64,000 nucleotides of DNA. Origin: an uncultured Jannaschia sp. (GTDB lineage: Bacteria > Pseudomonadota > Alphaproteobacteria > Rhodobacterales > Rhodobacteraceae). Below are positions 1-64,000 of this stretch, in pieces. The notes beneath the pieces are model-generated. The model had not been told where the DNA came from. It saw only the letters and a list, made by a program, of their open reading frames with translations, and made no database searches. Each line of letters starts with the position of its first letter. Position 1 is the first letter of the stretch. The stretch covers positions 434,001 through 498,000 of the forward strand of contig NZ_CANLTQ010000001.1 in NCBI RefSeq assembly GCF_947494025.1, read 5' to 3'. The position numbers were made by a program, and so were the translations under genes.

Positions 1-949
1 CCCGCGTTTGCAGCGCGAGACGGTAGGCCTTGTTGCCGTGGCTGTCGACGGAGACGCCGACGATGCGGCCCGGCATGGTGCGCTTGAGCGCTTCGGCGCA
101 GGCGAAGAACGCCGCGTGCGGGCCGCCGTAGCCCAGCGGCACGCCGAAGCGCTGCGCGGAGCCCACGGCGATGTCGGCCCCCATCGCGCCCGGCTCCTTC
201 AGGAGGCAGAGCGCCAGAAGGTCCGTGGCGACGATGCCGATGGCCTTCGCGTCGTGCAGCGCCTGCATCTGGGGCGTCAGGTCGCGCAGGCTGCCCAGCG
301 TGTCGGGATACTGGAAGATCGCGCCGAACACGGACGCCGCGTCGAGATCGTCGATCTCGCCCACGACGAGTTCGATGCCGAGCGGTTCGGCCCGGGTGCG
401 CATGACCTCGATGTTCTGCGGGTGGCAGCGGGCATGGACGAAGAACCGCGTCTCCTTCGACTTCGCCGCGCGCTGCGCCATCACCATCGCCTCGGCGCAG
501 GCGGTGGCCTCGTCAAGAAGCGAGGCGTTGGCCACCGGAAGGCCGGTCAGATCGGAGACCATCGTCTGGAAGTTCAGAAGCGCCTCGAGCCGACCCTGCG
601 CGATCTCCGGCTGGTAGGGCGTGTAGGCCGTGTACCAGGCGGGATTCTCGAGGATGTTGCGCTGGATCGCGGGCGGCGTGACCGTGTCGGAATAGCCCTG
701 CCCGATCATGGCGGTGGTGACCCGGTTCCGCGCCGCGAGGTCGCGCATCCGCGCGAGGATCGCGTGCTCCGTCATCTGCGGCCAGGGCAGCGGCTCCGCC
801 TGCCGGATGGCGGCGGGCACCGTCTCCTCGATCAGCGCGTCGAGGCTGTCGCAGCCGATCACCTCCAGCATCTCCGCCATCTCGTCCGGGGAGGGGCCGA
901 TATGGCGGCGGTTGGCGAAATCGTAGGTGTCGTAATCGGTCAGGGGCAT
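1..949 (-). CDS. gcvP: glycine dehydrogenase (decarboxylating), P-protein, N-terminal part
   Basis: This is the PLP-dependent P-protein of the glycine cleavage system, which decarboxylates glycine and hands the aminomethyl group to the lipoyl arm of GcvH. Only the first 316 codons are in the window; the gene runs off the left edge. The start ATG (947–949) is preceded by GAGGA about 8 nt upstream, and the protein begins [20 protein letters not shown], the usual GcvP opening with the RHIGP motif. Also visible are [11 protein letters not shown], the [20 protein letters not shown] block and [14 protein letters not shown], all hallmarks of the family. It lies downstream of gcvT and gcvH on the same strand, separated from gcvH by 117 bp that contain a strong hairpin. 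The PLP lysine would be beyond the edge. Confidence 0.96.
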
Positions 950-1008
950 GAGACGGTCCTCGGTCTGCGGCGCGGTCGGGGATCGGCAGGCCCGCCCCGG
1001 TCGGGACG

Positions 1009-1039
1009 AGCGTGACGGCCGCGCCGCGACCGTCACGCT
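1009..1039. other. strong hairpin in the gcvH–gcvP gap
   Basis: A perfect 10-bp inverted repeat, AGCGTGACGG (1009–1018) and CCGTCACGCT (1030–1039), encloses an 11-nt loop in the 117-bp spacer between gcvH and gcvP. There is no T-run on either side, so it is not a classical intrinsic terminator. It could be an mRNA processing or stability element, or a partial attenuator, that sets gcvP levels relative to gcvTH (inference). Confidence 0.5.
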
Positions 1040-1066
1040 GCCGAAGATGTCACGCGGACGCGGGCG

Positions 1067-1426
1067 TCAGTCCGCCACGAACTCGGCGTAGGCGTCCTCG
1101 TCCATCATGTCGCCCATCTCCTCGGGGGTGGTGGTCGTCATGCGAAAGAACCAGGCGGCTTCGGCGTCCTCGTTCACGAGGCCGGGATTGTCGGAAAGGG
1201 CCTCGTTCACCTCGACGATCTCGCCGTCGAGCGGGGCCAGGATGTCGGAGGCGGCCTTGACGCTTTCGATCACGACGATCTCCTCGCCCTTGGTGACCGT
1301 GCGGCCCACATCGGGCAGCTCCACGAACACGACGTCGCCCAGCTGCGTCGCGGCGTGTCCGGTGATGCCGACGGTGACGACACCGTCCGTGTCCTCGAGC
1401 CATTCATGATCTTCGGTGTACTTCAT
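1067..1426 (-). CDS. gcvH: glycine cleavage system H protein
   Basis: This is the small lipoyl carrier of the glycine cleavage system. It shuttles the aminomethyl group between P-, T- and L-proteins. The 119-residue product has the normal family length. It opens [11 protein letters not shown] and carries the lipoylation motif ESVKAAS with the modified lysine at about residue 57. The ATG at 1424–1426 has AGAGGA just upstream. It follows gcvT by only 11 bp, so the two are almost certainly co-transcribed from the riboswitch-controlled promoter. The open frame continues upstream of this start into gcvT territory, but that extension has no H-protein similarity. Confidence 0.97.
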
Positions 1427-1437
1427 CTCGATCCTCT

Positions 1438-2547
1438 TCAGCGCCGGTAGCGCGGCTGGTGGAAGGGCAGGTCGGCGACCGTCACGGGCAACCGCTTGCC
1501 GCGCACGTCTCCATAAAGAACGGACCCGACCGCCGTGCCAATAGGCACGTAGCCCATCGCGACGGGCGCGCCCACCGAAGGGCCGAACCCGCCCGAGGTC
1601 ACGGTGCCGCAGGGGGTCGTGGCGTCCGCGCCGGGGTAGAGCGCCACGCCCGTCCGCATCGGCGCCCGGCCCTCGGGGCGCAGGCCGACGCGGATGCGTT
1701 TCGGGCCGTCCGCGAGTTCCGCCAGGATACGCTCCGACCCGGTGAACCCGCCCGCGCGGTCGCCGCCCGTGCGCCGGACCTTCTGGATCGCCCAGCCGAG
1801 CCCGGCCTCCACCGGCGTGATCTCGGGTGTCAGGTCCTGTCCGTAGAGGGGCATCCCCGCCTCGAGCCGGAGCGAATCGCGCGCGCCGAGGCCGATGGGC
1901 ATCACGCCGTCGCGGGACAGGAGCGCGCGGGCGAAGGCGTCGACCCGGTCGACCGGCACGCTGATCTCGAACCCGTCCTCGCCGGTATAGCCCGACCGGC
2001 TGATCCAGAGCGCCGCGCCCTCCCAGTCGAAGGTGGCGACGTCCATGAACCGCATCCCCGCCACGCCGGGCACCGGCCCGGCCAGCGCGGCCTCCGCCGA
2101 CGGACCCTGCAGCGCGAGGAGAGCACGGTCCTCCAGCATCTCCACCGAATGGTCGGGCAGGCCCTTCCGCAGGATCTCGAGGTCGAGGTGCTTCATCGCG
2201 CCGTTGACGACGAGGAACAGGTGGTCCCCCCGGTTCGCGACCATCAGGTCGTCGGCCAGCCCGCCGTCGGGAAAGGTCAGGAACCCGTAGCGCTGCCGCC
2301 CCTCGGCGAGCCCCACGACGTTGACCGGCACCAAGGCTTCGAGCGCGGCGGCCGCGTTCTCGCCGCGGATGACGACCTGACCCATGTGGCTCACGTCGAA
2401 AAGGCCGGCCTTCGCGCGGGTGTGCAGGTGTTCGGCCATCACGCCGGCGGGATATTGCACCGGCATCGAATAGCCCGCGAACGGCACCATGCGTCCGCCG
2501 AGCTCCGTGTGCAGGCCGTCGAGCGGCAGGGGAATCGGGTCGTCCAT
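1438..2547 (-). CDS. gcvT: aminomethyltransferase, glycine cleavage T protein
   Basis: This T-protein releases ammonia from the GcvH-bound aminomethyl group and forms 5,10-methylenetetrahydrofolate. It has 369 residues, typical for the family. Visible family signatures are the N-terminal [21 protein letters not shown], then [20 protein letters not shown] in the middle, the [18 protein letters not shown] block and the C-terminal beta-barrel region. The start ATG at 2545–2547 has GGAG 7 nt upstream. It is the first gene of gcvT–gcvH–gcvP, and its leader contains a tandem glycine riboswitch about 40 bp upstream of the start. Confidence 0.97.
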
Positions 2548-2587
2548 TCGGCATCTCCTCGGGTCACGCGCCCGCGTTTCGATGCCC

Positions 2588-2735
2588 CCTCTGTCCCTTG
2601 CGCCTGAGATCGCTATCCCTTCGGCGGGTCCGCGAGGGACCTCTCTCCAGAGTACGTTTCGCGGCCGGTCCGTTCGCCTGAGAGTTTACCGGGGCGGTTG
2701 CTCCTTCGGCCCTGCCTGGGGCAGAGTCTCCCGGG
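2588..2735 (-). promoter_or_regulatory. tandem glycine riboswitch (two aptamers)
   Basis: Read on the minus strand, the gcvT leader contains two consecutive copies of the glycine aptamer layout. Aptamer I (about 2653–2735) shows GGGAGACTCTG, then GCCGAAGGAGCAA and CTCTCAGGCGAACGGAC. Aptamer II (about 2588–2650) shows CTGGAGAGAGG, then GCCGAAGGGAT and CTCAGGCGCAAGGGACAGAG. The GAGAG / CCGAAGG / CTCAGGC-AAAGGAC order is the known glycine riboswitch consensus, and the tandem form usually switches glycine cleavage genes on when glycine is abundant. The second aptamer ends about 40 nt before the gcvT start, too close for a large terminator platform. Control may therefore act on the ribosome-binding region (inference). 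Confidence 0.93.
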
Positions 2736-2786
2736 CCGCGCGAAACCCTGATAGGTGGCGCGGCGACCATCGCGCAAGAGGAAAAG

Positions 2787-3320
2787 ATGCATCGCTTCTT
2801 CGGCTACGGCTCGCTCGTCAATCGCCGCACCCATCTCTATCCGGCCGGCCGGCGGCTGACCGTGCGCGGATGGCGGCGCGCCTGGCGGCACACGGTGTTC
2901 CACCACGCGCCGTTCCTGACCGCCGTGCCCGACCCCGAAAGCGAGATCGACGGCCTCGCGGCGGAGGTGCCCGGCGGCGACTGGAAGGCGCTCGACGCGC
3001 GGGAAACGGGCTATCTGCGCCGGGCCCTGCCCGAGGGGCCGTCGATCTACCACATCCCTCCGGATCTGCATCCCGCCCCGGAGGCGGAACTGCCGATCCT
3101 GCTCAGCTATCTCGACGTGGTAGTGCAGGGCTACCTGCGGGAATACGGCGAGGCGGGCGTGGCGCGCTTCTTCGAGACAACCGACGGCTGGGAGGCGCCG
3201 ATCCGCAACGACCGCGCCACCCCCGTCTATCCCCGCGCGCAAACCCTGACGGAGCGGGAGGCGGCGCTGGTGGACGACTGGCTCAGCCGGGTGCGCCCGA
3301 TCGCGGTCCCGCACGGCTGA
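2787..3320 (+). CDS. gamma-glutamylcyclotransferase-like (AIG2/GGCT fold) protein
   Basis: This is a 177-residue protein with the GGCT-fold signature FGYGSL at residues 5–10 and the LDARETGYLRR block that holds the presumed catalytic Glu73. Family members release 5-oxoproline from gamma-glutamyl amines or peptides such as glutathione; the substrate of this one cannot be told from sequence. The ATG follows GAGGAAAAG. It is divergent from the gcv operon, whose riboswitch leader lies between them. Its 3' end overlaps the convergent dsbD-like gene by 38 bp, so both termini are coding on both strands. There is no signal peptide, so it should be cytoplasmic. Confidence 0.8.
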   Translation: MHRFFGYGSLVNRRTHLYPAGRRLTVRGWRRAWRHTVFHHAPFLTAVPDPESEIDGLAAEVPGGDWKALDARETGYLRRALPEGPSIYHIPPDLHPAPEAELPILLSYLDVVVQGYLREYGEAGVARFFETTDGWEAPIRNDRATPVYPRAQTLTEREAALVDDWLSRVRPIAVPHG

Positions 3321-5310
3321 TCGCGTCGAGCACGGCTGCCTCGGTCAGGAGCTCCGGCAGCAGGATGCCATCCGGCGCGCCCGGCCCGTAGACCGCGTCG
3401 AACGGGATGCCGAAGCGGTCGTTCGCCCGGAGATAGGCCGCGATCGCGTCGTCGGGACGGGTCCAGTCCGCCTGAAGCGCCACCGTCCCCGCCAGCGCTT
3501 TCGCCACGTTGTCGCGGGTCAGCACGAGGCTCTTGTTCGCCTTGCAGGTCAGGCACCAATCGGCGGTGACGTCGACGAAGACGGTGTTGCCCCGCGCCAC
3601 CTCCTCGGCGATCCGGGCTTCGGCGAAGGGCTCCCACCCGGCATCGACGGCGCGGTCCGCCTCGGCCGGCGGGGTGACCGCCGCGGCGAGGACCAGCGCG
3701 GCGAGCCCCGCCCCGCCCGCCAGCCGCGCGCGGCGACCGACGGCGAGCGCAACAAACATCGCCGCCGCCAGTCCGCCCACGACGAGCGCCATACGAAGCC
3801 CTGCCGCCCCGGCCAGCACGGAAAGGAGCCACAGCGCCGTCAGAAGGAGCAGCCCGCCCAGCACGACCTGCACCTGCCGCATCCACCGCCCGGGCCGCGG
3901 CAGGCGCCGGACGAGCGCGGGCCGCGCGGCGACCGCCAGATAGGGCAGCGCGAGGCCCGTCCCCATGGCGAGGAACACGGCGAGCGTCAGTGCGGGGCCG
4001 CCGGTCAGCGCGTAGGTCACGGCCGTTCCTATAAAGGGGGCTGAGCAGGGCGTCGCCATCACGGCGGCGAAGGCCCCGGTGGCAAAGTCCCCGCCCCAGC
4101 CACCCCGCGTCTCCGTCCGCGCCATTCCGGTCAGCGCCCCCTGGCCTATCCGGACCTCGAACAGGCCGAGCATGTTGGCCGCGAAGATCGTGATCAGCCC
4201 GATCATCAGCGCCAGAAAGGCAGGGTTCTGGAACTGCACGCCCCAGCCCACCGCGTAGCCCGCGCCCCGCAGCCCGATCACCGCGAGCGCCAGTGCGCCG
4301 AAGAAGGCGAGAACGCCCCCCGCGGTGGCGAGGAACCCTGCCCGCACGCGCGCCGGGGCGCGGTCCCGGGCCTGCAGGGCCGAGGCGAGCTTGATCGACA
4401 GGACGGGCAGGACGCAGGGCATCACGTTCAGAAGGAGACCGCCCAGCATCGCCACGAGGAGCACGCGCCAGAGCGCGCCGGACGCCGCCCCGTCCGCCCG
4501 CGCGGGCGGCGTGTCCGACAGCGTCAGCGGAACGGTCGCCGCGCGATCGCCGTCCACCAGCGTCAGCGTCGGCGCCCCCTCCCCCGTGCCGGAAACCGGG
4601 ATGCGCGCCCAGAGCCGCCGCCCCCCGTCGGAAAGGACGATCTCGGGCTTGCCGAAGGCCGCGTAGGCCCCGCGCTCGGGGAACAGGTCGGGATTGGCGA
4701 ACGGCTCCGCCGCGCGCGCGGCGACGGTGAGGGCCGTGTCGTCGAGATGGGCGCCCTCGATCTCGATCCCGGCCTCCGCCGCCGATCCGGGCACGCGCGC
4801 CGTCCAATCCGCCAGCCGGTCGGCGGAGACGGCGTCGAGCCCGCCCCCCGCCGGCAGGTCGAGCGCGAGGCCGAGCGTTTCGGGCACGCAGATCTCCGCG
4901 CAGACGAGCAGGTCCACCCGCAGGTCCAGCCGCGCCGGCGCGCCCGGTTCCGAAAGCGTCACCGTAAGCGGATGCAGCACGTGGTCGGCATAGCCGAAGT
5001 TCTGGATGTCGAAGGCCTCGAACCGCTCGGGTGCGGGATAGGCCAGTTCGACCGAAGCAACGTTCTCCGACCCCTCCCAGGAGATCGCGGGCGGCAGGCC
5101 CACCTCCCCCGGGGAGCGCCAGTAGCTGTGCCAGCCCGGCTCCAGCGCGAGGTCGAGCCCCGCCTGCACCGTGGCCACCCCCGCGCCCACGCCGTCCTGC
5201 GCCGTCAGCAGCCGCGCGGTCACGGCGTTGCCGCGCGCGACCTCGGACTGCGCCGCGAGGAGCGGTGCGGCGAGAAGCGCGAAGATCAGGATGACGAGAC
5301 AACGGAGCAT
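3283..5310 (-). CDS. DsbD/ScsB-type thiol:disulfide interchange protein
   Basis: This inner-membrane electron conduit carries reducing power from cytoplasmic thioredoxin to the periplasm. The product has 675 residues. A signal peptide (MLRCLVILIFALLAAPLLAA) is followed by a periplasmic domain with a CAEIC pair (C137, C141). A DsbD/CcdA-like membrane core with about eight helices follows, with cysteines in MPCVLP (C299) and TPCSAP (C422). A C-terminal thioredoxin domain contains WCLTC (C586, C589). The start at 5310 was chosen because upstream in-frame codons lack signal-peptide character. It is divergent from a DsbA-family gene, which suggests a shared periplasmic redox role. The N-terminal domain resembles ScsB more than E. 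coli DsbD (inference). Confidence 0.88.
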   Translation of the reverse strand: MLRCLVILIFALLAAPLLAAQSEVARGNAVTARLLTAQDGVGAGVATVQAGLDLALEPGWHSYWRSPGEVGLPPAISWEGSENVASVELAYPAPERFEAFDIQNFGYADHVLHPLTVTLSEPGAPARLDLRVDLLVCAEICVPETLGLALDLPAGGGLDAVSADRLADWTARVPGSAAEAGIEIEGAHLDDTALTVAARAAEPFANPDLFPERGAYAAFGKPEIVLSDGGRRLWARIPVSGTGEGAPTLTLVDGDRAATVPLTLSDTPPARADGAASGALWRVLLVAMLGGLLLNVMPCVLPVLSIKLASALQARDRAPARVRAGFLATAGGVLAFFGALALAVIGLRGAGYAVGWGVQFQNPAFLALMIGLITIFAANMLGLFEVRIGQGALTGMARTETRGGWGGDFATGAFAAVMATPCSAPFIGTAVTYALTGGPALTLAVFLAMGTGLALPYLAVAARPALVRRLPRPGRWMRQVQVVLGGLLLLTALWLLSVLAGAAGLRMALVVGGLAAAMFVALAVGRRARLAGGAGLAALVLAAAVTPPAEADRAVDAGWEPFAEARIAEEVARGNTVFVDVTADWCLTCKANKSLVLTRDNVAKALAGTVALQADWTRPDDAIAAYLRANDRFGIPFDAVYGPGAPDGILLPELLTEAAVLDAISRAGPRSGAPG

Positions 5311-5443
5311 CGCCCGCGGGTCTACGCCAGAGGGCGGACGCGCGACAGGCCCGGACCCCGCGCTGACAGGAACGTGACCGAAGGCGCTTGCCTTGCGCGA
5401 ACCCGCGGGCCACGCTGCGCCCGCACGAAAATCAGGATCCGCC

Positions 5444-6169
5444 ATGACCCGCCTTATCGCCGCCCTTGCCGCCACGACGTGCCTCGGCACCCTGCCCGCC
5501 CCAGCGCAGGACCTGACGGAGGAGCGGGTCAGGGAGCTTGCCCTCGAGGCCATCCTGGAGAACCCGCAGGTCGTGATGGACGCCGTCGCGATCCTTCAGG
5601 AACGCGAGGCGCAGGCGGCGGCGGACCAGGCGCAGACCGCGCTGGGCGAGAACCGCGCCGCGCTGGAGCAGGACCCGAACGCGCCGGTCTTGGGCAATCC
5701 CGAGGGCGACGTCACCGTGGTGGAGTTCTTCGACTACAACTGCCCCTATTGCCGCCGTGCCGCCGACGAGGTCGCGGCCCTGATCGAGAACGACGGCGAC
5801 GTCCGGGTGGTCTACCGGGAATGGCCGATCCTGGGCGAAGGCTCGGTCTTCGCGTCGCGCGCCGCGCTCGCCGCCCGGGCGCAGGACAAGTACGCCGAGC
5901 TGCACAAGGCCATGCTCGGCTCCGAGGGGCGGCTCGACGAGAATGCGGTGATGCGGATCGCGGAGGAGGTCGGGCTCGACACCGACAAGCTGCGGGCCGA
6001 CATGGAGGCGCCGGAGGTGGCCGAGCATATCGACACGTCCATGGCGCTGGCGCAGTCGCTGGGCTTCACCGGCACGCCGAGCTTCGTGATCGGCGAGAAC
6101 CGCGCGCCCGGCTTGATCGACGCCGAGCAGATGCGGGCCATGATCGAGATGGCGCGCGACGACGGCTGA
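5444..6169 (+). CDS. DsbA-family periplasmic thioredoxin-fold oxidoreductase
   Basis: A 241-residue secreted protein with a signal peptide ending near APAQ (residue 22). A helical segment, about residues 24–75, resembles the N-terminal region of Com1/ScsC-like proteins and may mediate oligomerization. The DsbA-like domain starts at about residue 83 and has the active site FFDYNCPYC (C100–C103) and a GTPSF cis-proline loop. The start ATG at 5444 was preferred over an upstream in-frame ATG because it begins the hydrophobic signal sequence. It is transcribed divergently from the DsbD-like gene 133 bp away; the latter probably keeps it reduced, as in ScsB/ScsC pairs (inference). It converges on metF. 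Confidence 0.88.
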   Translation: MTRLIAALAATTCLGTLPAPAQDLTEERVRELALEAILENPQVVMDAVAILQEREAQAAADQAQTALGENRAALEQDPNAPVLGNPEGDVTVVEFFDYNCPYCRRAADEVAALIENDGDVRVVYREWPILGEGSVFASRAALAARAQDKYAELHKAMLGSEGRLDENAVMRIAEEVGLDTDKLRADMEAPEVAEHIDTSMALAQSLGFTGTPSFVIGENRAPGLIDAEQMRAMIEMARDDG

Positions 6170-6185
6170 CGCCGCCCCGCGAGCC

Positions 6186-7049
6186 TCAGGCCACCTCGCT
6201 CAGCGTCACCTTCGGCTTGAGCCCGAGCGCGACGCAGACGTCGCGCGTCAGCTCCGGCCGGTTCAGTGTGTAGAAATGCAGCTGCTCGCAACCCTCGCAG
6301 ACCAGCGTGTCGGCGAGCTCCGCCGCCTGCGCCACGGCGAGCAGGTCCGCCCGGTCGTCGCGCACCGCCACGTCGAAGGCCGCGCGCAGGTCGTCGGGGA
6401 TGAGCGCCCCGCAGGCATCGGCGAATTTCGAGGCCTTGGCCCAGTTCTCGACCGGCAGGATGCCGGGCACGATCGGCGCATCGATGCCGGCGGCCACGGC
6501 GCGGTCGCGAAAGCGCAGGAACGTCTCGGGGTCGAAGAAGAACTGCGTGATCGCCTCCTTCGCGCCGGCGTCGATCTTGCGCTTGAGCCAGGCGATGTCG
6601 GCATCCCCGTCCGCCGCCTCCGGGTGCTTGTCGGGATAGCAGCCCACGCGTAATGTGAACCCCTCCTCGGCCAGCGCGGCCACCAGCTCCACCGAGTTGG
6701 CGAATCCGTCGGGATGCGCCGTGAACCCGTCCGTGCCCCTGGGCGGGTCGCCGCGAAGCGCCACGATGTCCTCCACGCCCGCCTTGCGGAAGCCGCGCGC
6801 GACGTCCAGCGTCTCCTCCCGGCTGGCATCCACGCAGGTCAGATGTCCCGCCACGCGCAGATCGAAGGCCTGACCGATGGTCGCCACCGCCTCGCGCGTC
6901 AGCTCCCGCGTCGTCCCGCCGGCCCCGTAGGTGACCGAAACCCATTCGGGCGCCAGCGGTGCGAGCGTCTGCACGGTGTCCCACAGACGGAAGCTGCCCT
7001 GCAGCGATTTCGGCGGAAAGAACTCGAAGGAGACGGCGGGCATGGGCAT
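6186..7049 (-). CDS. metF: methylenetetrahydrofolate reductase
   Basis: This FAD enzyme reduces 5,10-methylenetetrahydrofolate to 5-methyltetrahydrofolate for methionine synthesis. The 287-residue product opens MPMPAVSFEFFPPKS, the classic MetF start. It has SVTYGAGGTTRELT, AHLTCVDAS-like (GHLTCVDAS) and ALRGDPP motifs, then QFFFDPETF and PGILPV. The C-terminal HFYTLNRPELT block completes the fold. The start at 7049 directly begins the conserved beta strand. It is divergent from a MetR-type LysR regulator with a 90-bp intergenic region holding a TGAG-N5-CTCA box, so MetR/homocysteine control is likely. One-carbon supply from the nearby gcv operon is metabolically linked. Confidence 0.96.
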   Translation of the reverse strand: MPMPAVSFEFFPPKSLQGSFRLWDTVQTLAPLAPEWVSVTYGAGGTTRELTREAVATIGQAFDLRVAGHLTCVDASREETLDVARGFRKAGVEDIVALRGDPPRGTDGFTAHPDGFANSVELVAALAEEGFTLRVGCYPDKHPEAADGDADIAWLKRKIDAGAKEAITQFFFDPETFLRFRDRAVAAGIDAPIVPGILPVENWAKASKFADACGALIPDDLRAAFDVAVRDDRADLLAVAQAAELADTLVCEGCEQLHFYTLNRPELTRDVCVALGLKPKVTLSEVA

Positions 7050-7098
7050 GATATGGCATCCTCTGGCGTTGGAACGCTTGTGACACGACCCGGTTTCG

Positions 7099-7111
7099 TG
7101 AGACAGCCTCA
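7099..7111. promoter_or_regulatory. MetR-like operator in the metF–metR gap
   Basis: TGAGACAGCCTCA is a perfect 4+4 inverted repeat with a 5-nt spacer. It matches the TGAA-N5-TTCA pattern of MetR boxes with A-to-G and T-to-C changes at the inner positions. It sits between the divergent metF and metR starts, 28 bp from the metR ATG, the usual place for a LysR-type autoregulated operator. This is a motif match only; binding is inferred. Confidence 0.5.
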
Positions 7112-7139
7112 TAATGTTCAACACGGACATGAGCCGGGT

Positions 7140-8075
7140 ATGCGATTGAACCTCGAATTCCGTCATCTCCGCACGATCCGCGCGATCCACGATTGCGGCG
7201 GGCTCGCCCGCGCGGCGGACCGGCTCCACATCACGCAATCCGCGCTGTCGCACCAGATCAAGAACCTCGAGGCGCAGATCGGGGTGGATCTCTTCGTGCG
7301 GCGGTCCAAGCCGATGACGCTTTCGGCGGCGGGCCAGCGGCTCCTGCGGCTGGCCGACCAGGTCCTGCCGCAGGTCGAGGCGGTGGAGCAGGACTTCGCC
7401 GGCATGGTGTCGGGGCGGACCGGACGCCTGCATATCGCCATCGAATGCCATGCCTGCTTCGAATGGCTGTTCCCCGTGCTCGAGCAGTTCCGCCGCGCCT
7501 GGCCCGAGGTCGACGTGGACATCCGCCCCGGCCTCCAGTTCCAGGCCCTGCCGGCCTTGCAAAAGGGGGAGGTGGATCTCGTCGTCTCGTCCGATCCCGA
7601 GAATCTGCCCGGCGTCGAGTTCGCGCCGCTCTTCGACTACGCGCCGGTCTTTCTCGCGGCCGCCGCGCATCCGCTCGCGCAGAAGCCCTTCGTCGAGGCC
7701 GCGGACTTCGCCGGCGAGACGCTGATCACTTACCCGGTGGAGCGTGGCCGCCTCGACGTATTCAGCCAGTTGCTGATCCCCGCGGGGATCGAGCCCGCCA
7801 CCGTCCGGCAGGTGGAGCTGACGGCGGTGATCCTGCTCCTCGTGGCGTCGAACCGCGGCGTCGCCGTGCTGCCCGACTGGGTCGTGCGTGACGTGCGCTG
7901 GAACTCCGACTACGTGACGCGTCCGCTGACCGCCACCGGACTGACCCGGCGCCTCTACGCCGCCGTGCGCGGAGAGGATGCGACGAAGCCGTTCGTGGCG
8001 CATGTGCTGCGCCTGATGCGGACCGAGCCCCTGAAGCTGCAGCGCGAGGGCGACGCGGCGCGCCGCGCCGGCTGA
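7140..8075 (+). CDS. metR: MetR-type LysR-family transcriptional regulator
   Basis: A 311-residue LysR-family protein. The N-terminal winged helix-turn-helix, about residues 3–60, includes FRHLRTIRAIHDCGGLARAA and LHITQSALSHQIKNLE, with the typical LFVRRSKPMTLSAAGQ wing. The rest is a periplasmic-binding-protein-like co-inducer domain beginning near TGRLHIAIECHACFEWLFP, a stretch characteristic of MetR. Divergent pairing with metF supports MetR, which responds to homocysteine and activates methionine genes. The start at 7140 was chosen because the frame upstream overlaps metF and lacks LysR features. Confidence 0.92.
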   Translation: MRLNLEFRHLRTIRAIHDCGGLARAADRLHITQSALSHQIKNLEAQIGVDLFVRRSKPMTLSAAGQRLLRLADQVLPQVEAVEQDFAGMVSGRTGRLHIAIECHACFEWLFPVLEQFRRAWPEVDVDIRPGLQFQALPALQKGEVDLVVSSDPENLPGVEFAPLFDYAPVFLAAAAHPLAQKPFVEAADFAGETLITYPVERGRLDVFSQLLIPAGIEPATVRQVELTAVILLLVASNRGVAVLPDWVVRDVRWNSDYVTRPLTATGLTRRLYAAVRGEDATKPFVAHVLRLMRTEPLKLQREGDAARRAG

Positions 8076-8145
8076 ACGCGCCGGGGGTGGTCCCTTCCGC
8101 CCGCCTCCGCTAAACGCACCGCCTGACGCCAAGCGGAGCGAGAGA

Positions 8146-8940
8146 ATGCAGGGCAGCGCGAACCTCAACGTGATGATCAAGGCCGCCCGGAAGGCCGGAC
8201 GCAGCCTCGTGAAGGATTTCGGCGAGGTCGAGAACCTGCAGGTCTCCGCCAAGGGCCCCGGCGACTTCGTCAGCCGCGCCGATCGCCGCGCCGAGGAGAT
8301 CATCCGCGAGGATCTGACCGCCGCGCGTCCGAGCTACGGTTGGCTGGGCGAGGAATCCGAGCCGGTGGAGGGCAAGGACCCGACCCGCCGCTGGATCGTC
8401 GATCCGCTCGACGGGACAACGAACTTTCTGCACGGCATGCCGCACTGGGCCGTCTCCATCGCGCTCGAGCACAAGGGCGAGATCGTAATCGGCGTGATCT
8501 ACGACCCGGTGAAGGACGAGCTTTTCTACGCCGAGAAGGGCAACGGCGCCTGGCTCGACAATCGCACACGGCTGCGCGTGTCGGGCCGGACCTCCATGAT
8601 CGAGACGGTCTACGCGACCGGCCTGCCCTTCGCCGGCGGCAAGTACCTGCCCGCCGCGTTGCAGGATCTCGCCCGCCTCCTGCCCGCCTGCGCGGGCGTG
8701 CGCCGCTGGGGCGCGGCGTCGCTCGACCTGGCCTACGTCGCCGCGGGCCGCTACGACGGCTACTGGGAGCGCGGGCTGAAGCCCTGGGACATCGCCGCGG
8801 GCATCGTCATCGTGCGCGAGGCGGGCGGCTTCGTGGAGCCTCTGCGCAGCGGCCAGTCGATGCTCGAGGACGGGCAACTCGTCTGCGGGTCCGGCGCGAT
8901 CTTCGACCGCTTCGCCGCGATCATTCGCGAGCGCGACTAG
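8146..8940 (+). CDS. suhB: inositol monophosphatase family protein
   Basis: A Mg2+-dependent sugar-phosphate phosphatase of the IMPase superfamily, 264 residues. Metal-site motifs are visible: GEES (Glu of the first site), the DPLDGTTNF signature at about residues 85–95, and the second signature PWDIAAGIVIVREAGG near residue 210. The start ATG follows GGAGCGAGAG. It is the first of three same-strand genes with deoC and an aldehyde dehydrogenase, though the 76-bp gap to deoC leaves operon membership open. In E. coli SuhB also acts in rRNA antitermination; whether this one does is not visible. Confidence 0.92.
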   Translation: MQGSANLNVMIKAARKAGRSLVKDFGEVENLQVSAKGPGDFVSRADRRAEEIIREDLTAARPSYGWLGEESEPVEGKDPTRRWIVDPLDGTTNFLHGMPHWAVSIALEHKGEIVIGVIYDPVKDELFYAEKGNGAWLDNRTRLRVSGRTSMIETVYATGLPFAGGKYLPAALQDLARLLPACAGVRRWGAASLDLAYVAAGRYDGYWERGLKPWDIAAGIVIVREAGGFVEPLRSGQSMLEDGQLVCGSGAIFDRFAAIIRERD

Positions 8941-9016
8941 GCGCGTGCGGTTGTCAACGGATCGTCGCTGTGCAAGCGTTCCGCCGATTTCCCAGCCTGC
9001 GGACGACCGAAACCCC

Positions 9017-9973
9017 GTGACCCATCCGACCGACCTTTCCCGCAACGCGGGCCTGCCCTTCGACCCCGCATTGGTCGAGGCCGTGCGCGTGAACACCCCC
9101 GCCACGATCCGGCGTGCCGGCGGAATCGGCGCGCGGCGGTCGCTCAAGAAGGAGTGGCAGACAGCCTGGCTCGCCCGCGCGGTCTCGATGATCGACCTGA
9201 CGACGCTGGCGGGCGACGACACGCCCGGGCGCGTGCGGCGGCTCTGCGCCAAGGCGTTGGCTCCGGTCCGCGGCGACATCCTCCAGTCGATCGGCCTGCC
9301 CGACCTGACCGTCGGCGCGGTCTGCGTCTATCACGAGATGGTGCCGGTCGCGGTCGAGGCCTTGCAGGGACGGCTGCCGGTCGCCGCCGTCTCCACCGGC
9401 TTTCCGGCGGGGCTGTCGCCCTTCGGCATCCGCCTGAAGGAGATCGAGGCGAGCGTCGCCGCCGGCGCGACGGAGATCGACATCGTCATCTCCCGCCGGC
9501 ACGTGCTGAGCGGTGACTGGGCCGCCCTCTACGACGAGACGGCGCAAATGCGCGCGGCCTGCGGGCCGGCGCATATGAAGGCGATCCTTGCGACGGGGGA
9601 GCTCCAGACGCTTCGGAACGTCATGAAGGCGAGCTTCGTCACGATGATGGCGGGGGCCGACTTCATCAAGACGTCCACCGGCAAGGAGACCGTGAACGCT
9701 ACCCTGCCCGTCTCCCTCACCATGATGCGGGCGATCCGGGCCTATGAGGGGATGTCGGGCCACAAGGTCGGCTACAAGCCCGCGGGCGGCGTGTCGAAGG
9801 CGAAGGACGCTGTGACCTATCTGTCGCTCCTGAAGGACGAGCTGGGGGACCGCTGGCTGCGCCCCGATCTGTTCCGCTTCGGCGCCTCCTCGCTTCTGGG
9901 CGATATCGAGCGGCAGCTGGAGCATGCGGTGACGGGGCGATATTCGGCGGCGTACCGGCATGCGGTGGGCTAG
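9017..9973 (+). CDS. deoC: deoxyribose-phosphate aldolase
   Basis: Cleaves 2-deoxyribose-5-phosphate to acetaldehyde and glyceraldehyde-3-phosphate through a lysine Schiff base. The 318-residue product has the long DeoC form. It shows IDLTTLAGDDT (substrate aspartate region), the EIDIVISRRHVLSG block, and the Schiff-base motif DFIKTSTGK with a second lysine in GYKPAGGV. A GTG start at 9017 (VTHPTDLSRN) is preferred; an upstream GTG at 8945 would add 24 residues without similarity to the family. The following gene is an aldehyde dehydrogenase, which could remove the acetaldehyde product. Confidence 0.94.
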   Translation: MTHPTDLSRNAGLPFDPALVEAVRVNTPATIRRAGGIGARRSLKKEWQTAWLARAVSMIDLTTLAGDDTPGRVRRLCAKALAPVRGDILQSIGLPDLTVGAVCVYHEMVPVAVEALQGRLPVAAVSTGFPAGLSPFGIRLKEIEASVAAGATEIDIVISRRHVLSGDWAALYDETAQMRAACGPAHMKAILATGELQTLRNVMKASFVTMMAGADFIKTSTGKETVNATLPVSLTMMRAIRAYEGMSGHKVGYKPAGGVSKAKDAVTYLSLLKDELGDRWLRPDLFRFGASSLLGDIERQLEHAVTGRYSAAYRHAVG

Positions 9974-10048
9974 GAACAAGGGGGCGCCGCGCACGTTCGC
10001 GCCGCTCACCTCCCGCGTTCCCCGCAATATTTGGAAAGCAAAGACGAT

Positions 10049-12358
10049 ATGAGCGTGGCGGAGATTTTCGAAAGCATGGAATGGGGCCCCGCGCCCGAAA
10101 GCCGCGCCGAGGCCGATGCCTGGCTCGAGGCGCATGGCCGCAGGTTCGGACACTACATCGACGGGGCGCGCCGCGATCCGGGCGAGACCTTCGCGACGAC
10201 GAACCCGGCCACGGGCGAGACGCTGGCGGAGGTGACGCAGGGGACGGAGGCCGACATCGCCGAGGCCGTCGCCGCCGCGCGCCGGGCCGGGCGGGGCTGG
10301 GCCGCGACGGCCGACCATGACCGGGCGCGCGTGCTCTACGCCATCGCGCGGGGGCTGCAAAAGCACACGCGGCTCCTCGCCGTGCTGGAAACGCTCGACA
10401 CCGGCAAGCCGATCCGGGAGGCGCGCGACATCGACGTGGCGCTGGCCGCGCGGCATTTCTACCACCATGCGGGTCATGCCGAGCTGCGCGGCGAGACCCT
10501 GCCCGGGGCGGAACCCTGGGGCGTCTGCGGGCAGATCGTGCCGTGGAACTTCCCGCTGCTGATGCTGGCCTGGAAGGTCGCGCCAGCGCTCGCGATGGGC
10601 AACACGGTCGTCCTGAAGCCCGCCGAATGGACCCCGCTCACCGCGCTGGCCTTCGCGGATATCTGCGAGGGCGCGGGCGTCCCGCCGGGTGTCGTGAACG
10701 TCGTGACGGGAGATGGCGCGACCGGCGCGGCGCTGACCGCCGCCGAGATCGACAAGCTGGCCTTCACCGGCTCGACCGAGGTGGGGCGCATCCTGCGGCG
10801 GGAGACGGCCGGGCGCGGCATCGGGCTCACCCTCGAGCTCGGCGGCAAGTCGCCCTACGTCGTCTTCGAGGACGCCGATATCGACGGGGCGATCGAGGGA
10901 CTGGTCGACGCGATCTGGTTCAACGGCGGGCAGGTCTGCTGCGCCGGCGCCCGCTTGCTGGTGCAGGAGGGAATCGCGGCCGATTTCACCGCGCGGCTGA
11001 AGGACCGCATGGCGCGCATCCGCGTGGGCGATCCGCTCGACAAGTCGGTGGACATGGGCGCGTTGGTCCATGCCGAGCACAAGGCGCGCATCGAGACGCT
11101 GCTCGCGCGGACGTCCGGCAGCGTGCATCGCGGGACGGCGCCCGAAGGCTGCTTCCTGCCGCCGACGCTCGTGACCGACCTGCACGGGGCCGATCCGCTC
11201 ATGCAGGAGGAGGTGTTCGGCCCCGTCCTCGCGATGACGACCTTCCGCACGCCCGCCGAGGCGGTGCAACTCGCCAACGACACGGCCTACGGCCTTGCCG
11301 GCAGCGTCTGGTCGCAGGACATCGATGTTGCGCTCGACACCGCGCCGAAGGTCCGCGCGGGCGTGGTCTGGGTGAACGGCGCGAACATGCTCGACGCCGC
11401 CGCGCCCTTCGGCGGCATGAAGGAGAGCGGGTTCGGGCGCGAGGGCGGCATGGCGGGCCTGCAGGCCTATCTGCGTCCCGCCCGCGGCCCGCGGCTGGAC
11501 CGTCCCGCGAGGTTCGAGGCCGCGGGCCAACCGGCGGATGCGGTGGACCGGACGTCGAAGATGTATGTCGGCGGCAAGCAGGCGCGACCCGATGGCGGCT
11601 ATACCCGCCCTGTCGCCGGACCGAAGGGCATCGTGGGCGAGGTCGGCATCGCGAACCGCAAGGACCTGCGCAACGCCGTCGAGGCGGCGAACGCCGCGAA
11701 GGGCTGGAGCGGATCGCCCGGGCATCTGCGCGCGCAAATCCTTTACTACCTCGCCGAGAATCTCGCCGCGCGCGCGGCCGAGTTCGATGCCCGGCTCGCC
11801 GCGCAGACGGGGGGCGGACCGGAGGCGGAGGATGCGGTGCGGCACCTGTTCCGCTGGGCCGCCTGGGCGGACAAGCACGACGGCCGCACGGTCGGCACGC
11901 CGCTCGCGGGGCTGACGCTCGCGCTCAACCGGCCGATGGGGACGATCGTGGCCTTCGCGCCCGAGGAAGCCCCGCTCCTCGGCCTCGCGCAGATCGTCGG
12001 CGCGGCCTTGTCGGTGGGCAACCGTCTGGTACTGATCGCGCCGGAAACGGCGCCGTTGACGGCCACGGACCTTTATCAGGTACTCGACACGTCGGACGTG
12101 CCGGCGGGGGTGGTCAACATCCTGACCGGCGAGCATGCCGAACTTGCGGCGCAGGCGGCGGGGCACATGGACGTGGATGCGGTGTGGAGCTTCTCCTCCG
12201 CCGACATCTCCGCCAGCATCGAGCGGGAGGCGGCGGCCAACCTGAAGCGGACCTGGGTCAATCATGGCCACGGACGCGACTGGAACGCCGTTGATGCGCG
12301 GCCGTGGCTCGACCACGCGACCGAGGTGCAGACGATCTGGATTCCGTTCGGGACCTGA
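10049..12358 (+). CDS. bidomain aldehyde dehydrogenase (ALDH16 type)
   Basis: A 769-residue protein with one complete and one partial aldehyde dehydrogenase unit. The N-terminal unit (about residues 30–495) has IVPWNFPL, KLAFTGSTEVGR, the general-base LELGGKSP (Glu263) and the nucleophile motif FNGGQVCCAG (Cys297), so it should be active. The C-terminal unit starts at about residue 505 (KMYVGGKQA). It repeats the coenzyme-domain pattern (PMGTIVAFAPEEAP, AGVVNILTGEH) but lacks a catalytic Cys block. This layout is that of ALDH16. ATG 10049 was chosen over a TTG 18 nt upstream. Position right after deoC suggests acetaldehyde oxidation during deoxyribonucleoside catabolism (inference). Confidence 0.88.
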   Translation: MSVAEIFESMEWGPAPESRAEADAWLEAHGRRFGHYIDGARRDPGETFATTNPATGETLAEVTQGTEADIAEAVAAARRAGRGWAATADHDRARVLYAIARGLQKHTRLLAVLETLDTGKPIREARDIDVALAARHFYHHAGHAELRGETLPGAEPWGVCGQIVPWNFPLLMLAWKVAPALAMGNTVVLKPAEWTPLTALAFADICEGAGVPPGVVNVVTGDGATGAALTAAEIDKLAFTGSTEVGRILRRETAGRGIGLTLELGGKSPYVVFEDADIDGAIEGLVDAIWFNGGQVCCAGARLLVQEGIAADFTARLKDRMARIRVGDPLDKSVDMGALVHAEHKARIETLLARTSGSVHRGTAPEGCFLPPTLVTDLHGADPLMQEEVFGPVLAMTTFRTPAEAVQLANDTAYGLAGSVWSQDIDVALDTAPKVRAGVVWVNGANMLDAAAPFGGMKESGFGREGGMAGLQAYLRPARGPRLDRPARFEAAGQPADAVDRTSKMYVGGKQARPDGGYTRPVAGPKGIVGEVGIANRKDLRNAVEAANAAKGWSGSPGHLRAQILYYLAENLAARAAEFDARLAAQTGGGPEAEDAVRHLFRWAAWADKHDGRTVGTPLAGLTLALNRPMGTIVAFAPEEAPLLGLAQIVGAALSVGNRLVLIAPETAPLTATDLYQVLDTSDVPAGVVNILTGEHAELAAQAAGHMDVDAVWSFSSADISASIEREAAANLKRTWVNHGHGRDWNAVDARPWLDHATEVQTIWIPFGT

Positions 12359-12367
12359 GCGCCGGAC

Positions 12368-12628
12368 CTAGTTGAAGGTCCAGACCAGCACGGCAAGCAG
12401 CGTGATCGGGGCGACGTAGACGCCCAAGATCAGGCGGCGGATCAAACGCGGCTTGCGGTCGTCGAGCCCGTTTTTGACGTAGCGGTGCAGCGGCAGGGGC
12501 GGCCGGGTCCGCGCCCACTCCGCTTCCAGCCGGTCGCGCGCGCCGGCGCGGCACCAGAACCACAGGCAGACGGCGATCACCGTGAGGCCGACGACGATCA
12601 TCAGCACAAGGCGCAGGAGCGCGATCAT
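12368..12628 (-). CDS. small two-helix membrane protein, unknown function
   Basis: An 86-residue protein. The N-terminal helix, about residues 3–25 (MIVVGLTVIAVCLWFW), is followed by a charged loop with RDRLEAEWARTRPPLPL and a second hydrophobic helix near the C-terminus (LILGVYVAPITLLAVLVW). I do not recognise the family. It converges on the aldehyde dehydrogenase with only 9 bp between stops. It lies 22 bp downstream of another small membrane-protein gene on the same strand, so the two may be co-transcribed. Confidence 0.65.
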   Translation of the reverse strand: MIALLRLVLMIVVGLTVIAVCLWFWCRAGARDRLEAEWARTRPPLPLHRYVKNGLDDRKPRLIRRLILGVYVAPITLLAVLVWTFN

Positions 12629-12650
12629 CGCGTTCCACCCCCGGCGCGTC

Positions 12651-13016
12651 TCACCAGACCGCCTTCGACCAGTTGCGCGGCAGGTTCGCGAGCGAGAGCA
12701 CCATGACCGGTGCCCAGATCAGCGCCGAGCGCAGCGCGAGCGTCACGAAATGCCCCGGAGCCGCGTGCCAGACCGTCTCCACCGCCGCCCCGTAAAGCCA
12801 GACGAACGCCACCCCGGCGATCGCCGTCAGCACGAGGGCCGCGAGCGCGCCGTTCACCACGAGCCAGCCCGCCCCCTCGGGCAGGCAGCGGCCGATGAGC
12901 CACGGCACGAGCCATGCCACGGCGACGAGCGCGATCAGGGGGGCGATCAGGTCCAGCGCATGTCCTCCCGGAAACGATGCCCCGCACAGGATAGCTGCAC
13001 GGGGCGGAAGGTCCAT
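12651..13016 (-). CDS. small multi-pass membrane protein, unknown function
   Basis: About 121 residues if translation starts at the ATG at 13014–13016 (MDLPPRAAILCGASFPGG). Three or four hydrophobic helices follow: LIAPLIALVAVAWLVPWLIG, WLVVNGALAALVLTAIAGVAFVWL split in two, and LRSALIWAPVMVLSL. The product ends LPRNWSKAVW. The frame stays open to 13124, but that part overlaps the divergent deacylase and lacks membrane character. The start is uncertain. No family was recognised. Confidence 0.6.
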   Translation of the reverse strand: MDLPPRAAILCGASFPGGHALDLIAPLIALVAVAWLVPWLIGRCLPEGAGWLVVNGALAALVLTAIAGVAFVWLYGAAVETVWHAAPGHFVTLALRSALIWAPVMVLSLANLPRNWSKAVW

Positions 13017-13093
13017 GCCGATGGGCGGAATGGCATGGCAGCCAACGGCGAAGCCCGCCATCATGGCGGCACGAGCAACGGACGAGGCACGGT

Positions 13094-14362
13094 GTGGACA
13101 AGCTGTTACAAGACATCGAAGCACGCCGCGACGATCTGGTCGCGCTGACGCAGGAGCTTATCCGCGTGCCGACGCTGAACCCGCCGGGGCGGCACTACCA
13201 CGACATCTGCGCCCTCGTGGGCGAGCGGATGTCGCAACAGGGCTGGCAGGTGGAGATGGTCCGTGCGGCAGGCGCGCTCGGCGACAGCGACCGCTATCCA
13301 CGCTGGAACGTCGTCTGCCGGCTGGAAGGTCGCGGCCCCGGCGAATGCGTCCACTTCAACAGCCACCACGACGTCGTCGCGGTGGGCGAGGGCTGGACCC
13401 GCGATCCGTTCGGGGGCGAGCTCGCGGACGGCCGCGTCTACGGGCGCGGGGCCTGCGACATGAAGGGCGGCCTCGCCACCAGCATCGTTGCCGCCGAGGC
13501 CTTCGCGGCCGCCCGCCCCGACTTCCGCGGCGCCATCGAGATCTCCGCCACCGCCGACGAGGAATCGGGCGGCTACGGCGGCGTCGCGTATCTGGCGGAG
13601 CACGGCTTCTTCGACCCCGCACGGGTGCAGCACGTCATCATCCCGGAGCCGCTCAACAAGGACCGCATCTGCCTCGGCCATCGCGGCGTGTGGTGGGCGG
13701 AGATCGAGACCAAGGGCCGCATCGCCCATGGCTCGATGCCGTTCCTCGGCGATTGCGCCGTCCGCCACATGGGGGCGGTCCTCGACGAGATGGAGGCGAC
13801 GCTGTTCCCCCTTCTCGCCGGCAAGCGCACCGCGATGCCGGTCGTCCCCGAGGGGGCGAAGCAGTCCACGATCAACATCAACGCGATCCACGGCGGCGAG
13901 CCGGTGCAGGAGGCGGAGTATACCGGCCTGCCCTCCGCCTGTGTGCCCGACCGCTGCATCCTCACCATCGACCGGCGGTTCCTGATGGAGGAGGACATCG
14001 CCGAGGTGAAGGCGGAGGTGACGGCGATGATGGAACGCGTGCGCGAAAGCCGGCCGGGCTTCCGCTACGAGATTCGCGATCTGTTCGAGGTTCAGCCGAC
14101 GATGACGCCCGAGGACGCCCCTGTCGTGCGGGTTGTGGGGGACGCGGTGCGGCAGGTACTGGGCAGCGCGGCGGAGTTCGTCGTCTCGCCGGGCACCTAC
14201 GACCAGAAGCATATCGACCGGATCGGGCGGCTCCGGAACTGCATCGCCTACGGGCCGGGCATCCTCGACCTCGCGCACCAGCCGGACGAATGGATCGGCG
14301 TGGACGATATGATCGACAGCGGCCGCGTCATGGCGCTGGCGCTCGACGCGCTGCTCGACTGA
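13094..14362 (+). CDS. ArgE/DapE-family zinc deacylase (M20)
   Basis: A 422-residue metallopeptidase-fold deacylase related to acetylornithine deacetylase and succinyl-diaminopimelate desuccinylase. Visible metal-site motifs are HFNSHHDVV (His, with following Asp), VYGRGACDMKGG (bridging Asp) and SATADEESGG (catalytic Glu pair). The late ligand lies in SPGTYDQKHI and the dimerization lid between. The GTG start has GAGG 6 nt upstream. It is followed 68 bp later by a peptide-type ABC binding protein on the same strand, so the substrate may be an imported N-acyl amino acid or peptide (inference). The exact reaction is not determinable. Confidence 0.83.
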   Translation: MDKLLQDIEARRDDLVALTQELIRVPTLNPPGRHYHDICALVGERMSQQGWQVEMVRAAGALGDSDRYPRWNVVCRLEGRGPGECVHFNSHHDVVAVGEGWTRDPFGGELADGRVYGRGACDMKGGLATSIVAAEAFAAARPDFRGAIEISATADEESGGYGGVAYLAEHGFFDPARVQHVIIPEPLNKDRICLGHRGVWWAEIETKGRIAHGSMPFLGDCAVRHMGAVLDEMEATLFPLLAGKRTAMPVVPEGAKQSTININAIHGGEPVQEAEYTGLPSACVPDRCILTIDRRFLMEEDIAEVKAEVTAMMERVRESRPGFRYEIRDLFEVQPTMTPEDAPVVRVVGDAVRQVLGSAAEFVVSPGTYDQKHIDRIGRLRNCIAYGPGILDLAHQPDEWIGVDDMIDSGRVMALALDALLD

Positions 14363-14430
14363 GGAGGTGCAGAGGCGACTTGCCGCGCGAACGTCCGCGC
14401 GCCTAACGTGGCATCGACGGAACGAGAGGG

Positions 14431-15903
14431 ATGCCCATGCTCACCAGACCCATCGCCACGCTGCTCCTCCTCGCGACGACGGCGACGTCCGCGCTGGCGC
14501 AGCAGACCGACATCTCCATCGGCATGGTGCTGGAGCCGCCGAACCTCGACCCGACCGGCGGCGCGGCGGCGGCCATCGACGAGGTGGTCTACGCCAACGT
14601 GTTCGAGGGGCTGACCCGGTTCGGGCGCGACGGCCAGATCGAGCCGCTGCTCGCGACGGGATGGGAGGTTTCCGAGGACGGGCTCACGTGGACCTTCGAC
14701 CTCGTGGAAGGCGTGACCTTCCACGACGGCTCGGCGATGGATGCCGAGGATGTGGTCTTCACGCTGGACCGCGCCCGGGCGGCGGACTCGACCAACGCGC
14801 AGAAGGTGCTGTTCGAGGGGATCGAGAGCGTCGAGGCTTTGGATCCCGCGACGGTGCGGATCACGCTGGCGCAGCCCGACGGAAACCTGCCCTTCAACCT
14901 TGCCTGGGGCGACGCGGTGATCGTCGCGCCCGAAAGCGCCGAGGACAACGCCACGAACCCGATCGGAACCGGCCCGTTCCGGTTCGGGAACTGGGCGCAG
15001 GGCGACAGCGTGACGCTGGCGCGCTACGACGATTACTGGGGCGATCCGCCGGCGCTCGAGAACGCGACCTTTCGCTTCATCGCGGATCCGAACGCCGCCT
15101 TCGCCGCGATGATGGCGGGCGACATCGACGCCTTCCCGAACTTCCCCGCGCCCGAGACGCTGGCCAATTTCGAGGCCGATCCGCGCTTTTCCGTGATCGT
15201 CGGCTCGACCGAGGGGGAGACGATCCTCGCCATCAACAACCGCAACGTGCCCGATCCCCGCGTGCGCGAGGCCATCGCCCGCGCGATCGACCGGCAGGCG
15301 ATCGTCGACGGCGCGATGTTCGGCTACGGCACGCCGATCGGCACGCATTTCGCGCCGCACCATCCCGACTACGTCGACCTGACCGAGATGTCGGCCTTCG
15401 ATCCCGACCGCGCGCGCGCGCTGCTGTCCGAGGCCGGGGCCTCCGACCTTTCCCTGCGCCTCGCCCTGCCGCCGCCGTCCTACGCACGGCGTGGCGGCGA
15501 GATCGTGGCAAGCCAGTTTCGCGACGTGGGGATCGAGACGGAGGTGACGAATGTCGAATGGGCCCAATGGCTCGAGCAGGTGTTCAACGGCCACGATTTC
15601 GATCTCACCATCGTCAGCCATACCGAGCCGATGGACATCAACGTCTACGCCCGGCCGGACTACTATTTCGGCTACGACGATGCCGGCTTTCAGGACATGA
15701 TGACCCGGCTGGAGGCGACGTCGATGCCCGCGGAGCGCAGCGAGATCCTGAGGGAGGCGCAGGAGAAGATCGCCGCGGATTACGTGAACGCCTACCTGTT
15801 CCAGCTCGCCAAGACCGGCGTGGCGGATGCCAGGATCGAGGGGCTGTGGGCGAACGCGCCGACGCAGGCGAACGACCTGACCGAGGTGCGGTGGACCGAG
15901 TGA
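14431..15903 (+). CDS. ABC transporter substrate-binding protein, peptide/nickel (SBP_bac_5) family
   Basis: A 490-residue periplasmic binding protein with a signal peptide ending ATSALAQ. The family 5 landmarks are ISIGMVLEPPNLDPTGG near the N-terminus, EGLTRFGRDGQIEPLLATGWEVSEDGLTWTF (read in two parts), GTGPFRFGNW, and the FAPHHPDY region. GAGAGGG lies 5 nt before the ATG. No permease or ATPase genes lie beside it, so it is an orphan binding protein whose transporter must be elsewhere. The neighbouring deacylase hints at short acylated peptides as ligands (inference). Confidence 0.9.
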   Translation: MPMLTRPIATLLLLATTATSALAQQTDISIGMVLEPPNLDPTGGAAAAIDEVVYANVFEGLTRFGRDGQIEPLLATGWEVSEDGLTWTFDLVEGVTFHDGSAMDAEDVVFTLDRARAADSTNAQKVLFEGIESVEALDPATVRITLAQPDGNLPFNLAWGDAVIVAPESAEDNATNPIGTGPFRFGNWAQGDSVTLARYDDYWGDPPALENATFRFIADPNAAFAAMMAGDIDAFPNFPAPETLANFEADPRFSVIVGSTEGETILAINNRNVPDPRVREAIARAIDRQAIVDGAMFGYGTPIGTHFAPHHPDYVDLTEMSAFDPDRARALLSEAGASDLSLRLALPPPSYARRGGEIVASQFRDVGIETEVTNVEWAQWLEQVFNGHDFDLTIVSHTEPMDINVYARPDYYFGYDDAGFQDMMTRLEATSMPAERSEILREAQEKIAADYVNAYLFQLAKTGVADARIEGLWANAPTQANDLTEVRWTE

Positions 15904-15938
15904 GGCCCGGTCCTCGCCGCGCCCCCCGCGCGGCCTAG

Positions 15939-16652
15939 ATGCGGAGCATGCGTCTCAAAGCCGTTCTCGTCCTCCTCGCCGCGCTGGCCTTCGCTGTCTC
16001 GCCGCTCCTCAATCCGGGCTTCGGAGGCTACGACCCGTCGCAGTTTCCGGCCATCACGTCGGACCCGCCGATCATCCCGGCGGGCTACGCCTTCTCGATA
16101 TGGGGGGTGATCTATCTTTGGCTGGTCGCGATGGCGGGCTACGGGTTGTGGCGCCGGCCGGAGGATGCGGACTGGGACGCGACGCGATGGCCGCTGGTCG
16201 CGAGTCTCGGCATCGGGGCGGTCTGGCTTCCGGTCGCGATGATCTCGCCGCTCTGGGCGACGATCCTGATCTGGGCAATGCTGGGGACCGCGCTCGTCGC
16301 GCTTCTGCGGGCGCCATGGCGCGACCGGTGGCTGCTCGGTACGCCGGTCGGCCTTTACGCGGGCTGGCTCAGCGCGGCAGCCTGCGTGTCGCTCGGCGTC
16401 TTGCTCACGGGTTTCGCCGTGCCGCCCTTCGACGCGACGGGCTGGGCCATCGCGCTTCTCGGGCTTGCCCTCTGCATCGGCGTCGCGATCCTTCGGGCGC
16501 GGCCCTGGGCGACCTTCGGGGTGGCGATCGTCTGGGCGCTTCTTGCCGTGACAATGCGCAACGGGTTCGACCTCGTGGGGCTGTTCGCGATGGCGGCGGC
16601 GGTCGTGATCGCCGCCCTGACCGTCGTGCCGGGACGAAAGCGCCGCGTCTGA
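15939..16652 (+). CDS. TspO/MBR-related multi-pass membrane protein
   Basis: A 237-residue (or 234 from the ATG at 15948) integral membrane protein with about seven hydrophobic segments. The segment PPIIPAGYAFSIWGVIYLWL strongly resembles the TspO-like 'FSIWGVIY' signature in proteins related to tryptophan-rich sensory proteins. Beyond that, function is unknown; ligand binding of tetrapyrroles is known for true TspO but cannot be assumed here. A strong hairpin follows the stop codon, so this likely ends the transcription unit. Confidence 0.65.
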   Translation: MRSMRLKAVLVLLAALAFAVSPLLNPGFGGYDPSQFPAITSDPPIIPAGYAFSIWGVIYLWLVAMAGYGLWRRPEDADWDATRWPLVASLGIGAVWLPVAMISPLWATILIWAMLGTALVALLRAPWRDRWLLGTPVGLYAGWLSAAACVSLGVLLTGFAVPPFDATGWAIALLGLALCIGVAILRARPWATFGVAIVWALLAVTMRNGFDLVGLFAMAAAVVIAALTVVPGRKRRV

Positions 16653-16726
16653 ACCCGCACCGGAAGATGCGGTCGGCCGACCGGCGTGGGACGATCCGAT
16701 CGACCTGTCGTCCGGCGGCACGCCAA

Positions 16727-16755
16727 GCAGCCTCCGACCCATTGGCGGAGGCTGC
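16727..16755. terminator. hairpin between convergent genes, possible terminator
   Basis: A perfect 10-bp stem, GCAGCCTCCG (16727–16736) with CGGAGGCTGC (16746–16755), encloses a 9-nt loop. It lies between the TspO-like gene and the convergent SDR gene. It lacks a clear T-run on either strand, so its role as a bidirectional terminator is inferred from position and stability. Confidence 0.5.
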
Positions 16756-16782
16756 CGGCCTCTAACAAGGTTGCCGCATTCC

Positions 16783-17562
16783 TCAGATCGTTGCGTTGGT
16801 CCCGCCGCCGTCGAGCAGGATGTTCTGCCCCACGATGAAGCCCGCATGCTCCGAGCAGAGGAACGCGCAGGCAGCGCCGAACTCGGCGGGCGTGCCGTAG
16901 CGGCGGGCGGGGATCGTCGCCTCGCGCCGCGCGCGCGCCTCGTCGACGGAGATGTCCTGCTGCCGGCTCACCCCCGTGTCGAGACTGACCGCGCGGTCCG
17001 TCGCATGGATACCGGGCAGCAGGTTGTTGATCGTCACCCCCGAGGACGCGACCTGTCGCGACGTGCCCGCGACATAGCCCGTCAGTCCTGTCCGGGCCGC
17101 GTTGGAAAGCCCGAGCGCGGGAATCGGCGCCTTCACCGATTGCGAGGTGATGTTGACCACCCGGCCCCAGCCCCGTTCCATCATCGACGGCAGCAGCGCC
17201 GTCATCAGCGCGATCGGGGTCAGCATGTTGGCGTCGAGCGCGCGGATGAAGTCCTCGCGGCCCCAGTCCGACCAGACGCCCGGCGGCGGGCCGCCGGCAT
17301 TGGTCACGAGGATGTCGGGCGATCCCGCGACCTCCAGCAGCGCCGCCCGGCCATCTTCGGTTGTCACGTCACCCGCGACCGTCTCGACCGCCACGCCGAA
17401 CCGCTCACGCAGATCCGACGCCGCGGTCTCCAGCGCTTCGGCGCCGCGTGCATTCATCACAAGGTCGACCCCCGCTTCCGCCAGCGCCGTGGCGCAACCG
17501 AGGCCGAGCCCCTTCGACGAGGCGCAGACCAGCGCCCTCTTTCCCTTGATCCCGAGATCCAT
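16783..17562 (-). CDS. short-chain dehydrogenase/reductase with altered active site
   Basis: A 259-residue Rossmann-fold SDR. The cofactor loop reads ASSKGLGLG (residues 14–22), NNAG is represented by VTNAGGPPPG, and the C-terminus has the usual GQNILLDGGGTNA. However, the classical Ser-x12-Tyr-x3-Lys is changed. Ser140 is present in NITS, but the Tyr position is Ser153 and the Lys position is Arg157 (LGLSNAARTG). Ordinary SDR proton-relay chemistry may therefore be lost or different. It lies 12 bp downstream of moaE on the same strand and could be co-transcribed with it. Confidence 0.85.
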   Translation of the reverse strand: MDLGIKGKRALVCASSKGLGLGCATALAEAGVDLVMNARGAEALETAASDLRERFGVAVETVAGDVTTEDGRAALLEVAGSPDILVTNAGGPPPGVWSDWGREDFIRALDANMLTPIALMTALLPSMMERGWGRVVNITSQSVKAPIPALGLSNAARTGLTGYVAGTSRQVASSGVTINNLLPGIHATDRAVSLDTGVSRQQDISVDEARARREATIPARRYGTPAEFGAACAFLCSEHAGFIVGQNILLDGGGTNATI

Positions 17563-17574
17563 GTCGTTCCCCTT

Positions 17575-18033
17575 TTATTCGTTCCAGCGTTCGAGCGCGG
17601 CCTCGTCGGCGTCCCGCGCGGCAACCCAATCGGCGCCGTCGTCGGTCTCCTCCTTCTTCCAGAAGGGGGCGCGCGATTTCAGGTAATCCATCAGGAACGA
17701 AGCCGCCGCGAAGGCCGCCTCCCTGTGTCGCGAGGCGGTGGCGACCATCATGATGCGGTCGCCCGGCGCAAGGGAACCGTGGCGGTGGTAGATCATCGTG
17801 CCGGAGAGCGGCCAGCGGCGAGCGGCCTCCCCGGCGATCTCGGTCAGCGCCCGTTCGGTCATGCCCGGGTAATGCTCGATCACCATTCGCCGCAGGCCGC
17901 CGCCGCCGCGGACCCGTCCGGTGAAGGTGACGACCGCGCCGGTCTCCTCGCCCGCTTCCAGACGCGCCGCTTCCGCGCCGAGGTCGAAATCGGCCTCGCT
18001 CACGACGACGCGGATCGACGAGGATTCAGCCAC
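17575..18033 (-). CDS. moaE: molybdopterin synthase catalytic subunit
   Basis: Large subunit of molybdopterin synthase, which inserts two sulfurs from MoaD thiocarboxylate into precursor Z. The 152-residue protein has GAVVTFTGRVRG, the EHYPGMTE motif, HRHGSLAPGD, and FLMDYLKSRAPFWKKE containing the conserved catalytic lysines. The GTG start (18031–18033) lies inside the last two glycine codons of moaD, an 8-bp overlap that implies translational coupling and near-equal production of the two subunits. Confidence 0.96.
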   Translation of the reverse strand: MAESSSIRVVVSEADFDLGAEAARLEAGEETGAVVTFTGRVRGGGGLRRMVIEHYPGMTERALTEIAGEAARRWPLSGTMIYHRHGSLAPGDRIMMVATASRHREAAFAAASFLMDYLKSRAPFWKKEETDDGADWVAARDADEAALERWNE

Positions 18034-18277
18034 CGGTCATCGGCGGAAAGAAGGCCACCTCACGCACACCGTCGAGCGGCGTCTCGACGGGCGCCAGCGC
18101 CTGATCCACGGCGCAGCGGATCGCGCCCATGTCGGAGAAGGCCAGATCGTAGCGCTCCTCCCGCGCGCGCAGCTCCGCGACGAGGTCGGCCACGGTGGCG
18201 GCCTCGGTCTCCACGACCTCCCGTCCCTGTCCGATCCGCTCGCGGAGCCACGCGAAGTAGAGAACCTGTACCTTCAT
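18026..18277 (-). CDS. moaD: molybdopterin synthase sulfur carrier subunit
   Basis: An 83-residue ubiquitin-fold sulfur carrier. It starts MKVQVLYFAWLRERIG and ends in the essential FFPPMTGG, whose terminal Gly-Gly is adenylated and thiocarboxylated. The ATG at 18275–18277 overlaps the pgsA stop (ATGA), and its 3' end overlaps moaE. The gene is therefore the middle of a coupled pgsA–moaD–moaE chain. Length and C-terminus are as expected for MoaD. Confidence 0.95.
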   Translation of the reverse strand: MKVQVLYFAWLRERIGQGREVVETEAATVADLVAELRAREERYDLAFSDMGAIRCAVDQALAPVETPLDGVREVAFFPPMTGG

Positions 18278-18942
18278 GCCGTCTTGTCTCGCAGAAAGGG
18301 GAGCGCCTTGGCGAAGTAGTCCCAGCCCGTCAGCGCGGTCAGCGCCGCCGCCACCCAGAGCAGCAGGACGCCCGCATAGAATGTCACGTCCTGCATCCAC
18401 AGCAGCAGGTTGAGGTTCAGCTCGTCCGGCAGCTCGCCCGACAGGATGGCGCCCAGCGTCCCCGGATCCATGCCGAAGATGCGTTCGGCGAAATGATGCT
18501 CGAAGATACCGGTGGAAAACAGGACGGCCAGCGAAACCATTTGCGCCGTCGTCTTCCACTTCGCGAGCGGCGTGACCTTCAGCAGCCCCGCCGTGTTCCC
18601 GAGAAACTCGCGCAGGCCGCTGACGAAGACTTCCCGGAACAGGATGATCGTCGCCGGCAGCAGGATCCACGGGTTCATGCCCGAGAAGCCGGTGATGACC
18701 AGAAGCGCGATCACCACCATCGCCTTGTCCGCGATCGGGTCGAGCATCGCGCCGAACTTGCTTTCCTGATCCCATTCGCGCGCGAGATATCCGTCGAACC
18801 AGTCCGTCACCGCCGCCGTCACGAACAGGACGAGCGCGAACCAGTCGGCCCAGGGACGCGCGAAGAACAGGAACATGACGGCCACGCCGGGGGCCGCGAA
18901 AAGCCGCAGCACGGTCAGGATATTCGGCACGGTCCAAGTCAT
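18274..18942 (-). CDS. pgsA: CDP-diacylglycerol–glycerol-3-phosphate 3-phosphatidyltransferase
   Basis: Inner-membrane enzyme that makes phosphatidylglycerol phosphate, the committed step to phosphatidylglycerol and cardiolipin. The 222-residue protein opens TVPNILTVLRLFAAP. It has the CDP-alcohol phosphotransferase signature DWFDGYLAREWDQESKFG, continuing to AMLDPIADK, with the D-G-x2-A-R-x8-G-x3-D-x3-D spacing intact. Several hydrophobic helices follow. It lies 34 bp downstream of uvrC and overlaps moaD by 4 bp. The uvrC–pgsA adjacency is common in bacteria. Confidence 0.95.
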   Translation of the reverse strand: MTWTVPNILTVLRLFAAPGVAVMFLFFARPWADWFALVLFVTAAVTDWFDGYLAREWDQESKFGAMLDPIADKAMVVIALLVITGFSGMNPWILLPATIILFREVFVSGLREFLGNTAGLLKVTPLAKWKTTAQMVSLAVLFSTGIFEHHFAERIFGMDPGTLGAILSGELPDELNLNLLLWMQDVTFYAGVLLLWVAAALTALTGWDYFAKALPFLRDKTA

Positions 18943-18976
18943 TGCACCGCGTTCTAGCGCGGCTGCGCGGGGGCCG

Positions 18977-20836
18977 CTAGCCGCGTTCGTGGAAGTGATG
19001 GTGAATGGCCTCCGCCAGCGCGTCGGAGATACCGTCCACCGCCTTCAGATCGGCGAGCGCGGCGCGGGATACGGCCTTGGCCGAGCCGAAATGCGCGAGC
19101 AGCGCGCGCTTGCGGCCCGGACCCACGCCCGTCACCTCGTCGAGCGGATTGGCGGTGAACGCCTTGGCCCGCTTGGCGCGGTGCGTGCCGATGGCGAAGC
19201 GGTGCGCCTCGTCGCGCAGGCGCTGGACGAAATAAAGGACCGGGTCGTTCCGTTGCAGCGCGAAGGGCCGCCGTCCGGTGCGGTGGAACTCCTCCTTGCC
19301 CTGGTCGCGGTCGATGCCCTTGGCCACGCCCACCATCGGCACGTCCTCCACGCCGAGGTCGCGCATGATCTCGCGTACGGCGGAGACCTGCCCCGCCCCG
19401 CCGTCGATCAACAGGAGATCGGGCCACATCCCGCTCCGGCGCTCCGGGTCCTCCTTCAGGAGCCGTTTGAACCGGCGCGACAGCACTTCCTTCATCATCG
19501 CGAAGTCGTCGCCGGGGGTCAGCTCCGCATCCTTGATGTTGAACTTGCGGTACTGCGACTTCTCCAGCCCGTCCGGCCCGCTGACGATCATGGCGCCGAC
19601 CGCGTAGGCGCCCTGGATGTGGCTGTTGTCGTAGACCTCGATCCGCCGGGGGGGCGCGGCGAGGTCGAAGGCGGCGGCCATGCCTTCGAGCAGGCGGGCC
19701 TGCGTCGCGCTTTCCGACATCTTCCGGCCGAGGCTTTCGCGCGCGTTGCGGATCGCGCCCTGCACCAGCTCGTGCTTCTCGCCCCGCTGCGGCACGAGGA
19801 GCTGCACCTTGCGACCGGCGCGATCCGACAGCGCCTCGGCCATCAGGTCCCCCTCCTCGATCCCGTCGGAGAGAAGGATGAGCCGCGGCGGCTCCTTGCC
19901 CTCGTAGAACTGGCCCAGGAAGGCGGCCACCACCTCCGACGGCGTGTTGTCCTCGGAGATGCGGGGGTAGAAGTCGCTGTTGCCCCAATTCTGGTTGGCG
20001 CGGATGAAGAAGACCTGGATGCAGGCCTGCCCGCCCTCCATGTGCAGGCCGATCACGTCGGCCTCCGGCACGCCCTGCGGATTGACGCCCTGCACCGACT
20101 GCACGTTGGTCAGCGCCTTGATCCGGTCGCGCAACGCGGCCGCGCGCTCGAACTCCATCTCGGCGGAGGCCGCGTTCATCTCGGCGGCGAGCTTTTCCTG
20201 GATCGAGGTCGTCTCGCCACGCAGGAACCGCTCCGCATCCCGGACGGAGGACGCGTAGTCGTCCGCGCCGATCAGGCCGACACAGGGCGCGCTGCAGCGC
20301 TTGATCTGGTAGTTCAGGCAGGGCCGCGTCCGTGTCTCGAAATCGCTGTCCGAGCAGTTCCGGAGCAGAAACACGCGCTGCAGCTGGTTGAGCACGCGGT
20401 TCACCGCGCCAGCGCTCGCGAAGGGGCCGAAGAACTGGCTTTCCTTCGTGCGCCGCCCGCGATGCTTGCGGATCATCGGAAATTCGTGCGCCGTCGTCAC
20501 CTCGATATTGGGGAACGACTTGTCGTCGCGCAGCAGCACGTTGTAGCGCGGCTTGAGCTGCTTGATGAGGTTCTGCTCCAGCAGCAGCGCCTCGAGCTCG
20601 GTATTGGTGGTCAGCACCATCATCGACGCGGTTTCGGAGATCATGCGCCGGATACGCCCCGAATGGCCCTGCAGCCGCGCATAGTTCGCCACCCGGTTCT
20701 TCAGGTTCCGTGCCTTGCCGACATAAAGGATGCGGTTCTCCGCATCGAGCATCCGGTAGACGCCGGGCGACCCGTCGAGCGTCCGGAGGAAGCGCTTGAT
20801 GACCTCGGGGCCCGTATCCTTGACCGTCTCGCTCAT
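18977..20836 (-). CDS. uvrC: excinuclease ABC subunit C
   Basis: Nucleotide excision repair nuclease that cuts both sides of a lesion in the UvrBC complex. The 619-residue product has the N-terminal GIY-YIG domain ([21 protein letters not shown]) at about residues 25–105 and a UvrB-binding UVR region with [11 protein letters not shown] near residue 205. The C-terminal RNase H-like nuclease domain has [19 protein letters not shown] and LLIDGGAGQ, and the protein ends in helix-hairpin-helix motifs ([17 protein letters not shown]). The start at 20836 was chosen over an in-frame ATG 66 nt upstream. Upstream lies an unusually AT-rich spacer likely to contain its promoter. Confidence 0.96.
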
Positions 20837-21137
20837 GCCGTCGTGATTCTCCGATTTCGCCCTGATGATTGCCCCGAAACGCAAGAGGCCGGGTTGTCCC
20901 AAGGGCCCCCTCTCCGCCTGTGGATAGATCTGGGAGCGATTTATATTGGGCCTTACATATCAGGGCCTTTGTCACACATGCTTTACAAACCGTTCATTTA
21001 CATTGAGACGCTATCATCCTGAATCTGCGTATGAAATTATGCGTCGGGATCCACCGCATCCCGGTTTTGCGCGAGACCGGAGCTTCTTTCGGCCCTGCCC
21101 GCGATGCGTGGAGAAATTTCCCAAGCAGGACGCGGAT
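20837..21137. other. AT-rich intergenic region upstream of uvrC with a 15-bp direct repeat
   Basis: No gene was found in these 301 bp. The part at about 20935–21045 is strikingly AT-rich for this genome. It contains two copies of GGGCCTT, at 20948–20954 and 20963–20969 (period 15 bp, separated by ACATATCA). A TATAAAT-like stretch reads toward uvrC on the minus strand. It probably holds the uvrC promoter and an operator. No canonical SOS box (GAAC-N4-GTTC or the E. coli CTG-N10-CAG form) was clear. Confidence 0.45.
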
Positions 21138-21929
21138 CTAGGCCTTGTCCGGACGCGTTTCCACCCCGATCACGTCCGGCGTCCGCCAGCCGAGATGCTG
21201 GCCTCCGTCGACGCAGATAAGCTGCCCGGTCACCGATCTCGAGGTGACGAGGTAGCGCAGCGCGTCGTTGATCTCGTCGGGGTTGGCCCCGCGCGCGAGG
21301 GGCACGCCCGCCCGCTGCGCGGCGAAATGCGCCTCGCTCTGGCGCGCGGCGCGCAAGGTCGGGCCAGGGCCGATGGCATTCACCCGGATCGCCGGGGCCA
21401 GCGCCTGCGCCGCCGTCTGCGTCAGCGTCCAGAGGCCGGCTTTCGCCAGCGTATAGGTCATGAACTCGGGCGTCAGTTTCCACACCCGCTGGTCCACGAT
21501 GTTGACGATGCAGGCCCGCGCCACCGCTTCGCCGTCCGCCTCCCCGGCGGCCGGGGCCTGCGCCGCGAAGGCCTGCGTCAGGACGAAGGGCGCGCGGAGG
21601 TTCGCGCCCAGATGCCGGTCCCACGTGTTCCGCGTGGCCGAAGCGAGCGTGTCGTGATCGAAGATCGAGGCGTTGTTCACCAGCACGTCGAGCGGCCCGC
21701 CGAGCGCTTCCGACGCGAGGCCGACCAGGCCCTCGCAGGCGTCGAGCTCCAGCAGGTCCGCCTGCAGCGCGACGCCCCGACGCCCGGCGCCCTCGACCTC
21801 GGCGACGGTCTCCGCCGCGCCGTCCGCGCTGCCCGCGTAGTGCACGGCGATGTCATGCCCCATGCGGGCGAGCTCCACCGCCATCGCGGCGCCGAGCCGC
21901 CGGCCGGCCCCCGTGACGAGCGCCCTCAC
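21138..21929 (-). CDS. pteridine-reductase/FolM-like short-chain dehydrogenase
   Basis: A 263-residue SDR with the cofactor loop TGAGRRLG, whose arginine is typical of NADPH-dependent pteridine reductases. The active site has Asp in VNIVDQRVW followed 13 residues later by YTLAK, the Asp/Tyr/Lys spacing of PTR1 and FolM rather than the classical Ser/Tyr/Lys. The C-terminus has GQLICVDGGQHL. It may reduce dihydromonapterin or dihydrofolate (inference). The GTG start overlaps the stop of the upstream antiporter (GTGA), so the pair is translationally coupled. Confidence 0.82.
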   Translation of the reverse strand: MRALVTGAGRRLGAAMAVELARMGHDIAVHYAGSADGAAETVAEVEGAGRRGVALQADLLELDACEGLVGLASEALGGPLDVLVNNASIFDHDTLASATRNTWDRHLGANLRAPFVLTQAFAAQAPAAGEADGEAVARACIVNIVDQRVWKLTPEFMTYTLAKAGLWTLTQTAAQALAPAIRVNAIGPGPTLRAARQSEAHFAAQRAGVPLARGANPDEINDALRYLVTSRSVTGQLICVDGGQHLGWRTPDVIGVETRPDKA

Positions 21930-22852
21930 GACAGGGCCACCAAGAGGTAGGCCGCGTAGAGCGTCGTGAGCGCCGCGCCCCCGATCCGCGTGATGTCGCG
22001 GCCGAAGAAGACGACCGGCACGAGGAGGAGCGAGGCGCCGAGCATCACCGGCAGGTCCACCGTCAGGAACGTGCCGTTGATCGGAACCGGGCCGAACAGC
22101 ACGGCGATCCCCATGATCGCAAGAAGGTTGAAGAGGTTCGATCCGATCACGTTGCCGAGCGCCACGTCGGCGTGTCGCCGGATCGCCGCCATCACCGTCG
22201 TGGCAAGTTCCGGCAACGACGTGCCGACGGCGACGAGCGTGAGCCCGATCACCGTCTCGCTGACGCCGAAGGTGCGCGCAATCTCCGTCGCGCCGCTGAC
22301 CAGCAGGTTCGCACCGAGCGGCAGACCGACGAGCCCGAGACCGAGATAGATCGCCAGCCGTGTGCCCGGCAGCCCCGGCTCCACCCCCTCCACCTGCACA
22401 TCCTCCCCGCGGGAGGAGCGGAACGTCACGACGAGCGTGATGGCGAGCGCGGAAAGCAGGATCACGCCGTGCCACCACCGCAGTGTCCCGGTCAGGCAGA
22501 GCGCGATGAAGAGCACGGTCGCGGCCATCATCAGAAGATAGTCCCGCCGCACGTCGCAGCCGCCGGTCCGCATGGCCGCGATCAGGGCGGGAATGCCGAG
22601 CACCAGCAGGACGTTCGCCGTGTTCGAGCCGACCACGTTGCCGAGCGCCAGTCCCGGCGCCCCGCCCAGCATGGCCTGCACGCTGACCAGCAACTCCGGC
22701 GCGGAGGTGCCGAAGGCCACCACGGTCAGGCTCACGACCAGCGCCGGAATGCCGAGCCTGAGCGCGAGGTTCACGGCGCCCTTCACCAGCGCGTCGCCAG
22801 CGAAGATCAGGATCACCAGCCCCGCGGCGACCATCAGGAACTCGAGCCACAT
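21926..22852 (-). CDS. calcium/sodium antiporter (CaCA family)
   Basis: A 308-residue ten-helix inner-membrane cation exchanger of the YrbG/CaxA type. The two inverted alpha repeats are clear: AFGTSAPELLVS with GNVVGSNTANV in the first half, and AVGTSLPELATT with GNVIGSNLFNL in the second. They supply the acidic ion-binding residues. The ATG at 22852 starts MWLEFLMVAAGL; upstream in-frame codons overlap the neighbouring small gene. It lies 5 bp downstream of a 53-residue membrane-protein gene and overlaps the following SDR by 4 bp. Confidence 0.93.
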   Translation of the reverse strand: MWLEFLMVAAGLVILIFAGDALVKGAVNLALRLGIPALVVSLTVVAFGTSAPELLVSVQAMLGGAPGLALGNVVGSNTANVLLVLGIPALIAAMRTGGCDVRRDYLLMMAATVLFIALCLTGTLRWWHGVILLSALAITLVVTFRSSRGEDVQVEGVEPGLPGTRLAIYLGLGLVGLPLGANLLVSGATEIARTFGVSETVIGLTLVAVGTSLPELATTVMAAIRRHADVALGNVIGSNLFNLLAIMGIAVLFGPVPINGTFLTVDLPVMLGASLLLVPVVFFGRDITRIGGAALTTLYAAYLLVALS

Positions 22853-22857
22853 CGGTA

Positions 22858-23019
22858 CTACCCCTTTTCGCAGGGGCACGGACCGCGCCCGACCCGCGGC
22901 GCGCCGCAGCGCGGACATTTCCCGCCGACCCGCCTGCCGGGTCGCGGAAGGCGGAGCCGGCCGAACATCGCGAGGACGGCCATGACGATGAGGAAGAGCG
23001 TGACGGCTTTCACGATCAT
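22858..23019 (-). CDS. 53-residue membrane protein with cysteine-rich tail
   Basis: A very short protein with one N-terminal hydrophobic helix (VKAVTLFLIVMAVLAMFG). A basic stretch, RLRLPRPGRRVGGK, and a C-terminal zinc-ribbon-like CPRCGAPRVGRGPCPC motif follow. Its ATG shares one base with the stop of the upstream S49 peptidase gene (TGATG), which supports real translation. The gene ends 5 bp before the antiporter start. The family and function are unknown; it may be an accessory of the peptidase. Confidence 0.65.
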   Translation of the reverse strand: MIVKAVTLFLIVMAVLAMFGRLRLPRPGRRVGGKCPRCGAPRVGRGPCPCEKG

Positions 23020-23825
23020 CAGAGGCCGAACCGGGCCCAGGCGGCCCGATCCTCGATTCCCGCCATCGTCTCGGCCGCGACCGATGGGACGAAGCGTTGC
23101 AGGAGCGGTCGCTTCACCGCAATCATGCGAAGCTGCGCGTTCTTGCCGTAAAGCTCGCGCAGCTTGGTGCGCGCATGGCCGATCCCGTCGGCGAGCCCCG
23201 CCTCGACGCCCTCCGCGCCTACGAAGATCTCGCCGGTGAAAAGGTCGCGCGTCGTGTCGAGCCGGGCGCCGCGCCGGGTGCGGACCTGCGCCTTGAATGA
23301 CTCGTGGATGCGCGCCTGGATCGCCTTCAGGCGGGCGATGTCCTCGGCCCGCTCCGGGCGGAACGGATCGAGGATCGACTTGTCCTCGCCCGCCGTATGC
23401 ACGCGCCGCTCGACCCCGGCCCGCGACAGGAGGTCCGGAAAGCCGAAGCCCGCGGAGATGACGCCGATGCTGCCGGTGATGGAGCTTTCGTCGACCCAGA
23501 TGTCGTCCGCCGCCGTGGCGAGCCAGTAGCCGCCCGAGGCCGCCACGTCCTCGACAAAGGCATGGACCGGCATCGACAGCTCGTCGCCGAGCCTGCGGAC
23601 ATGCGCGGCGATCAGCGAGGATTGCACGGGCGAGCCCCCCGGCGAATTGATGGCGAGCGCCACCGCCGTCGGCCTGCCCTTGCGGAACGCCTGCTCGACC
23701 AGCGGGGCCAGCGCCTCGTGGTTCAGGCTTCCGGGGGAGGCATTGGCCGCGATCACGCCCCGCAGGCGGAGCACGGTGACCCGAGGCGCACGGGAAACGA
23801 AGGGAAGGCGGAGAGGTCCGGGCAT
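23019..23825 (-). CDS. S49-family serine peptidase (SppA/SohB-like)
   Basis: A 268-residue member of the S49 (signal peptide peptidase A) family, which cleaves leftover signal peptides and other membrane peptides with a Ser/Lys dyad. Visible are LAINSPGGSP, the nucleophile block EDVAASGGYWLA, SITGSIGVIS, and the lysine region GEDKSILDPF. It lacks an obvious N-terminal transmembrane segment and is the single-domain short form. Overlap of its stop with the start of the 53-residue gene suggests a functional pair. It lies 70 bp downstream of flgI on the same strand. Confidence 0.9.
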   Translation of the reverse strand: MPGPLRLPFVSRAPRVTVLRLRGVIAANASPGSLNHEALAPLVEQAFRKGRPTAVALAINSPGGSPVQSSLIAAHVRRLGDELSMPVHAFVEDVAASGGYWLATAADDIWVDESSITGSIGVISAGFGFPDLLSRAGVERRVHTAGEDKSILDPFRPERAEDIARLKAIQARIHESFKAQVRTRRGARLDTTRDLFTGEIFVGAEGVEAGLADGIGHARTKLRELYGKNAQLRMIAVKRPLLQRFVPSVAAETMAGIEDRAAWARFGL

Positions 23826-23895
23826 GACGGGCGATGTATAGGCCGCCCCCTGCCGTCACAAGGCGGGGGCGGCCGATTGCGGGCGCGGGATGCCT

Positions 23896-25008
23896 CTAGC
23901 GGACGACGAATTCCGCATGAAGGGCACCCGCGGCCTTGATGCTCTTGAGGATGTCGATCATGTCCCGCGCCGACACGCCGAGCGCGTTGAGTCCCGCGAT
24001 CACGTCCGAAAGCGTCGTGCCGCCCTGCACCAGCGCAAGGCCCGGGCCCGCCTCCTCCTGCATGGCCACGCCGGTGCGCGGCACGACGACGGTCTGCCCG
24101 TCGGAGAACGGGTTCGGCTGCACCACGAGGGGCGCCTCCTCGATCCGGAGCGTCAGGTTGTTCTGCGACACCGCGACTTCCGAGATCCGAACAGTCGAGC
24201 CCATGACGATCGTGCCCGAGGCCTGGTCGACGACGACCCGGGCCTTGTGCTCCGGCGTGATCGTGACGTTCTCGATCGCCGAAAGCGCGTGGGCGGGCGA
24301 TCGCCGTCCGGTCCGCGCGATGTCGAGCAAGACGGTGCCGGCATCGAGCATCTGCGCCACGTCGCGGCCGATCTCGTCGTTCACGGCCCGCTCGATCCGC
24401 GAGGCGGTGGTGAAGTCCGGCTCGCGGAGGGCAAGGCGGATCTGGTTCATAGAGGTGAAGTCGAAATCGACCTCCCGCTCGACGCGTCCGCCCGCCGGCA
24501 CCACGCCCGCGGTCGGAACCCCCTCGGTCACGGAGGCCGCGTCACCCTTCGCGGTCACGCCGCCCGAGATGATCGTACCCTGCGCGACGGCGTAGATTTC
24601 GCCGTCCGCCGCGGTGAGCGGCGTCATCACCAGCGTGCCGCCAAGGAGGCTGTCCGCGTCGCCGATGGCCGAAACGGTGACGTCCACCCGGCTTCCGCTG
24701 CGCGCGAAGGGCGGCAACGTGGCGGTGACGATCACGGCCGCGACGTTCTTCGGGCGGAACTGCTCGCCGGTGACATTCACCCCGAGCCGCTCGAGGATGT
24801 TCGTCATGATCTCCTCGGTGAACGGCGCGTTCCTGAGGCCGTCGCCCGTCCCGTTCAGCCCGACCACGAGCCCGTAACCCACGAGGTCGTTGCCGCGCAC
24901 GCCGTCGAACTCCACGAGGTCCTTGATGCGGATCGACTGGGCGGCGACCTGCGACCCGGCAAGGAGCAGCGCTGCGAGCAGCATGGCCCCCCGGATCACG
25001 GCGATCAT
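23896..25008 (-). CDS. flgI: flagellar P-ring protein
   Basis: Forms the peptidoglycan-level bushing of the flagellar basal body. The product is about 370 residues with a signal peptide (MLLAALLLAGSQVAAQ end). The conserved opening is RIKDLVEFDGVRGNDLVGYGLVVGLNGTGD (two parts), and the family block NVAAVIVTATLPPFARSGSR follows. The C-terminal region has LVQGGTTLSDVIAGLNALGV. The ATG at 25008 is preferred; a TTG at 25023 would overlap flgL and place four extra residues before it. It is the last of five consecutive flagellar genes. Confidence 0.95.
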   Translation of the reverse strand: MIAVIRGAMLLAALLLAGSQVAAQSIRIKDLVEFDGVRGNDLVGYGLVVGLNGTGDGLRNAPFTEEIMTNILERLGVNVTGEQFRPKNVAAVIVTATLPPFARSGSRVDVTVSAIGDADSLLGGTLVMTPLTAADGEIYAVAQGTIISGGVTAKGDAASVTEGVPTAGVVPAGGRVEREVDFDFTSMNQIRLALREPDFTTASRIERAVNDEIGRDVAQMLDAGTVLLDIARTGRRSPAHALSAIENVTITPEHKARVVVDQASGTIVMGSTVRISEVAVSQNNLTLRIEEAPLVVQPNPFSDGQTVVVPRTGVAMQEEAGPGLALVQGGTTLSDVIAGLNALGVSARDMIDILKSIKAAGALHAEFVVR

Positions 25009-25019
25009 GCGGGCCACGC

Positions 25020-26021
25020 TCAACGAAGGTAGTCCGTCAGCCGCAGCCGCGACTTGCGGGCCGTGATCGCGTAGAGCGTCTCGAGCCGCGTCATCTCGTT
25101 CTGAAGGCGCGTCGCCGTGTCATAGGGATCGGCGCTGATCGTGTCGGACCTGCGGGTCTCGAGTTTCGTCCGCTCCTGATCGAGATCCTTGCGGATGTGA
25201 TCGACCCGCTCCTCGACCGTGCCGATGACGGCGCGGCTGGTCGCCAGCTTGGTCGAGGCCGCCGCCGCGCGCGCAGGCAGGATCGTGGTCAACTCGGCGA
25301 GCTCCATACCGCCGACCGGAAACCCGAGGTCGGGCAGCGCCGCGACAAGCGCCGCTTCCTTCAACGCCTCGCGAACCGACTCGTCGCCGGCCGAGACAGG
25401 TATGCCGATCGACTTCCCCTCGCCGATCGGAAACTGCATCGGGTCGGCCGGGAAGGCGCGCAGCGCGTTGGTCTCGAAAGCGCCGCCCTGGGCGAAATAG
25501 TCGTCAAACGCTGTCATCAGCGAAGCGATGTCGGTCGCGCCCGCCGCCAGCGCCTGCGTCTCGGCGCGCAGCACATCCACGTCGACGGGCGCCCGGCCGC
25601 CCGGATCGCCGTTGGTGAAGATGCCGCGCCCGTCATGCGTACGTCCCAGCGCGGAAACGATGTCGTTCATCGCCCCTTGCGCCACGACCGAAAGGTTGTC
25701 GACCGAAAGGTAGCCCGTCGGCGTCAGGGCAGCCACCAGCTTGTCGCGGATCGCCGTGCCCGCCTGCTCGATCCGGTCCATCGATCCCTGCATCACGTCG
25801 AGCCAGATCGCGGCGTTGCCCAGCGAGGCGGCTCGGGCATCGGTGGTGCGAAGCGCGTGCGAAATCTGCGACAGAGCGGAGAAATCGCTCGACAGCGCCT
25901 GGCCCACATCGGCGACGCGGCCGGTGCCCATCTCCTGCGTCATCGTCTCGATGCGCGACCGCGACGCGCCGGAATGGTCCCGGCCCGTGAGGAGCGGCAG
26001 GAGGGAATTGTTCGTCATCAT
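25020..26021 (-). CDS. flgL: flagellar hook–filament junction protein, FlgL/flagellin-like
   Basis: A 333-residue product (332 from the second ATG) of the flagellin/HAP3 type. The N-terminal coiled-coil region, about residues 15–75, has RIETMTQEMGTGRVADVG. The matching C-terminal helix region has AAASTKLATSRAVIGTVEERVD and ends TLYAITARKSRLRLTDYLR. It joins hook and filament after FlgK. The start is a single base after the flgK stop, so the two are tightly coupled. The divergent middle domain is expected for this family. Confidence 0.85.
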   Translation of the reverse strand: MMTNNSLLPLLTGRDHSGASRSRIETMTQEMGTGRVADVGQALSSDFSALSQISHALRTTDARAASLGNAAIWLDVMQGSMDRIEQAGTAIRDKLVAALTPTGYLSVDNLSVVAQGAMNDIVSALGRTHDGRGIFTNGDPGGRAPVDVDVLRAETQALAAGATDIASLMTAFDDYFAQGGAFETNALRAFPADPMQFPIGEGKSIGIPVSAGDESVREALKEAALVAALPDLGFPVGGMELAELTTILPARAAAASTKLATSRAVIGTVEERVDHIRKDLDQERTKLETRRSDTISADPYDTATRLQNEMTRLETLYAITARKSRLRLTDYLR

Positions 26022-26022
26022 C

Positions 26023-27462
26023 TCAAAGCTCCATCAGGCGGTCGATCATGGCGCCGGCGGCCTGGATCACGCGGGCATTGGCCGCGTAGGCCTGCTCGAT
26101 CTCGATGAGACGGCGCATCTCGGCGTCGACATCGACCGCCCCGCCGTCGCGCTGCTCCGCCCGCGAGGTGGCGAGCGTTGAGGCCGTGCCGAGCCGGTTG
26201 TCGGCCTGCAGCCGGTCGGCCGAGATGAGCGAACGCAGCGCGCTCGTGTGACCGACCATGTCGGCCGCGACGTCCGGCAAGCCCGCTCCGAGCGGACGGG
26301 CATGGTCGGCCAGCGCCGAGCCGTAGGCCAGCAGCAGCCCGGTCTCCGCCCCTGTCCCCTGGATTGCCGCCGTGCCGAGGCCGTCGCGCAGACGCCAATG
26401 CTGATCCGTCCGGTCGGGCGCGACGAGCGCGTTCACCTCGATCCGCCCGGCAAGGCCCGCGGAGGTCGTCGGGTTCAGCACGGCGCCGTCGTCGGTGAAA
26501 AGGCCGGGCTCGCCCGCGGCGAGGCTCGGATCGACGGCGGCGTCGCCGAAGCGCCCGATCAGCTCGCCGGCCAGGGAGTCCAGCCGCTCGGTCGCGAGCG
26601 GGGCGGTTTCGTCGCGGATCGCGAAGAGCGCGTCCAGCCGCCCGCCCTTGAAGAGGTCGCCCCGGACGGGCTCACCGTTCATCTCGAGACCGTAGAGCCC
26701 GTTGCCGACCGTCATGTCCGCCGAGATCGGCGCGCGGGCGTCGAACTCCAGCTTGGCCGGCGACGTGTCGAGAAGCAGCATGCCCCCCTCGGAGACCAGC
26801 GCGACGGCGCCGCGGTCGCGGGTCAACTCGCGCACGGGAATCTGCTGCGATATGCGGTCGATGAGCAGGGACCGCTGATCGAGAAGGTCGGCCTTGTCCT
26901 GCCCGCCGCCGTCGCCCAGCCGCACGATGTCGCGGTTGAGCCGCTGCACGCCTTCCAGATCGGCGTTGAGCTGCTCCACCGTCTTGGCGATATCCGTTTC
27001 CGCCTTCTGGCGGGACGATTGCACCACGGTATCGAGCGCGTTCAGCTTCTCGGCGACGCCCGCCGCGGCGCGCGAGACGTTGGCGAGGCCCGCCGCGCTC
27101 GACGGGTTCGACGCCGCGGCGACGAAGGCGGCATCGAGCTTGGCCAGACGGTCCTGCAGGCTTCCGGCCGCGTCCGGATCGCCGATCTCCGCGTCGAGGC
27201 GCGCCTGAAAGGCTTGCGCGACGGAGGCGCCGGCCTCCTGGGACTGCGCTTCGCGCCGGAGCTGGACAAGGCGGGGGTCGACCTCGCGCAGGATTTGCAG
27301 GCTGGCGCCCGGGGCGCCGACGCCCGTGCCCACGACGGCGCTGGCACGCCGCGCATAGCCCGGATGGTCCGCGTTCGCCACGTTGCGGGCGACGTTCTCC
27401 GCCCGCTGGGCGGTCGCACCGAGACCGGCCGCGGCGAAGTTCAGGGAAGACGAGATGCTCAT
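26023..27462 (-). CDS. flgK: flagellar hook-associated protein 1
   Basis: A 479-residue HAP1 at the distal hook end. It begins with the rod/hook family start MSISSSLNFAAAGLGATAQR and ENVARNVANADHPGYARR. The C-terminus is the matching heptad region DAEMRRLIEIEQAYAANARVI ending MIDRLMEL. The central part is acidic and Ala/Gly-rich. It lies 23 bp downstream of flgE and 1 bp before flgL. Order, termini and length agree with FlgK. Confidence 0.93.
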   Translation of the reverse strand: MSISSSLNFAAAGLGATAQRAENVARNVANADHPGYARRASAVVGTGVGAPGASLQILREVDPRLVQLRREAQSQEAGASVAQAFQARLDAEIGDPDAAGSLQDRLAKLDAAFVAAASNPSSAAGLANVSRAAAGVAEKLNALDTVVQSSRQKAETDIAKTVEQLNADLEGVQRLNRDIVRLGDGGGQDKADLLDQRSLLIDRISQQIPVRELTRDRGAVALVSEGGMLLLDTSPAKLEFDARAPISADMTVGNGLYGLEMNGEPVRGDLFKGGRLDALFAIRDETAPLATERLDSLAGELIGRFGDAAVDPSLAAGEPGLFTDDGAVLNPTTSAGLAGRIEVNALVAPDRTDQHWRLRDGLGTAAIQGTGAETGLLLAYGSALADHARPLGAGLPDVAADMVGHTSALRSLISADRLQADNRLGTASTLATSRAEQRDGGAVDVDAEMRRLIEIEQAYAANARVIQAAGAMIDRLMEL

Positions 27463-27485
27463 GGCCGGCTCCTAGCGTGGCGGGA

Positions 27486-28793
27486 TCAGCGCTTGATGTT
27501 GGTGGTTTCCTGCAACATCTCGTCGACGGTCTGGATGACCTTCGCGTTGGAGCTGTAGGATCGCTGGGTCTTGATGAGGTTGGTGAGCTCCCCGGCCACG
27601 TCGGTCGTGCTTTCCTCCCGCGAATAGCCCATGATCTCGCCCACGGGCCCGGTCCCCGCGTCCCACAGGTAGAGCGGGCCGCTTTCGCTGGAGAGCGTGT
27701 AGGTCTGGTTGGGGAGGGCCTTGAGACCGTCCGGGTTCGTGACATCGACCACGGGAAGCTTGTAGAGCGTTCGGGACAGACCGCTGTCGTAGAGGCCGAC
27801 CACGCGGCCGTTCGGATCGACCTCCACCGACGTTAATTTGCCCACGGGGGAGCCGTTCTTGCTGACCGCCACCGGCGCATAGGTGTCGCCGAGCTGCGAC
27901 AGGCCCTTGGTGTCGTTGTACTTGCCGATCTCGATCTCGATCGGACCGCTTATGACGTTGAGGCTTATGAGGCCCGTGGTGTCGTCGTAAAGGCCGGCGG
28001 GCGTCGATTTGACGTCGGCGAGGGTGCCGCCCGTTCCGGACCCGTCGGCGAAAGTCAACGTGAAGGTGCTTGGCGTCGCGGCCGGATCGAACTTGTCGAC
28101 GATGGTCATTGTCCACTCGTTCGTGGGCAGGTCGCCCGGCGCCGGAAGGACCGGCGTGAACTTGATATCGAGAGCCTGCGACTCGCCCAGGTTGCCGAAG
28201 TACTCCATCTGCAGCGGATAGGAGTCGCCGCTTTCACCATCCGCCGTCGCGCTCGCGGGCAGGTTCACGCCAAGCGACATCTTGGTCGTGGGATCGCCTT
28301 CGAACTCGGTCAATTCCACGCGGACGGGGACCAGGCTGCTCGGGGTGTCCCGCATGACATTGGGGATCGACCCGTCCTTGGCCGCCGGCCAGCCCAGAAG
28401 CGCCAGACCGCTGTCGGTCCGCAGGACGCCGTTCTTGTCCGGGCGGAACGATCCGGTGGTTGTCATCTGGAACGGCAGGTCCGCCCTGCCATTCTCCACC
28501 GCGGAGATCGGCGTCACGGCCAGCATCCCGCGGCCGGTGACGGCGAGATCGGTGGCGTTGTTCGTCGTGACGAGGGAGCCGTTCTGCGAGACGTCGCGCC
28601 CCGTGGTCGCCCGGACGCCGCCGGCCGAATACGTGCCCCGGTTGTCGCCCGACACGAGCGAGTGAAAGTCCGACGTGGCCCGCTTGTAGCCATAGGTCGA
28701 GGAGTTCGCGATGTTGTCGGAGATCGTCGCGAGCCGGCTCGCATTGACGTTCAACCCCGACACACCGGCGTTGAGGGAGGAGGAGATCGTCAT
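27486..28793 (-). CDS. flgE: flagellar hook protein
   Basis: A 435-residue hook subunit. It starts MTISSSLNAGVSGLNVNASR, then IANSSTYGYKRATSDF, the family's TYGYK signature. The central domain includes the FlgE D2-like EFEGDPTTKMSLGVNLPASA. The C-terminal block has GYSREESTTDVAGELTNLIK and ends QTVDEMLQETTNIKR. It is first in flgE–flgK–flgL–flgI, 98 bp after motB. A CtrA-like box lies in that gap, so a cell-cycle/CtrA-controlled promoter is plausible. Confidence 0.94.
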   Translation of the reverse strand: MTISSSLNAGVSGLNVNASRLATISDNIANSSTYGYKRATSDFHSLVSGDNRGTYSAGGVRATTGRDVSQNGSLVTTNNATDLAVTGRGMLAVTPISAVENGRADLPFQMTTTGSFRPDKNGVLRTDSGLALLGWPAAKDGSIPNVMRDTPSSLVPVRVELTEFEGDPTTKMSLGVNLPASATADGESGDSYPLQMEYFGNLGESQALDIKFTPVLPAPGDLPTNEWTMTIVDKFDPAATPSTFTLTFADGSGTGGTLADVKSTPAGLYDDTTGLISLNVISGPIEIEIGKYNDTKGLSQLGDTYAPVAVSKNGSPVGKLTSVEVDPNGRVVGLYDSGLSRTLYKLPVVDVTNPDGLKALPNQTYTLSSESGPLYLWDAGTGPVGEIMGYSREESTTDVAGELTNLIKTQRSYSSNAKVIQTVDEMLQETTNIKR

Positions 28794-28870
28794 GAGAGGT
28801 CCTTTCTGGGTCTCGTGATGTCGTCGGAGCGAGTCGTGCCGCCGGTCGGGGCGACCATTGACGGCCCGGA

Positions 28871-28887
28871 GTTAAGGTCTGGCTAAC
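28871..28887 (-). promoter_or_regulatory. CtrA-like binding site upstream of flgE
   Basis: On the minus strand the motB–flgE gap contains TTAG-CCAGACC-TTAAC, one mismatch from the CtrA full site TTAA-N7-TTAAC. It is about 80 bp upstream of the flgE start. CtrA is known to activate flagellar genes in Rhodobacteraceae and Caulobacter. Binding here is an inference from the motif. Confidence 0.5.
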
Positions 28888-28891
28888 GGGG

Positions 28892-29713
28892 TTATTCCCG
28901 ATCGGGCCCGGCATAGCGGCGGGGCGCGACGCGATCCCGCAGCACCACGATCTCGACCCGGTTGTTGCGGACGGCGGTCGGCTCGGCGACGGCCGGCCGG
29001 CGGTCGGCATGGCCGGTGACGCGGACGATGCGCGCGTCGCTGACCCCGGCGGCCGGCAGCGCCCGACGCAGCGCATGTGCGCGCTCCGAAGATACCTCCC
29101 AGGCGCGCGGCTTGCGCGTGACCAGCGGTTCGGCGGCCGTGTAGGCCTCGATCGAGATAGCCTTGGGCGTCTGCCGGATTTCGCCGGCCACGGCGGCCAG
29201 AAGGGCCCGCAGAAGCGGGGTCGGCGTCGTCCCCTCGAAGAGCGGCGAGCCGGGCAGGTCGAAGAATTCGAGGACCAGCCCCTCGTCCGTCAGGCGTATG
29301 GCGACGTGCCGCAGGATCGCCTCGTCGAGCAGGCTGTCACCGCCCTTGCCCATCACGGAGGCGGCGATCGCCTCGAGTTCGGCGTCCTCCTGCTCGGTCG
29401 TCCCGTGCTTCTCGGAGGAGGTGATCCCGCCCCGGCCGATCTGGACCATGGTCGAGTCCGCGTGAGCCGACCGGCCGCCCATCGCGCCGTCGCCGCCGCC
29501 GGAGGTCGTGCTGAGCGCGACGGTCGGGCTGAAGTAGTCGGCCAGCCCCTTGCGCTGCTGCTCGCTCGTTGCGTTGAGGAGCCACATCAGCATGAAGAAC
29601 GCCATCATCGCGGTCACGAAATCGGCATAGGCGACCTTCCAGGCGCCGCCGTGATGACCGCCGCCCACGACCTTCTTCTTCTTGATGATGATCGGGCGCT
29701 TGCTGTTGTCCAT
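28892..29713 (-). CDS. motB: flagellar motor stator protein MotB
   Basis: A 273-residue stator subunit anchoring the motor to peptidoglycan. It opens with a basic tail (RPIIIKKKKVVGGGHHGG). A single helix, KVAYADFVTAMMAFFMLMWL, carries the proton-binding Asp. A linker and a C-terminal OmpA-like domain follow, with SIEAYTAAEP, SERAHALRRAL, RIVRVTGHADRRP and RNNRVEIVVL. ATG 29713 has GGGAGG 8 nt upstream; a GTG 9 nt earlier is an alternative. No motA is adjacent, so MotA must be encoded elsewhere. Confidence 0.92.
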   Translation of the reverse strand: MDNSKRPIIIKKKKVVGGGHHGGAWKVAYADFVTAMMAFFMLMWLLNATSEQQRKGLADYFSPTVALSTTSGGGDGAMGGRSAHADSTMVQIGRGGITSSEKHGTTEQEDAELEAIAASVMGKGGDSLLDEAILRHVAIRLTDEGLVLEFFDLPGSPLFEGTTPTPLLRALLAAVAGEIRQTPKAISIEAYTAAEPLVTRKPRAWEVSSERAHALRRALPAAGVSDARIVRVTGHADRRPAVAEPTAVRNNRVEIVVLRDRVAPRRYAGPDRE

Positions 29714-29770
29714 GTCCGACACCTCCCAGGGCGGGGCATAGGCAGCGGGCGTGAAGGAACCGTTATCGGG

Positions 29771-30313
29771 TCAAGGCGCGACCCACCGGGCCGCCCCGGC
29801 CTCGAAGATCGCGCGTCGATGCGGATCGTGCGCGAGCGACAGGGCGTCGATCCGACAAACGCTCCCGACGAGGGCGACGTGACGTGCGGGGTCGGACGTC
29901 CGGGTCACGGCTTCGGGGGTATGGACCGGCGTGCCGGGGGCGGGATCGGTGCCGTAGTTGAGGCGGGCCGCGTCCGGCAGGGCGCGCCAGCGTTCCGGGT
30001 CCGACGCGACGAGCCGCATCTCGATCGAAAGCCGGATTTGCACCTGCGCCTCCGGATCCCAGAACAGGAGCGCGGCGCGCGGATCCCTCTCGGTCGCGCG
30101 GACCTTGGCCGTGCGGATGTCGGACTGCACCTCGACCTCTGCCGTCCCGCGCTCCGCGCGGCGGAACCCGACCATCCGCGCCTCCGGACCTTCCGCACCC
30201 GAGGTCGCGAGCATCGCGACGTGGAACGGATCGCCGGCCTCTGCCGCGCCCTGCGCCAGACGGTCCCAGACATGTGCATGCAACGCGCCGAGGTCGTGGA
30301 ACGGATCACTCAT
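29771..30313 (-). CDS. pyridoxamine 5'-phosphate oxidase-like flavoprotein
   Basis: A 180-residue protein of the PNPOx split-barrel family. It shows MLATSGAEGPEARMVGFRR, a strand pair typical of FMN-binding general-stress or HugZ-like members. IRTAKVRATERDPRAALLFWDP and IRLSIEMRLVASD also fit the barrel. It is not an obvious PdxH, since the PLP-site residues are not evident. It overlaps the upstream AttH-like gene by 8 bp, so it belongs to the ABC cassette operon. Substrate and role are unknown. Confidence 0.75.
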   Translation of the reverse strand: MSDPFHDLGALHAHVWDRLAQGAAEAGDPFHVAMLATSGAEGPEARMVGFRRAERGTAEVEVQSDIRTAKVRATERDPRAALLFWDPEAQVQIRLSIEMRLVASDPERWRALPDAARLNYGTDPAPGTPVHTPEAVTRTSDPARHVALVGSVCRIDALSLAHDPHRRAIFEAGAARWVAP

Positions 30314-31328
30314 AACCCGTCATCTCCAGATAGCCGCGCCCCGGGTGGCTTCCTTCCGCGCGGACCGGTCCCTCCCAATAGGGGAACAGCGTGTCCTGCC
30401 AGCTCTGCGCGTTCACCGCGTCCACCGTCACGTTCAGCTCGCGCGCAGGCAGGCGCAGGCGCCACCGGACCGGAACCTCCCGTCCCTCCACCTCCGCGAC
30501 CTCCAGAGGCTCGGCGGACAATGCGTCGCCGTAATAGGGCGTCGTCGTGCCGTCCGGCGCGATCCAGGAGGCGTAGTGGAACGGCTCCGGGCCACGGAGC
30601 ACGAAGGCCATCAGCCGCGCGCCGCTCTCGAAATGCAGCGAAAACCAGTCCCAGCCCGCCTGATCCTCCTCGAGGAATTGCGACGACCATTCCCGGTCGA
30701 GCCAGCCCCGCCCCGTCACCTCCACCGGGCCGGACGGAAGGTGGAGCGTGCCGGTCACGGCGTAAAAGGGCTGCGAATAGTATCGGCTGGCCTGACCCGA
30801 GGCGGATTTGACCGAATACCCGTTCTCGCCGTGCAGCACGATCGGCCCCTCGGCACGGAGTGCGAGGTCGTAACCCGCCTCCGCCGTTCCGGCGGCAAGG
30901 CGGAGGTCGGCGATGCCACCGTCCTCCGACCAGAGGCGCCAATCGTCGAGCCAAGCCTCGAAGGGCGCGACGCGCACGCCCGCCTGCCCCGTCCCGTCAT
31001 GGGCAAGTTGTTCGCCGGAAACATGGGCCTCTGGCGTGGTCACGCCCAGATGCGCCATCCAGACCTGCGGTCCGCCCGGCGCGAGCGAGGAGCGGAACAG
31101 CGTCCATTGCACGCCGTATTCGCGCCCGTCCGCCCCGGAGAGCGCGGCCGTGACGTACCACCATTCGGTGCGGAAATCGGGATGCGCCCCGTGATCGGCC
31201 GGAAAGCGCAGATCCCGCCCCGGATCCGGCATCGTGAAGCCGCCCGCCCCCTGCCCAAGCCCGGCGAAACCCTGCGCCAGCGCCGACACGGGGAGGAACA
31301 GGACGAGCAGAAGAACCCTAGCGTTCAT
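30306..31328 (-). CDS. secreted lipocalin-like/AttH-family protein
   Basis: A 340-residue exported protein (signal peptide ending PVSALAQG) of the AttH/'predicted secreted hydrolase' group. Recognisable blocks are FPADHGAHPDFRTEWWYVTA near the N-terminus, GVQWTLFRSSLAP, and the central YYSQPFYAVTGTLHL with GRGWLDREWSSQFL and GWDWFSLHF. The last three are conserved in this lipocalin-like family. It overlaps the FtsX-like permease by 11 bp and lies behind its ATPase, the usual AttEFGH-type arrangement. It may be the periplasmic partner in export or processing of an envelope lipid or protein (inference). Confidence 0.85.
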   Translation of the reverse strand: MNARVLLLVLFLPVSALAQGFAGLGQGAGGFTMPDPGRDLRFPADHGAHPDFRTEWWYVTAALSGADGREYGVQWTLFRSSLAPGGPQVWMAHLGVTTPEAHVSGEQLAHDGTGQAGVRVAPFEAWLDDWRLWSEDGGIADLRLAAGTAEAGYDLALRAEGPIVLHGENGYSVKSASGQASRYYSQPFYAVTGTLHLPSGPVEVTGRGWLDREWSSQFLEEDQAGWDWFSLHFESGARLMAFVLRGPEPFHYASWIAPDGTTTPYYGDALSAEPLEVAEVEGREVPVRWRLRLPARELNVTVDAVNAQSWQDTLFPYWEGPVRAEGSHPGRGYLEMTGYE

Positions 31329-33693
31329 GCACGAAGACCTGCACCAGTTGCGCGGGCGGCATCCGCCAGAGCCGCCAGACCGGCAGCGCCGCCGCCAGCG
31401 CCGCCGCGACGATCGCCCAGAGCGACAGCACCGCCCAGCCGCCGGGATCGGCCAGAAGCGGCAGGCGCCAGCCGAAGGCCTGCACGTTGACCACGGCCAG
31501 CAGGACCCAGGCCAGCGCCACCCCGGTCGGGATCGCCAGCACGGCGGTGAACGCCGCGAGGATCAGGGCGCGCGCGAGATCCGCGAGCGCCAGTCCCCGC
31601 CGCGTCAGCCCCAGCGCCCAGACCGGTGCCACCTGCGGCAGGCGCATCGTGCCGAGCGTGGTGAGCGACGCCCAGAGCGCGAAACCCGCGACCACGAGCG
31701 TCAGGACGTTGAGCGCGGCGGTCACCGCGAAGGTCCGCTCAAAGACGTCGAGCGAGAAGCCCTTGAGCGCGGCCTGATCCACCAGCCCGTCCTCGGGCAG
31801 ATCGAACCGGGCCGCGATCGCGTCGGCAAGCGCCGGCACCTCCGCCGGAGGAACCCGCAGCGCGAAGCGCGTCTCCGGCATGTCCGGCACCGCCACGCGG
31901 AACGCGTCGAGCGTCAGGATCGCCTGACCGCGCGGGTTGCCGTAATCCGAGTAAACGCCCAGCACCTCGCGTCGTCCGCCCGCACCGAGGTCGACCTCCG
32001 CGCCGGACCAGAAACCCGTTCGGCGCGCGAGCTGCTCGTTGACGAGCGCGCCCTCGCCGGCGGCGAGGCGGTCCCAGACCTCCGGCCCTGCATCCAGAAG
32101 CGGCCAGTTCCGCCGAAAGGTCGGATCGTCGGGCTGCCCGTAGAGATCCCCCGGCATGCCCTCGAACGAGGTCTCCGTGCCGACGATGGGCAGGATCGCA
32201 TCCACCCGGCCCTCCAGGAATGCACGCAGTTCCGTCGCCTGCGCCTCGTCCACGGTGCGCACATAGAGCTCCGCCGCGAGACGCTGGTCGAGCCAGCCGG
32301 TGAAGGTGTCGCGGAAACTGCCCACCATCGTTCCAACCCCGATATTCGCGGCGAGCGCGAGGAGGAGCGCCATCAGCGCGAGGCTCAAACCCGGCAGTTG
32401 CTGCTGCGTGTCGGCCCAGAGCCACTGCGCGAGTGCGCCCTTCGCGCGCCGCGCCCCGAAGGACAGCACGGCCGACAGGACCGGCGGCAGCAGGAGCGCG
32501 GCCCCGAGAAGAAGCGCGCCGAGGCAGACGAAACCCGCGACGAGCCCGGTTCCGAAGATCGCGACAAGCGCCGCGGCGAGGAGGAGGACGAGCCCGCCGG
32601 CGCCCTGACGGCGCAGCGTCGAGAGCCGCGCCCGCGCCCAGGCCCGGGGCATGGCCGGCGCCAGCACGGGCAGGCGCGCGAGCTGCCAAAGGCTTTGGCT
32701 GCCCGCGACCGCGAGCCCGATCCCCGCCATCGCGAAACCCGAGAGCCACCAGGCCGGCGCGAGCGTCAGCCCGCCCTCGACGCTTGCCCCGTAGAGGCCC
32801 GATAGCGTCGCGGCGACGCCGGGCAGCAGAAAGGCCGCCATCCCGTAGCCCAGCACGATCCCGAGCGCGCCGCCCAACAGCGTGAAAGCCACGAGTTCGG
32901 CCGCGAGCAGCAGCGTCAGCCGCGCCGCCGGCAGGCCCAGGGCACGCAACGTGCGGAAAAGCGGCCGGCGCTGCTCGAAGGCGAGGCCGATCGCGGCGTG
33001 GACGATGAAGAGGCCGACCGCGAAAGCCAGCAGGCCGAACGCCGTGAGGTTGAGGTGGAAGCTGTCGGTCAGTCGCCCGATCTCGCTCCCTGCAAGCGCC
33101 TCCACCCGCTCCGCATCGGGCAGAAGCTCCGCGAGCGGCGGTAGATCGCCTCGCGCCTCCGGCAGAATCAGCATGTGGTCGATCCGTCCGGTTCCGAGGA
33201 TCGCCTGCGCCGCGAGGATGTCGGCCACGACGAGGCCGGGGGCGAGGTTCGCGATCCGCCGCACCTCCGGCAGGCTTTCGGGCACCTCCGTCCCCTCCGC
33301 CGCGAAGACGAGGCGGCCGTCGAGGAACGCCGTCAGGTCCGCCGTGTCGGTCAGGTCCGGCGTCGCGCCGTTCTGCGGCGCGGTGAAGGGGTCGATGCCG
33401 AGCACGCGGAGACGGGGGCCGGGCGGCGTGCCGTCGATCACCGGCGTCACCGGCCAGCCGGCGCGGCGAAGTGTGGCGAAGTCGTCGAGCGAGAGGTCGC
33501 CCTCGATCCGGGGCAGGTCGTCCTGCCCGAGCGTGGCGGCCGCCTCCGCGTAGTCGAGCCGCGCCTGCGCGTTGATCGCCTGCACCCCGGTCCAGAGCCC
33601 GGTGGCAAGCGCGAGCCCCACGACGAGCGTCAGCAGTTGCAACGGTTGCCGCCGCCAATGCGCGAGAAGGGCGCCGAGCGCGGCGCGGTTCAT
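31318..33693 (-). CDS. FtsX-family ABC transporter permease
   Basis: A 791-residue inner-membrane permease with two FtsX/MacB-like membrane halves. A first helix after RRQPLQLLTLVVGLALATGL precedes a large periplasmic domain (about residues 45–215). Three helices follow around LLAFAVGLFIVHAAIGLAF and beyond, then a central linker with four more helices. A second periplasmic domain and a final three-helix set (VVAGFALWASLTTL, LILAAFTAVLAIPTG, LSLWAIVAAALAAALP) complete it. The ATG overlaps the stop of the ABC ATPase gene (ATGA). With the ATPase and AttH-like protein it forms a mechanotransmission-type exporter. Confidence 0.9.
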   Translation of the reverse strand: MNRAALGALLAHWRRQPLQLLTLVVGLALATGLWTGVQAINAQARLDYAEAAATLGQDDLPRIEGDLSLDDFATLRRAGWPVTPVIDGTPPGPRLRVLGIDPFTAPQNGATPDLTDTADLTAFLDGRLVFAAEGTEVPESLPEVRRIANLAPGLVVADILAAQAILGTGRIDHMLILPEARGDLPPLAELLPDAERVEALAGSEIGRLTDSFHLNLTAFGLLAFAVGLFIVHAAIGLAFEQRRPLFRTLRALGLPAARLTLLLAAELVAFTLLGGALGIVLGYGMAAFLLPGVAATLSGLYGASVEGGLTLAPAWWLSGFAMAGIGLAVAGSQSLWQLARLPVLAPAMPRAWARARLSTLRRQGAGGLVLLLAAALVAIFGTGLVAGFVCLGALLLGAALLLPPVLSAVLSFGARRAKGALAQWLWADTQQQLPGLSLALMALLLALAANIGVGTMVGSFRDTFTGWLDQRLAAELYVRTVDEAQATELRAFLEGRVDAILPIVGTETSFEGMPGDLYGQPDDPTFRRNWPLLDAGPEVWDRLAAGEGALVNEQLARRTGFWSGAEVDLGAGGRREVLGVYSDYGNPRGQAILTLDAFRVAVPDMPETRFALRVPPAEVPALADAIAARFDLPEDGLVDQAALKGFSLDVFERTFAVTAALNVLTLVVAGFALWASLTTLGTMRLPQVAPVWALGLTRRGLALADLARALILAAFTAVLAIPTGVALAWVLLAVVNVQAFGWRLPLLADPGGWAVLSLWAIVAAALAAALPVWRLWRMPPAQLVQVFVHER

Positions 33694-34358
33694 GCGGGCA
33701 GGTCCTCCGCCAGACGACCGGCGCGCAGATGCAGCCGACGGTCGAGCTGCGCCGCGAGCCGGGTCGAATGCGTCACCATCAGGAGCGCCGCCCCCATCTG
33801 CGTCACCGATTCTCGCATCAGCGCGATCATCGCGTCGCCCGTCGCTTCGTCGAGGTTGCCGGTCGGCTCGTCGGCCAGAACGAGGCGCGGCGCGGCGAGG
33901 AGCGTGCGGCCGATGGCGACCCGCTGCTGCTGCCCGCCCGAAAGCTGCTCGGGATAGCGGCGAAGATGGTCCGAAAGGCCGAGTCGTTCGGCGAGCGCGG
34001 CCACGTCGCCCGGATCGCGCCCGGCCAGACGCGCATGGAACGACAGGTTGTCGCGAACGTCGAGCGAGGGGATAAGGTTGAACTGCTGAAAGATCAGCCC
34101 GACCGTGCCCCGCCGGAGCCGCGCCCGCCCGGCATCGTCCTGCGCGGCGATGTCGGTGCCCTCGATCTCGATCGTGCCGCGATCCGGCGTGTCGAGCCCG
34201 GCGAGCAGGTGCATCAGCGTCGATTTTCCCGAACCGCTCTCCCCCGTCAACGCCAGCGTCTCGCCCGCCCCGAGGTCGAAGGACACGTCGGACAGGACCG
34301 GCTGACGCCCGCCCGCGGTCTCGTAGCTCTTGTCGACATCGCGGGTTCGGAGAAGCAT
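33690..34358 (-). CDS. ABC transporter ATP-binding protein (LolD/MacB type)
   Basis: A 222-residue ATPase. Walker A is TGESGSGKSTL at about residues 39–49, the Q-loop is IFQQFNLIP, the signature is QLSGGQQQRVAIGR, and Walker B is LVLADEPTGNLDEATG with the H-loop in VTHSTRL. The length and the QQFNLIPSLDV block fit the LolD/MacB/FtsE class. ATG 34358 was chosen, because in-frame codons upstream overlap the Anbu-side spacer and lack similarity. It is the first gene of the ABC–FtsX–AttH–PNPOx chain. Confidence 0.94.
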   Translation of the reverse strand: MLLRTRDVDKSYETAGGRQPVLSDVSFDLGAGETLALTGESGSGKSTLMHLLAGLDTPDRGTIEIEGTDIAAQDDAGRARLRRGTVGLIFQQFNLIPSLDVRDNLSFHARLAGRDPGDVAALAERLGLSDHLRRYPEQLSGGQQQRVAIGRTLLAAPRLVLADEPTGNLDEATGDAMIALMRESVTQMGAALLMVTHSTRLAAQLDRRLHLRAGRLAEDLPA

Positions 34359-34402
34359 GCGCTTCAGGGTAGTCGCCGCCCGGGGGGCTTCAAGGCGCGC
34401 CG

Positions 34403-35140
34403 TCAGCGGCAGAGCGTCACGTCCTGCAGGCTGTCGAACGCGTTGCGGAGCGCGTCGGACCACCCGTCGCAGATCGCCCGCCAATCCGGGTCGGTGTCGA
34501 GGATGCGGCGCGAATAGCCGAGCTCGAAGCTGTCGTTGCGGTAGATCTGGAGGTCGAGCGGCGCGTCCACCGACAGGTTGGCCCGGATCGTCGAGTCGAA
34601 GCTCACCATCAGAAGCTTGACCGCCCGTTCGAACGTCATCTCGCGGTCATAGGCGCGAACGAGGATGGGGCGGCCGTACTTGGTCTCGCCGATCTGGAAG
34701 AACGGGGTGTCGGCCTGCGCTTCGATGAAGTTGCCCTCGGGATAGATCAGGTAGAGGCGCGGCGGGCTGCCCTTGACCTGACCGCCGAAGATCATCGTCG
34801 CGTTGAAGGTGGAGGCAGGCTTGCCGCCGCTGCCGGCCTGCTCGGTGATCACGTCGCGAAGCGTCTCGCCGATCAGCCGCGCGGCCTGGAACATCGACGG
34901 CGCGGTCAGCAGCGTCGAGGTCCGCTCGGCGGCAGCGAGGTTGCGCTCGTCCAGAAGGCTCACCACCGCTTGCGTCGTAGCGAGGTTGCCCGCCGTCATC
35001 AGAACCAGCGTCCGCTCGCCAGGCACCTCCCAGGTGTGCATCTTGCGATAGGTGGAGATGTTGTCGACGCCCGCGTTCGTGCGGGTGTCGGACAGGAAGA
35101 CGAGGCCGCGATCGAGTTGCAGGCCGACGCAATAGGTCAT
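34403..35140 (-). CDS. Anbu proteasome-like peptidase subunit
   Basis: A 245-residue member of the Anbu (ancestral beta-subunit) branch of Ntn hydrolases. It begins MTYCVGLQL, so removal of Met exposes Thr1 without a propeptide, as in Anbu. Asp17 of the mature chain lies in LSDTRTNAG and a lysine at position 32 (YRKMHTW) sits where the proteasome Lys33 is expected. TAGNLATTQ and SFDSTIRANLSVDAPLD are further family blocks. Anbu assembles helical rings; its natural substrate is unknown. It is the last gene of a four-gene locus with transglutaminase-like, alpha-E and ATP-grasp proteins. Confidence 0.92.
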   Translation of the reverse strand: MTYCVGLQLDRGLVFLSDTRTNAGVDNISTYRKMHTWEVPGERTLVLMTAGNLATTQAVVSLLDERNLAAAERTSTLLTAPSMFQAARLIGETLRDVITEQAGSGGKPASTFNATMIFGGQVKGSPPRLYLIYPEGNFIEAQADTPFFQIGETKYGRPILVRAYDREMTFERAVKLLMVSFDSTIRANLSVDAPLDLQIYRNDSFELGYSRRILDTDPDWRAICDGWSDALRNAFDSLQDVTLCR

Positions 35141-35239
35141 GGAGTGGGTTCCGTTTCGATGGTGCGGCACGTTCGCGGCGCCGCGGGCCGCCTGGCTGGC
35201 ATACCGGTTGGGCCGCGGTTCGGGCCGGGGCGGACGGGC

Positions 35240-36052
35240 CTATTGCTGCGACTGGGATACCGTCAACTCGACGGATAGCGATTCCGTTCCGGCGCCGCGG
35301 CGGATGCCCGAGATCGGCGCGGCGTCGCTGTAATCGAGTCCGGTCGCCACGCGGACGTAGCGTTCGTCGGGCGAAATCCCGTTGGAGATGTCGAACCCGA
35401 CCCAGCCGATGCCGTCGACATAGGCCTCCGCCCAGGCATGGGTCGCGTCCTGACGCTCCACGCCGTCCATCTTGAGATAGCCCGAGACGTAGCGCGCCGG
35501 CCGGTCCAGCAGGCGCGCGGCGGTGACGAAGATATGGGCGTGATCCTGACAGACCCCGGTGCCGTTCTGCACCGCCTCCTCCGCGGTCATCGTGACCTCG
35601 GTCGTCCCGGTGGCGTACTTGATCTTCTCGCGGATCGTGGCCGACAGACGATGGAGCTGCTCGAGCTGACCGGTCGTGTCGCGGACTTCCCGGGCAAAGG
35701 CCAGCGTGCCGGGGCCGCGGCGGGTCCGGTCGGTCGGCCGCAGGAACATCCACAGCGGCATGTAGCCGCCCTGCTGACCGATGATCCCGTTCTCGTCCTC
35801 GATCTCGACCCGGCCCTCGGCCACGATCGTGACCTCCTGGCGCCCCGGCTCGACGGAGACGAGCTGCGTGCGATTGGCGTGAGCGTCGTCGAACTCCACC
35901 TCGACCTTGCCGCCGTCGATCCAGGTGGACCATTCGCGGACCTTCTGACCGGAGCGGTTCTTGGGCGTCAGGCGGAGCTGCTGGAGCGCGTAGGAGATCG
36001 GGCTGTCCCATCGATAGGTCGTCGCGTGCCGGATCTGCAGGGAAGTGGTCAT
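35240..36052 (-). CDS. transglutaminase-like cysteine protease, Anbu locus
   Basis: A 270-residue protein with the bacterial transglutaminase N-terminal domain (RHATTYRWDSPISYALQQLR) followed by a papain-like core. The catalytic triad is visible: Cys168 in NGTGVCQDHAH, His205 in ATHAWAEAY, Asp221 in WVGFDISNG. Family members may hydrolyse isopeptide or peptide bonds. The ATG overlaps the alpha-E stop (ATGA), giving translational coupling. Anbu starts 99 bp after its stop. Conserved linkage suggests it trims or primes the peptide made by the ATP-grasp partner (inference). Confidence 0.92.
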   Translation of the reverse strand: MTTSLQIRHATTYRWDSPISYALQQLRLTPKNRSGQKVREWSTWIDGGKVEVEFDDAHANRTQLVSVEPGRQEVTIVAEGRVEIEDENGIIGQQGGYMPLWMFLRPTDRTRRGPGTLAFAREVRDTTGQLEQLHRLSATIREKIKYATGTTEVTMTAEEAVQNGTGVCQDHAHIFVTAARLLDRPARYVSGYLKMDGVERQDATHAWAEAYVDGIGWVGFDISNGISPDERYVRVATGLDYSDAAPISGIRRGAGTESLSVELTVSQSQQ

Positions 36053-36990
36053 TGGGTGAACCTGTAATCTTGCTCGATCTTCGCGGCCAGACTGGCGTTG
36101 CGGCGCAGGAAGTCCTGCAGGAACTCGTGCAGCCCGGTCTCTATGATGCTGTGGATCGTGGCCCGGTCGAGATCCTGGCAGATCGCCTCGCTCATGTTGT
36201 GGCACGGCATCCGCACGCCGTAGTCGCGTTCGAGATATTCCAGATTGGCGCCGATCTTCTCGTAGCAGAAGGACAGGCTGCGCGGCTGTCGCTTGTCGAG
36301 CATCAGGAACCGCGCGATGTCGGAGGCCATCCGCACGCGGCCATGCACCATCCGGTAGGCCCCCTCGGCGGAGACGGCGCGCAGGATCACCTCCCATTGC
36401 GCGTTGTCGAGCGAGGAGCCGACGCCCGCCGCGGAGGGCAGCAGCACGTAGTACTTCACGTCGAGAAGCCGCGCCGTGGCGTCGGCCCGCTCGATGAACG
36501 TGCCGAGCCGGGCGAAGTCGTAGATATCGTTCCGGAGCATGGTGCCGTGCAGCGCGCCGCGCACGAAGGCCGAACGCTGCCGGATCACGCCGAGGACACG
36601 CTGCAGGTCGCGCATGGAGACCCGGCTTGACAGCTCCCTGCCGAGCGTCATCCAGGCCTCGTTCACGGATTCCCAGACCTCGCGGGTGATCGCCGTGCGC
36701 ACGAGACGGGCGTTCATCCGTGCCTGCGCGATGCAGTTGATCACCGAAGCCGGGTTGTCTCGCGCCCGCAGGAGCCAGTCGATCACCGCCTCCCCCGTCA
36801 CCTCGTCGTGGTGCATGTCGTAGGCCTCGCGGGAGGAGGCGGTCTGGAGCAGGCTCGACCATTCGCTGTCGGCGCGGTCGGGTCGGGTCAACGCGATGCG
36901 CTGCCCGGTCTCCACAAGGCGGGCGAGATTCTCGCACCGCTCCATGTAGCGGAACATCCAGAGGAGGCCGCCGGCGGTCTTGCCTAGCAT
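36049..36990 (-). CDS. alpha-E domain-containing protein (DUF403)
   Basis: A 313-residue, mainly helical protein with the alpha-E opening GKTAGGLLWMFRYMERCENLARLVETGQR (two parts). Later come LTREVWESVNEAWMTL-like (AITREVWESVNEAW) and a C-terminal ending EQDYRFTQ. Alpha-E proteins occur almost always beside circularly permuted ATP-grasp and transglutaminase genes, but their activity is unknown. Start 36990 begins the conserved block directly. It overlaps the transglutaminase gene by 4 bp and lies 49 bp after the ATP-grasp gene. Confidence 0.92.
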   Translation of the reverse strand: MLGKTAGGLLWMFRYMERCENLARLVETGQRIALTRPDRADSEWSSLLQTASSREAYDMHHDEVTGEAVIDWLLRARDNPASVINCIAQARMNARLVRTAITREVWESVNEAWMTLGRELSSRVSMRDLQRVLGVIRQRSAFVRGALHGTMLRNDIYDFARLGTFIERADATARLLDVKYYVLLPSAAGVGSSLDNAQWEVILRAVSAEGAYRMVHGRVRMASDIARFLMLDKRQPRSLSFCYEKIGANLEYLERDYGVRMPCHNMSEAICQDLDRATIHSIIETGLHEFLQDFLRRNASLAAKIEQDYRFTQ

Positions 36991-37039
36991 CGGCTGGCCC
37001 TCCCCCTGGAAGCGGGACGTCGTGTCGCGATGCCGGTCA

Positions 37040-38467
37040 TCAATCGTCCTCCAGCACCCAGGTGTCCTTCGTGCCCCCGCCCTGCGAGGAGTTCACGACG
37101 AGCGAGCCTTTCTTGAGCGCCACGCGGGTCAGCCCGCCCGGCGTGATCTCGATCCCGTTCGGGGAGACGAGCACGAAGGGCCGCAGGTCCAGGTGCCGGG
37201 GCGACAGGCCCGCGCGGGTGAAGATCGGCGCGGTGGACAGGGCCAGCGTCGGCTGCGCGATGTAGTTGCCCGGCCGCGCCTCGAGCTTGCGGCGGAACTC
37301 CCGCAGCTCCTTCTTCGAGGCGGTCGGCCCGATCAGCATCCCGTAGCCGCCCGAGCCGTGCACCTCCTTGACGACCAGCTCCGACAGGTTGTCGAGCACG
37401 TAGGCGAGGCTGTCGGGGGCCGAGCATCGCCAGGTCGGCACGTTCTCCAGAAGCGGCTTCTCGCCGGTGTAGAACTCCACGATCTCGGGCATGTAGCTGT
37501 AGATCGCCTTGTCGTCGGCCACCCCGGTTCCGGGCGCGTTGGCGATGGTGATGCCGCCCGCGCGGTAGACGTCGAAGATGCCGGGCACGCCGAGATAGCT
37601 GTCGGTGCGGAAGTTCATCGGATCGAGGAAGTCGTCGTCGACGCGCCGGTAGAGCACGTCGATCGCCTTGTAGCCTTGCGTCGTCCGCATCGCGACCCGG
37701 CCGTTGACCACGCGCAGGTCGTGCCCCTCGACCAGCTCCACGCCCATCTGGTCGGCGAGGAAGCTGTGCTCGTAATAGGCCGAGTTGTGGATGCCGGGCG
37801 TCAGGACCGCCACGACCGGATCGCCCTCGCAGGCCGGCGGCGCGCAGGCCGACAGGCTCGCATGGAGCCGTTCGGGATAGCGGCTCACGCGTTGCACCCG
37901 GTTCTTGGCGAAGATCTCGGGGAACATGTGCAGCATCGTCTCGCGGTTCTCGAGCATGTAGCTCACGCCCGAGGGCGTCCGCGCGTTGTCCTCGAGCACG
38001 TAGAACTGGTCCGCCCCGGTCCGCACGAGGTCGATGCCGACGATGTGGGTGTAGATGCCGCCCGGCGGATCGACCCCGATCATCTGGCTCAGATAGGCGT
38101 CGTTCTTGGCGATCATCTCCCGCGGGAGCCGACCCGAACGGACGATCTCCTGACGATGGTGGATGTCGTGGAGGAACGCATTGAGCGCGCTCACCCGCTG
38201 CTCGATCCCGCGCGACAGCTTCGCCCATTCGCGGGCAGCGATGATGCGCGGCACGATGTCGAACGGGATCAGCCGCTCGGCGGCCTCGGCCTGCCCGTAG
38301 ACGTTGAAGGTGATCCCGGTGAGGCGGAAGAACGCCTCCGCCTCGCGCGCCTTGGCGCGCAGATGCGCGGGTTCCTCGGAGGAAAACCACGCCTCGAATG
38401 CCTTGTAGGCATCCCGGATCGTCCCGTCCAGGCGGGTCATCTCGTCGAAAGGTGTCTTCTCGCTCAT
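37040..38467 (-). CDS. circularly permuted ATP-grasp type 2 protein (DUF404/407)
   Basis: A 475-residue enzyme-like protein of the circularly permuted ATP-grasp group. Visible blocks include EQRVSALNAFLHDIHHRQEIV, the VVGIDLVR-like HIVGIDLVRTG, FYVLEDNARTPSGVSYMLENR (two parts), LTPGIHNSAYYEHSFLADQMG, VYRRVDDDFLDP, and NAPGTGVADDKAIYSYMPEI. They match the nucleotide/peptide-ligase fold. The family is predicted to ligate amino acids into a small peptide. The ATG at 38467 (MSEKTPFDEM) was preferred to an upstream in-frame start. It is the first gene of the Anbu locus. Confidence 0.93.
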   Translation of the reverse strand: MSEKTPFDEMTRLDGTIRDAYKAFEAWFSSEEPAHLRAKAREAEAFFRLTGITFNVYGQAEAAERLIPFDIVPRIIAAREWAKLSRGIEQRVSALNAFLHDIHHRQEIVRSGRLPREMIAKNDAYLSQMIGVDPPGGIYTHIVGIDLVRTGADQFYVLEDNARTPSGVSYMLENRETMLHMFPEIFAKNRVQRVSRYPERLHASLSACAPPACEGDPVVAVLTPGIHNSAYYEHSFLADQMGVELVEGHDLRVVNGRVAMRTTQGYKAIDVLYRRVDDDFLDPMNFRTDSYLGVPGIFDVYRAGGITIANAPGTGVADDKAIYSYMPEIVEFYTGEKPLLENVPTWRCSAPDSLAYVLDNLSELVVKEVHGSGGYGMLIGPTASKKELREFRRKLEARPGNYIAQPTLALSTAPIFTRAGLSPRHLDLRPFVLVSPNGIEITPGGLTRVALKKGSLVVNSSQGGGTKDTWVLEDD

Positions 38468-38754
38468 GAGACAAGTCATGCGGGGGGTTTGCCGGAAGTG
38501 CAACACCGAGCGGCATGATGAAGCGTGCGCCGCCGGGCACCGGTGGTCGCGCCTCGATGCGCGGTTTGGGTCCGGTGCGTCGGCGGCGGCGCGGCATCAA
38601 CGCCGTTTCGCGGACCGGGTTCCGACGCCGGAGGGTCACAGATCCGCGTGTCCGGGCTTTGCCCGCTTTTGTCGTGTCGGGACGCCTGTTAAGCAAACCC
38701 GACGGCCCCGGCCGCGCGATCCGGGGCCGATCGGCACGCCGCCGGCCTACATAG
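38468..38754. other. divergent intergenic region, no gene recognised
   Basis: 287 bp separate the divergent ATP-grasp and tamA genes. An arginine-rich 79-codon frame at 38515–38754 looks spurious, with no ribosome-binding site and a composition typical of antisense-free GC-rich noise. Promoters for both operons must lie here, but no convincing sigma-70 pair was seen. Confidence 0.4.
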
Positions 38755-40563
38755 ATGGGAGCCGCCTTGAAACACGTCCTCGCCACGGGCCTGGCCCTCC
38801 TGATCTCGACCGCGGCGACGAACGCCGCGAACCTCACCTTCCGCATCGCCGGCGACGCGGAGACGTTCTCCGATCTGGGAGAACAGCTTCAGGCCGCCTC
38901 GCTCACCGCCTCCGCCATCGGCGAAGAGGACACCACGCGGCGCGAGATCGTCGCCGCCGCGCAGGCCGATTACGCCCGGCTTCTCGCCGTGCTGTTCGAG
39001 GCCGGGTATTTCGGATCCGAAATCTCCATCCGCATCGACGGGACCGAGGCCGCCGAACTTCCCACGATCGGCGCGGGCAACCCGGTGGGAGAGGTGGCGA
39101 TCGAGGTGCGGCCGAACGCGCGGTTCATGTTTGGCCGCGCCACGATCGCGCCGGTCCCCCCCGAGACCGAGATCCCCGACGGCTTCGCGCCGGGCGAGCC
39201 GGCGGGCACCGAGATCATCCGCGACACCGTGGAGGCCGGCGTCGACGCCTGGCGCGGCGAGGGCCACGCGAAGGCCGAGCTCGCAGAACAGAGGATCACC
39301 GCCAACCACGCGACCGACCGGCTCGACGCCGAACTGCGCCTCGCGCCCGGACCGCGGCTCCGCTACGGGCCGATCGCCGTCGAGGGGGCGGAGGACGTGC
39401 GCGCCCGTCACATCGCGCGGATCGCCGACCTGCGGGAGGGACGCGTTTTCGACCCCGACGAGGTGCAGACCTCGGCCAGCCGCCTACAACGGACGGGCAC
39501 CTTCGACTCGGTCTCGATCAGGGAGGCCGAGGGGATCGGCCCGAACAACACCCTGCCGATGACGATCACCGTGGCCGAGCGTCTGCCCCGCCGCTTCGGC
39601 TTCGGCGCGGAGCTTTCCTCCGACGAGGGCATCTCGACCTCGGCCTACTGGCTGCACCGCAACCTTACCGGATACGCCGACAGCCTGCGGCTCGAGGCGT
39701 CGGTCGACGGGATCGGCGGCACCGTGTCCGGCGGCACCGATTACGGGCTCACCTTCGGCTATCTGCGCCCGTCGACCTTCAACGCGGAAACCGATCTCTA
39801 CGTGAACGGCGGGGTGGAAAGCCTCGACGAGCCGAACTTCAGCTCGGACCGCGTCTTCATCGATGCCGGGGCGCGACGCATCGTCTCGGACGCGTTCGAA
39901 TATTCCTACGGTCTCGGCTACGAGTACAGCGAGACGGACGACGCGCTCGGCACCCGCTCCTTCTCGATCTTCTCCCTGCCGCTGGCGGCGCAATACGACC
40001 GCCGCGACGTGGCGCTCGACCCGGTCGACGGCTACTACGCGGAGCTGGGGCTGCGTCCCTTCTACGGCGCGAACCGCGCCGGCCCGGGCGCCGTCTTCAC
40101 GGGCGACCTGCGCGGCTACAAGGGCTTCGGCGGCGAGGAGCGGCAGACCGTCCTCGCGGGCCGCCTGCAACTGGGCAGCGTGATCGGCCCCGACCTCGAG
40201 GACGTGCCGGCGAGCACGCTGTTCTTTTCCGGCGGCGGGGGCACCGTGCGCGGTCAGGACTACCAGTCCCTGGGTGTCGAGCTCGATGACGGCGACACGG
40301 TCGGCGGCCTGTCCTTCGTCGGCCTGTCCGCCGAGATCCGGCAGGACGTGACCGAGAACATCGGCATCGTCGGCTTCGCGGATTTCGGCCTCGTCTCGCC
40401 GGACGCGGATTTCACCGGCGGGGACAGCCACTCTGGCGCGGGTCTGGGCGTGCGCTACAACACGGGGATCGGACCGCTCCGCGTCGATCTCGGGTTCCCC
40501 GTCTCGGGCCCCGAGGATGACGGCGGCGTCGGAATCTATATCGGTATCGGGCAGGCCTTCTGA
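38755..40563 (+). CDS. tamA: TamA-type outer-membrane barrel protein (Omp85 family)
   Basis: A 602-residue outer-membrane protein with a signal peptide (HVLATGLALLISTAATNA). POTRA domains span about residues 25–270 (GPRLRYGPIAVEGAEDV and FDPDEVQTSASRLQRTGTFDSV are recognisable). A C-terminal Omp85 barrel includes SLRLEASVDGIGGTVSGGTDYG and ends in GVGIYIGIGQAF with a terminal Phe. It is the TamB partner in envelope assembly or lipid transfer. ATG 38755 lacks a Shine–Dalgarno; a TTG at 38767 preceded by GGAG would start MKHVLATG and is a good alternative. Its stop overlaps tamB by 1 bp. Confidence 0.93.
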   Translation: MGAALKHVLATGLALLISTAATNAANLTFRIAGDAETFSDLGEQLQAASLTASAIGEEDTTRREIVAAAQADYARLLAVLFEAGYFGSEISIRIDGTEAAELPTIGAGNPVGEVAIEVRPNARFMFGRATIAPVPPETEIPDGFAPGEPAGTEIIRDTVEAGVDAWRGEGHAKAELAEQRITANHATDRLDAELRLAPGPRLRYGPIAVEGAEDVRARHIARIADLREGRVFDPDEVQTSASRLQRTGTFDSVSIREAEGIGPNNTLPMTITVAERLPRRFGFGAELSSDEGISTSAYWLHRNLTGYADSLRLEASVDGIGGTVSGGTDYGLTFGYLRPSTFNAETDLYVNGGVESLDEPNFSSDRVFIDAGARRIVSDAFEYSYGLGYEYSETDDALGTRSFSIFSLPLAAQYDRRDVALDPVDGYYAELGLRPFYGANRAGPGAVFTGDLRGYKGFGGEERQTVLAGRLQLGSVIGPDLEDVPASTLFFSGGGGTVRGQDYQSLGVELDDGDTVGGLSFVGLSAEIRQDVTENIGIVGFADFGLVSPDADFTGGDSHSGAGLGVRYNTGIGPLRVDLGFPVSGPEDDGGVGIYIGIGQAF

Positions 40564-43500
40564 TGTTGCGCTATCTCCTTCCCCTCGTCCTCGTGGCCTC
40601 GCCGATCCTCGCGCAGGACGCCGAGGAGGAGCGCGACCGCGGCTTCCTGACCGGCCTCATCGAGGACAACCTCTCCGCGCCGGGCCTGTCGGTCCGCATC
40701 GACGGCTTCGAGGGCGCGCTCTCCTCCGCGGCCACGCTCGACGTGCTGCAGGTCTCCGACGACGAGGGGCCGTGGCTCCGGCTCGAGGACGTGGTGCTCG
40801 ACTGGAACCGCTCCGCCCTGCTGCGTGGCCGGCTCGAGGTCGAGGAGCTTTCCGCCGCGCTCATCCGCGTCGAGCGCGCACCATTGCCACCCGAGGGGGT
40901 GGAGGCGCTGCCGGATGCCGGGGCCTCGGGCTTCGGGCTGCCGGATCTGCCGGTCTCCGTGAACGTCGAGAGCCTGCGGGCGGAGCGGATCGAGCTCGGC
41001 GCGGCGTTGCTGGGACAGGAGCTGGCCCTGACGCTTCAGGCCAGCGCCCGGCTCGCCGACGGGTCGGGTGCGATTCATCTCGACGGGCAACGGCTCGACG
41101 GCGTGGAAGGCACCTTTCTGATCGACGCGAGTTACGCGGCCGAGACGCAGACGCTCGACATCGCCCTCGACGTGGCGGAAGCGGAGGGCGGCATCGCCGC
41201 GACGCTGCTGCAGCTGCCCGGCGCGCCGGCGATCGAGCTGACGGTGAACGGCGAAGGACCGCTCGACGATTTCGCGGCCGACATCGCCGTCGCCTCGAAC
41301 GGCGAGGAGCGGATCGGCGGGCGGGTGACGCTCGACGGCACCGAGGAAGGACGCCGCTTCGACGTCGATCTCGGCGGCGACGTCACCGCCTTGCTCGCCC
41401 CGCGCTACCGGGGCTTCTTCGGCGACGACGTCGCGCTCGTCGCGCAAGGCCTGCAACGCGACGACGGCAGCCTCGACCTCGACACGTTCCGGCTCGACAC
41501 GCAGGCGCTGCAACTTGCCGGCGCGGTGCGGCTCGGCACCGACGGCTGGCCCACCTTCGTCGACGTGACGGGACGGCTCGCCGCCCCGGACGGCGCGCCG
41601 ATCCTGTTGCCCACCGCGACCGAAAGCCAGCTTCTCGGCGCGGAACTCGACGTGGCCTACGACGCGGCCCGGTCGGAGACGTGGACGCTCGATCTGTCCG
41701 CGCGGGACTACACGGGTCCGACCCTCGAACTCGGCGCCGCCGCCCTGAACGCCGAAGGCGTGATCGAACGCAGCGATGGCGCCGTCCGGGCCGCGTCCGC
41801 GGAGATCGCCGCCGCATTGCAGGCGCTCGATTTCACCGATCCGGCGCTGCAGCAGGCCGTGGGCGACGCGGTCGACCTCGCCGCGAACGTGGACTGGCAG
41901 GCGGGCGCGCCGGTCCGGCTCACCGACCTTTCGCTCGACGGGGCGGGCTACGACCTCACCGGGACCGTCACCGCCGACGGCACCGACCCGGAGCAGCCGC
42001 TGACGCTGGAGCTCGACCTCGCCTCGACCTTCGAGGACCTCTCCCGTCTCGCCGGTCTGTCCGGTCAGGATCTCGACGGCGCGGCGGAGGCGACCGTGAC
42101 CGGCACCTACGCGCCGGTCGCCGCGACCTTCGATCTGTCCCTCGGCGCGGTGACGCAGGATCTCGCGCTCGGCATCCCGCAGGCCGACGCGATCCTCGAA
42201 GGCGAGACCACGCTTTCCATCGACACGCGCCGCACCGCGAGCGGCACCTTCGTCGACGCGCTGACGCTCGCGAACGACCACCTTTCCGCGGAGGGCAGCG
42301 CCGCGCTCCTCGACGAGGAGGCGCCGGAGCGGGCGGAGGGCGAGGCCAGCCGCGCCACCTTCTCCGCGACGATTCAAGACGGCACCCGCATCGACCCGCG
42401 CCTCGACGGGCCGATCGAAGCCGCCGCGGACGTGACCGAGGATGCCGAGGGCAACTGGTCCGGCACGCTCGACGCAGCAGCGCCCGAGGGCGTCACGATC
42501 TCGGCCGAAGGTGTCCTGACCGGACCGGCGCCGGACGTGACCTTCTCCGCCGCCATCCCCGACATCTCCGCCTTCGCCGAGGGCGTGCCGGGCGCGCTGG
42601 AGCTTTCGGGGCAGGCCTCGGCGACGGACGGCGTCTGGTCGATCGACGCGGCGGCGTCCGGTCCGTGGGACCTGACGGCGCAGGTTGCTGGCACCGTCAC
42701 GGGCAACGCGCCCGAGATTGCCTTCTCGGCCACCCTGCCCGACCTCACCGGCCCCGTTCCCGCGCTGGAAAGCCAGCCCGCGTTGCAGGGTCCGGTCGAC
42801 CTCGAAGGCACGTTGCGCCAGATCGGCGGCCAGTGGGAGATCGACACCTCGGTTGCCGCGCCCTCCGACATCACGCTGCGCGCTTCCGGCCCGGTGACGG
42901 GCGACGCCCTTTCGGTCGATTTCGCCGGCACCATCCCCGAGCTCGGGGATTTCGCGCCGGGCGTCGAGGGGCGCCTCGACATCGACGGCAACGTCGCGCG
43001 CAGCGGCGAGGACATCGCCGCCGAGATCACCGCGCGCGGCCCCTACGCCTCGGTCGTGACGGCCGAGAGCGTCGTGACCGCGGCGCCGCTCACCGTGGAG
43101 TTCACGACCGACGTGCCCGACCTGAGTGAACTCGCGCCCGTGCCCGGCGGCCTGTCGGTCGCCGGTCAGGCCGTGCAGACGGAGACGGGCTTCGCCATCG
43201 AGCTCGCCGGGACCGGCCCCTACGACGCCACGCTCGACGCGAACGTGGATCTGGTGGACGGCGTGCCTGCGATCACGGCCACGGGGCAGATCCCCGACTC
43301 CTCCGCGCTCGCGCCGCAGCTCCAGGGCCCGCTGAACTACGATGTCGAGGCGGAGCAGGTCGACGGCCAGTTCCGGGTCGACGTGAACGTGGACGGCGCG
43401 CAGGCGCTCTCGGCCAGCGTTTCGGGCATCGCGACGGGGCCCGAGGCCGACCTGGACTTTCAGTTCGACGCCGGCGACGTGTCGCCCTTCGTGCCGGGCC

Positions 43501-45107
43501 TGTCGGGCGCGCTCGACGCGTCCGGCCGCCTGTTCCAGCAGGACGGTCAATGGAACGCGGACGTGGAGGCCAGCGGCCCGCTCGGCGCCACGCTGACGGC
43601 GGACGGCGTGCTGACCGGGGATGCGCCGCGCGCCGCCTTCGATCTGTCGGTGCCCGATATCGGCCCGCTCGTCCCCGAGATCGCCGGCCCGCTGAACGTC
43701 GTGGGCACCGCCGAGCGGCAGGGCGAGGCCTGGGCCGTCGATGTCGATCTCGACGGCCCTTCGGGCACCGATGCCGCCGTCGCGGGCTCGGTGCAGCCCG
43801 ACGGCAATCTCGACCTGTCGGTGACGGGTTCGGCGCCGCTCGGTCTGGCCAATGTGGCGATCGCCCCGCAGCAGCTCGCCGGCACCGCGCAGTTCGACCT
43901 GAACGTGAACGGCCCGCCGGGACTCGACGCGGTCTCGGGGACGATTACCGCGAACGACGCCGCACTCGTCCTGCCCTCGCTCCGGAACGGGCTCGACGAC
44001 ATCGACGCGCGGATCGACCTCGGCAACGGCCAGGCGCGGATCGCGCTCAGCGCCTCGCCGCAATCGGGCGGGAACATATCGCTCGACGGCCCGGTGGGCC
44101 TGTCGGCGCCGTTCAACGCCGATCTCGTGACCGAGTTCGACGTCACGCTCGAGGATCCGCAGCTCTACACCGCCGAGGTGGACGGCCGCGTCACGATCAA
44201 CGGGGCGCTGACCGGCGGCGCGGTGATCGGCGGCAACATCCGCATCGACGGCGCGGAGATCGCCGTCCCCTCCTCCGGCCTGACCGCCCTCGGCGACCTG
44301 CCGGAGATCCGCCACCTCAACACGCCCCGCCCCGTGCAGCGGACGCTCGCGCTCGCTCGGCAGGACGGCTCGGACGGGGCCACCTCCGCGTCCGGGGGCG
44401 GCGGCGGACCCGTCTACGGGCTGAACCTGACCATCGACGCGCCGGGCCGCATCTTCATCCGAGGCCGCGGCCTCGACGCGGAACTCGGCGGGACGCTGGG
44501 CCTTGCCGGCACCACCGCAAACCCGGTGACGACCGGCGGCTTCGAACTGGTCCGCGGACGCCTCGACATCCTGCAGCAGCGCTTCAACCTCGACGAGGGC
44601 ACGATCACCTTTCAGGGCGGACTGACCCCCTATATCCGCCTCGTTGCCGTGACCGAGACCGATTCCGTCACCGCCTCGATCATCATCGAGGGACCGGCAG
44701 ACGCGATCGAGGTCCGCTTCGAATCCCAGCCCGAGATCCCGCAGGAGGAGATCGTCGCGCAGATCTTCTTCGGCCGCGACCTGAGCGAGCTGTCGCCTTT
44801 GCAGGCCCTGCAGCTCGCGAACTCCGTCGCGGTGCTTGCGGGCCGCTCCCAGGGGGGGCTGCTCGACAACTTGCGCGGCAGCGCCGGGCTCGACGACCTC
44901 GACGTGACCACCGACGACGAGGGCAACGTCGCGCTCCGGGCCGGCAAGTACGTTTCCGACAACGTCTACACCGACGTGCAGATCGACCAGACCGGGGAGG
45001 CCGATCTGTCGCTCAACCTCGACGTCACCCGCGACCTGACGGTCCGCGGATCGGTCGGCGCGACGGGAAACACCTCGCTCGGGCTGTTCTACGAGAAGGA
45101 TTACTGA
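40563..45107 (+). CDS. tamB: TamB-type translocation/lipid transport protein with repeat array
   Basis: A 1514-residue periplasm-spanning protein anchored by an N-terminal hydrophobic segment (MLRYLLPLVLVASPILAQ). The early part has the EGALSSAATLDVLQVSD-type TamB opening. The C-terminal TamB domain, about residues 1120–1514, includes ELVRGRLDILQQRFNLDEG, RLVAVTETDSVTASIIIEGP and ends SLGLFYEKDY. Residues 616–1090 hold about eight tandem units of roughly 60 residues, each with PD(I/L)…GPLxxxG…W.(V/I)D….GP…VTG.AP…F. These should form stacked beta strands of the lipid groove. It overlaps tamA and the following pqiA-like gene by single bases. Confidence 0.93.
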   Translation: MLRYLLPLVLVASPILAQDAEEERDRGFLTGLIEDNLSAPGLSVRIDGFEGALSSAATLDVLQVSDDEGPWLRLEDVVLDWNRSALLRGRLEVEELSAALIRVERAPLPPEGVEALPDAGASGFGLPDLPVSVNVESLRAERIELGAALLGQELALTLQASARLADGSGAIHLDGQRLDGVEGTFLIDASYAAETQTLDIALDVAEAEGGIAATLLQLPGAPAIELTVNGEGPLDDFAADIAVASNGEERIGGRVTLDGTEEGRRFDVDLGGDVTALLAPRYRGFFGDDVALVAQGLQRDDGSLDLDTFRLDTQALQLAGAVRLGTDGWPTFVDVTGRLAAPDGAPILLPTATESQLLGAELDVAYDAARSETWTLDLSARDYTGPTLELGAAALNAEGVIERSDGAVRAASAEIAAALQALDFTDPALQQAVGDAVDLAANVDWQAGAPVRLTDLSLDGAGYDLTGTVTADGTDPEQPLTLELDLASTFEDLSRLAGLSGQDLDGAAEATVTGTYAPVAATFDLSLGAVTQDLALGIPQADAILEGETTLSIDTRRTASGTFVDALTLANDHLSAEGSAALLDEEAPERAEGEASRATFSATIQDGTRIDPRLDGPIEAAADVTEDAEGNWSGTLDAAAPEGVTISAEGVLTGPAPDVTFSAAIPDISAFAEGVPGALELSGQASATDGVWSIDAAASGPWDLTAQVAGTVTGNAPEIAFSATLPDLTGPVPALESQPALQGPVDLEGTLRQIGGQWEIDTSVAAPSDITLRASGPVTGDALSVDFAGTIPELGDFAPGVEGRLDIDGNVARSGEDIAAEITARGPYASVVTAESVVTAAPLTVEFTTDVPDLSELAPVPGGLSVAGQAVQTETGFAIELAGTGPYDATLDANVDLVDGVPAITATGQIPDSSALAPQLQGPLNYDVEAEQVDGQFRVDVNVDGAQALSASVSGIATGPEADLDFQFDAGDVSPFVPGLSGALDASGRLFQQDGQWNADVEASGPLGATLTADGVLTGDAPRAAFDLSVPDIGPLVPEIAGPLNVVGTAERQGEAWAVDVDLDGPSGTDAAVAGSVQPDGNLDLSVTGSAPLGLANVAIAPQQLAGTAQFDLNVNGPPGLDAVSGTITANDAALVLPSLRNGLDDIDARIDLGNGQARIALSASPQSGGNISLDGPVGLSAPFNADLVTEFDVTLEDPQLYTAEVDGRVTINGALTGGAVIGGNIRIDGAEIAVPSSGLTALGDLPEIRHLNTPRPVQRTLALARQDGSDGATSASGGGGGPVYGLNLTIDAPGRIFIRGRGLDAELGGTLGLAGTTANPVTTGGFELVRGRLDILQQRFNLDEGTITFQGGLTPYIRLVAVTETDSVTASIIIEGPADAIEVRFESQPEIPQEEIVAQIFFGRDLSELSPLQALQLANSVAVLAGRSQGGLLDNLRGSAGLDDLDVTTDDEGNVALRAGKYVSDNVYTDVQIDQTGEADLSLNLDVTRDLTVRGSVGATGNTSLGLFYEKDY

Positions 45108-45727
45108 TGACCCCGTCCGACGACCTGGTCTGCTGCCCGGTCTGCGACACCCTGCACGAGATCCATGGCGTGGAGGAGGGCAAGCGGCTGCGCTGCGTGC
45201 GCTGCAACACGGTGATCGCGGTCGACCGGCCCGAAGCGATCGTCCGCATCGTCGTGCTGGCCACGACCTCGCTCGTGCTCATGTTCATCGTGATCTTCTT
45301 TCCGTTCCTCGAACTCCGCAACGGCGTCTTCGACAGCCGCGCCTCGGTCTTCGAGACCGCGATGACGTTCAACCGGGGGGTGATGGCGCCCCTCGCCATC
45401 GCCGTGACCCTGTTCGTCATCGTCCTGCCGGTGACGCGCCTCGTCTCTTTCGTCTGGGCGCTCGGACCCCTGTCCTTCGACCGCCCGCCCCTCCCCGGGG
45501 CGGCCTTCGCGCTGCGCCTCGCCGAAACGCTTCGTCCCTGGGCCATGGCCGAGATCTTCATGATCGGCGTGGCGGTCGCGCTGGTGAAGCTGGGCGACCT
45601 CGCCACGCTCGCCATGGGACCGGCCTTCTGGTCCTTTGCCGCCATCGTCTTCATAACGGCGCTTCAGGACACACAACTGAGCAAGTATTCAATATGGACG
45701 GCACTGGACACCGCATCGCAGCGCTGA
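45107..45727 (+). CDS. pqiA: PqiA-like membrane protein, first half
   Basis: A 206-residue protein with an N-terminal zinc ribbon (CCPVCDTLH … CVRCNTVI) followed by four transmembrane helices of the PqiA type. In E. coli PqiA one polypeptide carries two such units; here they are separate genes. Its ATG shares a base with the tamB stop (TGATG), and it overlaps the second PqiA-like gene by 34 bp in another frame. It likely forms the inner-membrane part of the PqiABC lipid transport apparatus. Confidence 0.88.
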   Translation: MTPSDDLVCCPVCDTLHEIHGVEEGKRLRCVRCNTVIAVDRPEAIVRIVVLATTSLVLMFIVIFFPFLELRNGVFDSRASVFETAMTFNRGVMAPLAIAVTLFVIVLPVTRLVSFVWALGPLSFDRPPLPGAAFALRLAETLRPWAMAEIFMIGVAVALVKLGDLATLAMGPAFWSFAAIVFITALQDTQLSKYSIWTALDTASQR

Positions 45728-46341
45728 CGGCGCGCGAGGCCGGGCTGGTCGGCTGCAGGCATTGCACGCGCGTCTCGCCCATCGGCACGCAAACCTGCCC
45801 GCGTTGCGGCGGTTCGCTCGAAAGCCGCGACCGCACCTCCATGCAACGGGTCTGGGCGTGGTGGATCGTCGGGCTCATGGCCTACATCCCCGCGAACCTC
45901 TACCCGATGCTGCTGACGCGGACGGTCGGACAGGTGACGGACGCGACCATCGTGGGCGGGGTGATCGAGCTTGCCCATCACGGCGCCTACGGGGTGGCGG
46001 CTATCGTCTTCTTCGCAAGCGTCATCATCCCGGTGGGCAAGTTCATCGCCATCGCCTACCTTGCCGTGATCGTGCGCCGCCCGCACGGCCACAAGCCCAG
46101 CCAGTTGCTGCACCTCTACGAGGTCGTGGAGTGGATCGGGCGCTGGTCGATGATCGACGTCTTCGTGGTCGCCATCCTCGCCGCCCTCGTCCAGTTCAAT
46201 CTGCTTGCGACGATCAATCCCGGTGTCGCCGCCGTCTGCTTCGCGCTATCGGTCGTGTTCACCATGCTCGCCGCCATTAGCTTCGACAGCCGCCGCATCT
46301 GGGATCAGATCCGTCGGACCTCCGACGAAAGTCCCGCATGA
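45694..46341 (+). CDS. pqiA: PqiA-like membrane protein, second half
   Basis: A 215-residue protein with zinc ribbon CRHC … CPRCGG (residues about 21–40) and four helices. These include WWIVGLMAYIPANLYPMLLT, with the PANLYPM motif typical of PqiA, and ASVIIPVGKFIAIAYLAV. It contains the conserved EWIGRWSMIDVFVVAIL block. It is encoded in a different frame from the first half and overlaps it by 34 bp, so it is not a frameshifted single gene: both have their own zinc ribbon. The 3' end overlaps pqiB by 4 bp. Confidence 0.9.
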   Translation: MDGTGHRIAALTAREAGLVGCRHCTRVSPIGTQTCPRCGGSLESRDRTSMQRVWAWWIVGLMAYIPANLYPMLLTRTVGQVTDATIVGGVIELAHHGAYGVAAIVFFASVIIPVGKFIAIAYLAVIVRRPHGHKPSQLLHLYEVVEWIGRWSMIDVFVVAILAALVQFNLLATINPGVAAVCFALSVVFTMLAAISFDSRRIWDQIRRTSDESPA

Positions 46342-49067
46342 CCGACGATCCGAACCGTCCCGCCGTTCCCCTGTCCCAGACCCGTCGCAGCCGTCGCGGC
46401 ATCGTCTCCGCCGTCTGGCTCGTGCCCGTCGTGGCCGTGCTCATCGCGCTGGCGATCGCCTACCAGTCCTGGTCGGATCGCGGCGTCCTGATCTCGATCT
46501 CCTTCCCCGACGCGTCCGGCGTGACGGTCGGCCAGACGACGCTGCGCTACCGGGAGGTGACGGTCGGCGTCGTCGAGGATGTAGGCTTCACCTCCGACCT
46601 GAACGAGGTGAACGTCTACGTCCGCGTCAACAACGACATCGCGCCGTTTCTCGACGAAAGCGCCAGCTTCTGGATCGTTCAGCCGGAGGTGACCGCGCGC
46701 GGCGTGCAGGGCCTGAACACCATCCTTTCGGGCACCTACATCCAGGGGACCTGGGACAATCAGGCCGGCGATTCGCAAACGGCCTTTGTCGGCAACCAGC
46801 GCGCGCCCATCATCCCGCCGGGCGTGGAGGGGACGGCGATCGTGCTGCGCGCGAAGGACAGCTCCCGCCTCGGTCCCGGCGCGCCGATCCTCTACCGCGG
46901 CATCGAGGTGGGCGAGGTCTCCGAGCCGACCCTGTCCCCCGACGGCACCGAAGTGCGCGTCGATGCCTTCATCCTCTCGCCTTACGACCGGCAGCTCTCG
47001 ACGGCCACGCGGTTCTGGGACGCTTCGGGCGTCTCGGCCTCGCTCGGCGCGGGCGGCGTCGACATCCGGATCGGCTCCGTCGCCTCGATCCTCGAGGGCG
47101 GCGTGAACTTCGACACGCTGATCTCCGGCGGCACGCCCATCGAGCCAGGCTACGTCTACAACATCTTCGAAACCGAGGACGCCGCCCGCACCTCCAGCTT
47201 CGAGGCGCCCGCCGAACAGAGCGTGACGATCTCCGCCCTGTTCCCCGCGGCCGCGGGCGGTTTGTCCGAGGGGGCCATCGTCCGCTACCGCGGGGTGCGC
47301 GTCGGGCTTGTGACCGGAATCACGGGCTTCATCCGCCCCGACGATCCGACCGACGTGCAGCTTCTTGCCGTGATGTCGCTGCAACCGCAGCGGATGGGCT
47401 TCGCGGAAGGCGGCAACGAACTCGACGGAATCGACTTCATCGACGAACTCGTGGCGCAGGGCCTGCGCGCGCAGCTCGTCTCGACCTCGATCTTCGGCGG
47501 CAGCCTCGCCATCGAACTGGTCGACCTTCCCGACGCGGCGCCGTCGCGGCTCGAGATCGGCGTCGCGGCGAACCCGCTGATCCCGACCATCCCGGCCGAG
47601 ATCGACGACATCACCGCCAGCGCGCAATCCGTTCTGGCACGGATCAACGACCTGCCGGTGGAGGAGTTGCTGGGCTCCGCCACGGATCTTCTGAACAACG
47701 TCAACCGCATCGCCGCCGACGAATCGACGCGCGCCATTCCGGCCGAGGTGCTCGCCCTCCTCACCGACGGACGCGGGCTGGTCGAGGACGGGCAGGCCAT
47801 CCTGTCGGGCCCCGAGATCGCCGCCACGCTGCGCGACATCCAGGCGATCTCCGGAAACCTCCGCCAGGTCTCCGCCGACATCGCCGAGCGCGACATCGCG
47901 GCCACGCTTTCCGAGGCGCTCGTCTCCGCGCAGGCGGCGGCCAGCAACATCGCCGCCGGAACCGGGAATCTCGATGCCGTGGTCGGTGCGGCACGAACGA
48001 CGCTCGACGGCGTGAACGGGATCCTCGACGACGAGGGGACGCAGGCCATCCCGGGCCTGGCCGCCGACACGCTGCGGAACGCGCGCGACCTGATCGCGGC
48101 CCCCGAGCTCGACGCCATCCTTTCCGATCTCGCCGCCGCGAGCGCCGACATCCGGGAGGTGGTCGCGCCCTTCGACGGGACCGCGATCGCGGCGACCGTG
48201 GATCGCGCGCTGGCCGCGATCGACACAACGGCCGCGAACGTCGCCGCCGGGACCGCCGATCTCACCGCGCTCCGGTCGCAGGTCGACGGGATCGTGGCCG
48301 CCGCCGACGCGCTTCTCGCCTCGGCCGATACGCAGGCCCTGCCGGGCGCCGCACGCGGGCTTCTGGAGGACGGGCGCGCCCTCGTGGCCGGCCCCGAGGT
48401 GCAGGCGATCGTCTCCGAGCTGGCCTCCACCAGCGCCGACATCCGCATCCTCGTCCAGAACCTTCGCGAGCAGGACGCGGCGACGCGCCTCGCCACGGCG
48501 CTCGACGCCGCCGCCGAGGCGGCGCAGTCGGTCGCGATCGGCACGGAGAACCTGCCCGAGCTCTCGGCTTCGGCCGAACGCGTCCTCAACGAAGCGGAGG
48601 TGCTGGGCCAGAACCTCAACACGCTTTCGGCGAAGGCCAACGCCCTCGCGCTCGACGCGCTCGTGGACGCGACGACCGATCTGATGACCACCGCCGACGC
48701 GTTCCTTTCCTCGGACGAAGCGGACGACGTGCCGGTCGTCCTGTCCGATACGCTCGAAGAGCTGCGGTTGACCATCGAGACGATCCGGACCGGGGGCACG
48801 CTCGACAACCTCAACGCGACGCTCGATTCCTCGTCGGCGGCTGCCGACAGCATCCGCGACGCCGCGCAGGACTTGCCCGACCTCGTGGACCGCCTCGCGA
48901 CGCTGTCCGACGACGCGAGCGGCGTCCTTGCCGGTTACGGTGCGGACAGCCGCGTCAATGCGGAGCTCTACCGCGCCTTGCGCGCGGCGACGCGGGCGGC
49001 CGAGGACGTCTCCTCCCTGTCGCGCACGATCGAACGCAACCCGAACTCCCTTCTGCTAGGACGTTGA
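46338..49067 (+). CDS. pqiB: PqiB-type MCE protein with extended helical repeat tail
   Basis: A 909-residue membrane-anchored MCE protein; E. coli PqiB is about 546. An N-terminal helix (SAVWLVPVVAVLIALAIAYQ) is followed by three MCE domains at about 45–140, 170–270 and 294–398. The first includes ISISFPDASGVTVGQTTLRY and the second PGAPILYRGIEVGEV. From about 430 onward a long Ala-rich alpha-helical region carries repeats marked by (T/S)xA(I/L)P at about 463, 568 and 664, so roughly 100 residues each. It presumably extends the PqiB lipid tunnel across the periplasm. It lies between pqiA2 and pqiC. Confidence 0.92.
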   Translation: MTDDPNRPAVPLSQTRRSRRGIVSAVWLVPVVAVLIALAIAYQSWSDRGVLISISFPDASGVTVGQTTLRYREVTVGVVEDVGFTSDLNEVNVYVRVNNDIAPFLDESASFWIVQPEVTARGVQGLNTILSGTYIQGTWDNQAGDSQTAFVGNQRAPIIPPGVEGTAIVLRAKDSSRLGPGAPILYRGIEVGEVSEPTLSPDGTEVRVDAFILSPYDRQLSTATRFWDASGVSASLGAGGVDIRIGSVASILEGGVNFDTLISGGTPIEPGYVYNIFETEDAARTSSFEAPAEQSVTISALFPAAAGGLSEGAIVRYRGVRVGLVTGITGFIRPDDPTDVQLLAVMSLQPQRMGFAEGGNELDGIDFIDELVAQGLRAQLVSTSIFGGSLAIELVDLPDAAPSRLEIGVAANPLIPTIPAEIDDITASAQSVLARINDLPVEELLGSATDLLNNVNRIAADESTRAIPAEVLALLTDGRGLVEDGQAILSGPEIAATLRDIQAISGNLRQVSADIAERDIAATLSEALVSAQAAASNIAAGTGNLDAVVGAARTTLDGVNGILDDEGTQAIPGLAADTLRNARDLIAAPELDAILSDLAAASADIREVVAPFDGTAIAATVDRALAAIDTTAANVAAGTADLTALRSQVDGIVAAADALLASADTQALPGAARGLLEDGRALVAGPEVQAIVSELASTSADIRILVQNLREQDAATRLATALDAAAEAAQSVAIGTENLPELSASAERVLNEAEVLGQNLNTLSAKANALALDALVDATTDLMTTADAFLSSDEADDVPVVLSDTLEELRLTIETIRTGGTLDNLNATLDSSSAAADSIRDAAQDLPDLVDRLATLSDDASGVLAGYGADSRVNAELYRALRAATRAAEDVSSLSRTIERNPNSLLLGR

Positions 49068-49069
49068 CC

Positions 49070-49612
49070 ATGAGAGCCTCCCTCGCCGCCCTCCTGCTGA
49101 TCCTGACCGCTTGCGGCGAAACGCAGTATTTCGCGCCGCCGCCCGCCACGACGGAGGTCCGCGTGAACGTCGCCGCGGAGTCGATCCAGGTGAACGAGGT
49201 GTCCATGCCGGAATACGCGATCAACCAGGAGATTCCGATCGAGCAGCCGGACGGCAGCCTCGTCACCAATACCGACCGGCTCTGGGCGGACCTGCCCGAC
49301 CGCGCGTTGCAGGGCGCGTTGGCGCGGCACCTGAACATGATCACGGATGCCCGTGTGGCGGTCGAGCCCTGGCCGCTCTCGGGCTTCCCGGAGGCCGAGG
49401 TTTCCGTTTTCGTGGAGGACATGATCGTGCAATCCACGGGCATTCTGCGCTTCGCCGGAACCTACGCCGTCCGGTCCGAAACGGGACGCGACCGGGTCGG
49501 GAACTTCTCGATCGCCACGCCGGTCGCCGATACCGAAAACTACACTGCGATCATCGCCGCCCACGAGGCAGCCTGGCTGCAGCTGGCGATCGATCTCGCG
49601 CGCGATCTCTGA
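49070..49612 (+). CDS. pqiC: PqiC-like outer-membrane lipoprotein
   Basis: A 180-residue lipoprotein with signal MRASLAALLLILTAC and a lipobox cysteine at 15. The ABC-type/PqiC (DUF330) fold is seen in YFAPPPATTEVRVNVAAESI and LWADLPDRALQGALARHLN, and in the WPLSGFPEAEVSVFVEDMI strand block. It caps the PqiB tube at the outer membrane. It starts 2 bp after the pqiB stop and ends the six-gene operon. Confidence 0.88.
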   Translation: MRASLAALLLILTACGETQYFAPPPATTEVRVNVAAESIQVNEVSMPEYAINQEIPIEQPDGSLVTNTDRLWADLPDRALQGALARHLNMITDARVAVEPWPLSGFPEAEVSVFVEDMIVQSTGILRFAGTYAVRSETGRDRVGNFSIATPVADTENYTAIIAAHEAAWLQLAIDLARDL

Positions 49613-49720
49613 CGAGGCCCCGGGCGGGCGCAAAGTCGGCGGCGACGCTCGTTTCGAGGGACCGGCGAGCTTCGATGTGCAGGTTCCGCAAGACAGCGCG
49701 GAAAGGCCGCGGGATGGTCC

Positions 49721-50632
49721 TTATCGGCAATGTTCAGGATCGGGAACCGGCCCCGCCCCTTTCCCGCGCCAGATGATGACAAGCCCCGACAGGACGATGA
49801 AGGCGGAGCCCACGAGCGTGATGACGCCCGGTCGTTCGCCGAACAGGGCGATGCCGAGTCCGATGCCGAACATGAGCCGCGTGTAGCGGAACGGCGTGAC
49901 GGCGGACACGTCGCCGGTCCGCATCGCCCGCATCAAGAGAGCATAGGCCGCCACGCCCACCGGCACGGAGGCCGCGAGCCACAGCGATGCCTTGTGGTCC
50001 GGAACCACGAAGTGCGCGCCCTGCCAGACCGAGAACAGCACACCGGCAATGAGAACGGCGAGAAAGCCGTAGAGCCCCAGGATCGGCGTGGCGAGCGACC
50101 GCGGCGCCGCGCGGCTCGCGAGGTCCCGCCCCGCAAAACCGATCATGCCCAGGATCGCCAGGACGGAGAGCGAGGAGAACTCGTCCGTTCCGGGCCGCAC
50201 GATCACCAGCACACCGATCATCCCGAGCAAGATCGCCCCCCATCTGCGCCACCCCACCCGTTCGCCGAAGATCGCCGCCGCGCCGGCCACGACGAGGAGC
50301 GGGGTCGCCTGCAGGATCACCGTCGCGGTCGACAAGGGAATCAGGGCAAGGGCGAGAGCGTAGAACAGCCGGCCCGCGATCTCGAACACGATTCGCGCCC
50401 GCATCGGGCCCGAGACGACGCCAGGGCTGAACAGGGGCTGCGCACGGAGCCGCGCCAGTCCGGCGAAGAGAAGGGCGCCGCCGAGGCCGAACAGGATCAG
50501 GATCTGTCCGATCGGCACCGTGTCGGCGGTCGCCTTGATCAGGGCGTCCTCAATGGCGAAGGCGGCCATGGCGCCGATCATGTATGCCCCGCCGAGGAGA
50601 TTGTCCCGATACTCCGCGGCGATGGGGGTCAC
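49721..50632 (-). CDS. EamA/DMT-family transporter
   Basis: A roughly 303-residue inner-membrane protein with ten hydrophobic segments in two EamA repeats. The first repeat spans LGGAYMIGAMAAFAIEDALIK to LVVAGAAAIFGERVGWRRWGAI; the second ends FRYTRLMFGIGLGIALFGERPG. The repeat-end GER(V/P)xW motifs are typical. A GTG at 50632 with AAAGGA 6 nt upstream is preferred over a GTG 33 nt earlier. Substrate is unknown; these are usually metabolite exporters. It converges on pqiC with a 108-bp gap. Confidence 0.88.
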   Translation of the reverse strand: MTPIAAEYRDNLLGGAYMIGAMAAFAIEDALIKATADTVPIGQILILFGLGGALLFAGLARLRAQPLFSPGVVSGPMRARIVFEIAGRLFYALALALIPLSTATVILQATPLLVVAGAAAIFGERVGWRRWGAILLGMIGVLVIVRPGTDEFSSLSVLAILGMIGFAGRDLASRAAPRSLATPILGLYGFLAVLIAGVLFSVWQGAHFVVPDHKASLWLAASVPVGVAAYALLMRAMRTGDVSAVTPFRYTRLMFGIGLGIALFGERPGVITLVGSAFIVLSGLVIIWRGKGAGPVPDPEHCR

Positions 50633-51073
50633 GAACGATCCTTTCGAGCGATCCGGGGGCTTCACCGTTACGGGTGCGGCAAGGATGCTGGGGGTCAGAG
50701 CTTCGACGATCCGTCACGTAACTCGCGGTGATGCGGGTCGTTTGCCTCTACCGCGAGGGATCTCGTGCCGCAATCACCTCGACACCCTCAAGGCTCGTGT
50801 CAAAAATCTTCCATGTCCGCCATCGAATCGGTCAGCCGGCACGTTCGGCGTAGCGGTGCCATCCGCCCGTTCCGTATTCCCGCCGGAGCGGATCCGTGCG
50901 GTGGAATACTCGGCTCGGGATGACACCCGCCTCCGAGACGGTCGGAACCAGATGAACGCGACATTCAAGATGAGCATTTCCGTCGAGGAAGAGGTCACAC
51001 CAACCTCGACGCTTTTCGCCTTCGACAGGCAGGTCACCGAAAGACCGGCCCATCGTGGCGCGTTCGGGTCAAC
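50633..51073. other. intergenic region with no recognised gene
   Basis: About 440 bp lie between the EamA gene and tRNA-Thr. Open frames here lack ribosome-binding sites or recognisable proteins. One frame at 50952 onward reads through the tRNA on the wrong strand, a known artefact. Nothing functional was identified beyond presumed promoters. Confidence 0.4.
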
Positions 51074-51149
51074 TGGTGCCGCTGAAGGGACTCGAACCCC
51101 CGACCCCATCATTACGAATGACGTGCTCTACCAGCTGAGCTACAGCGGC
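51074..51149 (-). tRNA. tRNA-Thr(CGT)
   Basis: Read on the minus strand it begins GCCGCTGTAGCTCAGCTGG. The anticodon stem-loop is CGTCA-TTCGTAA-TGATG with anticodon CGT (reads ACG), the T-arm is GGGGG-TTCGAGT-CCCTT, and the acceptor is CAGCGGC with an encoded ACCA end. All four arms fold with canonical pairs. Confidence 0.97.
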
Positions 51150-51201
51150 ACCGTGGCGGCGTCCTAGCAGGGGTCCGAGGCCGTTTCCAGCCCCGAATTC
51201 A

Positions 51202-52758
51202 CTACATGCGCGAGGTTCCCGAGGTCGTCGGCGCCTCGTCCCGCGGTGCCGACGGCGAAGACCCGGCCGATAATGTCTCGACCGGCTCCGCATCGTGCCG
51301 GGGCGCTGTCGCATCGACTGGGGCGTCCGCGTCGCGCGTTCCGTGCTGGCCGACCCGAGCCTCGGACGCCGCCTCCCCCGACGGCCCGATCAGCAACGGC
51401 AGCATCTCCGAGGAGAGCGTCGCCGTGCCGGACACGCCGGTCCCGACCTCGCGCCATTCGAGGCTGTCGAACGCCTCGCAATGCGTGCAGACCGGCAGCC
51501 AGTCCGCATGCACCGTGCCGCAATTGTCGCAGACCCATTGCGGCCCTCGCGACGCGGTCAACGCCTTGGCGAGCCAGCCGCGAACCACCGCCTCGGAGGC
51601 CCCTTCGCCCCGTTCGATCGCCGCCATCAGCGACAGGGAGCGTGTCGTCGGATGCGTTTCCCACGTTTGGCCCAGAGCCCGCCGCGCCCCGGGAAAATCC
51701 TCGGCCGCGAGGTGGAGCTCGGCGTCGAGCATCCGCGTCTCGGGCGCGTCGGGCGCCACCTTCAGGAACGGCTGGAACCGCTTGATGCGCGCAGTCGGCG
51801 TTTCGCCCGGCTCGATATCGGCAAAGGCCGCGGCCAGATCGGGATGCGGTGTCTTCGCTCGGGCGATCCGGAGGACCTTGGCCGCCCGGCGGCGCTCGCC
51901 CGCCTCGGTATGCGCGCGCGCGGCGAGCACCGCGGCGGGGACCAGCTCGGGCGACAGGCGGTTCGCTTCGAGGATCTCCGCACGCGCCTTGGCGACGTCG
52001 CCGTGGGCGAGCTGGTCGCGCGCGTCGGCAAGGCTCAACACCGCCTCGCGTCGCTTATAGACGTCCTTCGGAAGCGCGCCGGCCTTGAGCTTGGCGGTCA
52101 GCACGCGTCGCGCACCGTCCCAGTTCTCGTCGCGCGCCTGAAGGCGCAGGAGCGTGTCCTGCGTTTCGACATGGCGCGGCTTCAGCGCGAAGGCCTTCTC
52201 GGCGAGCTTCATCGCCGTGTCCGTGTCGCCCTCTTCGAGCTTCTGCAGCATCAGGCCCCGGATGCCCACGAACCGTGTGCGGTCATGCGTGACGAGCTCC
52301 TTCCAGGCCTCGCGCGCCCGGTCCCGCTCGCCCGCCGCCTCCGAGGCCTGCGCCACGAGCAGCGTCGTCACTTCGGGTCGCTGGAGATAGCGCTCCGCCT
52401 TCTGTGCCTTGGCTGCCGCCTCGCGCGCCTCGCCGGAGGCCAGCGCGATCAGGCTGTCGGACAGCGCGTCGTAGCCCTTACGCTCCCGGTTGCGGTCGAA
52501 ATACGAGCCGAGCGCGGTGTCGTCGCCATTGACGAAGCGGAGTGTCGCGATCAGCAATCCCGCCAGCTTGAACAGCACCCAGAGCGCCAGCATCAGCGCC
52601 AGCGCGCAGACGACCACCATCAGGGGCGGAAGCACGTATTCCTGGTTGTTGAAGGTGACGAGCACCTCGCCCGAAACCGACAGGAGCCATTGTACGCCGA
52701 AGGCCAGCGCCACGATGAGCGCCACGAAGAGCAGGATCTTGAACAGCGACCAGAGCAT
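51202..52758 (-). CDS. hemY: HemY-like TPR protein with C-terminal zinc ribbon
   Basis: A 518-residue inner-membrane protein of the HemY family (not protoporphyrinogen oxidase). Two N-terminal helices (KILLFVALIVALAFGVQWLL and LMVVVCALALMLALWVLF) are followed by TPR-like helices from about residue 90 to 400. Visible are GDTDTAMKLAEKAFALKPRH and GARRVLTAKLKAGALPKDV. The C-terminus has WVCDNCGTVHADWLPVCTHC, a four-cysteine zinc ribbon, then a Pro/Ala/Ser-rich tail. It lies 9 bp downstream of the mitofilin gene. Its role is probably organising heme synthesis at the membrane (inference). Confidence 0.88.
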   Translation of the reverse strand: MLWSLFKILLFVALIVALAFGVQWLLSVSGEVLVTFNNQEYVLPPLMVVVCALALMLALWVLFKLAGLLIATLRFVNGDDTALGSYFDRNRERKGYDALSDSLIALASGEAREAAAKAQKAERYLQRPEVTTLLVAQASEAAGERDRAREAWKELVTHDRTRFVGIRGLMLQKLEEGDTDTAMKLAEKAFALKPRHVETQDTLLRLQARDENWDGARRVLTAKLKAGALPKDVYKRREAVLSLADARDQLAHGDVAKARAEILEANRLSPELVPAAVLAARAHTEAGERRRAAKVLRIARAKTPHPDLAAAFADIEPGETPTARIKRFQPFLKVAPDAPETRMLDAELHLAAEDFPGARRALGQTWETHPTTRSLSLMAAIERGEGASEAVVRGWLAKALTASRGPQWVCDNCGTVHADWLPVCTHCEAFDSLEWREVGTGVSGTATLSSEMLPLLIGPSGEAASEARVGQHGTRDADAPVDATAPRHDAEPVETLSAGSSPSAPRDEAPTTSGTSRM

Positions 52759-52767
52759 CGAGAATCC

Positions 52768-54408
52768 TCACCCGTCCTTCAGAAATTCGTCCGCCGCCGC
52801 GACGGCCTCGGCGCGCGTCCGTGCGCGCCGGGTCCATTCCGACAGCACGGCTCGTGCATCCTCGGGCAGCGCGGCGATCTCGTCCAGTGCCGCCTCGAGG
52901 TCTCCCGCCCGGACCGCCGCTTCCGCACGGCTCAGCACGGCGTCGGGGTCGTCGCCCTCGCGCGGCTCGAGCGAGCGGGCGTTGAACGCGTTGCGGAACA
53001 GCGACGCGACACCGGGTTCCGTCTCCGCGGCACGCGCGACGCGCAGCGCCTCGCGGGCCAGGGCCGGGAAATCCGATCGGAGCTCGTCCAGCGTCGCCAC
53101 GCCGTTGTCGGCCGCGTCGAACAGCGCCCAGGGCGCGGGCCCGAGCACGGCAAGCGGCTCGGCATACGCCGCGCCGGATTCCAGCGCGATCGCGATCTGG
53201 TTGCGCGCCGCCTCGCGGGCCTGCGCTTCGGCATCCGCCTCCACGTCGTCGGCCCGCGCCGACACCTCCGACAGCCGGCTCTCCACGCTGTCAAGCCGGG
53301 GACCGAGATCGCCGCGAAGCGTCTCGAACTCCCCCGACAGGGATTCGAACTCGCCCGAAAGGGACTCGAAGTTGCCCGACAGGGTATCGACATCGCCCGA
53401 AAGGGTGTCGATCCGGTCGGCAAGGTCCGCGCGGAAGGATTCCACATCGGAGCCCAACGTCTCGACCTGTGCCCGCAACGCCTCCATCGCCTCCGCCGTC
53501 AGCGGCTGCGCCTCGAGATCCTCGATCCGCGCATCGAACGCGCCCAGACGGTCGGTCAGATCGTTCTGCGCGCTTCGGATCGCTTCAAGATCGGACTCGT
53601 CGATCACGGCCGTCGAAGCCGGCCGGGCGGAAAGCTCGGCGATCTCGGCCTCCACCGCGGCGATGCGGCTGTCGTCGACGACCGGGGGGACGACCTCGCT
53701 CGGCGGCTCGTCCTGCAACAGAAAGGTCGGCACCGCGTAGCCAATCGCCCCCGCGACGAGACCGCCCAGAACGAGGGGCAGGAAGCCCGGTCCGCGCTTC
53801 TCGGCGATCTGCGGCTGCGGCGTGGGGGCAGCGGCGGTCGCGCCGTCCGCTGGCCGTGCCTCCTCCCGCCCGGAGGCGGCTTCGCCCGACGGCGCGGCAG
53901 TCCCGGGAGCGCGCGGATCGGCGTCAGCCTCAGACCCGGACGCCGCCCCCGCGACCTCGTCGGGCGCCGCCCGCGAGGTCGCCGGGGCCGACGACGGGTC
54001 GATCGCGTCCACCGCCGCTTCGTCGGCCGGCGCTTCGGCTTCGGTCGCGGCGGGCGCGCCGTTCGACGTCGTCGCGTCGTCCGGCGTGGGTTCGCCCGTG
54101 GTCGTGCCGTCGGCCGGCGACAAACCTGCGTCCCCCGCCGTCGTCTCACCCGGCGCGATGACCTCGTCGTCCGACGGCGCGATCGCCTGGTCCGCCGGAG
54201 ACGCCTCGTCCGATGCCTTTTTCCGGCCGGTCTCGGGAACGCCGGTGTCGGTCGTCGCGGGCACGTCGGCCTTGCCGGTCGTCTCGCCGTCGTCCTTCGC
54301 AGCAGAGGCGTCGGTTTCCGGACCCATGGTGAAATCGGTCCGGGCCGGCGTGTCGAGAGCGTGATCGGTACCCGTCTTCGCAGGCGGTTTCTTCGTGCTT
54401 CGCGCCAA
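52768..54408 (-). CDS. mitofilin/Mic60-like membrane protein
   Basis: A 546-residue protein starting at TTG 54408, which has GGAGGGG about 6 nt upstream; there is no better ATG. A roughly 200-residue low-complexity, acidic Ala/Pro/Thr-rich region precedes a single transmembrane helix (GFLPLVLGGLVAGAIGYAV, about residues 208–230). A long coiled coil follows, with several near-copies of FESLSGEFESLSGEFETL. The C-terminal helical mitofilin domain contains RNAFNARSLEPREGDDPDAV. Alphaproteobacterial Mic60 is known to sit beside heme genes and shape intracytoplasmic membranes. Here it lies between hemD and hemY. Confidence 0.85.
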   Translation of the reverse strand: MARSTKKPPAKTGTDHALDTPARTDFTMGPETDASAAKDDGETTGKADVPATTDTGVPETGRKKASDEASPADQAIAPSDDEVIAPGETTAGDAGLSPADGTTTGEPTPDDATTSNGAPAATEAEAPADEAAVDAIDPSSAPATSRAAPDEVAGAASGSEADADPRAPGTAAPSGEAASGREEARPADGATAAAPTPQPQIAEKRGPGFLPLVLGGLVAGAIGYAVPTFLLQDEPPSEVVPPVVDDSRIAAVEAEIAELSARPASTAVIDESDLEAIRSAQNDLTDRLGAFDARIEDLEAQPLTAEAMEALRAQVETLGSDVESFRADLADRIDTLSGDVDTLSGNFESLSGEFESLSGEFETLRGDLGPRLDSVESRLSEVSARADDVEADAEAQAREAARNQIAIALESGAAYAEPLAVLGPAPWALFDAADNGVATLDELRSDFPALAREALRVARAAETEPGVASLFRNAFNARSLEPREGDDPDAVLSRAEAAVRAGDLEAALDEIAALPEDARAVLSEWTRRARTRAEAVAAADEFLKDG

Positions 54409-54457
54409 GACGTCCCCTCCGGCAATGGCCGGGAGGTTCCCGGTCGATTGGCTATAC

Positions 54458-55165
54458 CTAGACCGAGCGTCCGCGCCCCTCAACAGGCGAAGCCCCCAAA
54501 TTCGCGAGGATCGTGCGAAGCATGGCCGACCCGTCCGGCGTTTCCGCGATCCCGCAGGGCGGGACGGGGGATTCCGCCGCGACCGCGTCGCTCAGGGCGA
54601 CGACGCGCAGATGCGCGCGAAGTTCCCCCGGGCATTCCGCGCGAAGAATGGCGGCCGTGCGGGGGGAGTACAGAGGGACCAGCGCAGGCCCCTCCGCCAG
54701 CAACGACCGGGCTTCCGGCGACAGGGGCAGCGCGTCCTGCCGGTAGATCACCGCATCGCCCGCCGCGAGGCCGCGTGCGCGAAGCGTGCCGGCGAGATCG
54801 CCCCGCTGCACCGCGCCGCGCAGGTGGACGAGCGGCGGCGCGTCGCGCGGCACGCGATCCGTCAGCGCCGCCGCGTCCGGCACCACGCCCCGGACGTCGA
54901 AGCCGGCCGCCCGCGCCGCCGCCGCCGTGCCCGGCCCGACGACCCAGGCGGGCAGGCCCCGCCGCCCGCCGAGTGCCACCCACGCCCGCACCGCGTTCCC
55001 CGAAGTCAATAGCGCGCCGCCCGCCACGTCCGGCAGGCTGTCGCCCGGGACGATCGCGATCAGGGGCGCGATCACGATGCGTCCGGCCCCCGCCGCGCGG
55101 AGCGTCTCCGCCAACGCCTCGGACTGGTCCCGGGGCCGGATCAGAAGGATCGGCATCGCCTGCAT
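54458..55165 (-). CDS. hemD: uroporphyrinogen-III synthase
   Basis: Cyclises hydroxymethylbilane to uroporphyrinogen III. The 235-residue protein has the low-conservation HemD fold. Landmarks are LLIRPRDQSEALAETLRAAG at the start, ALLTSGNAVRAW, VVGPGTAAAARAAGF, LVHLRGAVQRGDLAGTL, and VPLYSPRTAAILRAE. The ATG at 55165 has GGAGG six nt upstream and is preferred over ATGs at 55177 and 55156. It is divergent from tsaD and upstream of the mitofilin and hemY genes; hemC is not adjacent in this window. Confidence 0.88.
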   Translation of the reverse strand: MQAMPILLIRPRDQSEALAETLRAAGAGRIVIAPLIAIVPGDSLPDVAGGALLTSGNAVRAWVALGGRRGLPAWVVGPGTAAAARAAGFDVRGVVPDAAALTDRVPRDAPPLVHLRGAVQRGDLAGTLRARGLAAGDAVIYRQDALPLSPEARSLLAEGPALVPLYSPRTAAILRAECPGELRAHLRVVALSDAVAAESPVPPCGIAETPDGSAMLRTILANLGASPVEGRGRSV

Positions 55166-55223
55166 TGTTCCCTCCATCGGGCCGCGCTAGGGGACGGGGC
55201 GCGACACTGGACGCGGGCGGAAC

Positions 55224-56303
55224 ATGACACAAGAGGTGACGGTTCTGGGGCTCGAAAGCTCCTGCGACGACACCGCCGCGGCCGTGGTCCGGCGCGGCGC
55301 CGACGGGCGCGGCACGATTCTGTCCAACGTCGTGCTGGGCCAGGACGAACTCCATGCAGGCTTCGGCGGCGTTGTCCCCGAGCTCGCCGCCCGCGCTCAT
55401 GCCGAGAAGATCGACCTCGCCGTCGAGCGGGCGCTGGCGGCGGCGGGCCTCCACCTCGGTAGCTGCGACGCCGTCGCGGTCACGGCCGGTCCGGGCCTGA
55501 TCGGCGGGGTGCTCGCGGGGGTGATGTGCGCGAAGGGCCTGTCCGCGGCGACCGGCCTGCCGCTCCTCGGCGTGAACCACCTTGCCGGGCACGCGCTGAC
55601 GCCACGATTGACGGACGGGCTCGCCTTCCCCTACCTCATGCTGCTGGTTTCCGGCGGCCATTGCCAGTTCCTCCGGGTGGAGGGGCCGGACGACTTTGCA
55701 CGGCTCGGCGGCACGATCGACGACGCGCCGGGAGAGGCGTTCGACAAGGTTGCGCGCCTGCTCGCCCTGCCGCAACCCGGCGGTCCCTCGGTGGAAGCCT
55801 GCGCCGCCGGGGGCCGGGCGACGGTTCCGCTGCCGCGACCGCTGCTCGACCGGGCAGGCAGCGACCTGTCCTTCTCCGGGCTCAAGACGGCCGTGCTGCG
55901 CGCGCGGGACGCGGCGGTGGCGGCGCATGGCGGGCTCCCACGGGAAGCGCGTGCCGATCTCTGCGCCAGCTTCCAAACGGCGGTGGCCGAGGTGCTGGCC
56001 GAAAAATCCCGCCGGGCGCTCGCCCTCTCGGACGTCACCGCCTTCGCCGTCGCCGGCGGGGTCGCGGCGAACCGGACCCTGCGCGCGGCGCTCGAAGACG
56101 TGGCGGGGGCGGCGGGCGTGCCCTTCGTCGCGCCGCCGCTCGCGCTCTGCACCGACAATGCGGCGATGATCGCCTGGGCCGGAACGGAGCGGTTCGATTC
56201 CGGCGCCTTCGACGACCTGTCCCTCGCCGCCCGTCCGCGCTGGCCGCTGGACCGGGCGGCGGCGCCGATGCTGGGCTCGGGCAAGCGCGGAGCGAAGGCG
56301 TGA
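55224..56303 (+). CDS. tsaD: tRNA N6-adenosine threonylcarbamoyltransferase
   Basis: Installs the t6A37 modification on ANN-decoding tRNAs with TsaB/TsaE. The 359-residue protein has the ASKHA opening [15 protein letters not shown], the metal motif [10 protein letters not shown] (H-x3-H), and [29 protein letters not shown] and a late [10 protein letters not shown] block complete the family set. The stop overlaps the gpsA GTG. It is the first gene of tsaD–gpsA–yciI–EVE. Confidence 0.97.
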
Positions 56304-57250
56304 TCGGCGTCGCGGGGGCCGGGGCCTTCGGCACCGCGCTGGCCGTGACGCTGGCGCGCTCCGACCGGGAGGTGCGCCTCTGGGGTCGCGATGCCGCCAC
56401 GATGGCGGAGGCCGCGCGGACACGCCGTCTGTCCCGCCTGCCGGACGTGACGCTGCCCGAGGCGGTGCGCCCGACCGGCGCGGCGGACGACCTCGCCGCC
56501 TGCGACACGCTGATCCTCGCGATCCCGATGCAGCGGTTGGCCGAGGCGCTCGACGGTCTGCCCCGCGCCCCGCGCCATGCCGTCGCCGCCTGCAAGGGCG
56601 TGGATCTGGTGCGTTTGCATGGGCCGACCGCGATCCTGCGGGCGGCATGGCCCGAAACCCGTACGGCCATCCTTTCGGGGCCGAGCTTCGCCGCCGACAT
56701 CGCCCGCGGCCTGCCGACCGCGCTGTCGCTGGGCTGCGAGGATCCGGAGGCGGGCCTCGCGCTGCAGGCCGCGCTTTCGACCCCGACGCTGCGACTTTAC
56801 CGCACGACGGACGTCGCCGGGGTGGAGCTGGGCGGGGCGCTCAAGAACGTGGTGGCCATCGCCTGCGGCGCGGCGATCGGGGCGGGCCTCGGCGAATCGG
56901 CGCGCGCGGCGCTGATGACGCGGGGCATGGCGGAGATCATGCGGCTCGCCGAAGCGATGGGCGCGCGGCGGGACACGTTGATGGGCCTGTCGGGGTTGGG
57001 CGACCTCGCCCTGACCTGCGCCTCGCCGGCTTCGCGGAACTTCGCGTTGGGCCTCGCCCTCGGACGCGGCACGGCACCGCCCGAAGCGACCACGGAGGGC
57101 GCGGCGACAGCGACCGCCGCCCTGCATCTCGCCCGCCCGCGGGGCATCGACCTGCCGGTGACGCGGGCGGTGGACGACCTTGTGGCCGGACGGGCAAATG
57201 TCGAGGATGCGATGCGGTCCTTGCTGGATCGCGAGCTGAAGGACGAATGA
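56300..57250 (+). CDS. gpsA: glycerol-3-phosphate dehydrogenase [NAD(P)+]
   Basis: Reduces dihydroxyacetone phosphate to sn-glycerol-3-phosphate for phospholipid synthesis. The 316-residue product starts at GTG 56300 with the nucleotide loop [18 protein letters not shown]. Further motifs are [20 protein letters not shown] (containing the GPSFA signature), [20 protein letters not shown] with the catalytic lysine, and [12 protein letters not shown]. The four-base overlap with tsaD and with the yciI-like gene implies one coupled operon. Confidence 0.97.
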
Positions 57251-57524
57251 CCATGCTCCATGCCCTCATCTGCACCGACAAGCCCGGCCATCTGGAGGTT
57301 CGCAAGGCGAACCGCGACGCGCATCTGGCCTATCTGAAGGCCGATCCCCATGTCACGCAGGCCGGGCCCTTCGTGAACGGGGCGGGCGAGATGTCGGGTT
57401 CGCTCATCCTTTTCGACACGGAGGACCGCGCCCATGTCGAGCGCTTCGCGGAAGGCGACCCCTACGCGCGGGCCGGCCTGTTCGAGGATGTCCGGATCGA
57501 AACGTGGAACCGCGTCATCGGCGG

Positions 57525-57528
<4 letters not shown>
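57247..57528 (+). CDS. YciI-family protein
   Basis: A 93-residue ferredoxin-like-fold protein. It has CTDKPGHLEVRKANRDAHLAYL and later GSLILFDTEDRAHVERFAEG plus DPYARAGLFEDVRIETW, the typical YciI blocks with the conserved His and Asp. Biochemical role of the family is poorly known. The start at 57247 overlaps the gpsA stop; an ATG 6 nt later is an alternative. Its stop overlaps the EVE gene start. Confidence 0.92.
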
Positions 57529-57950
<422 letters not shown>

Positions 57951-58014
57951 GAGCGGACGCTCTGGACAGGAGCAGCCCCCTCCCCTACCCCGCCCGAACG
58001 CAGCGGAGGCGCCG

Positions 58015-58767
58015 ATGACCGACCCGACCGAGACTCCTGCCGACGACCGTCTGATCGTCGCGCTCGACGTGCCGAACGCGCTGGCGGGGCTGGAGCTGGC
58101 CAGGCGACTCGGCGACGCGGTATCGTTCTACAAGATCGGGCTCGGCATGCTGACCGGCGGCGGGCTGGCGCTCGCGAGCGAACTCAAGGCAGAGCACGGC
58201 AAGCGTATCTTCCTCGACATGAAGCTCTTCGACATCGGCGCGACGGTGGAGGCGGCGGTGCGGGGACTCGCGCAATTCGAACTCGACTTTCTGACCGTCC
58301 ACGGAGACCCGCATGTCGTCGCGGCCGCCGCGCAGGCGAAGGGGACGACGAAGATCCTCGCCGTGACCATCCTGACCTCGCTCGACCGCGACGACCTCGA
58401 CGCCGCGCTGATCGCGCCGGGCGAGGTGGCCGACCTCGTGGCGGAGCGTGCCGGGCGTGCCTTCGCCGCCGGAGCGGACGGCGTGATCGCCTCCCCGCAG
58501 GAGGCCGCGACGATCCGCGCGCTGCCCGAAGCGGCGGGCAAGCTGATCGTCACACCGGGTGTGCGGCCCATGGGGGCGGCCTTCGGCGACCAGAAGCGCG
58601 TCGCGACGCCGGCGGACGCCATGCGCGCCGGGGCCGATCACGTCGTCGTGGGTCGGCCGGTCTGGCAGGCGGCCGATCCGGCGGCGGCGGCGCGAGCGAT
58701 CCTGAGCGAACTGCGTTCCCCGCGGGCGAGGCGGCCGGACGTCCGAAGCACGCCCGGTGAACCGTAA
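58015..58767 (+). CDS. pyrF: orotidine 5'-phosphate decarboxylase
   Basis: Final step of UMP synthesis. The 250-residue protein has LIVALDVPNALAG at the start, the active-site signature FLDMKLFDIGATVEAAV (D-x-K-x2-D), ILAVTILTSLD, and the C-terminal VTPGVRPMG with DHVVVGRPVWQA. GGAGG lies 5 nt before the ATG. It follows the EVE gene by 64 bp and may be a separate unit. Confidence 0.97.
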   Translation: MTDPTETPADDRLIVALDVPNALAGLELARRLGDAVSFYKIGLGMLTGGGLALASELKAEHGKRIFLDMKLFDIGATVEAAVRGLAQFELDFLTVHGDPHVVAAAAQAKGTTKILAVTILTSLDRDDLDAALIAPGEVADLVAERAGRAFAAGADGVIASPQEAATIRALPEAAGKLIVTPGVRPMGAAFGDQKRVATPADAMRAGADHVVVGRPVWQAADPAAAARAILSELRSPRARRPDVRSTPGEP

Positions 58768-58830
58768 GTTCGAACCCGCTCCCCCACCGAGGCAATCAGT
58801 CTCCGAACAGGCAGGCGCGATCGAACGATA

Positions 58831-59061
58831 TCAGTCGCTCACCGGCGCGACCGGATCGCCGTTCGCGTCCAGCCCGTCGGGCGACGGCGTGACGATGCCA
58901 TCCGCGCTCTCGGTCGCCGGGCCCTCGTCGGTCTCGTAATAAAGGTTCGGCAGGACGAAAAGCACCAAGGCGCCGCCGACGATGATCGCGATGATCAGGC
59001 CGATGTAATAGTTTTTCTTCGACTTTTCCGGCACTGGCGCGTCGTCGGGTTCCCTGACCAT
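58831..59061 (-). CDS. tiny single-pass membrane protein (copy 1 of 4)
   Basis: A 76-residue protein. A short charged start (VREPDDAPVPEKSKKNYY) leads to one helix (IGLIIAIIVGGALVLFVLP) and then an acidic tail ending DGLDANGDPVAPVSD. The ATG at 59061 has GGGAG 6 nt upstream; an ATG two codons earlier has no room for a Shine–Dalgarno. It is the last of four tandem genes with the same layout. Family unknown. Confidence 0.65.
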   Translation of the reverse strand: MVREPDDAPVPEKSKKNYYIGLIIAIIVGGALVLFVLPNLYYETDEGPATESADGIVTPSPDGLDANGDPVAPVSD

Positions 59062-59176
59062 ATTCATCTCCCGTATATGTCCGAAGCAAAACGGCTCGCG
59101 GCACCCGCCTGTTCCATCGGATCGCGCCGTGCGGAATGCACCGGTGCCCGTGACGGACCCCGGTGCGATGCGCGGA

Positions 59177-59413
59177 TCAGTTCCCGGTGCCCTCGACGGT
59201 GCCGCCCTCGGTGACCGGGGCGTCCACAACGGGTGCGCCCCCATCCACGGCGGGCTCTTCTACCGTGTCTGCGCCCGCGAAGACGAAGAAGTACAGCAGC
59301 ACCAGGATGACGACGGCCCCGATGATCAGCCAGAGCGTGTTGTTGCTCGACCGCTTCGTCGGCGTGGTCGTGTTCGTCCGGGTCGTGGTGTCGGTACGGT
59401 TCGGGTCGGCCAT
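59177..59413 (-). CDS. tiny single-pass membrane protein (copy 2 of 4)
   Basis: A 78-residue protein. A Thr/Asn-rich hydrophilic start (MADPNRTDTTTRTNTTTPTK) is followed by the helix LWLIIGAVVILVLLYFFVFA and an acidic Val/Pro/Gly tail (PVVDAPVTEGGTVEGTGN). The ATG has GAGGGAG upstream. The layout matches its three neighbours, with the same Asp/Glu-rich tail after a helix rich in Val/Leu/Ile. Function unknown. Confidence 0.65.
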   Translation of the reverse strand: MADPNRTDTTTRTNTTTPTKRSSNNTLWLIIGAVVILVLLYFFVFAGADTVEEPAVDGGAPVVDAPVTEGGTVEGTGN

Positions 59414-59509
59414 TCTCATCTCCCTCGAGATCATGGGTGAACACTACAACAAGGTGAGGTTCCGACCCGCCGGGCAAGCGCGACGCGTCGCAGCGCCGTA
59501 TCTCGGCTC

Positions 59510-59707
59510 CTAATTGCCGAGCGTCCCCTCGGCGTCGTTGCTGTCGATCACCGTTGCATCGGCGCCCTCGGGCGAAAGCACCGGCGCCTCCGAGGCGAAA
59601 AGCAGCGCCCACAGCACGACCACTACGATGATGGTCGCGAGGACCACCAGCAGGATGGTGCCGCGGCTCCGGCCCGAGCCCTTGATACGGGTAGGATCGT
59701 CGCTCAT
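59510..59707 (-). CDS. tiny single-pass membrane protein (copy 3 of 4)
   Basis: A 65-residue protein. The start MSDDPTRIKGSGRSRG is followed by the helix TILLVVLATIIVVVVLWALL and a short acidic tail (SPEGADATVIDSNDAEG) ending LGN. Its ATG overlaps the stop of the upstream copy (ATGA), so the two are translated as a pair. No enzymatic motif was seen. Confidence 0.65.
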   Translation of the reverse strand: MSDDPTRIKGSGRSRGTILLVVLATIIVVVVLWALLFASEAPVLSPEGADATVIDSNDAEGTLGN

Positions 59708-59934
59708 GCCGAGGCCACGCCGGGATCGGCGCCCATCGACAGCAGCAACACGACAAGGAGGATGCCCACCACCGCCGCCAGCGCGATCCAGAGCCAGTTG
59801 CGGCTCTTGCGGTCGGTCGGCGTTTCCACGGCGGAATGGGAGGAACCGGCGGGGGGCGCGGTCGTTCCGGCGGGACGGGTCCCGGTCGCCGGATCGTCCG
59901 GGCGCGGCGTCGTCTTCGGATCGGTGGCGGCCAT
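59704..59934 (-). CDS. tiny single-pass membrane protein (copy 4 of 4)
   Basis: A 76-residue protein. A longer Pro/Thr-rich cytoplasmic start (about 45 residues, ending PTDRKSRN) precedes the helix WLWIALAAVVGILLVVLLLS and a very short tail, MGADPGVASA. It is first in the tandem, divergent from dinB by about 100 bp. It shares the NW/NxLWL-I-x-A-VV start of the helix with copy 2. Function unknown. Confidence 0.65.
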   Translation of the reverse strand: MAATDPKTTPRPDDPATGTRPAGTTAPPAGSSHSAVETPTDRKSRNWLWIALAAVVGILLVVLLLSMGADPGVASA

Positions 59935-60036
59935 CTGCCCTCTCCCAAGTCGCAGGAACGTGATCGTTGTTCTCGAACAACCCGGCCCGCGCGAATCCGG
60001 TTCCCCCGCCCGGCCCACACCCTGTAGACAGCGCCC

Positions 60037-61290
60037 ATGCCCGCGATGTGCCGCCAATGCCTGACCACCTTCGAGGCGGGGACGCGCTGCCCGTCCTGCC
60101 GGTCGCCGCGCGTCACCTCGCATCCGGAGCTTTTCGAGCTTTCCATCGCGCATATGGATTGCGACGCCTTCTACGCGAGCGTGGAGAAGCGTGACCGGCC
60201 GGAGCTCGCGGACAAGCCGGTCGTCATCGGCGGGGGGCGGCGCGGCGTGGTCTCCACCTGCTGCTACGTGGCGCGCATCCGCGGGGTGCGCTCGGCCATG
60301 CCGATGTTCGAGGCGCTCAAGCTCTGCCCCGACGCCGTCATCATCAAGGGCCGCATGGACCTCTACGTGGAGGTGTCGCGCCAGGTCCGCGCGATGATGG
60401 AGGAGCTGACCCCCGCCATCGAGCCGCTGTCGCTCGACGAGGCGTTCCTCGACCTTACCGGGACCGCCCGCCTGCACGGCGCCCCGCCCGCGTTGATTCT
60501 GGCGCGGCTGACCAAGCGGATGCGCGACGAGATCGGCATCACCGGTTCCATCGGGCTCAGCCACAACAAGTTCCTCGCCAAGATCGCCTCCGACCTCGAC
60601 AAGCCGCGCGGCTTCTCGGTGATCGGACGGGCAGAGACCGAGGCGTTCCTTCTGCCGAGGAAGGTCGGCATCATCCACGGCATCGGCCTCGTGGGCGAGG
60701 AAACGTTGCGCCGCGCCGGAATCGAAACCATCGCCGACCTGCGCCGCTGGGACCGGCGCGATCTCGCCCGCCGTTTCGGGTCGATGGGCGATCGGCTCTG
60801 GCATCTCGCCCGGGGGGAGGACCATCGGAGCGTCCGCGCGAACCGGCCGGTAAAATCGATCTCCAAGGAGACGACCTTCCACGACGACACGGCCGACCGC
60901 GACATCCTCGACGGCCATATCTGGCGCCTGTCGGAACAGGTTTCCGCGCGCGCCAAGGCCAAGGGGCGCGCGGGGCGGACGGTCGTGCTGAAGCTAAAGC
61001 AAGCAGACTTCGCGACGGTCACCCGCCGCCGCGTCCTCTTCGAGCCCACGCAAATGGCCGACCGCATCTACCGGGAGGCCCGCGCGCTCTTCGACGCGCT
61101 CGGGCCGACGGGTCCGGCCCGTCTCATCGGCGTGGGACTCTCGGATATCGTGCCGGCGGATCAGGCGGACCGGGCAGGCGACCTGCTCGACCCGGACGCC
61201 GCCCGCCGCGCGGGGGCCGAACGCGCCGCCGACGCGATCCGCGCGCGGTTCGGAACCGCGGCGATCGTGAAGGGACGCGCGCTGCGCTGA
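60037..61290 (+). CDS. dinB: DNA polymerase IV (Y family) with N-terminal zinc-ribbon-like extension
   Basis: A 417-residue translesion polymerase. Residues 4–24 hold CRQCLTTFEAGTRCPSCRS, a CxxC…CxxC pair not found in E. coli DinB. The polymerase core then starts with SIAHMDCDAFYASVEKRDRP. Catalytic acidic residues lie there and in PLSLDEAFLDLTG (S-x-DE). FLAKIASDLDKPRG, the HhH region IHGIGLVGEETLRRAGIETI and the little-finger domain complete it. It does not carry an obvious C-terminal clamp-binding peptide of the QLxLF type. It is divergent from the tiny membrane-protein array. Confidence 0.94.
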   Translation: MPAMCRQCLTTFEAGTRCPSCRSPRVTSHPELFELSIAHMDCDAFYASVEKRDRPELADKPVVIGGGRRGVVSTCCYVARIRGVRSAMPMFEALKLCPDAVIIKGRMDLYVEVSRQVRAMMEELTPAIEPLSLDEAFLDLTGTARLHGAPPALILARLTKRMRDEIGITGSIGLSHNKFLAKIASDLDKPRGFSVIGRAETEAFLLPRKVGIIHGIGLVGEETLRRAGIETIADLRRWDRRDLARRFGSMGDRLWHLARGEDHRSVRANRPVKSISKETTFHDDTADRDILDGHIWRLSEQVSARAKAKGRAGRTVVLKLKQADFATVTRRRVLFEPTQMADRIYREARALFDALGPTGPARLIGVGLSDIVPADQADRAGDLLDPDAARRAGAERAADAIRARFGTAAIVKGRALR

Positions 61291-61291
61291 T

Positions 61292-62149
61292 CTATTCGGC
61301 GGCCATGTCGCGCAACCCGGCGAGTTCCGCACAGATCCGCGCCAGCGCTTCAGTAAGAAGCCGCTGCATCTCATCGAAGGATCGGGAGGGCCGGATGCGA
61401 ACCTCGTCGAGATAGAGCGCCCGGTCGATCTCGATCTGGATCGCATGCCGGCCCTCGCTTGGGCGTCCGTAGGTCTGCGCGATATAGGCGCCGGCGAAGG
61501 GCGTGTTGCGGGCCACCCGGAAGCCGAGCTCGGCGAACACGGCTTCGACCCGGTCCATCAGATCGGCGGCGGCGGAGGCCCCGAACCGGTCGCCCAGGAC
61601 GACCTGAGGCGTCGCGCCTTGCGGCCCCGCGCCCTCGATCGCCTCGTGGGGCATGGAATGGACATCGAGCAGGACCGCCTGCCCGAACCGGCGGTGCGCG
61701 GCGTCCATCAGCTGCTCGAGCTGCGCGTGGTAGGGCCGCCAGACCCGGTCGATCCGCTGTCGCGCCTCCCGGTGGCTGATCTTCCCCTCGTAGATCGCGC
61801 GGCCCTGCGCCACCACCCGGGGAATCACGCCGAGCCCGGAGCTGATGCGCGGATTGGTCTGCCCGCGGGGCAGATCGCGGATCACCGCGGGATCGAGCTC
61901 CTCCGGCGCGCGGTTGAGGTCGAGGAAGGCACGCGGCATCTCCGCCGTCAGGAGCGGCACGCCGAGCGCCGGCACCCGCTCGAGCAGCACGTCGACATAG
62001 GCGTCTTCCGAGGATCGGATACGCTCGCCGTCCAGCACGCTCGCGGTCAGGAAATCCCAGTCGTATTCGCGTCCCGAATGCGGACTCGACACGACGAGGG
62101 GGGCGGTCGCGACGGCCGGCTCCGTCAGGCGGAAGGTCTTGCGCAGCAT
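61292..62149 (-). CDS. N-formylglutamate amidohydrolase family protein
   Basis: A 285-residue zinc hydrolase of the HutG/N-formylglutamate deformylase family. Visible are PLVVSSPHSGREY (metal His), EDAYVDVLLERVP, AEMPRAFLDLNRAPEELD, QGRAIYEGKIS, LLDVHSMPHEA, and a late GRHAIQIEIDRALYL. The ATG at 62149 begins MLRKTFRLTEP; the open frame continues upstream only because it runs antisense through tRNA-Val. It converges on dinB with one base between stops. The exact substrate may be N-formylglutamate or a related amide. Confidence 0.88.
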   Translation of the reverse strand: MLRKTFRLTEPAVATAPLVVSSPHSGREYDWDFLTASVLDGERIRSSEDAYVDVLLERVPALGVPLLTAEMPRAFLDLNRAPEELDPAVIRDLPRGQTNPRISSGLGVIPRVVAQGRAIYEGKISHREARQRIDRVWRPYHAQLEQLMDAAHRRFGQAVLLDVHSMPHEAIEGAGPQGATPQVVLGDRFGASAAADLMDRVEAVFAELGFRVARNTPFAGAYIAQTYGRPSEGRHAIQIEIDRALYLDEVRIRPSRSFDEMQRLLTEALARICAELAGLRDMAAE

Positions 62150-62295
62150 GGGAACCGGGCCTCCTTGTTCCGCCCTGATAAGGCAGTCGCGAAACACGAG
62201 AAAGCCCCCTTGCACGACAAGGTGAAAGACTCTATCCACCGCGCACCTGATCGACGGGGGGCCGGACTTCCATCCGAATCCCTCGACGTAACGGG

Positions 62296-62370
62296 GGGCG
62301 ATTAGCTCAGCGGTAGAGCACTTCGTTGACATCGAAGGGGTCACTGGTTCGATCCCAGTATCGCCCACCA
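62296..62370 (+). tRNA. tRNA-Val(GAC)
   Basis: A 75-nt tRNA starting GGGCGATTAGCTCAGCGG. The anticodon stem-loop is CTTCG-TTGACAT-CGAAG with anticodon GAC, the T-arm is CTGG-TTCGATC-CCAG, and the acceptor ATCGCCC is followed by ACCA encoded in the DNA. All arms pair correctly. Confidence 0.97.
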
Positions 62371-62469
62371 CGCCATCCTCCGGGACGGCACGAATTCATC
62401 GTCCCGCCGTGCGGGGCACGAGAGAAACCCGAGGCGTCCTAGCGCGCCGAGACGAAGGAGAGCCGACCC

Positions 62470-62595
62470 ATGAAGGTTCGCAATTCCCTCCGGTCGCTGA
62501 AGAACCGCCACCGCGATTGCCGCGTGGTGCGCCGCAAGGGCCGGGTCTACGTGATCAACAAGACACAGCGGAAGTTCAAGGCGCGCCAGGGCTGA
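62470..62595 (+). CDS. rpmJ: 50S ribosomal protein L36, zinc-free type
   Basis: A 41-residue ribosomal protein. It starts [20 protein letters not shown] and ends [12 protein letters not shown]. Only one cysteine remains of the CxxC pair, so this is the C-minus (non-zinc) 41-residue form rather than the 38-residue zinc form. AAGGAGAG precedes the ATG. It lies 99 bp after tRNA-Val and is followed by a strong terminator. It is easily missed because it is so short. Confidence 0.97.
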
Positions 62596-62615
62596 CGCCG
62601 CGACCGGACGTTTTT

Positions 62616-62646
62616 GGGGGCCGCCCTTCGGGAGCGGCCCCTTTTT
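62616..62646 (+). terminator. intrinsic terminator after rpmJ
   Basis: A GC-rich stem GGGGCCGC (62617–62624) and GCGGCCCC (62634–62641) with a CCTTCGGGA loop, followed directly by TTTTT. This is a textbook rho-independent terminator 20 bp after the rpmJ stop. A T-run also lies before the stem, so it could act on both strands. Confidence 0.92.
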
Positions 62647-62776
62647 CGTTGGTTCCTGCCGCGATCTCCCCGGACGACCCTGTCCGAATACGTGCGGTTC
62701 AAACCGGGCCACCGAATTTCGGACGGCAGGAACGCAACGGCACGTCGTGCCGTTCCTGCTCCGGAAGGACGAAGCC

Positions 62777-63952
62777 ATGGCACCGATCTACAAACTCCCC
62801 GCTGCCGGCTTCGCCGCGACGGCGATGACCTACGGGCCGGCCCGGATGGGGTTCGGCCTGTTCCTGTCGGATTTTCGCGAAACGTTCTCGATCTCGACCC
62901 AGGTCGCGGGTCTGATCGCCGGCCTCGGCTTCTTCGGCTTCCTGCTGGGGCTGCTGCTCGCGACCTTCCTCACGCGGCGCTTCGGGCCGAAATTCGCCGT
63001 GGTCGCGGGGCTCGCCGCCGCGGCGGGGGGCATGGCCCTGATCGCGGGCGCGCCGGGCCTGCCGGTCTTCGTCGCCGGAGTGTTCCTCGCCATGTCGAGC
63101 GCGGGCTTCACTTGGGCACCGTTCAACGACGCCGTCCACGACGAGATCCCCGACGGATCGCGGGCGCCGACGCTCTCCGTGATCAGCACGGGGACCAGTC
63201 TCGGGATCGCGGCCGCGGGGCTGACGGCGCTTGGCCTGAACGCGGCGGGCCTGTCCTGGCGCATGGGATGGACCGGCTTCGCGGCCGCGTGCGCGCTCGT
63301 CCTGCTGGTGAACTGGCTCGCATTGCCGCGGGGGGCGGGGACCGAAGCCCCGGTGACGAAGCGGCAATGGCGCGATCTACGGGAACGCTCGGCGATCCCC
63401 CTCTATATTATCGCGCTGTCCTTCGGGACGACCTCCGCCATCTATATCTCCTTCGCGGCCGAGCGCGTCGCGGCGTCGGGCGGCCTGCCCGGAATGCCGG
63501 GCGCCGCCTCGGCCGCGATCGTCTTCGTCCTCTACGGCTTGGTCGGCCTAGCCGGGCTCGGCACCGGGCGGCTGGAACCGTTGCTCGGGCTCGCGAACCT
63601 GCTGCGGCTGCTGATGGCGGCCTCGACCGCATCGCTCCTGCTTGTGGCGCTGACGCCGACCTCGTGGATCGGCATCGGCGTGTCGGCCGGGCTGCAGGGC
63701 GTCTTCGTGATGATGATGAGCGCGGTGCTGGCCTTCTGGTCGGAACGTCTGTTCCCCGCGCTGCCGGCCTTCAGCTTCGCCGCGGTGCTCCTGTTCGTGG
63801 CCACCGGCAGCGTGCTCGGGCCCATCGCCGCGGGCTTCGTTTCCGGCGTCTTCGGGCCGACCGCGATGTTTGCGGCAGCGGCCGTCGTCCCGGGGGCGAC
63901 GGCCCTCATGCTGCGACCCGGCGCGATCCAGGCACGCGCCGTGGCGGCCTGA
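62777..63952 (+). CDS. MFS transporter (YbfB/YjiJ-like)
   Basis: A 391-residue inner-membrane carrier with about twelve hydrophobic helices. The first helix region, TAMTYGPARMGFGLFLSDFR, resembles YbfB/YjiJ family starts. The loop after helix 2 has TFLTRRFGPKFAVV, a variant of the MFS G-x3-D-R-x-G-R motif. A cytoplasmic loop near residue 200 splits the two six-helix halves. ATG 62777 with GGAAGGA upstream is preferred over an earlier in-frame GTG. Substrate is unknown. Confidence 0.85.
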   Translation: MAPIYKLPAAGFAATAMTYGPARMGFGLFLSDFRETFSISTQVAGLIAGLGFFGFLLGLLLATFLTRRFGPKFAVVAGLAAAAGGMALIAGAPGLPVFVAGVFLAMSSAGFTWAPFNDAVHDEIPDGSRAPTLSVISTGTSLGIAAAGLTALGLNAAGLSWRMGWTGFAAACALVLLVNWLALPRGAGTEAPVTKRQWRDLRERSAIPLYIIALSFGTTSAIYISFAAERVAASGGLPGMPGAASAAIVFVLYGLVGLAGLGTGRLEPLLGLANLLRLLMAASTASLLLVALTPTSWIGIGVSAGLQGVFVMMMSAVLAFWSERLFPALPAFSFAAVLLFVATGSVLGPIAAGFVSGVFGPTAMFAAAAVVPGATALMLRPGAIQARAVAA

Positions 63953-63953
63953 G

Positions 63954-63982
63954 CGCCGCCCGGACGCGATCACCGGGCGGCG
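63954..63982 (+). terminator. hairpin immediately after the MFS gene
   Basis: A perfect 10-bp stem CGCCGCCCGG (63954–63963) and CCGGGCGGCG (63973–63982) with a 9-nt loop lies one base after the MFS stop. There is no T-run, so termination efficiency is uncertain, but position and stability fit a transcript end. Confidence 0.5.
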
Positions 63983-64000
63983 GACGGATCAGACGGGGTC

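Follow-up and report, generated by a model that had tools for sequence, protein, structure and literature searches.

The window analysed here, a stretch of 64,000 nucleotides from an uncultured Jannaschia sp., carries a head-to-tail run of four minus-strand genes, in the order ATP-grasp, alpha-E, transglutaminase-like protease and Anbu:

37040-38467, minus strand: circularly permuted (CP) ATP-grasp ligase, 475 aa, product of the operon's first gene (PF14403, PF04174; solved sequence 3n6x)
36049-36990, minus strand: alpha-E protein, 313 aa (PF04168)
36049-36052, minus strand: ATGA overlap of four bases between the alpha-E stop and the protease start (from the sequence)
35240-36052, minus strand: transglutaminase-like (papain-fold) protease, 270 aa (PF01841, PF08379; solved sequence 3isr)
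34403-35140, minus strand: Anbu, a proteasome-like Ntn hydrolase, 245 aa (PF00227; five solved Anbu sequences)

The first-pass annotation had read these genes as a complete four-gene Anbu locus, and their identities and order are borne out by Pfam, by solved homologues and by the coordinates. The ATP-grasp protein matches PF14403 from end to end (4.8e-164, profile positions 1-374 of 374), with 3n6x as its nearest solved sequence (2.9e-192), and alpha-E matches PF04168 over positions 1-293 of 294 (2.8e-82). The protease matches PF01841 (7.7e-23) and PF08379 (2.1e-18), its nearest solved sequence, 3isr, being a distant one. Anbu matches PF00227 at 6.9e-07 and the solved chain 5loy at 1.5e-91 over residues 2-240; each of the five PDB sequences that it matches is an Anbu or peptidase entry of the Anbu family. 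NCBIfam gave no match for the ATP-grasp, alpha-E or protease products, and for Anbu only archaeal proteasome subunits, all below cut-off. Membership in the 20S proteasome was rejected on this basis, the archaeal beta subunit model TIGR03634 scoring 26.6 bits against a cut-off of 224. A single-sequence search for solved sequences with alpha-E returned no match up to E 10. The start-stop overlap between alpha-E and the protease is exactly as had been claimed, while gaps of 49 bases separate the ATP-grasp gene from alpha-E and of 99 bases the protease from Anbu. An alternative in-frame ATG for the ATP-grasp gene lies 12 bases upstream, at 38479. In the genome that contains the window, Anbu, alpha-E and CP-ATP-grasp are each matched exactly once. 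We identify the locus as a standard, intact four-gene Anbu operon.

The catalytic residues named earlier for the protease and for Anbu agree exactly with the sequences. The protease triad is intact (Cys168, His205, Asp221), and mature Anbu has Thr1, Asp17 and Lys32. Among relatives, Thr1 of Anbu is kept in 147 of 148 sequences, with one Ser, and both Asp17 and Lys32 in 148/148. In proteases scoring at least 280 bits, the Cys is kept in 136/137 and the His and the Asp in 137/137 each; with 27 more divergent sequences included, the Cys is found in 162 of 164. Across 130 ATP-grasp sequences, 108 positions are conserved at a level of 97% or more. All three enzymes thus look catalytically constrained, judging by these alignments.

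Such an operon is already known and has been described in many bacteria. Anbu is reported to occur predominantly in a four-gene operon with the conserved order ATP-grasp, alphaE, transglutaminase-like, Anbu, and with T1, D17 and K32 conserved (PMC6376114), and the same partners are named in PMC5666114. Because both this gene order and the tagging or peptide hypotheses are already in print, we do not present the window operon as new. The operons of Yersinia bercovieri and Pseudomonas putida (PP_2685-2688) hold the same four genes in the same order. A cluster of Burkholderia cenocepacia, I35_5080-5083, shares the DUF404/407 (ATP-grasp), DUF403 (alpha-E) and transglutaminase-like proteins, but it includes a second, large transglutaminase-like protein, its description in PMC5491218 names no Anbu, and it depends on NtrC and sigma-54. 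The Pseudomonas Rim and Rlo loci each combine an ATP-grasp with a protease, and Rlo also has a transglutaminase-fold protein; however, the protease there is retropepsin-like, and the Rlo transglutaminase is described as inactive and membrane-bound (PMC12239564). In the window, by contrast, the transglutaminase-like protein keeps its triad, and an Ntn-type enzyme takes the place of second hydrolase. Membership in the Rim/Rlo group was rejected, there being no retropepsin-like partner among the four products (Pfam, E 0.001). Glutathionylspermidine synthetase/amidase pairs amide synthesis by an ATP-grasp with a papain-like amidase, and we use it as a comparison of how such a system works, claiming no membership. 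A four-row profile searched against the PDB found only 3n6x, which is named a putative glutathionylspermidine synthase, and one ribosomal protein (E 0.72).

We then asked how these genes are distributed in 249 genomes of the phylum, searched for Anbu, alpha-E and CP-ATP-grasp. Raw matches were found in 86, 132 and 136 genomes, respectively, 133 of the last above cut-off. One Anbu row (G244; E 5.9e-4, internal stops) was excluded because the fetched stretch had no Anbu profile match, leaving 85 Anbu genomes; another (G149), a 43-residue Anbu piece at a contig end, was retained in the count. Both alpha-E and CP-ATP-grasp are present in 84 of these 85, the single genome with neither being G094. 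An ATP-grasp match is found in every one of the 132 alpha-E genomes, and four genomes have a weak ATP-grasp match only and no alpha-E, while the ATP-grasp/alpha-E core occurs without an Anbu match in 48 of the 132. In the window's own family, eight of 14 sampled genomes have all three genes and six have none. Fisher's test for the association gives p = 2e-30, which is no true probability since the genomes are related. The linkage of these genes is far beyond chance.

Gene order was surveyed in the 85 loci where the Anbu profile matched, namely the window and 84 loci fetched from relatives; a further two fetched stretches had no match. The exact run ATP-grasp, alpha-E, protease, Anbu is found in 52 of the 85, and ten show a double arrangement that includes a divergent gene in which ATP-grasp and alpha-E are fused. 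In 12, Anbu stands in its stretch without the other three, and in two it lies beside a transglutaminase-like gene only. The repeated linkage claimed by the first-pass annotation is therefore non-random, and the random distribution that it had named as speaking against its proposal was not found. ATP-grasp and alpha-E lie together within the stretch in 71/85, and single-protein fusions of the two occur in further loci. Where Anbu is unlinked, the core is present elsewhere in 10 of 11 genomes. Among 80 named loci, ATP-grasp, alpha-E and protease stand in a row in every case and Anbu follows in 63; these loci were picked as the best alpha-E matches and are thus biased toward near relatives, and at least two of the 17 without Anbu (L206, L252) end inside the protease gene. 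By eye, no recurrent Anbu substitute was seen downstream of the protease in 12 of 13 named Anbu-less loci. In a FastTree phylogeny of 130 ATP-grasp proteins, the Anbu-linked or unlinked label requires 20 changes, at least 13 of them on starred branches. On this tree Anbu was thus repeatedly gained or lost, two directions that the tree cannot separate, while the core beneath it stayed stable. ATP-grasp and alpha-E form an obligate core, and Anbu is optional. As for neighbours beyond the four genes, 40 clusters were listed, some of whose candidates are not real genes; the broadest is an ABC-ATPase cluster (18 loci), and the rest are mostly confined to single lineages.

The alpha-E protein itself is made of two related halves. 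A model built from 55 sequences is all helical (pLDDT 88.7, pTM 0.88). A profile of positions 1-150 aligns with one of positions 151-309 over 150 columns (hhalign 99.3%, E 7.7e-21), whereas a reversed profile reached only 0.013 and 20 column shuffles 0.052 or worse; rotated copies of the profile, in which long stretches are preserved, still align. Glu17-Arg18 is equivalent to Glu167-Arg168, and these residues are conserved in 220, 218, 221 and 221 of 223 sequences. The alignment of the half-profiles and the paired motifs show alpha-E to be an internal duplication of a helical-bundle unit with one Glu-Arg motif per half, an observation for which we claim no priority.

These distributions bear directly on protein tagging, the idea that ATP-grasp and the transglutaminase-like enzyme attach a peptide to proteins which Anbu then degrades or de-tags, as in a primitive form of ubiquitin or Pup. 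This hypothesis is in print and is not new, as PMC6376114 itself credits it to earlier work (Iyer 2009). It draws on the fact that two enzymes of bond-forming families adjoin a proteasome relative and on the near restriction of Anbu to core-bearing genomes. However, the core persists in more than a third of its genomes when Anbu is missing, no AAA+ unfoldase is present among the six flanking products examined, and, according to PMC6376114, Anbu showed neither peptidase nor amidase activity on the substrates tried and the operon proteins no specific interaction with one another. Moreover, Anbu homologues are described as an open split ring (PMC5666114) and as lacking a known partner unfoldase (PMC5666114, PMC8665760). 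We consider tagging distinctly unlikely.

Upstream regions provided a further line of evidence. We scanned approximately 350 bases before the ATP-grasp gene with a 12-letter consensus that we take to be that of sigma-54 (-24/-12), requiring GG and GC and counting as a site any match of at least 10 of the 12 letters. Expected numbers came from shuffles and, for the Anbu-linked set, also from real sequence on both strands of the fetched stretches. Of 128 loci, 52 have a sigma-54-like site ahead of the ATP-grasp gene, against approximately 2.4 expected. These comprise 22 of the 69 Anbu-linked loci (shuffles predict 1.18 and real sequence 1.2), 25 of the 49 loci contributed by the 48 Anbu-negative genomes (1.02 expected) and, where Anbu lies elsewhere, 5 of the 10 usable core loci out of 11 (0.2 expected). 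At least one site is seen in 19 of 43 families, and the sites split by family (7/7 in f30 and 9/12 in f33; 0/9 in both f10 and f6). Comparison of independent pairs gave no significant link between the presence of Anbu and such a site; the promoter does not track Anbu. Directly before Anbu itself, a site was found in 0 of 13 solitary genes, 0 of 17 other arrangements and 1 of 55 genes at an operon end.

The first-pass interpretation is thus supported in part. A scheme in which all four genes are equal partners and Anbu terminates a tagging pathway is not supported, given the 48 of 132 core genomes without Anbu and the solitary Anbu genes without such promoters. The same promoter result, along with the 12 loci in which Anbu stands alone and the one genome (G094) that has it without the core, would fit an Anbu with its own job, as a general or damage-linked hydrolase that shares the operon for joint expression only. 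Yet nearly every Anbu genome holds the core, including 10 of the 11 in which the two are unlinked, and we regard this explanation as very unlikely.

For the window operon, sigma-54 control was rejected, the best site within approximately 330 upstream bases matching 7 of 12 letters. The window's own family has a site in one of eight loci, and 77 named close relatives have three, all in Burkholderia, against 1.36 expected. Because such a site is absent from the window and nearly absent from its named relatives, the nitrogen inference concerns the family and not this organism. NtrC-type palindromes were dropped as evidence for lack of clear enrichment in the 128 upstream regions (15 vs 9.65 at 10 or more of 12 letters, 82 vs 63.3 at 9 letters). 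A motif hunt in 35 Rhodobacterales-type upstream regions found no palindrome, and its top words were barely above the shuffled maxima. Between 34000 and 39000, a sigma-70 scan found one promoter-like site, which is not before the operon, and a terminator scan three terminator-like sites (1.7 expected).

In other lineages, nitrogen control has been documented. In P. putida, whose operon is nitrogen-responsive whereas the window locus has no sigma-54-like site, PP_2686-2688 are reported to rise 11- to 37-fold under nitrogen limitation, and the Anbu gene PP_2685 changed 1.12, 4.81 and 1.45 in three strains, that is, little in two of them (PMC7801951). In the third column of those data, apparently an rpoN mutant, PP_2686-2688 still rise 14- to 20-fold, which speaks against strict sigma-54 dependence in P. 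putida. PMC8050072 lists PP_2685 and PP_2688 as nitrogen-responsive, and PMC3325844 reports PP2685-2687 as up. The DUF404/407-DUF403-transglutaminase cluster of B. cenocepacia is the NtrC- and sigma-54-dependent one mentioned above (PMC5491218), and the same domains are linked with urea domains in marine metagenomes (PMC3597751). The sigma-54 link of the family is no discovery of ours: the proteasome-type protease COG3484 is among the sigma-54-controlled proteins of alpha-, beta- and gammaproteobacteria (PMC12316311), and an RpoN site lies before a CP_ATPgrasp_1 gene in Bradyrhizobium (PMC13207237).

Nitrogen limitation could also suggest storage, in which the ligase would assemble, without the ribosome, a peptide or polymer rich in nitrogen for the protease and Anbu to mobilise, as with cyanophycin. 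Ligase and hydrolases do share one operon, and some lineages show the appropriate control. However, induction at nitrogen shortage fits scavenging better than the building of a nitrogen store, and no polymer is known, making storage unlikely.

The reading we prefer, and hold to be probable, is that ATP-grasp and alpha-E form an obligate ligase core, under nitrogen control in several lineages, and that two hydrolases accompany it, of which Anbu is optional. Given the obligate pairing, the fusions and the very strong conservation, ATP-grasp and alpha-E are most likely one ligase unit, which, by its family, would join a carboxylate to an amine at the expense of ATP; phosphate release from ATP has been published for a homologue. 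The transglutaminase-like enzyme, with its intact triad, most likely cuts or trims the amide bond of the ligase product. Anbu, from its linkage and invariant catalytic residues, would be an optional second hydrolase of the same or a derived product, and not an obligatory end point. In several lineages, although not visibly in that of the window, the core carries promoters of the sigma-54 type and is induced when nitrogen is limiting; given such promoters and induction, its purpose there is likelier to be nitrogen salvage or re-routing, by way of a small amide or a peptide, than the tagging of proteins. We thus favour, with moderate confidence, the metabolic synthesis and breakdown of an amide or peptide over protein tagging. 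The reaction and its direction, the substrate and any nitrogen role in this organism are what we infer, and the two hydrolases may have unrelated substrates.

A bolder version of this ligase reading, which we put forward tentatively and consider possible but doubtful, is that Anbu is no ancestral protease with helpers. Instead, it may be a repeatedly gained and lost add-on to a metabolic ATP-grasp/alpha-E ligase whose product is one specific small amide, formed in many lineages when nitrogen is limiting. Duplicated, with two equivalent Glu-Arg sites and with no close solved fold found in our search, alpha-E might be a component that the ligase cannot do without and that has gone unrecognised, such as a carrier or transfer partner. 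Anbu might then be the dedicated amidase of the product, which would explain why the peptides tested were not cleaved.

Few relatives of the proteasome still lack a known function, and Anbu is one of them (PMC8665760). The window adds one more textbook example of its operon, and the useful part lies in the obligate core with its optional Anbu and in the duplication of alpha-E. If Anbu is indeed an optional, ligase-linked hydrolase, the search for its substrate should shift from proteasome-type peptides to the product of the ligase, and to nitrogen-short cells.

The products encoded on both flanks of the four-gene Anbu operon were examined:

30306-34367, minus strand: ABC ATPase, FtsX-type permease and CrtC/lipocalin-like protein
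38755-45107, plus strand: Omp85/POTRA protein (TamA-like) and TamB protein

The first three genes lie immediately 3' of the operon and share its strand. Homologues of this trio also adjoin Anbu in two of the neighbourhoods fetched for comparison, L096 and L103, where they run in the opposite orientation and the genomes belong to a family other than the window's. On the upstream side, the TamA-like gene and the TamB gene, the latter encoding a protein of 1514 aa, are divergent from the operon, and neither protein found a match in the 166 fetched neighbourhoods tested.

Ten loci (L073, L075, L078, L079, L082, L083, L085, L094, L101 and L104) carry a double arrangement, in which ATP-grasp and alpha-E as stand-alone genes are followed by a divergent gene that fuses the two and is paired with a transglutaminase-like gene of its own. 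After these comes Anbu, together with a transglutaminase-containing protein as large as about 880-1170 residues. L033, L202, L207 and L209 have two transglutaminase-like genes, the second of them divergent and placed upstream of the ATP-grasp gene on the same strand.

In L235, the ATP-grasp match falls into two pieces, each in a different open frame. The alpha-E genes of L198 and L208, 58% identical to that of the window, come from records titled as Acidimicrobiales/Acidimicrobiaceae MAGs, a placement that we read as transfer or binning error. One of the searched Pseudomonadota genomes, G246, has two Anbu copies (L115 and L116), both of them apart from ATP-grasp and alpha-E, which are encoded elsewhere in the same genome.
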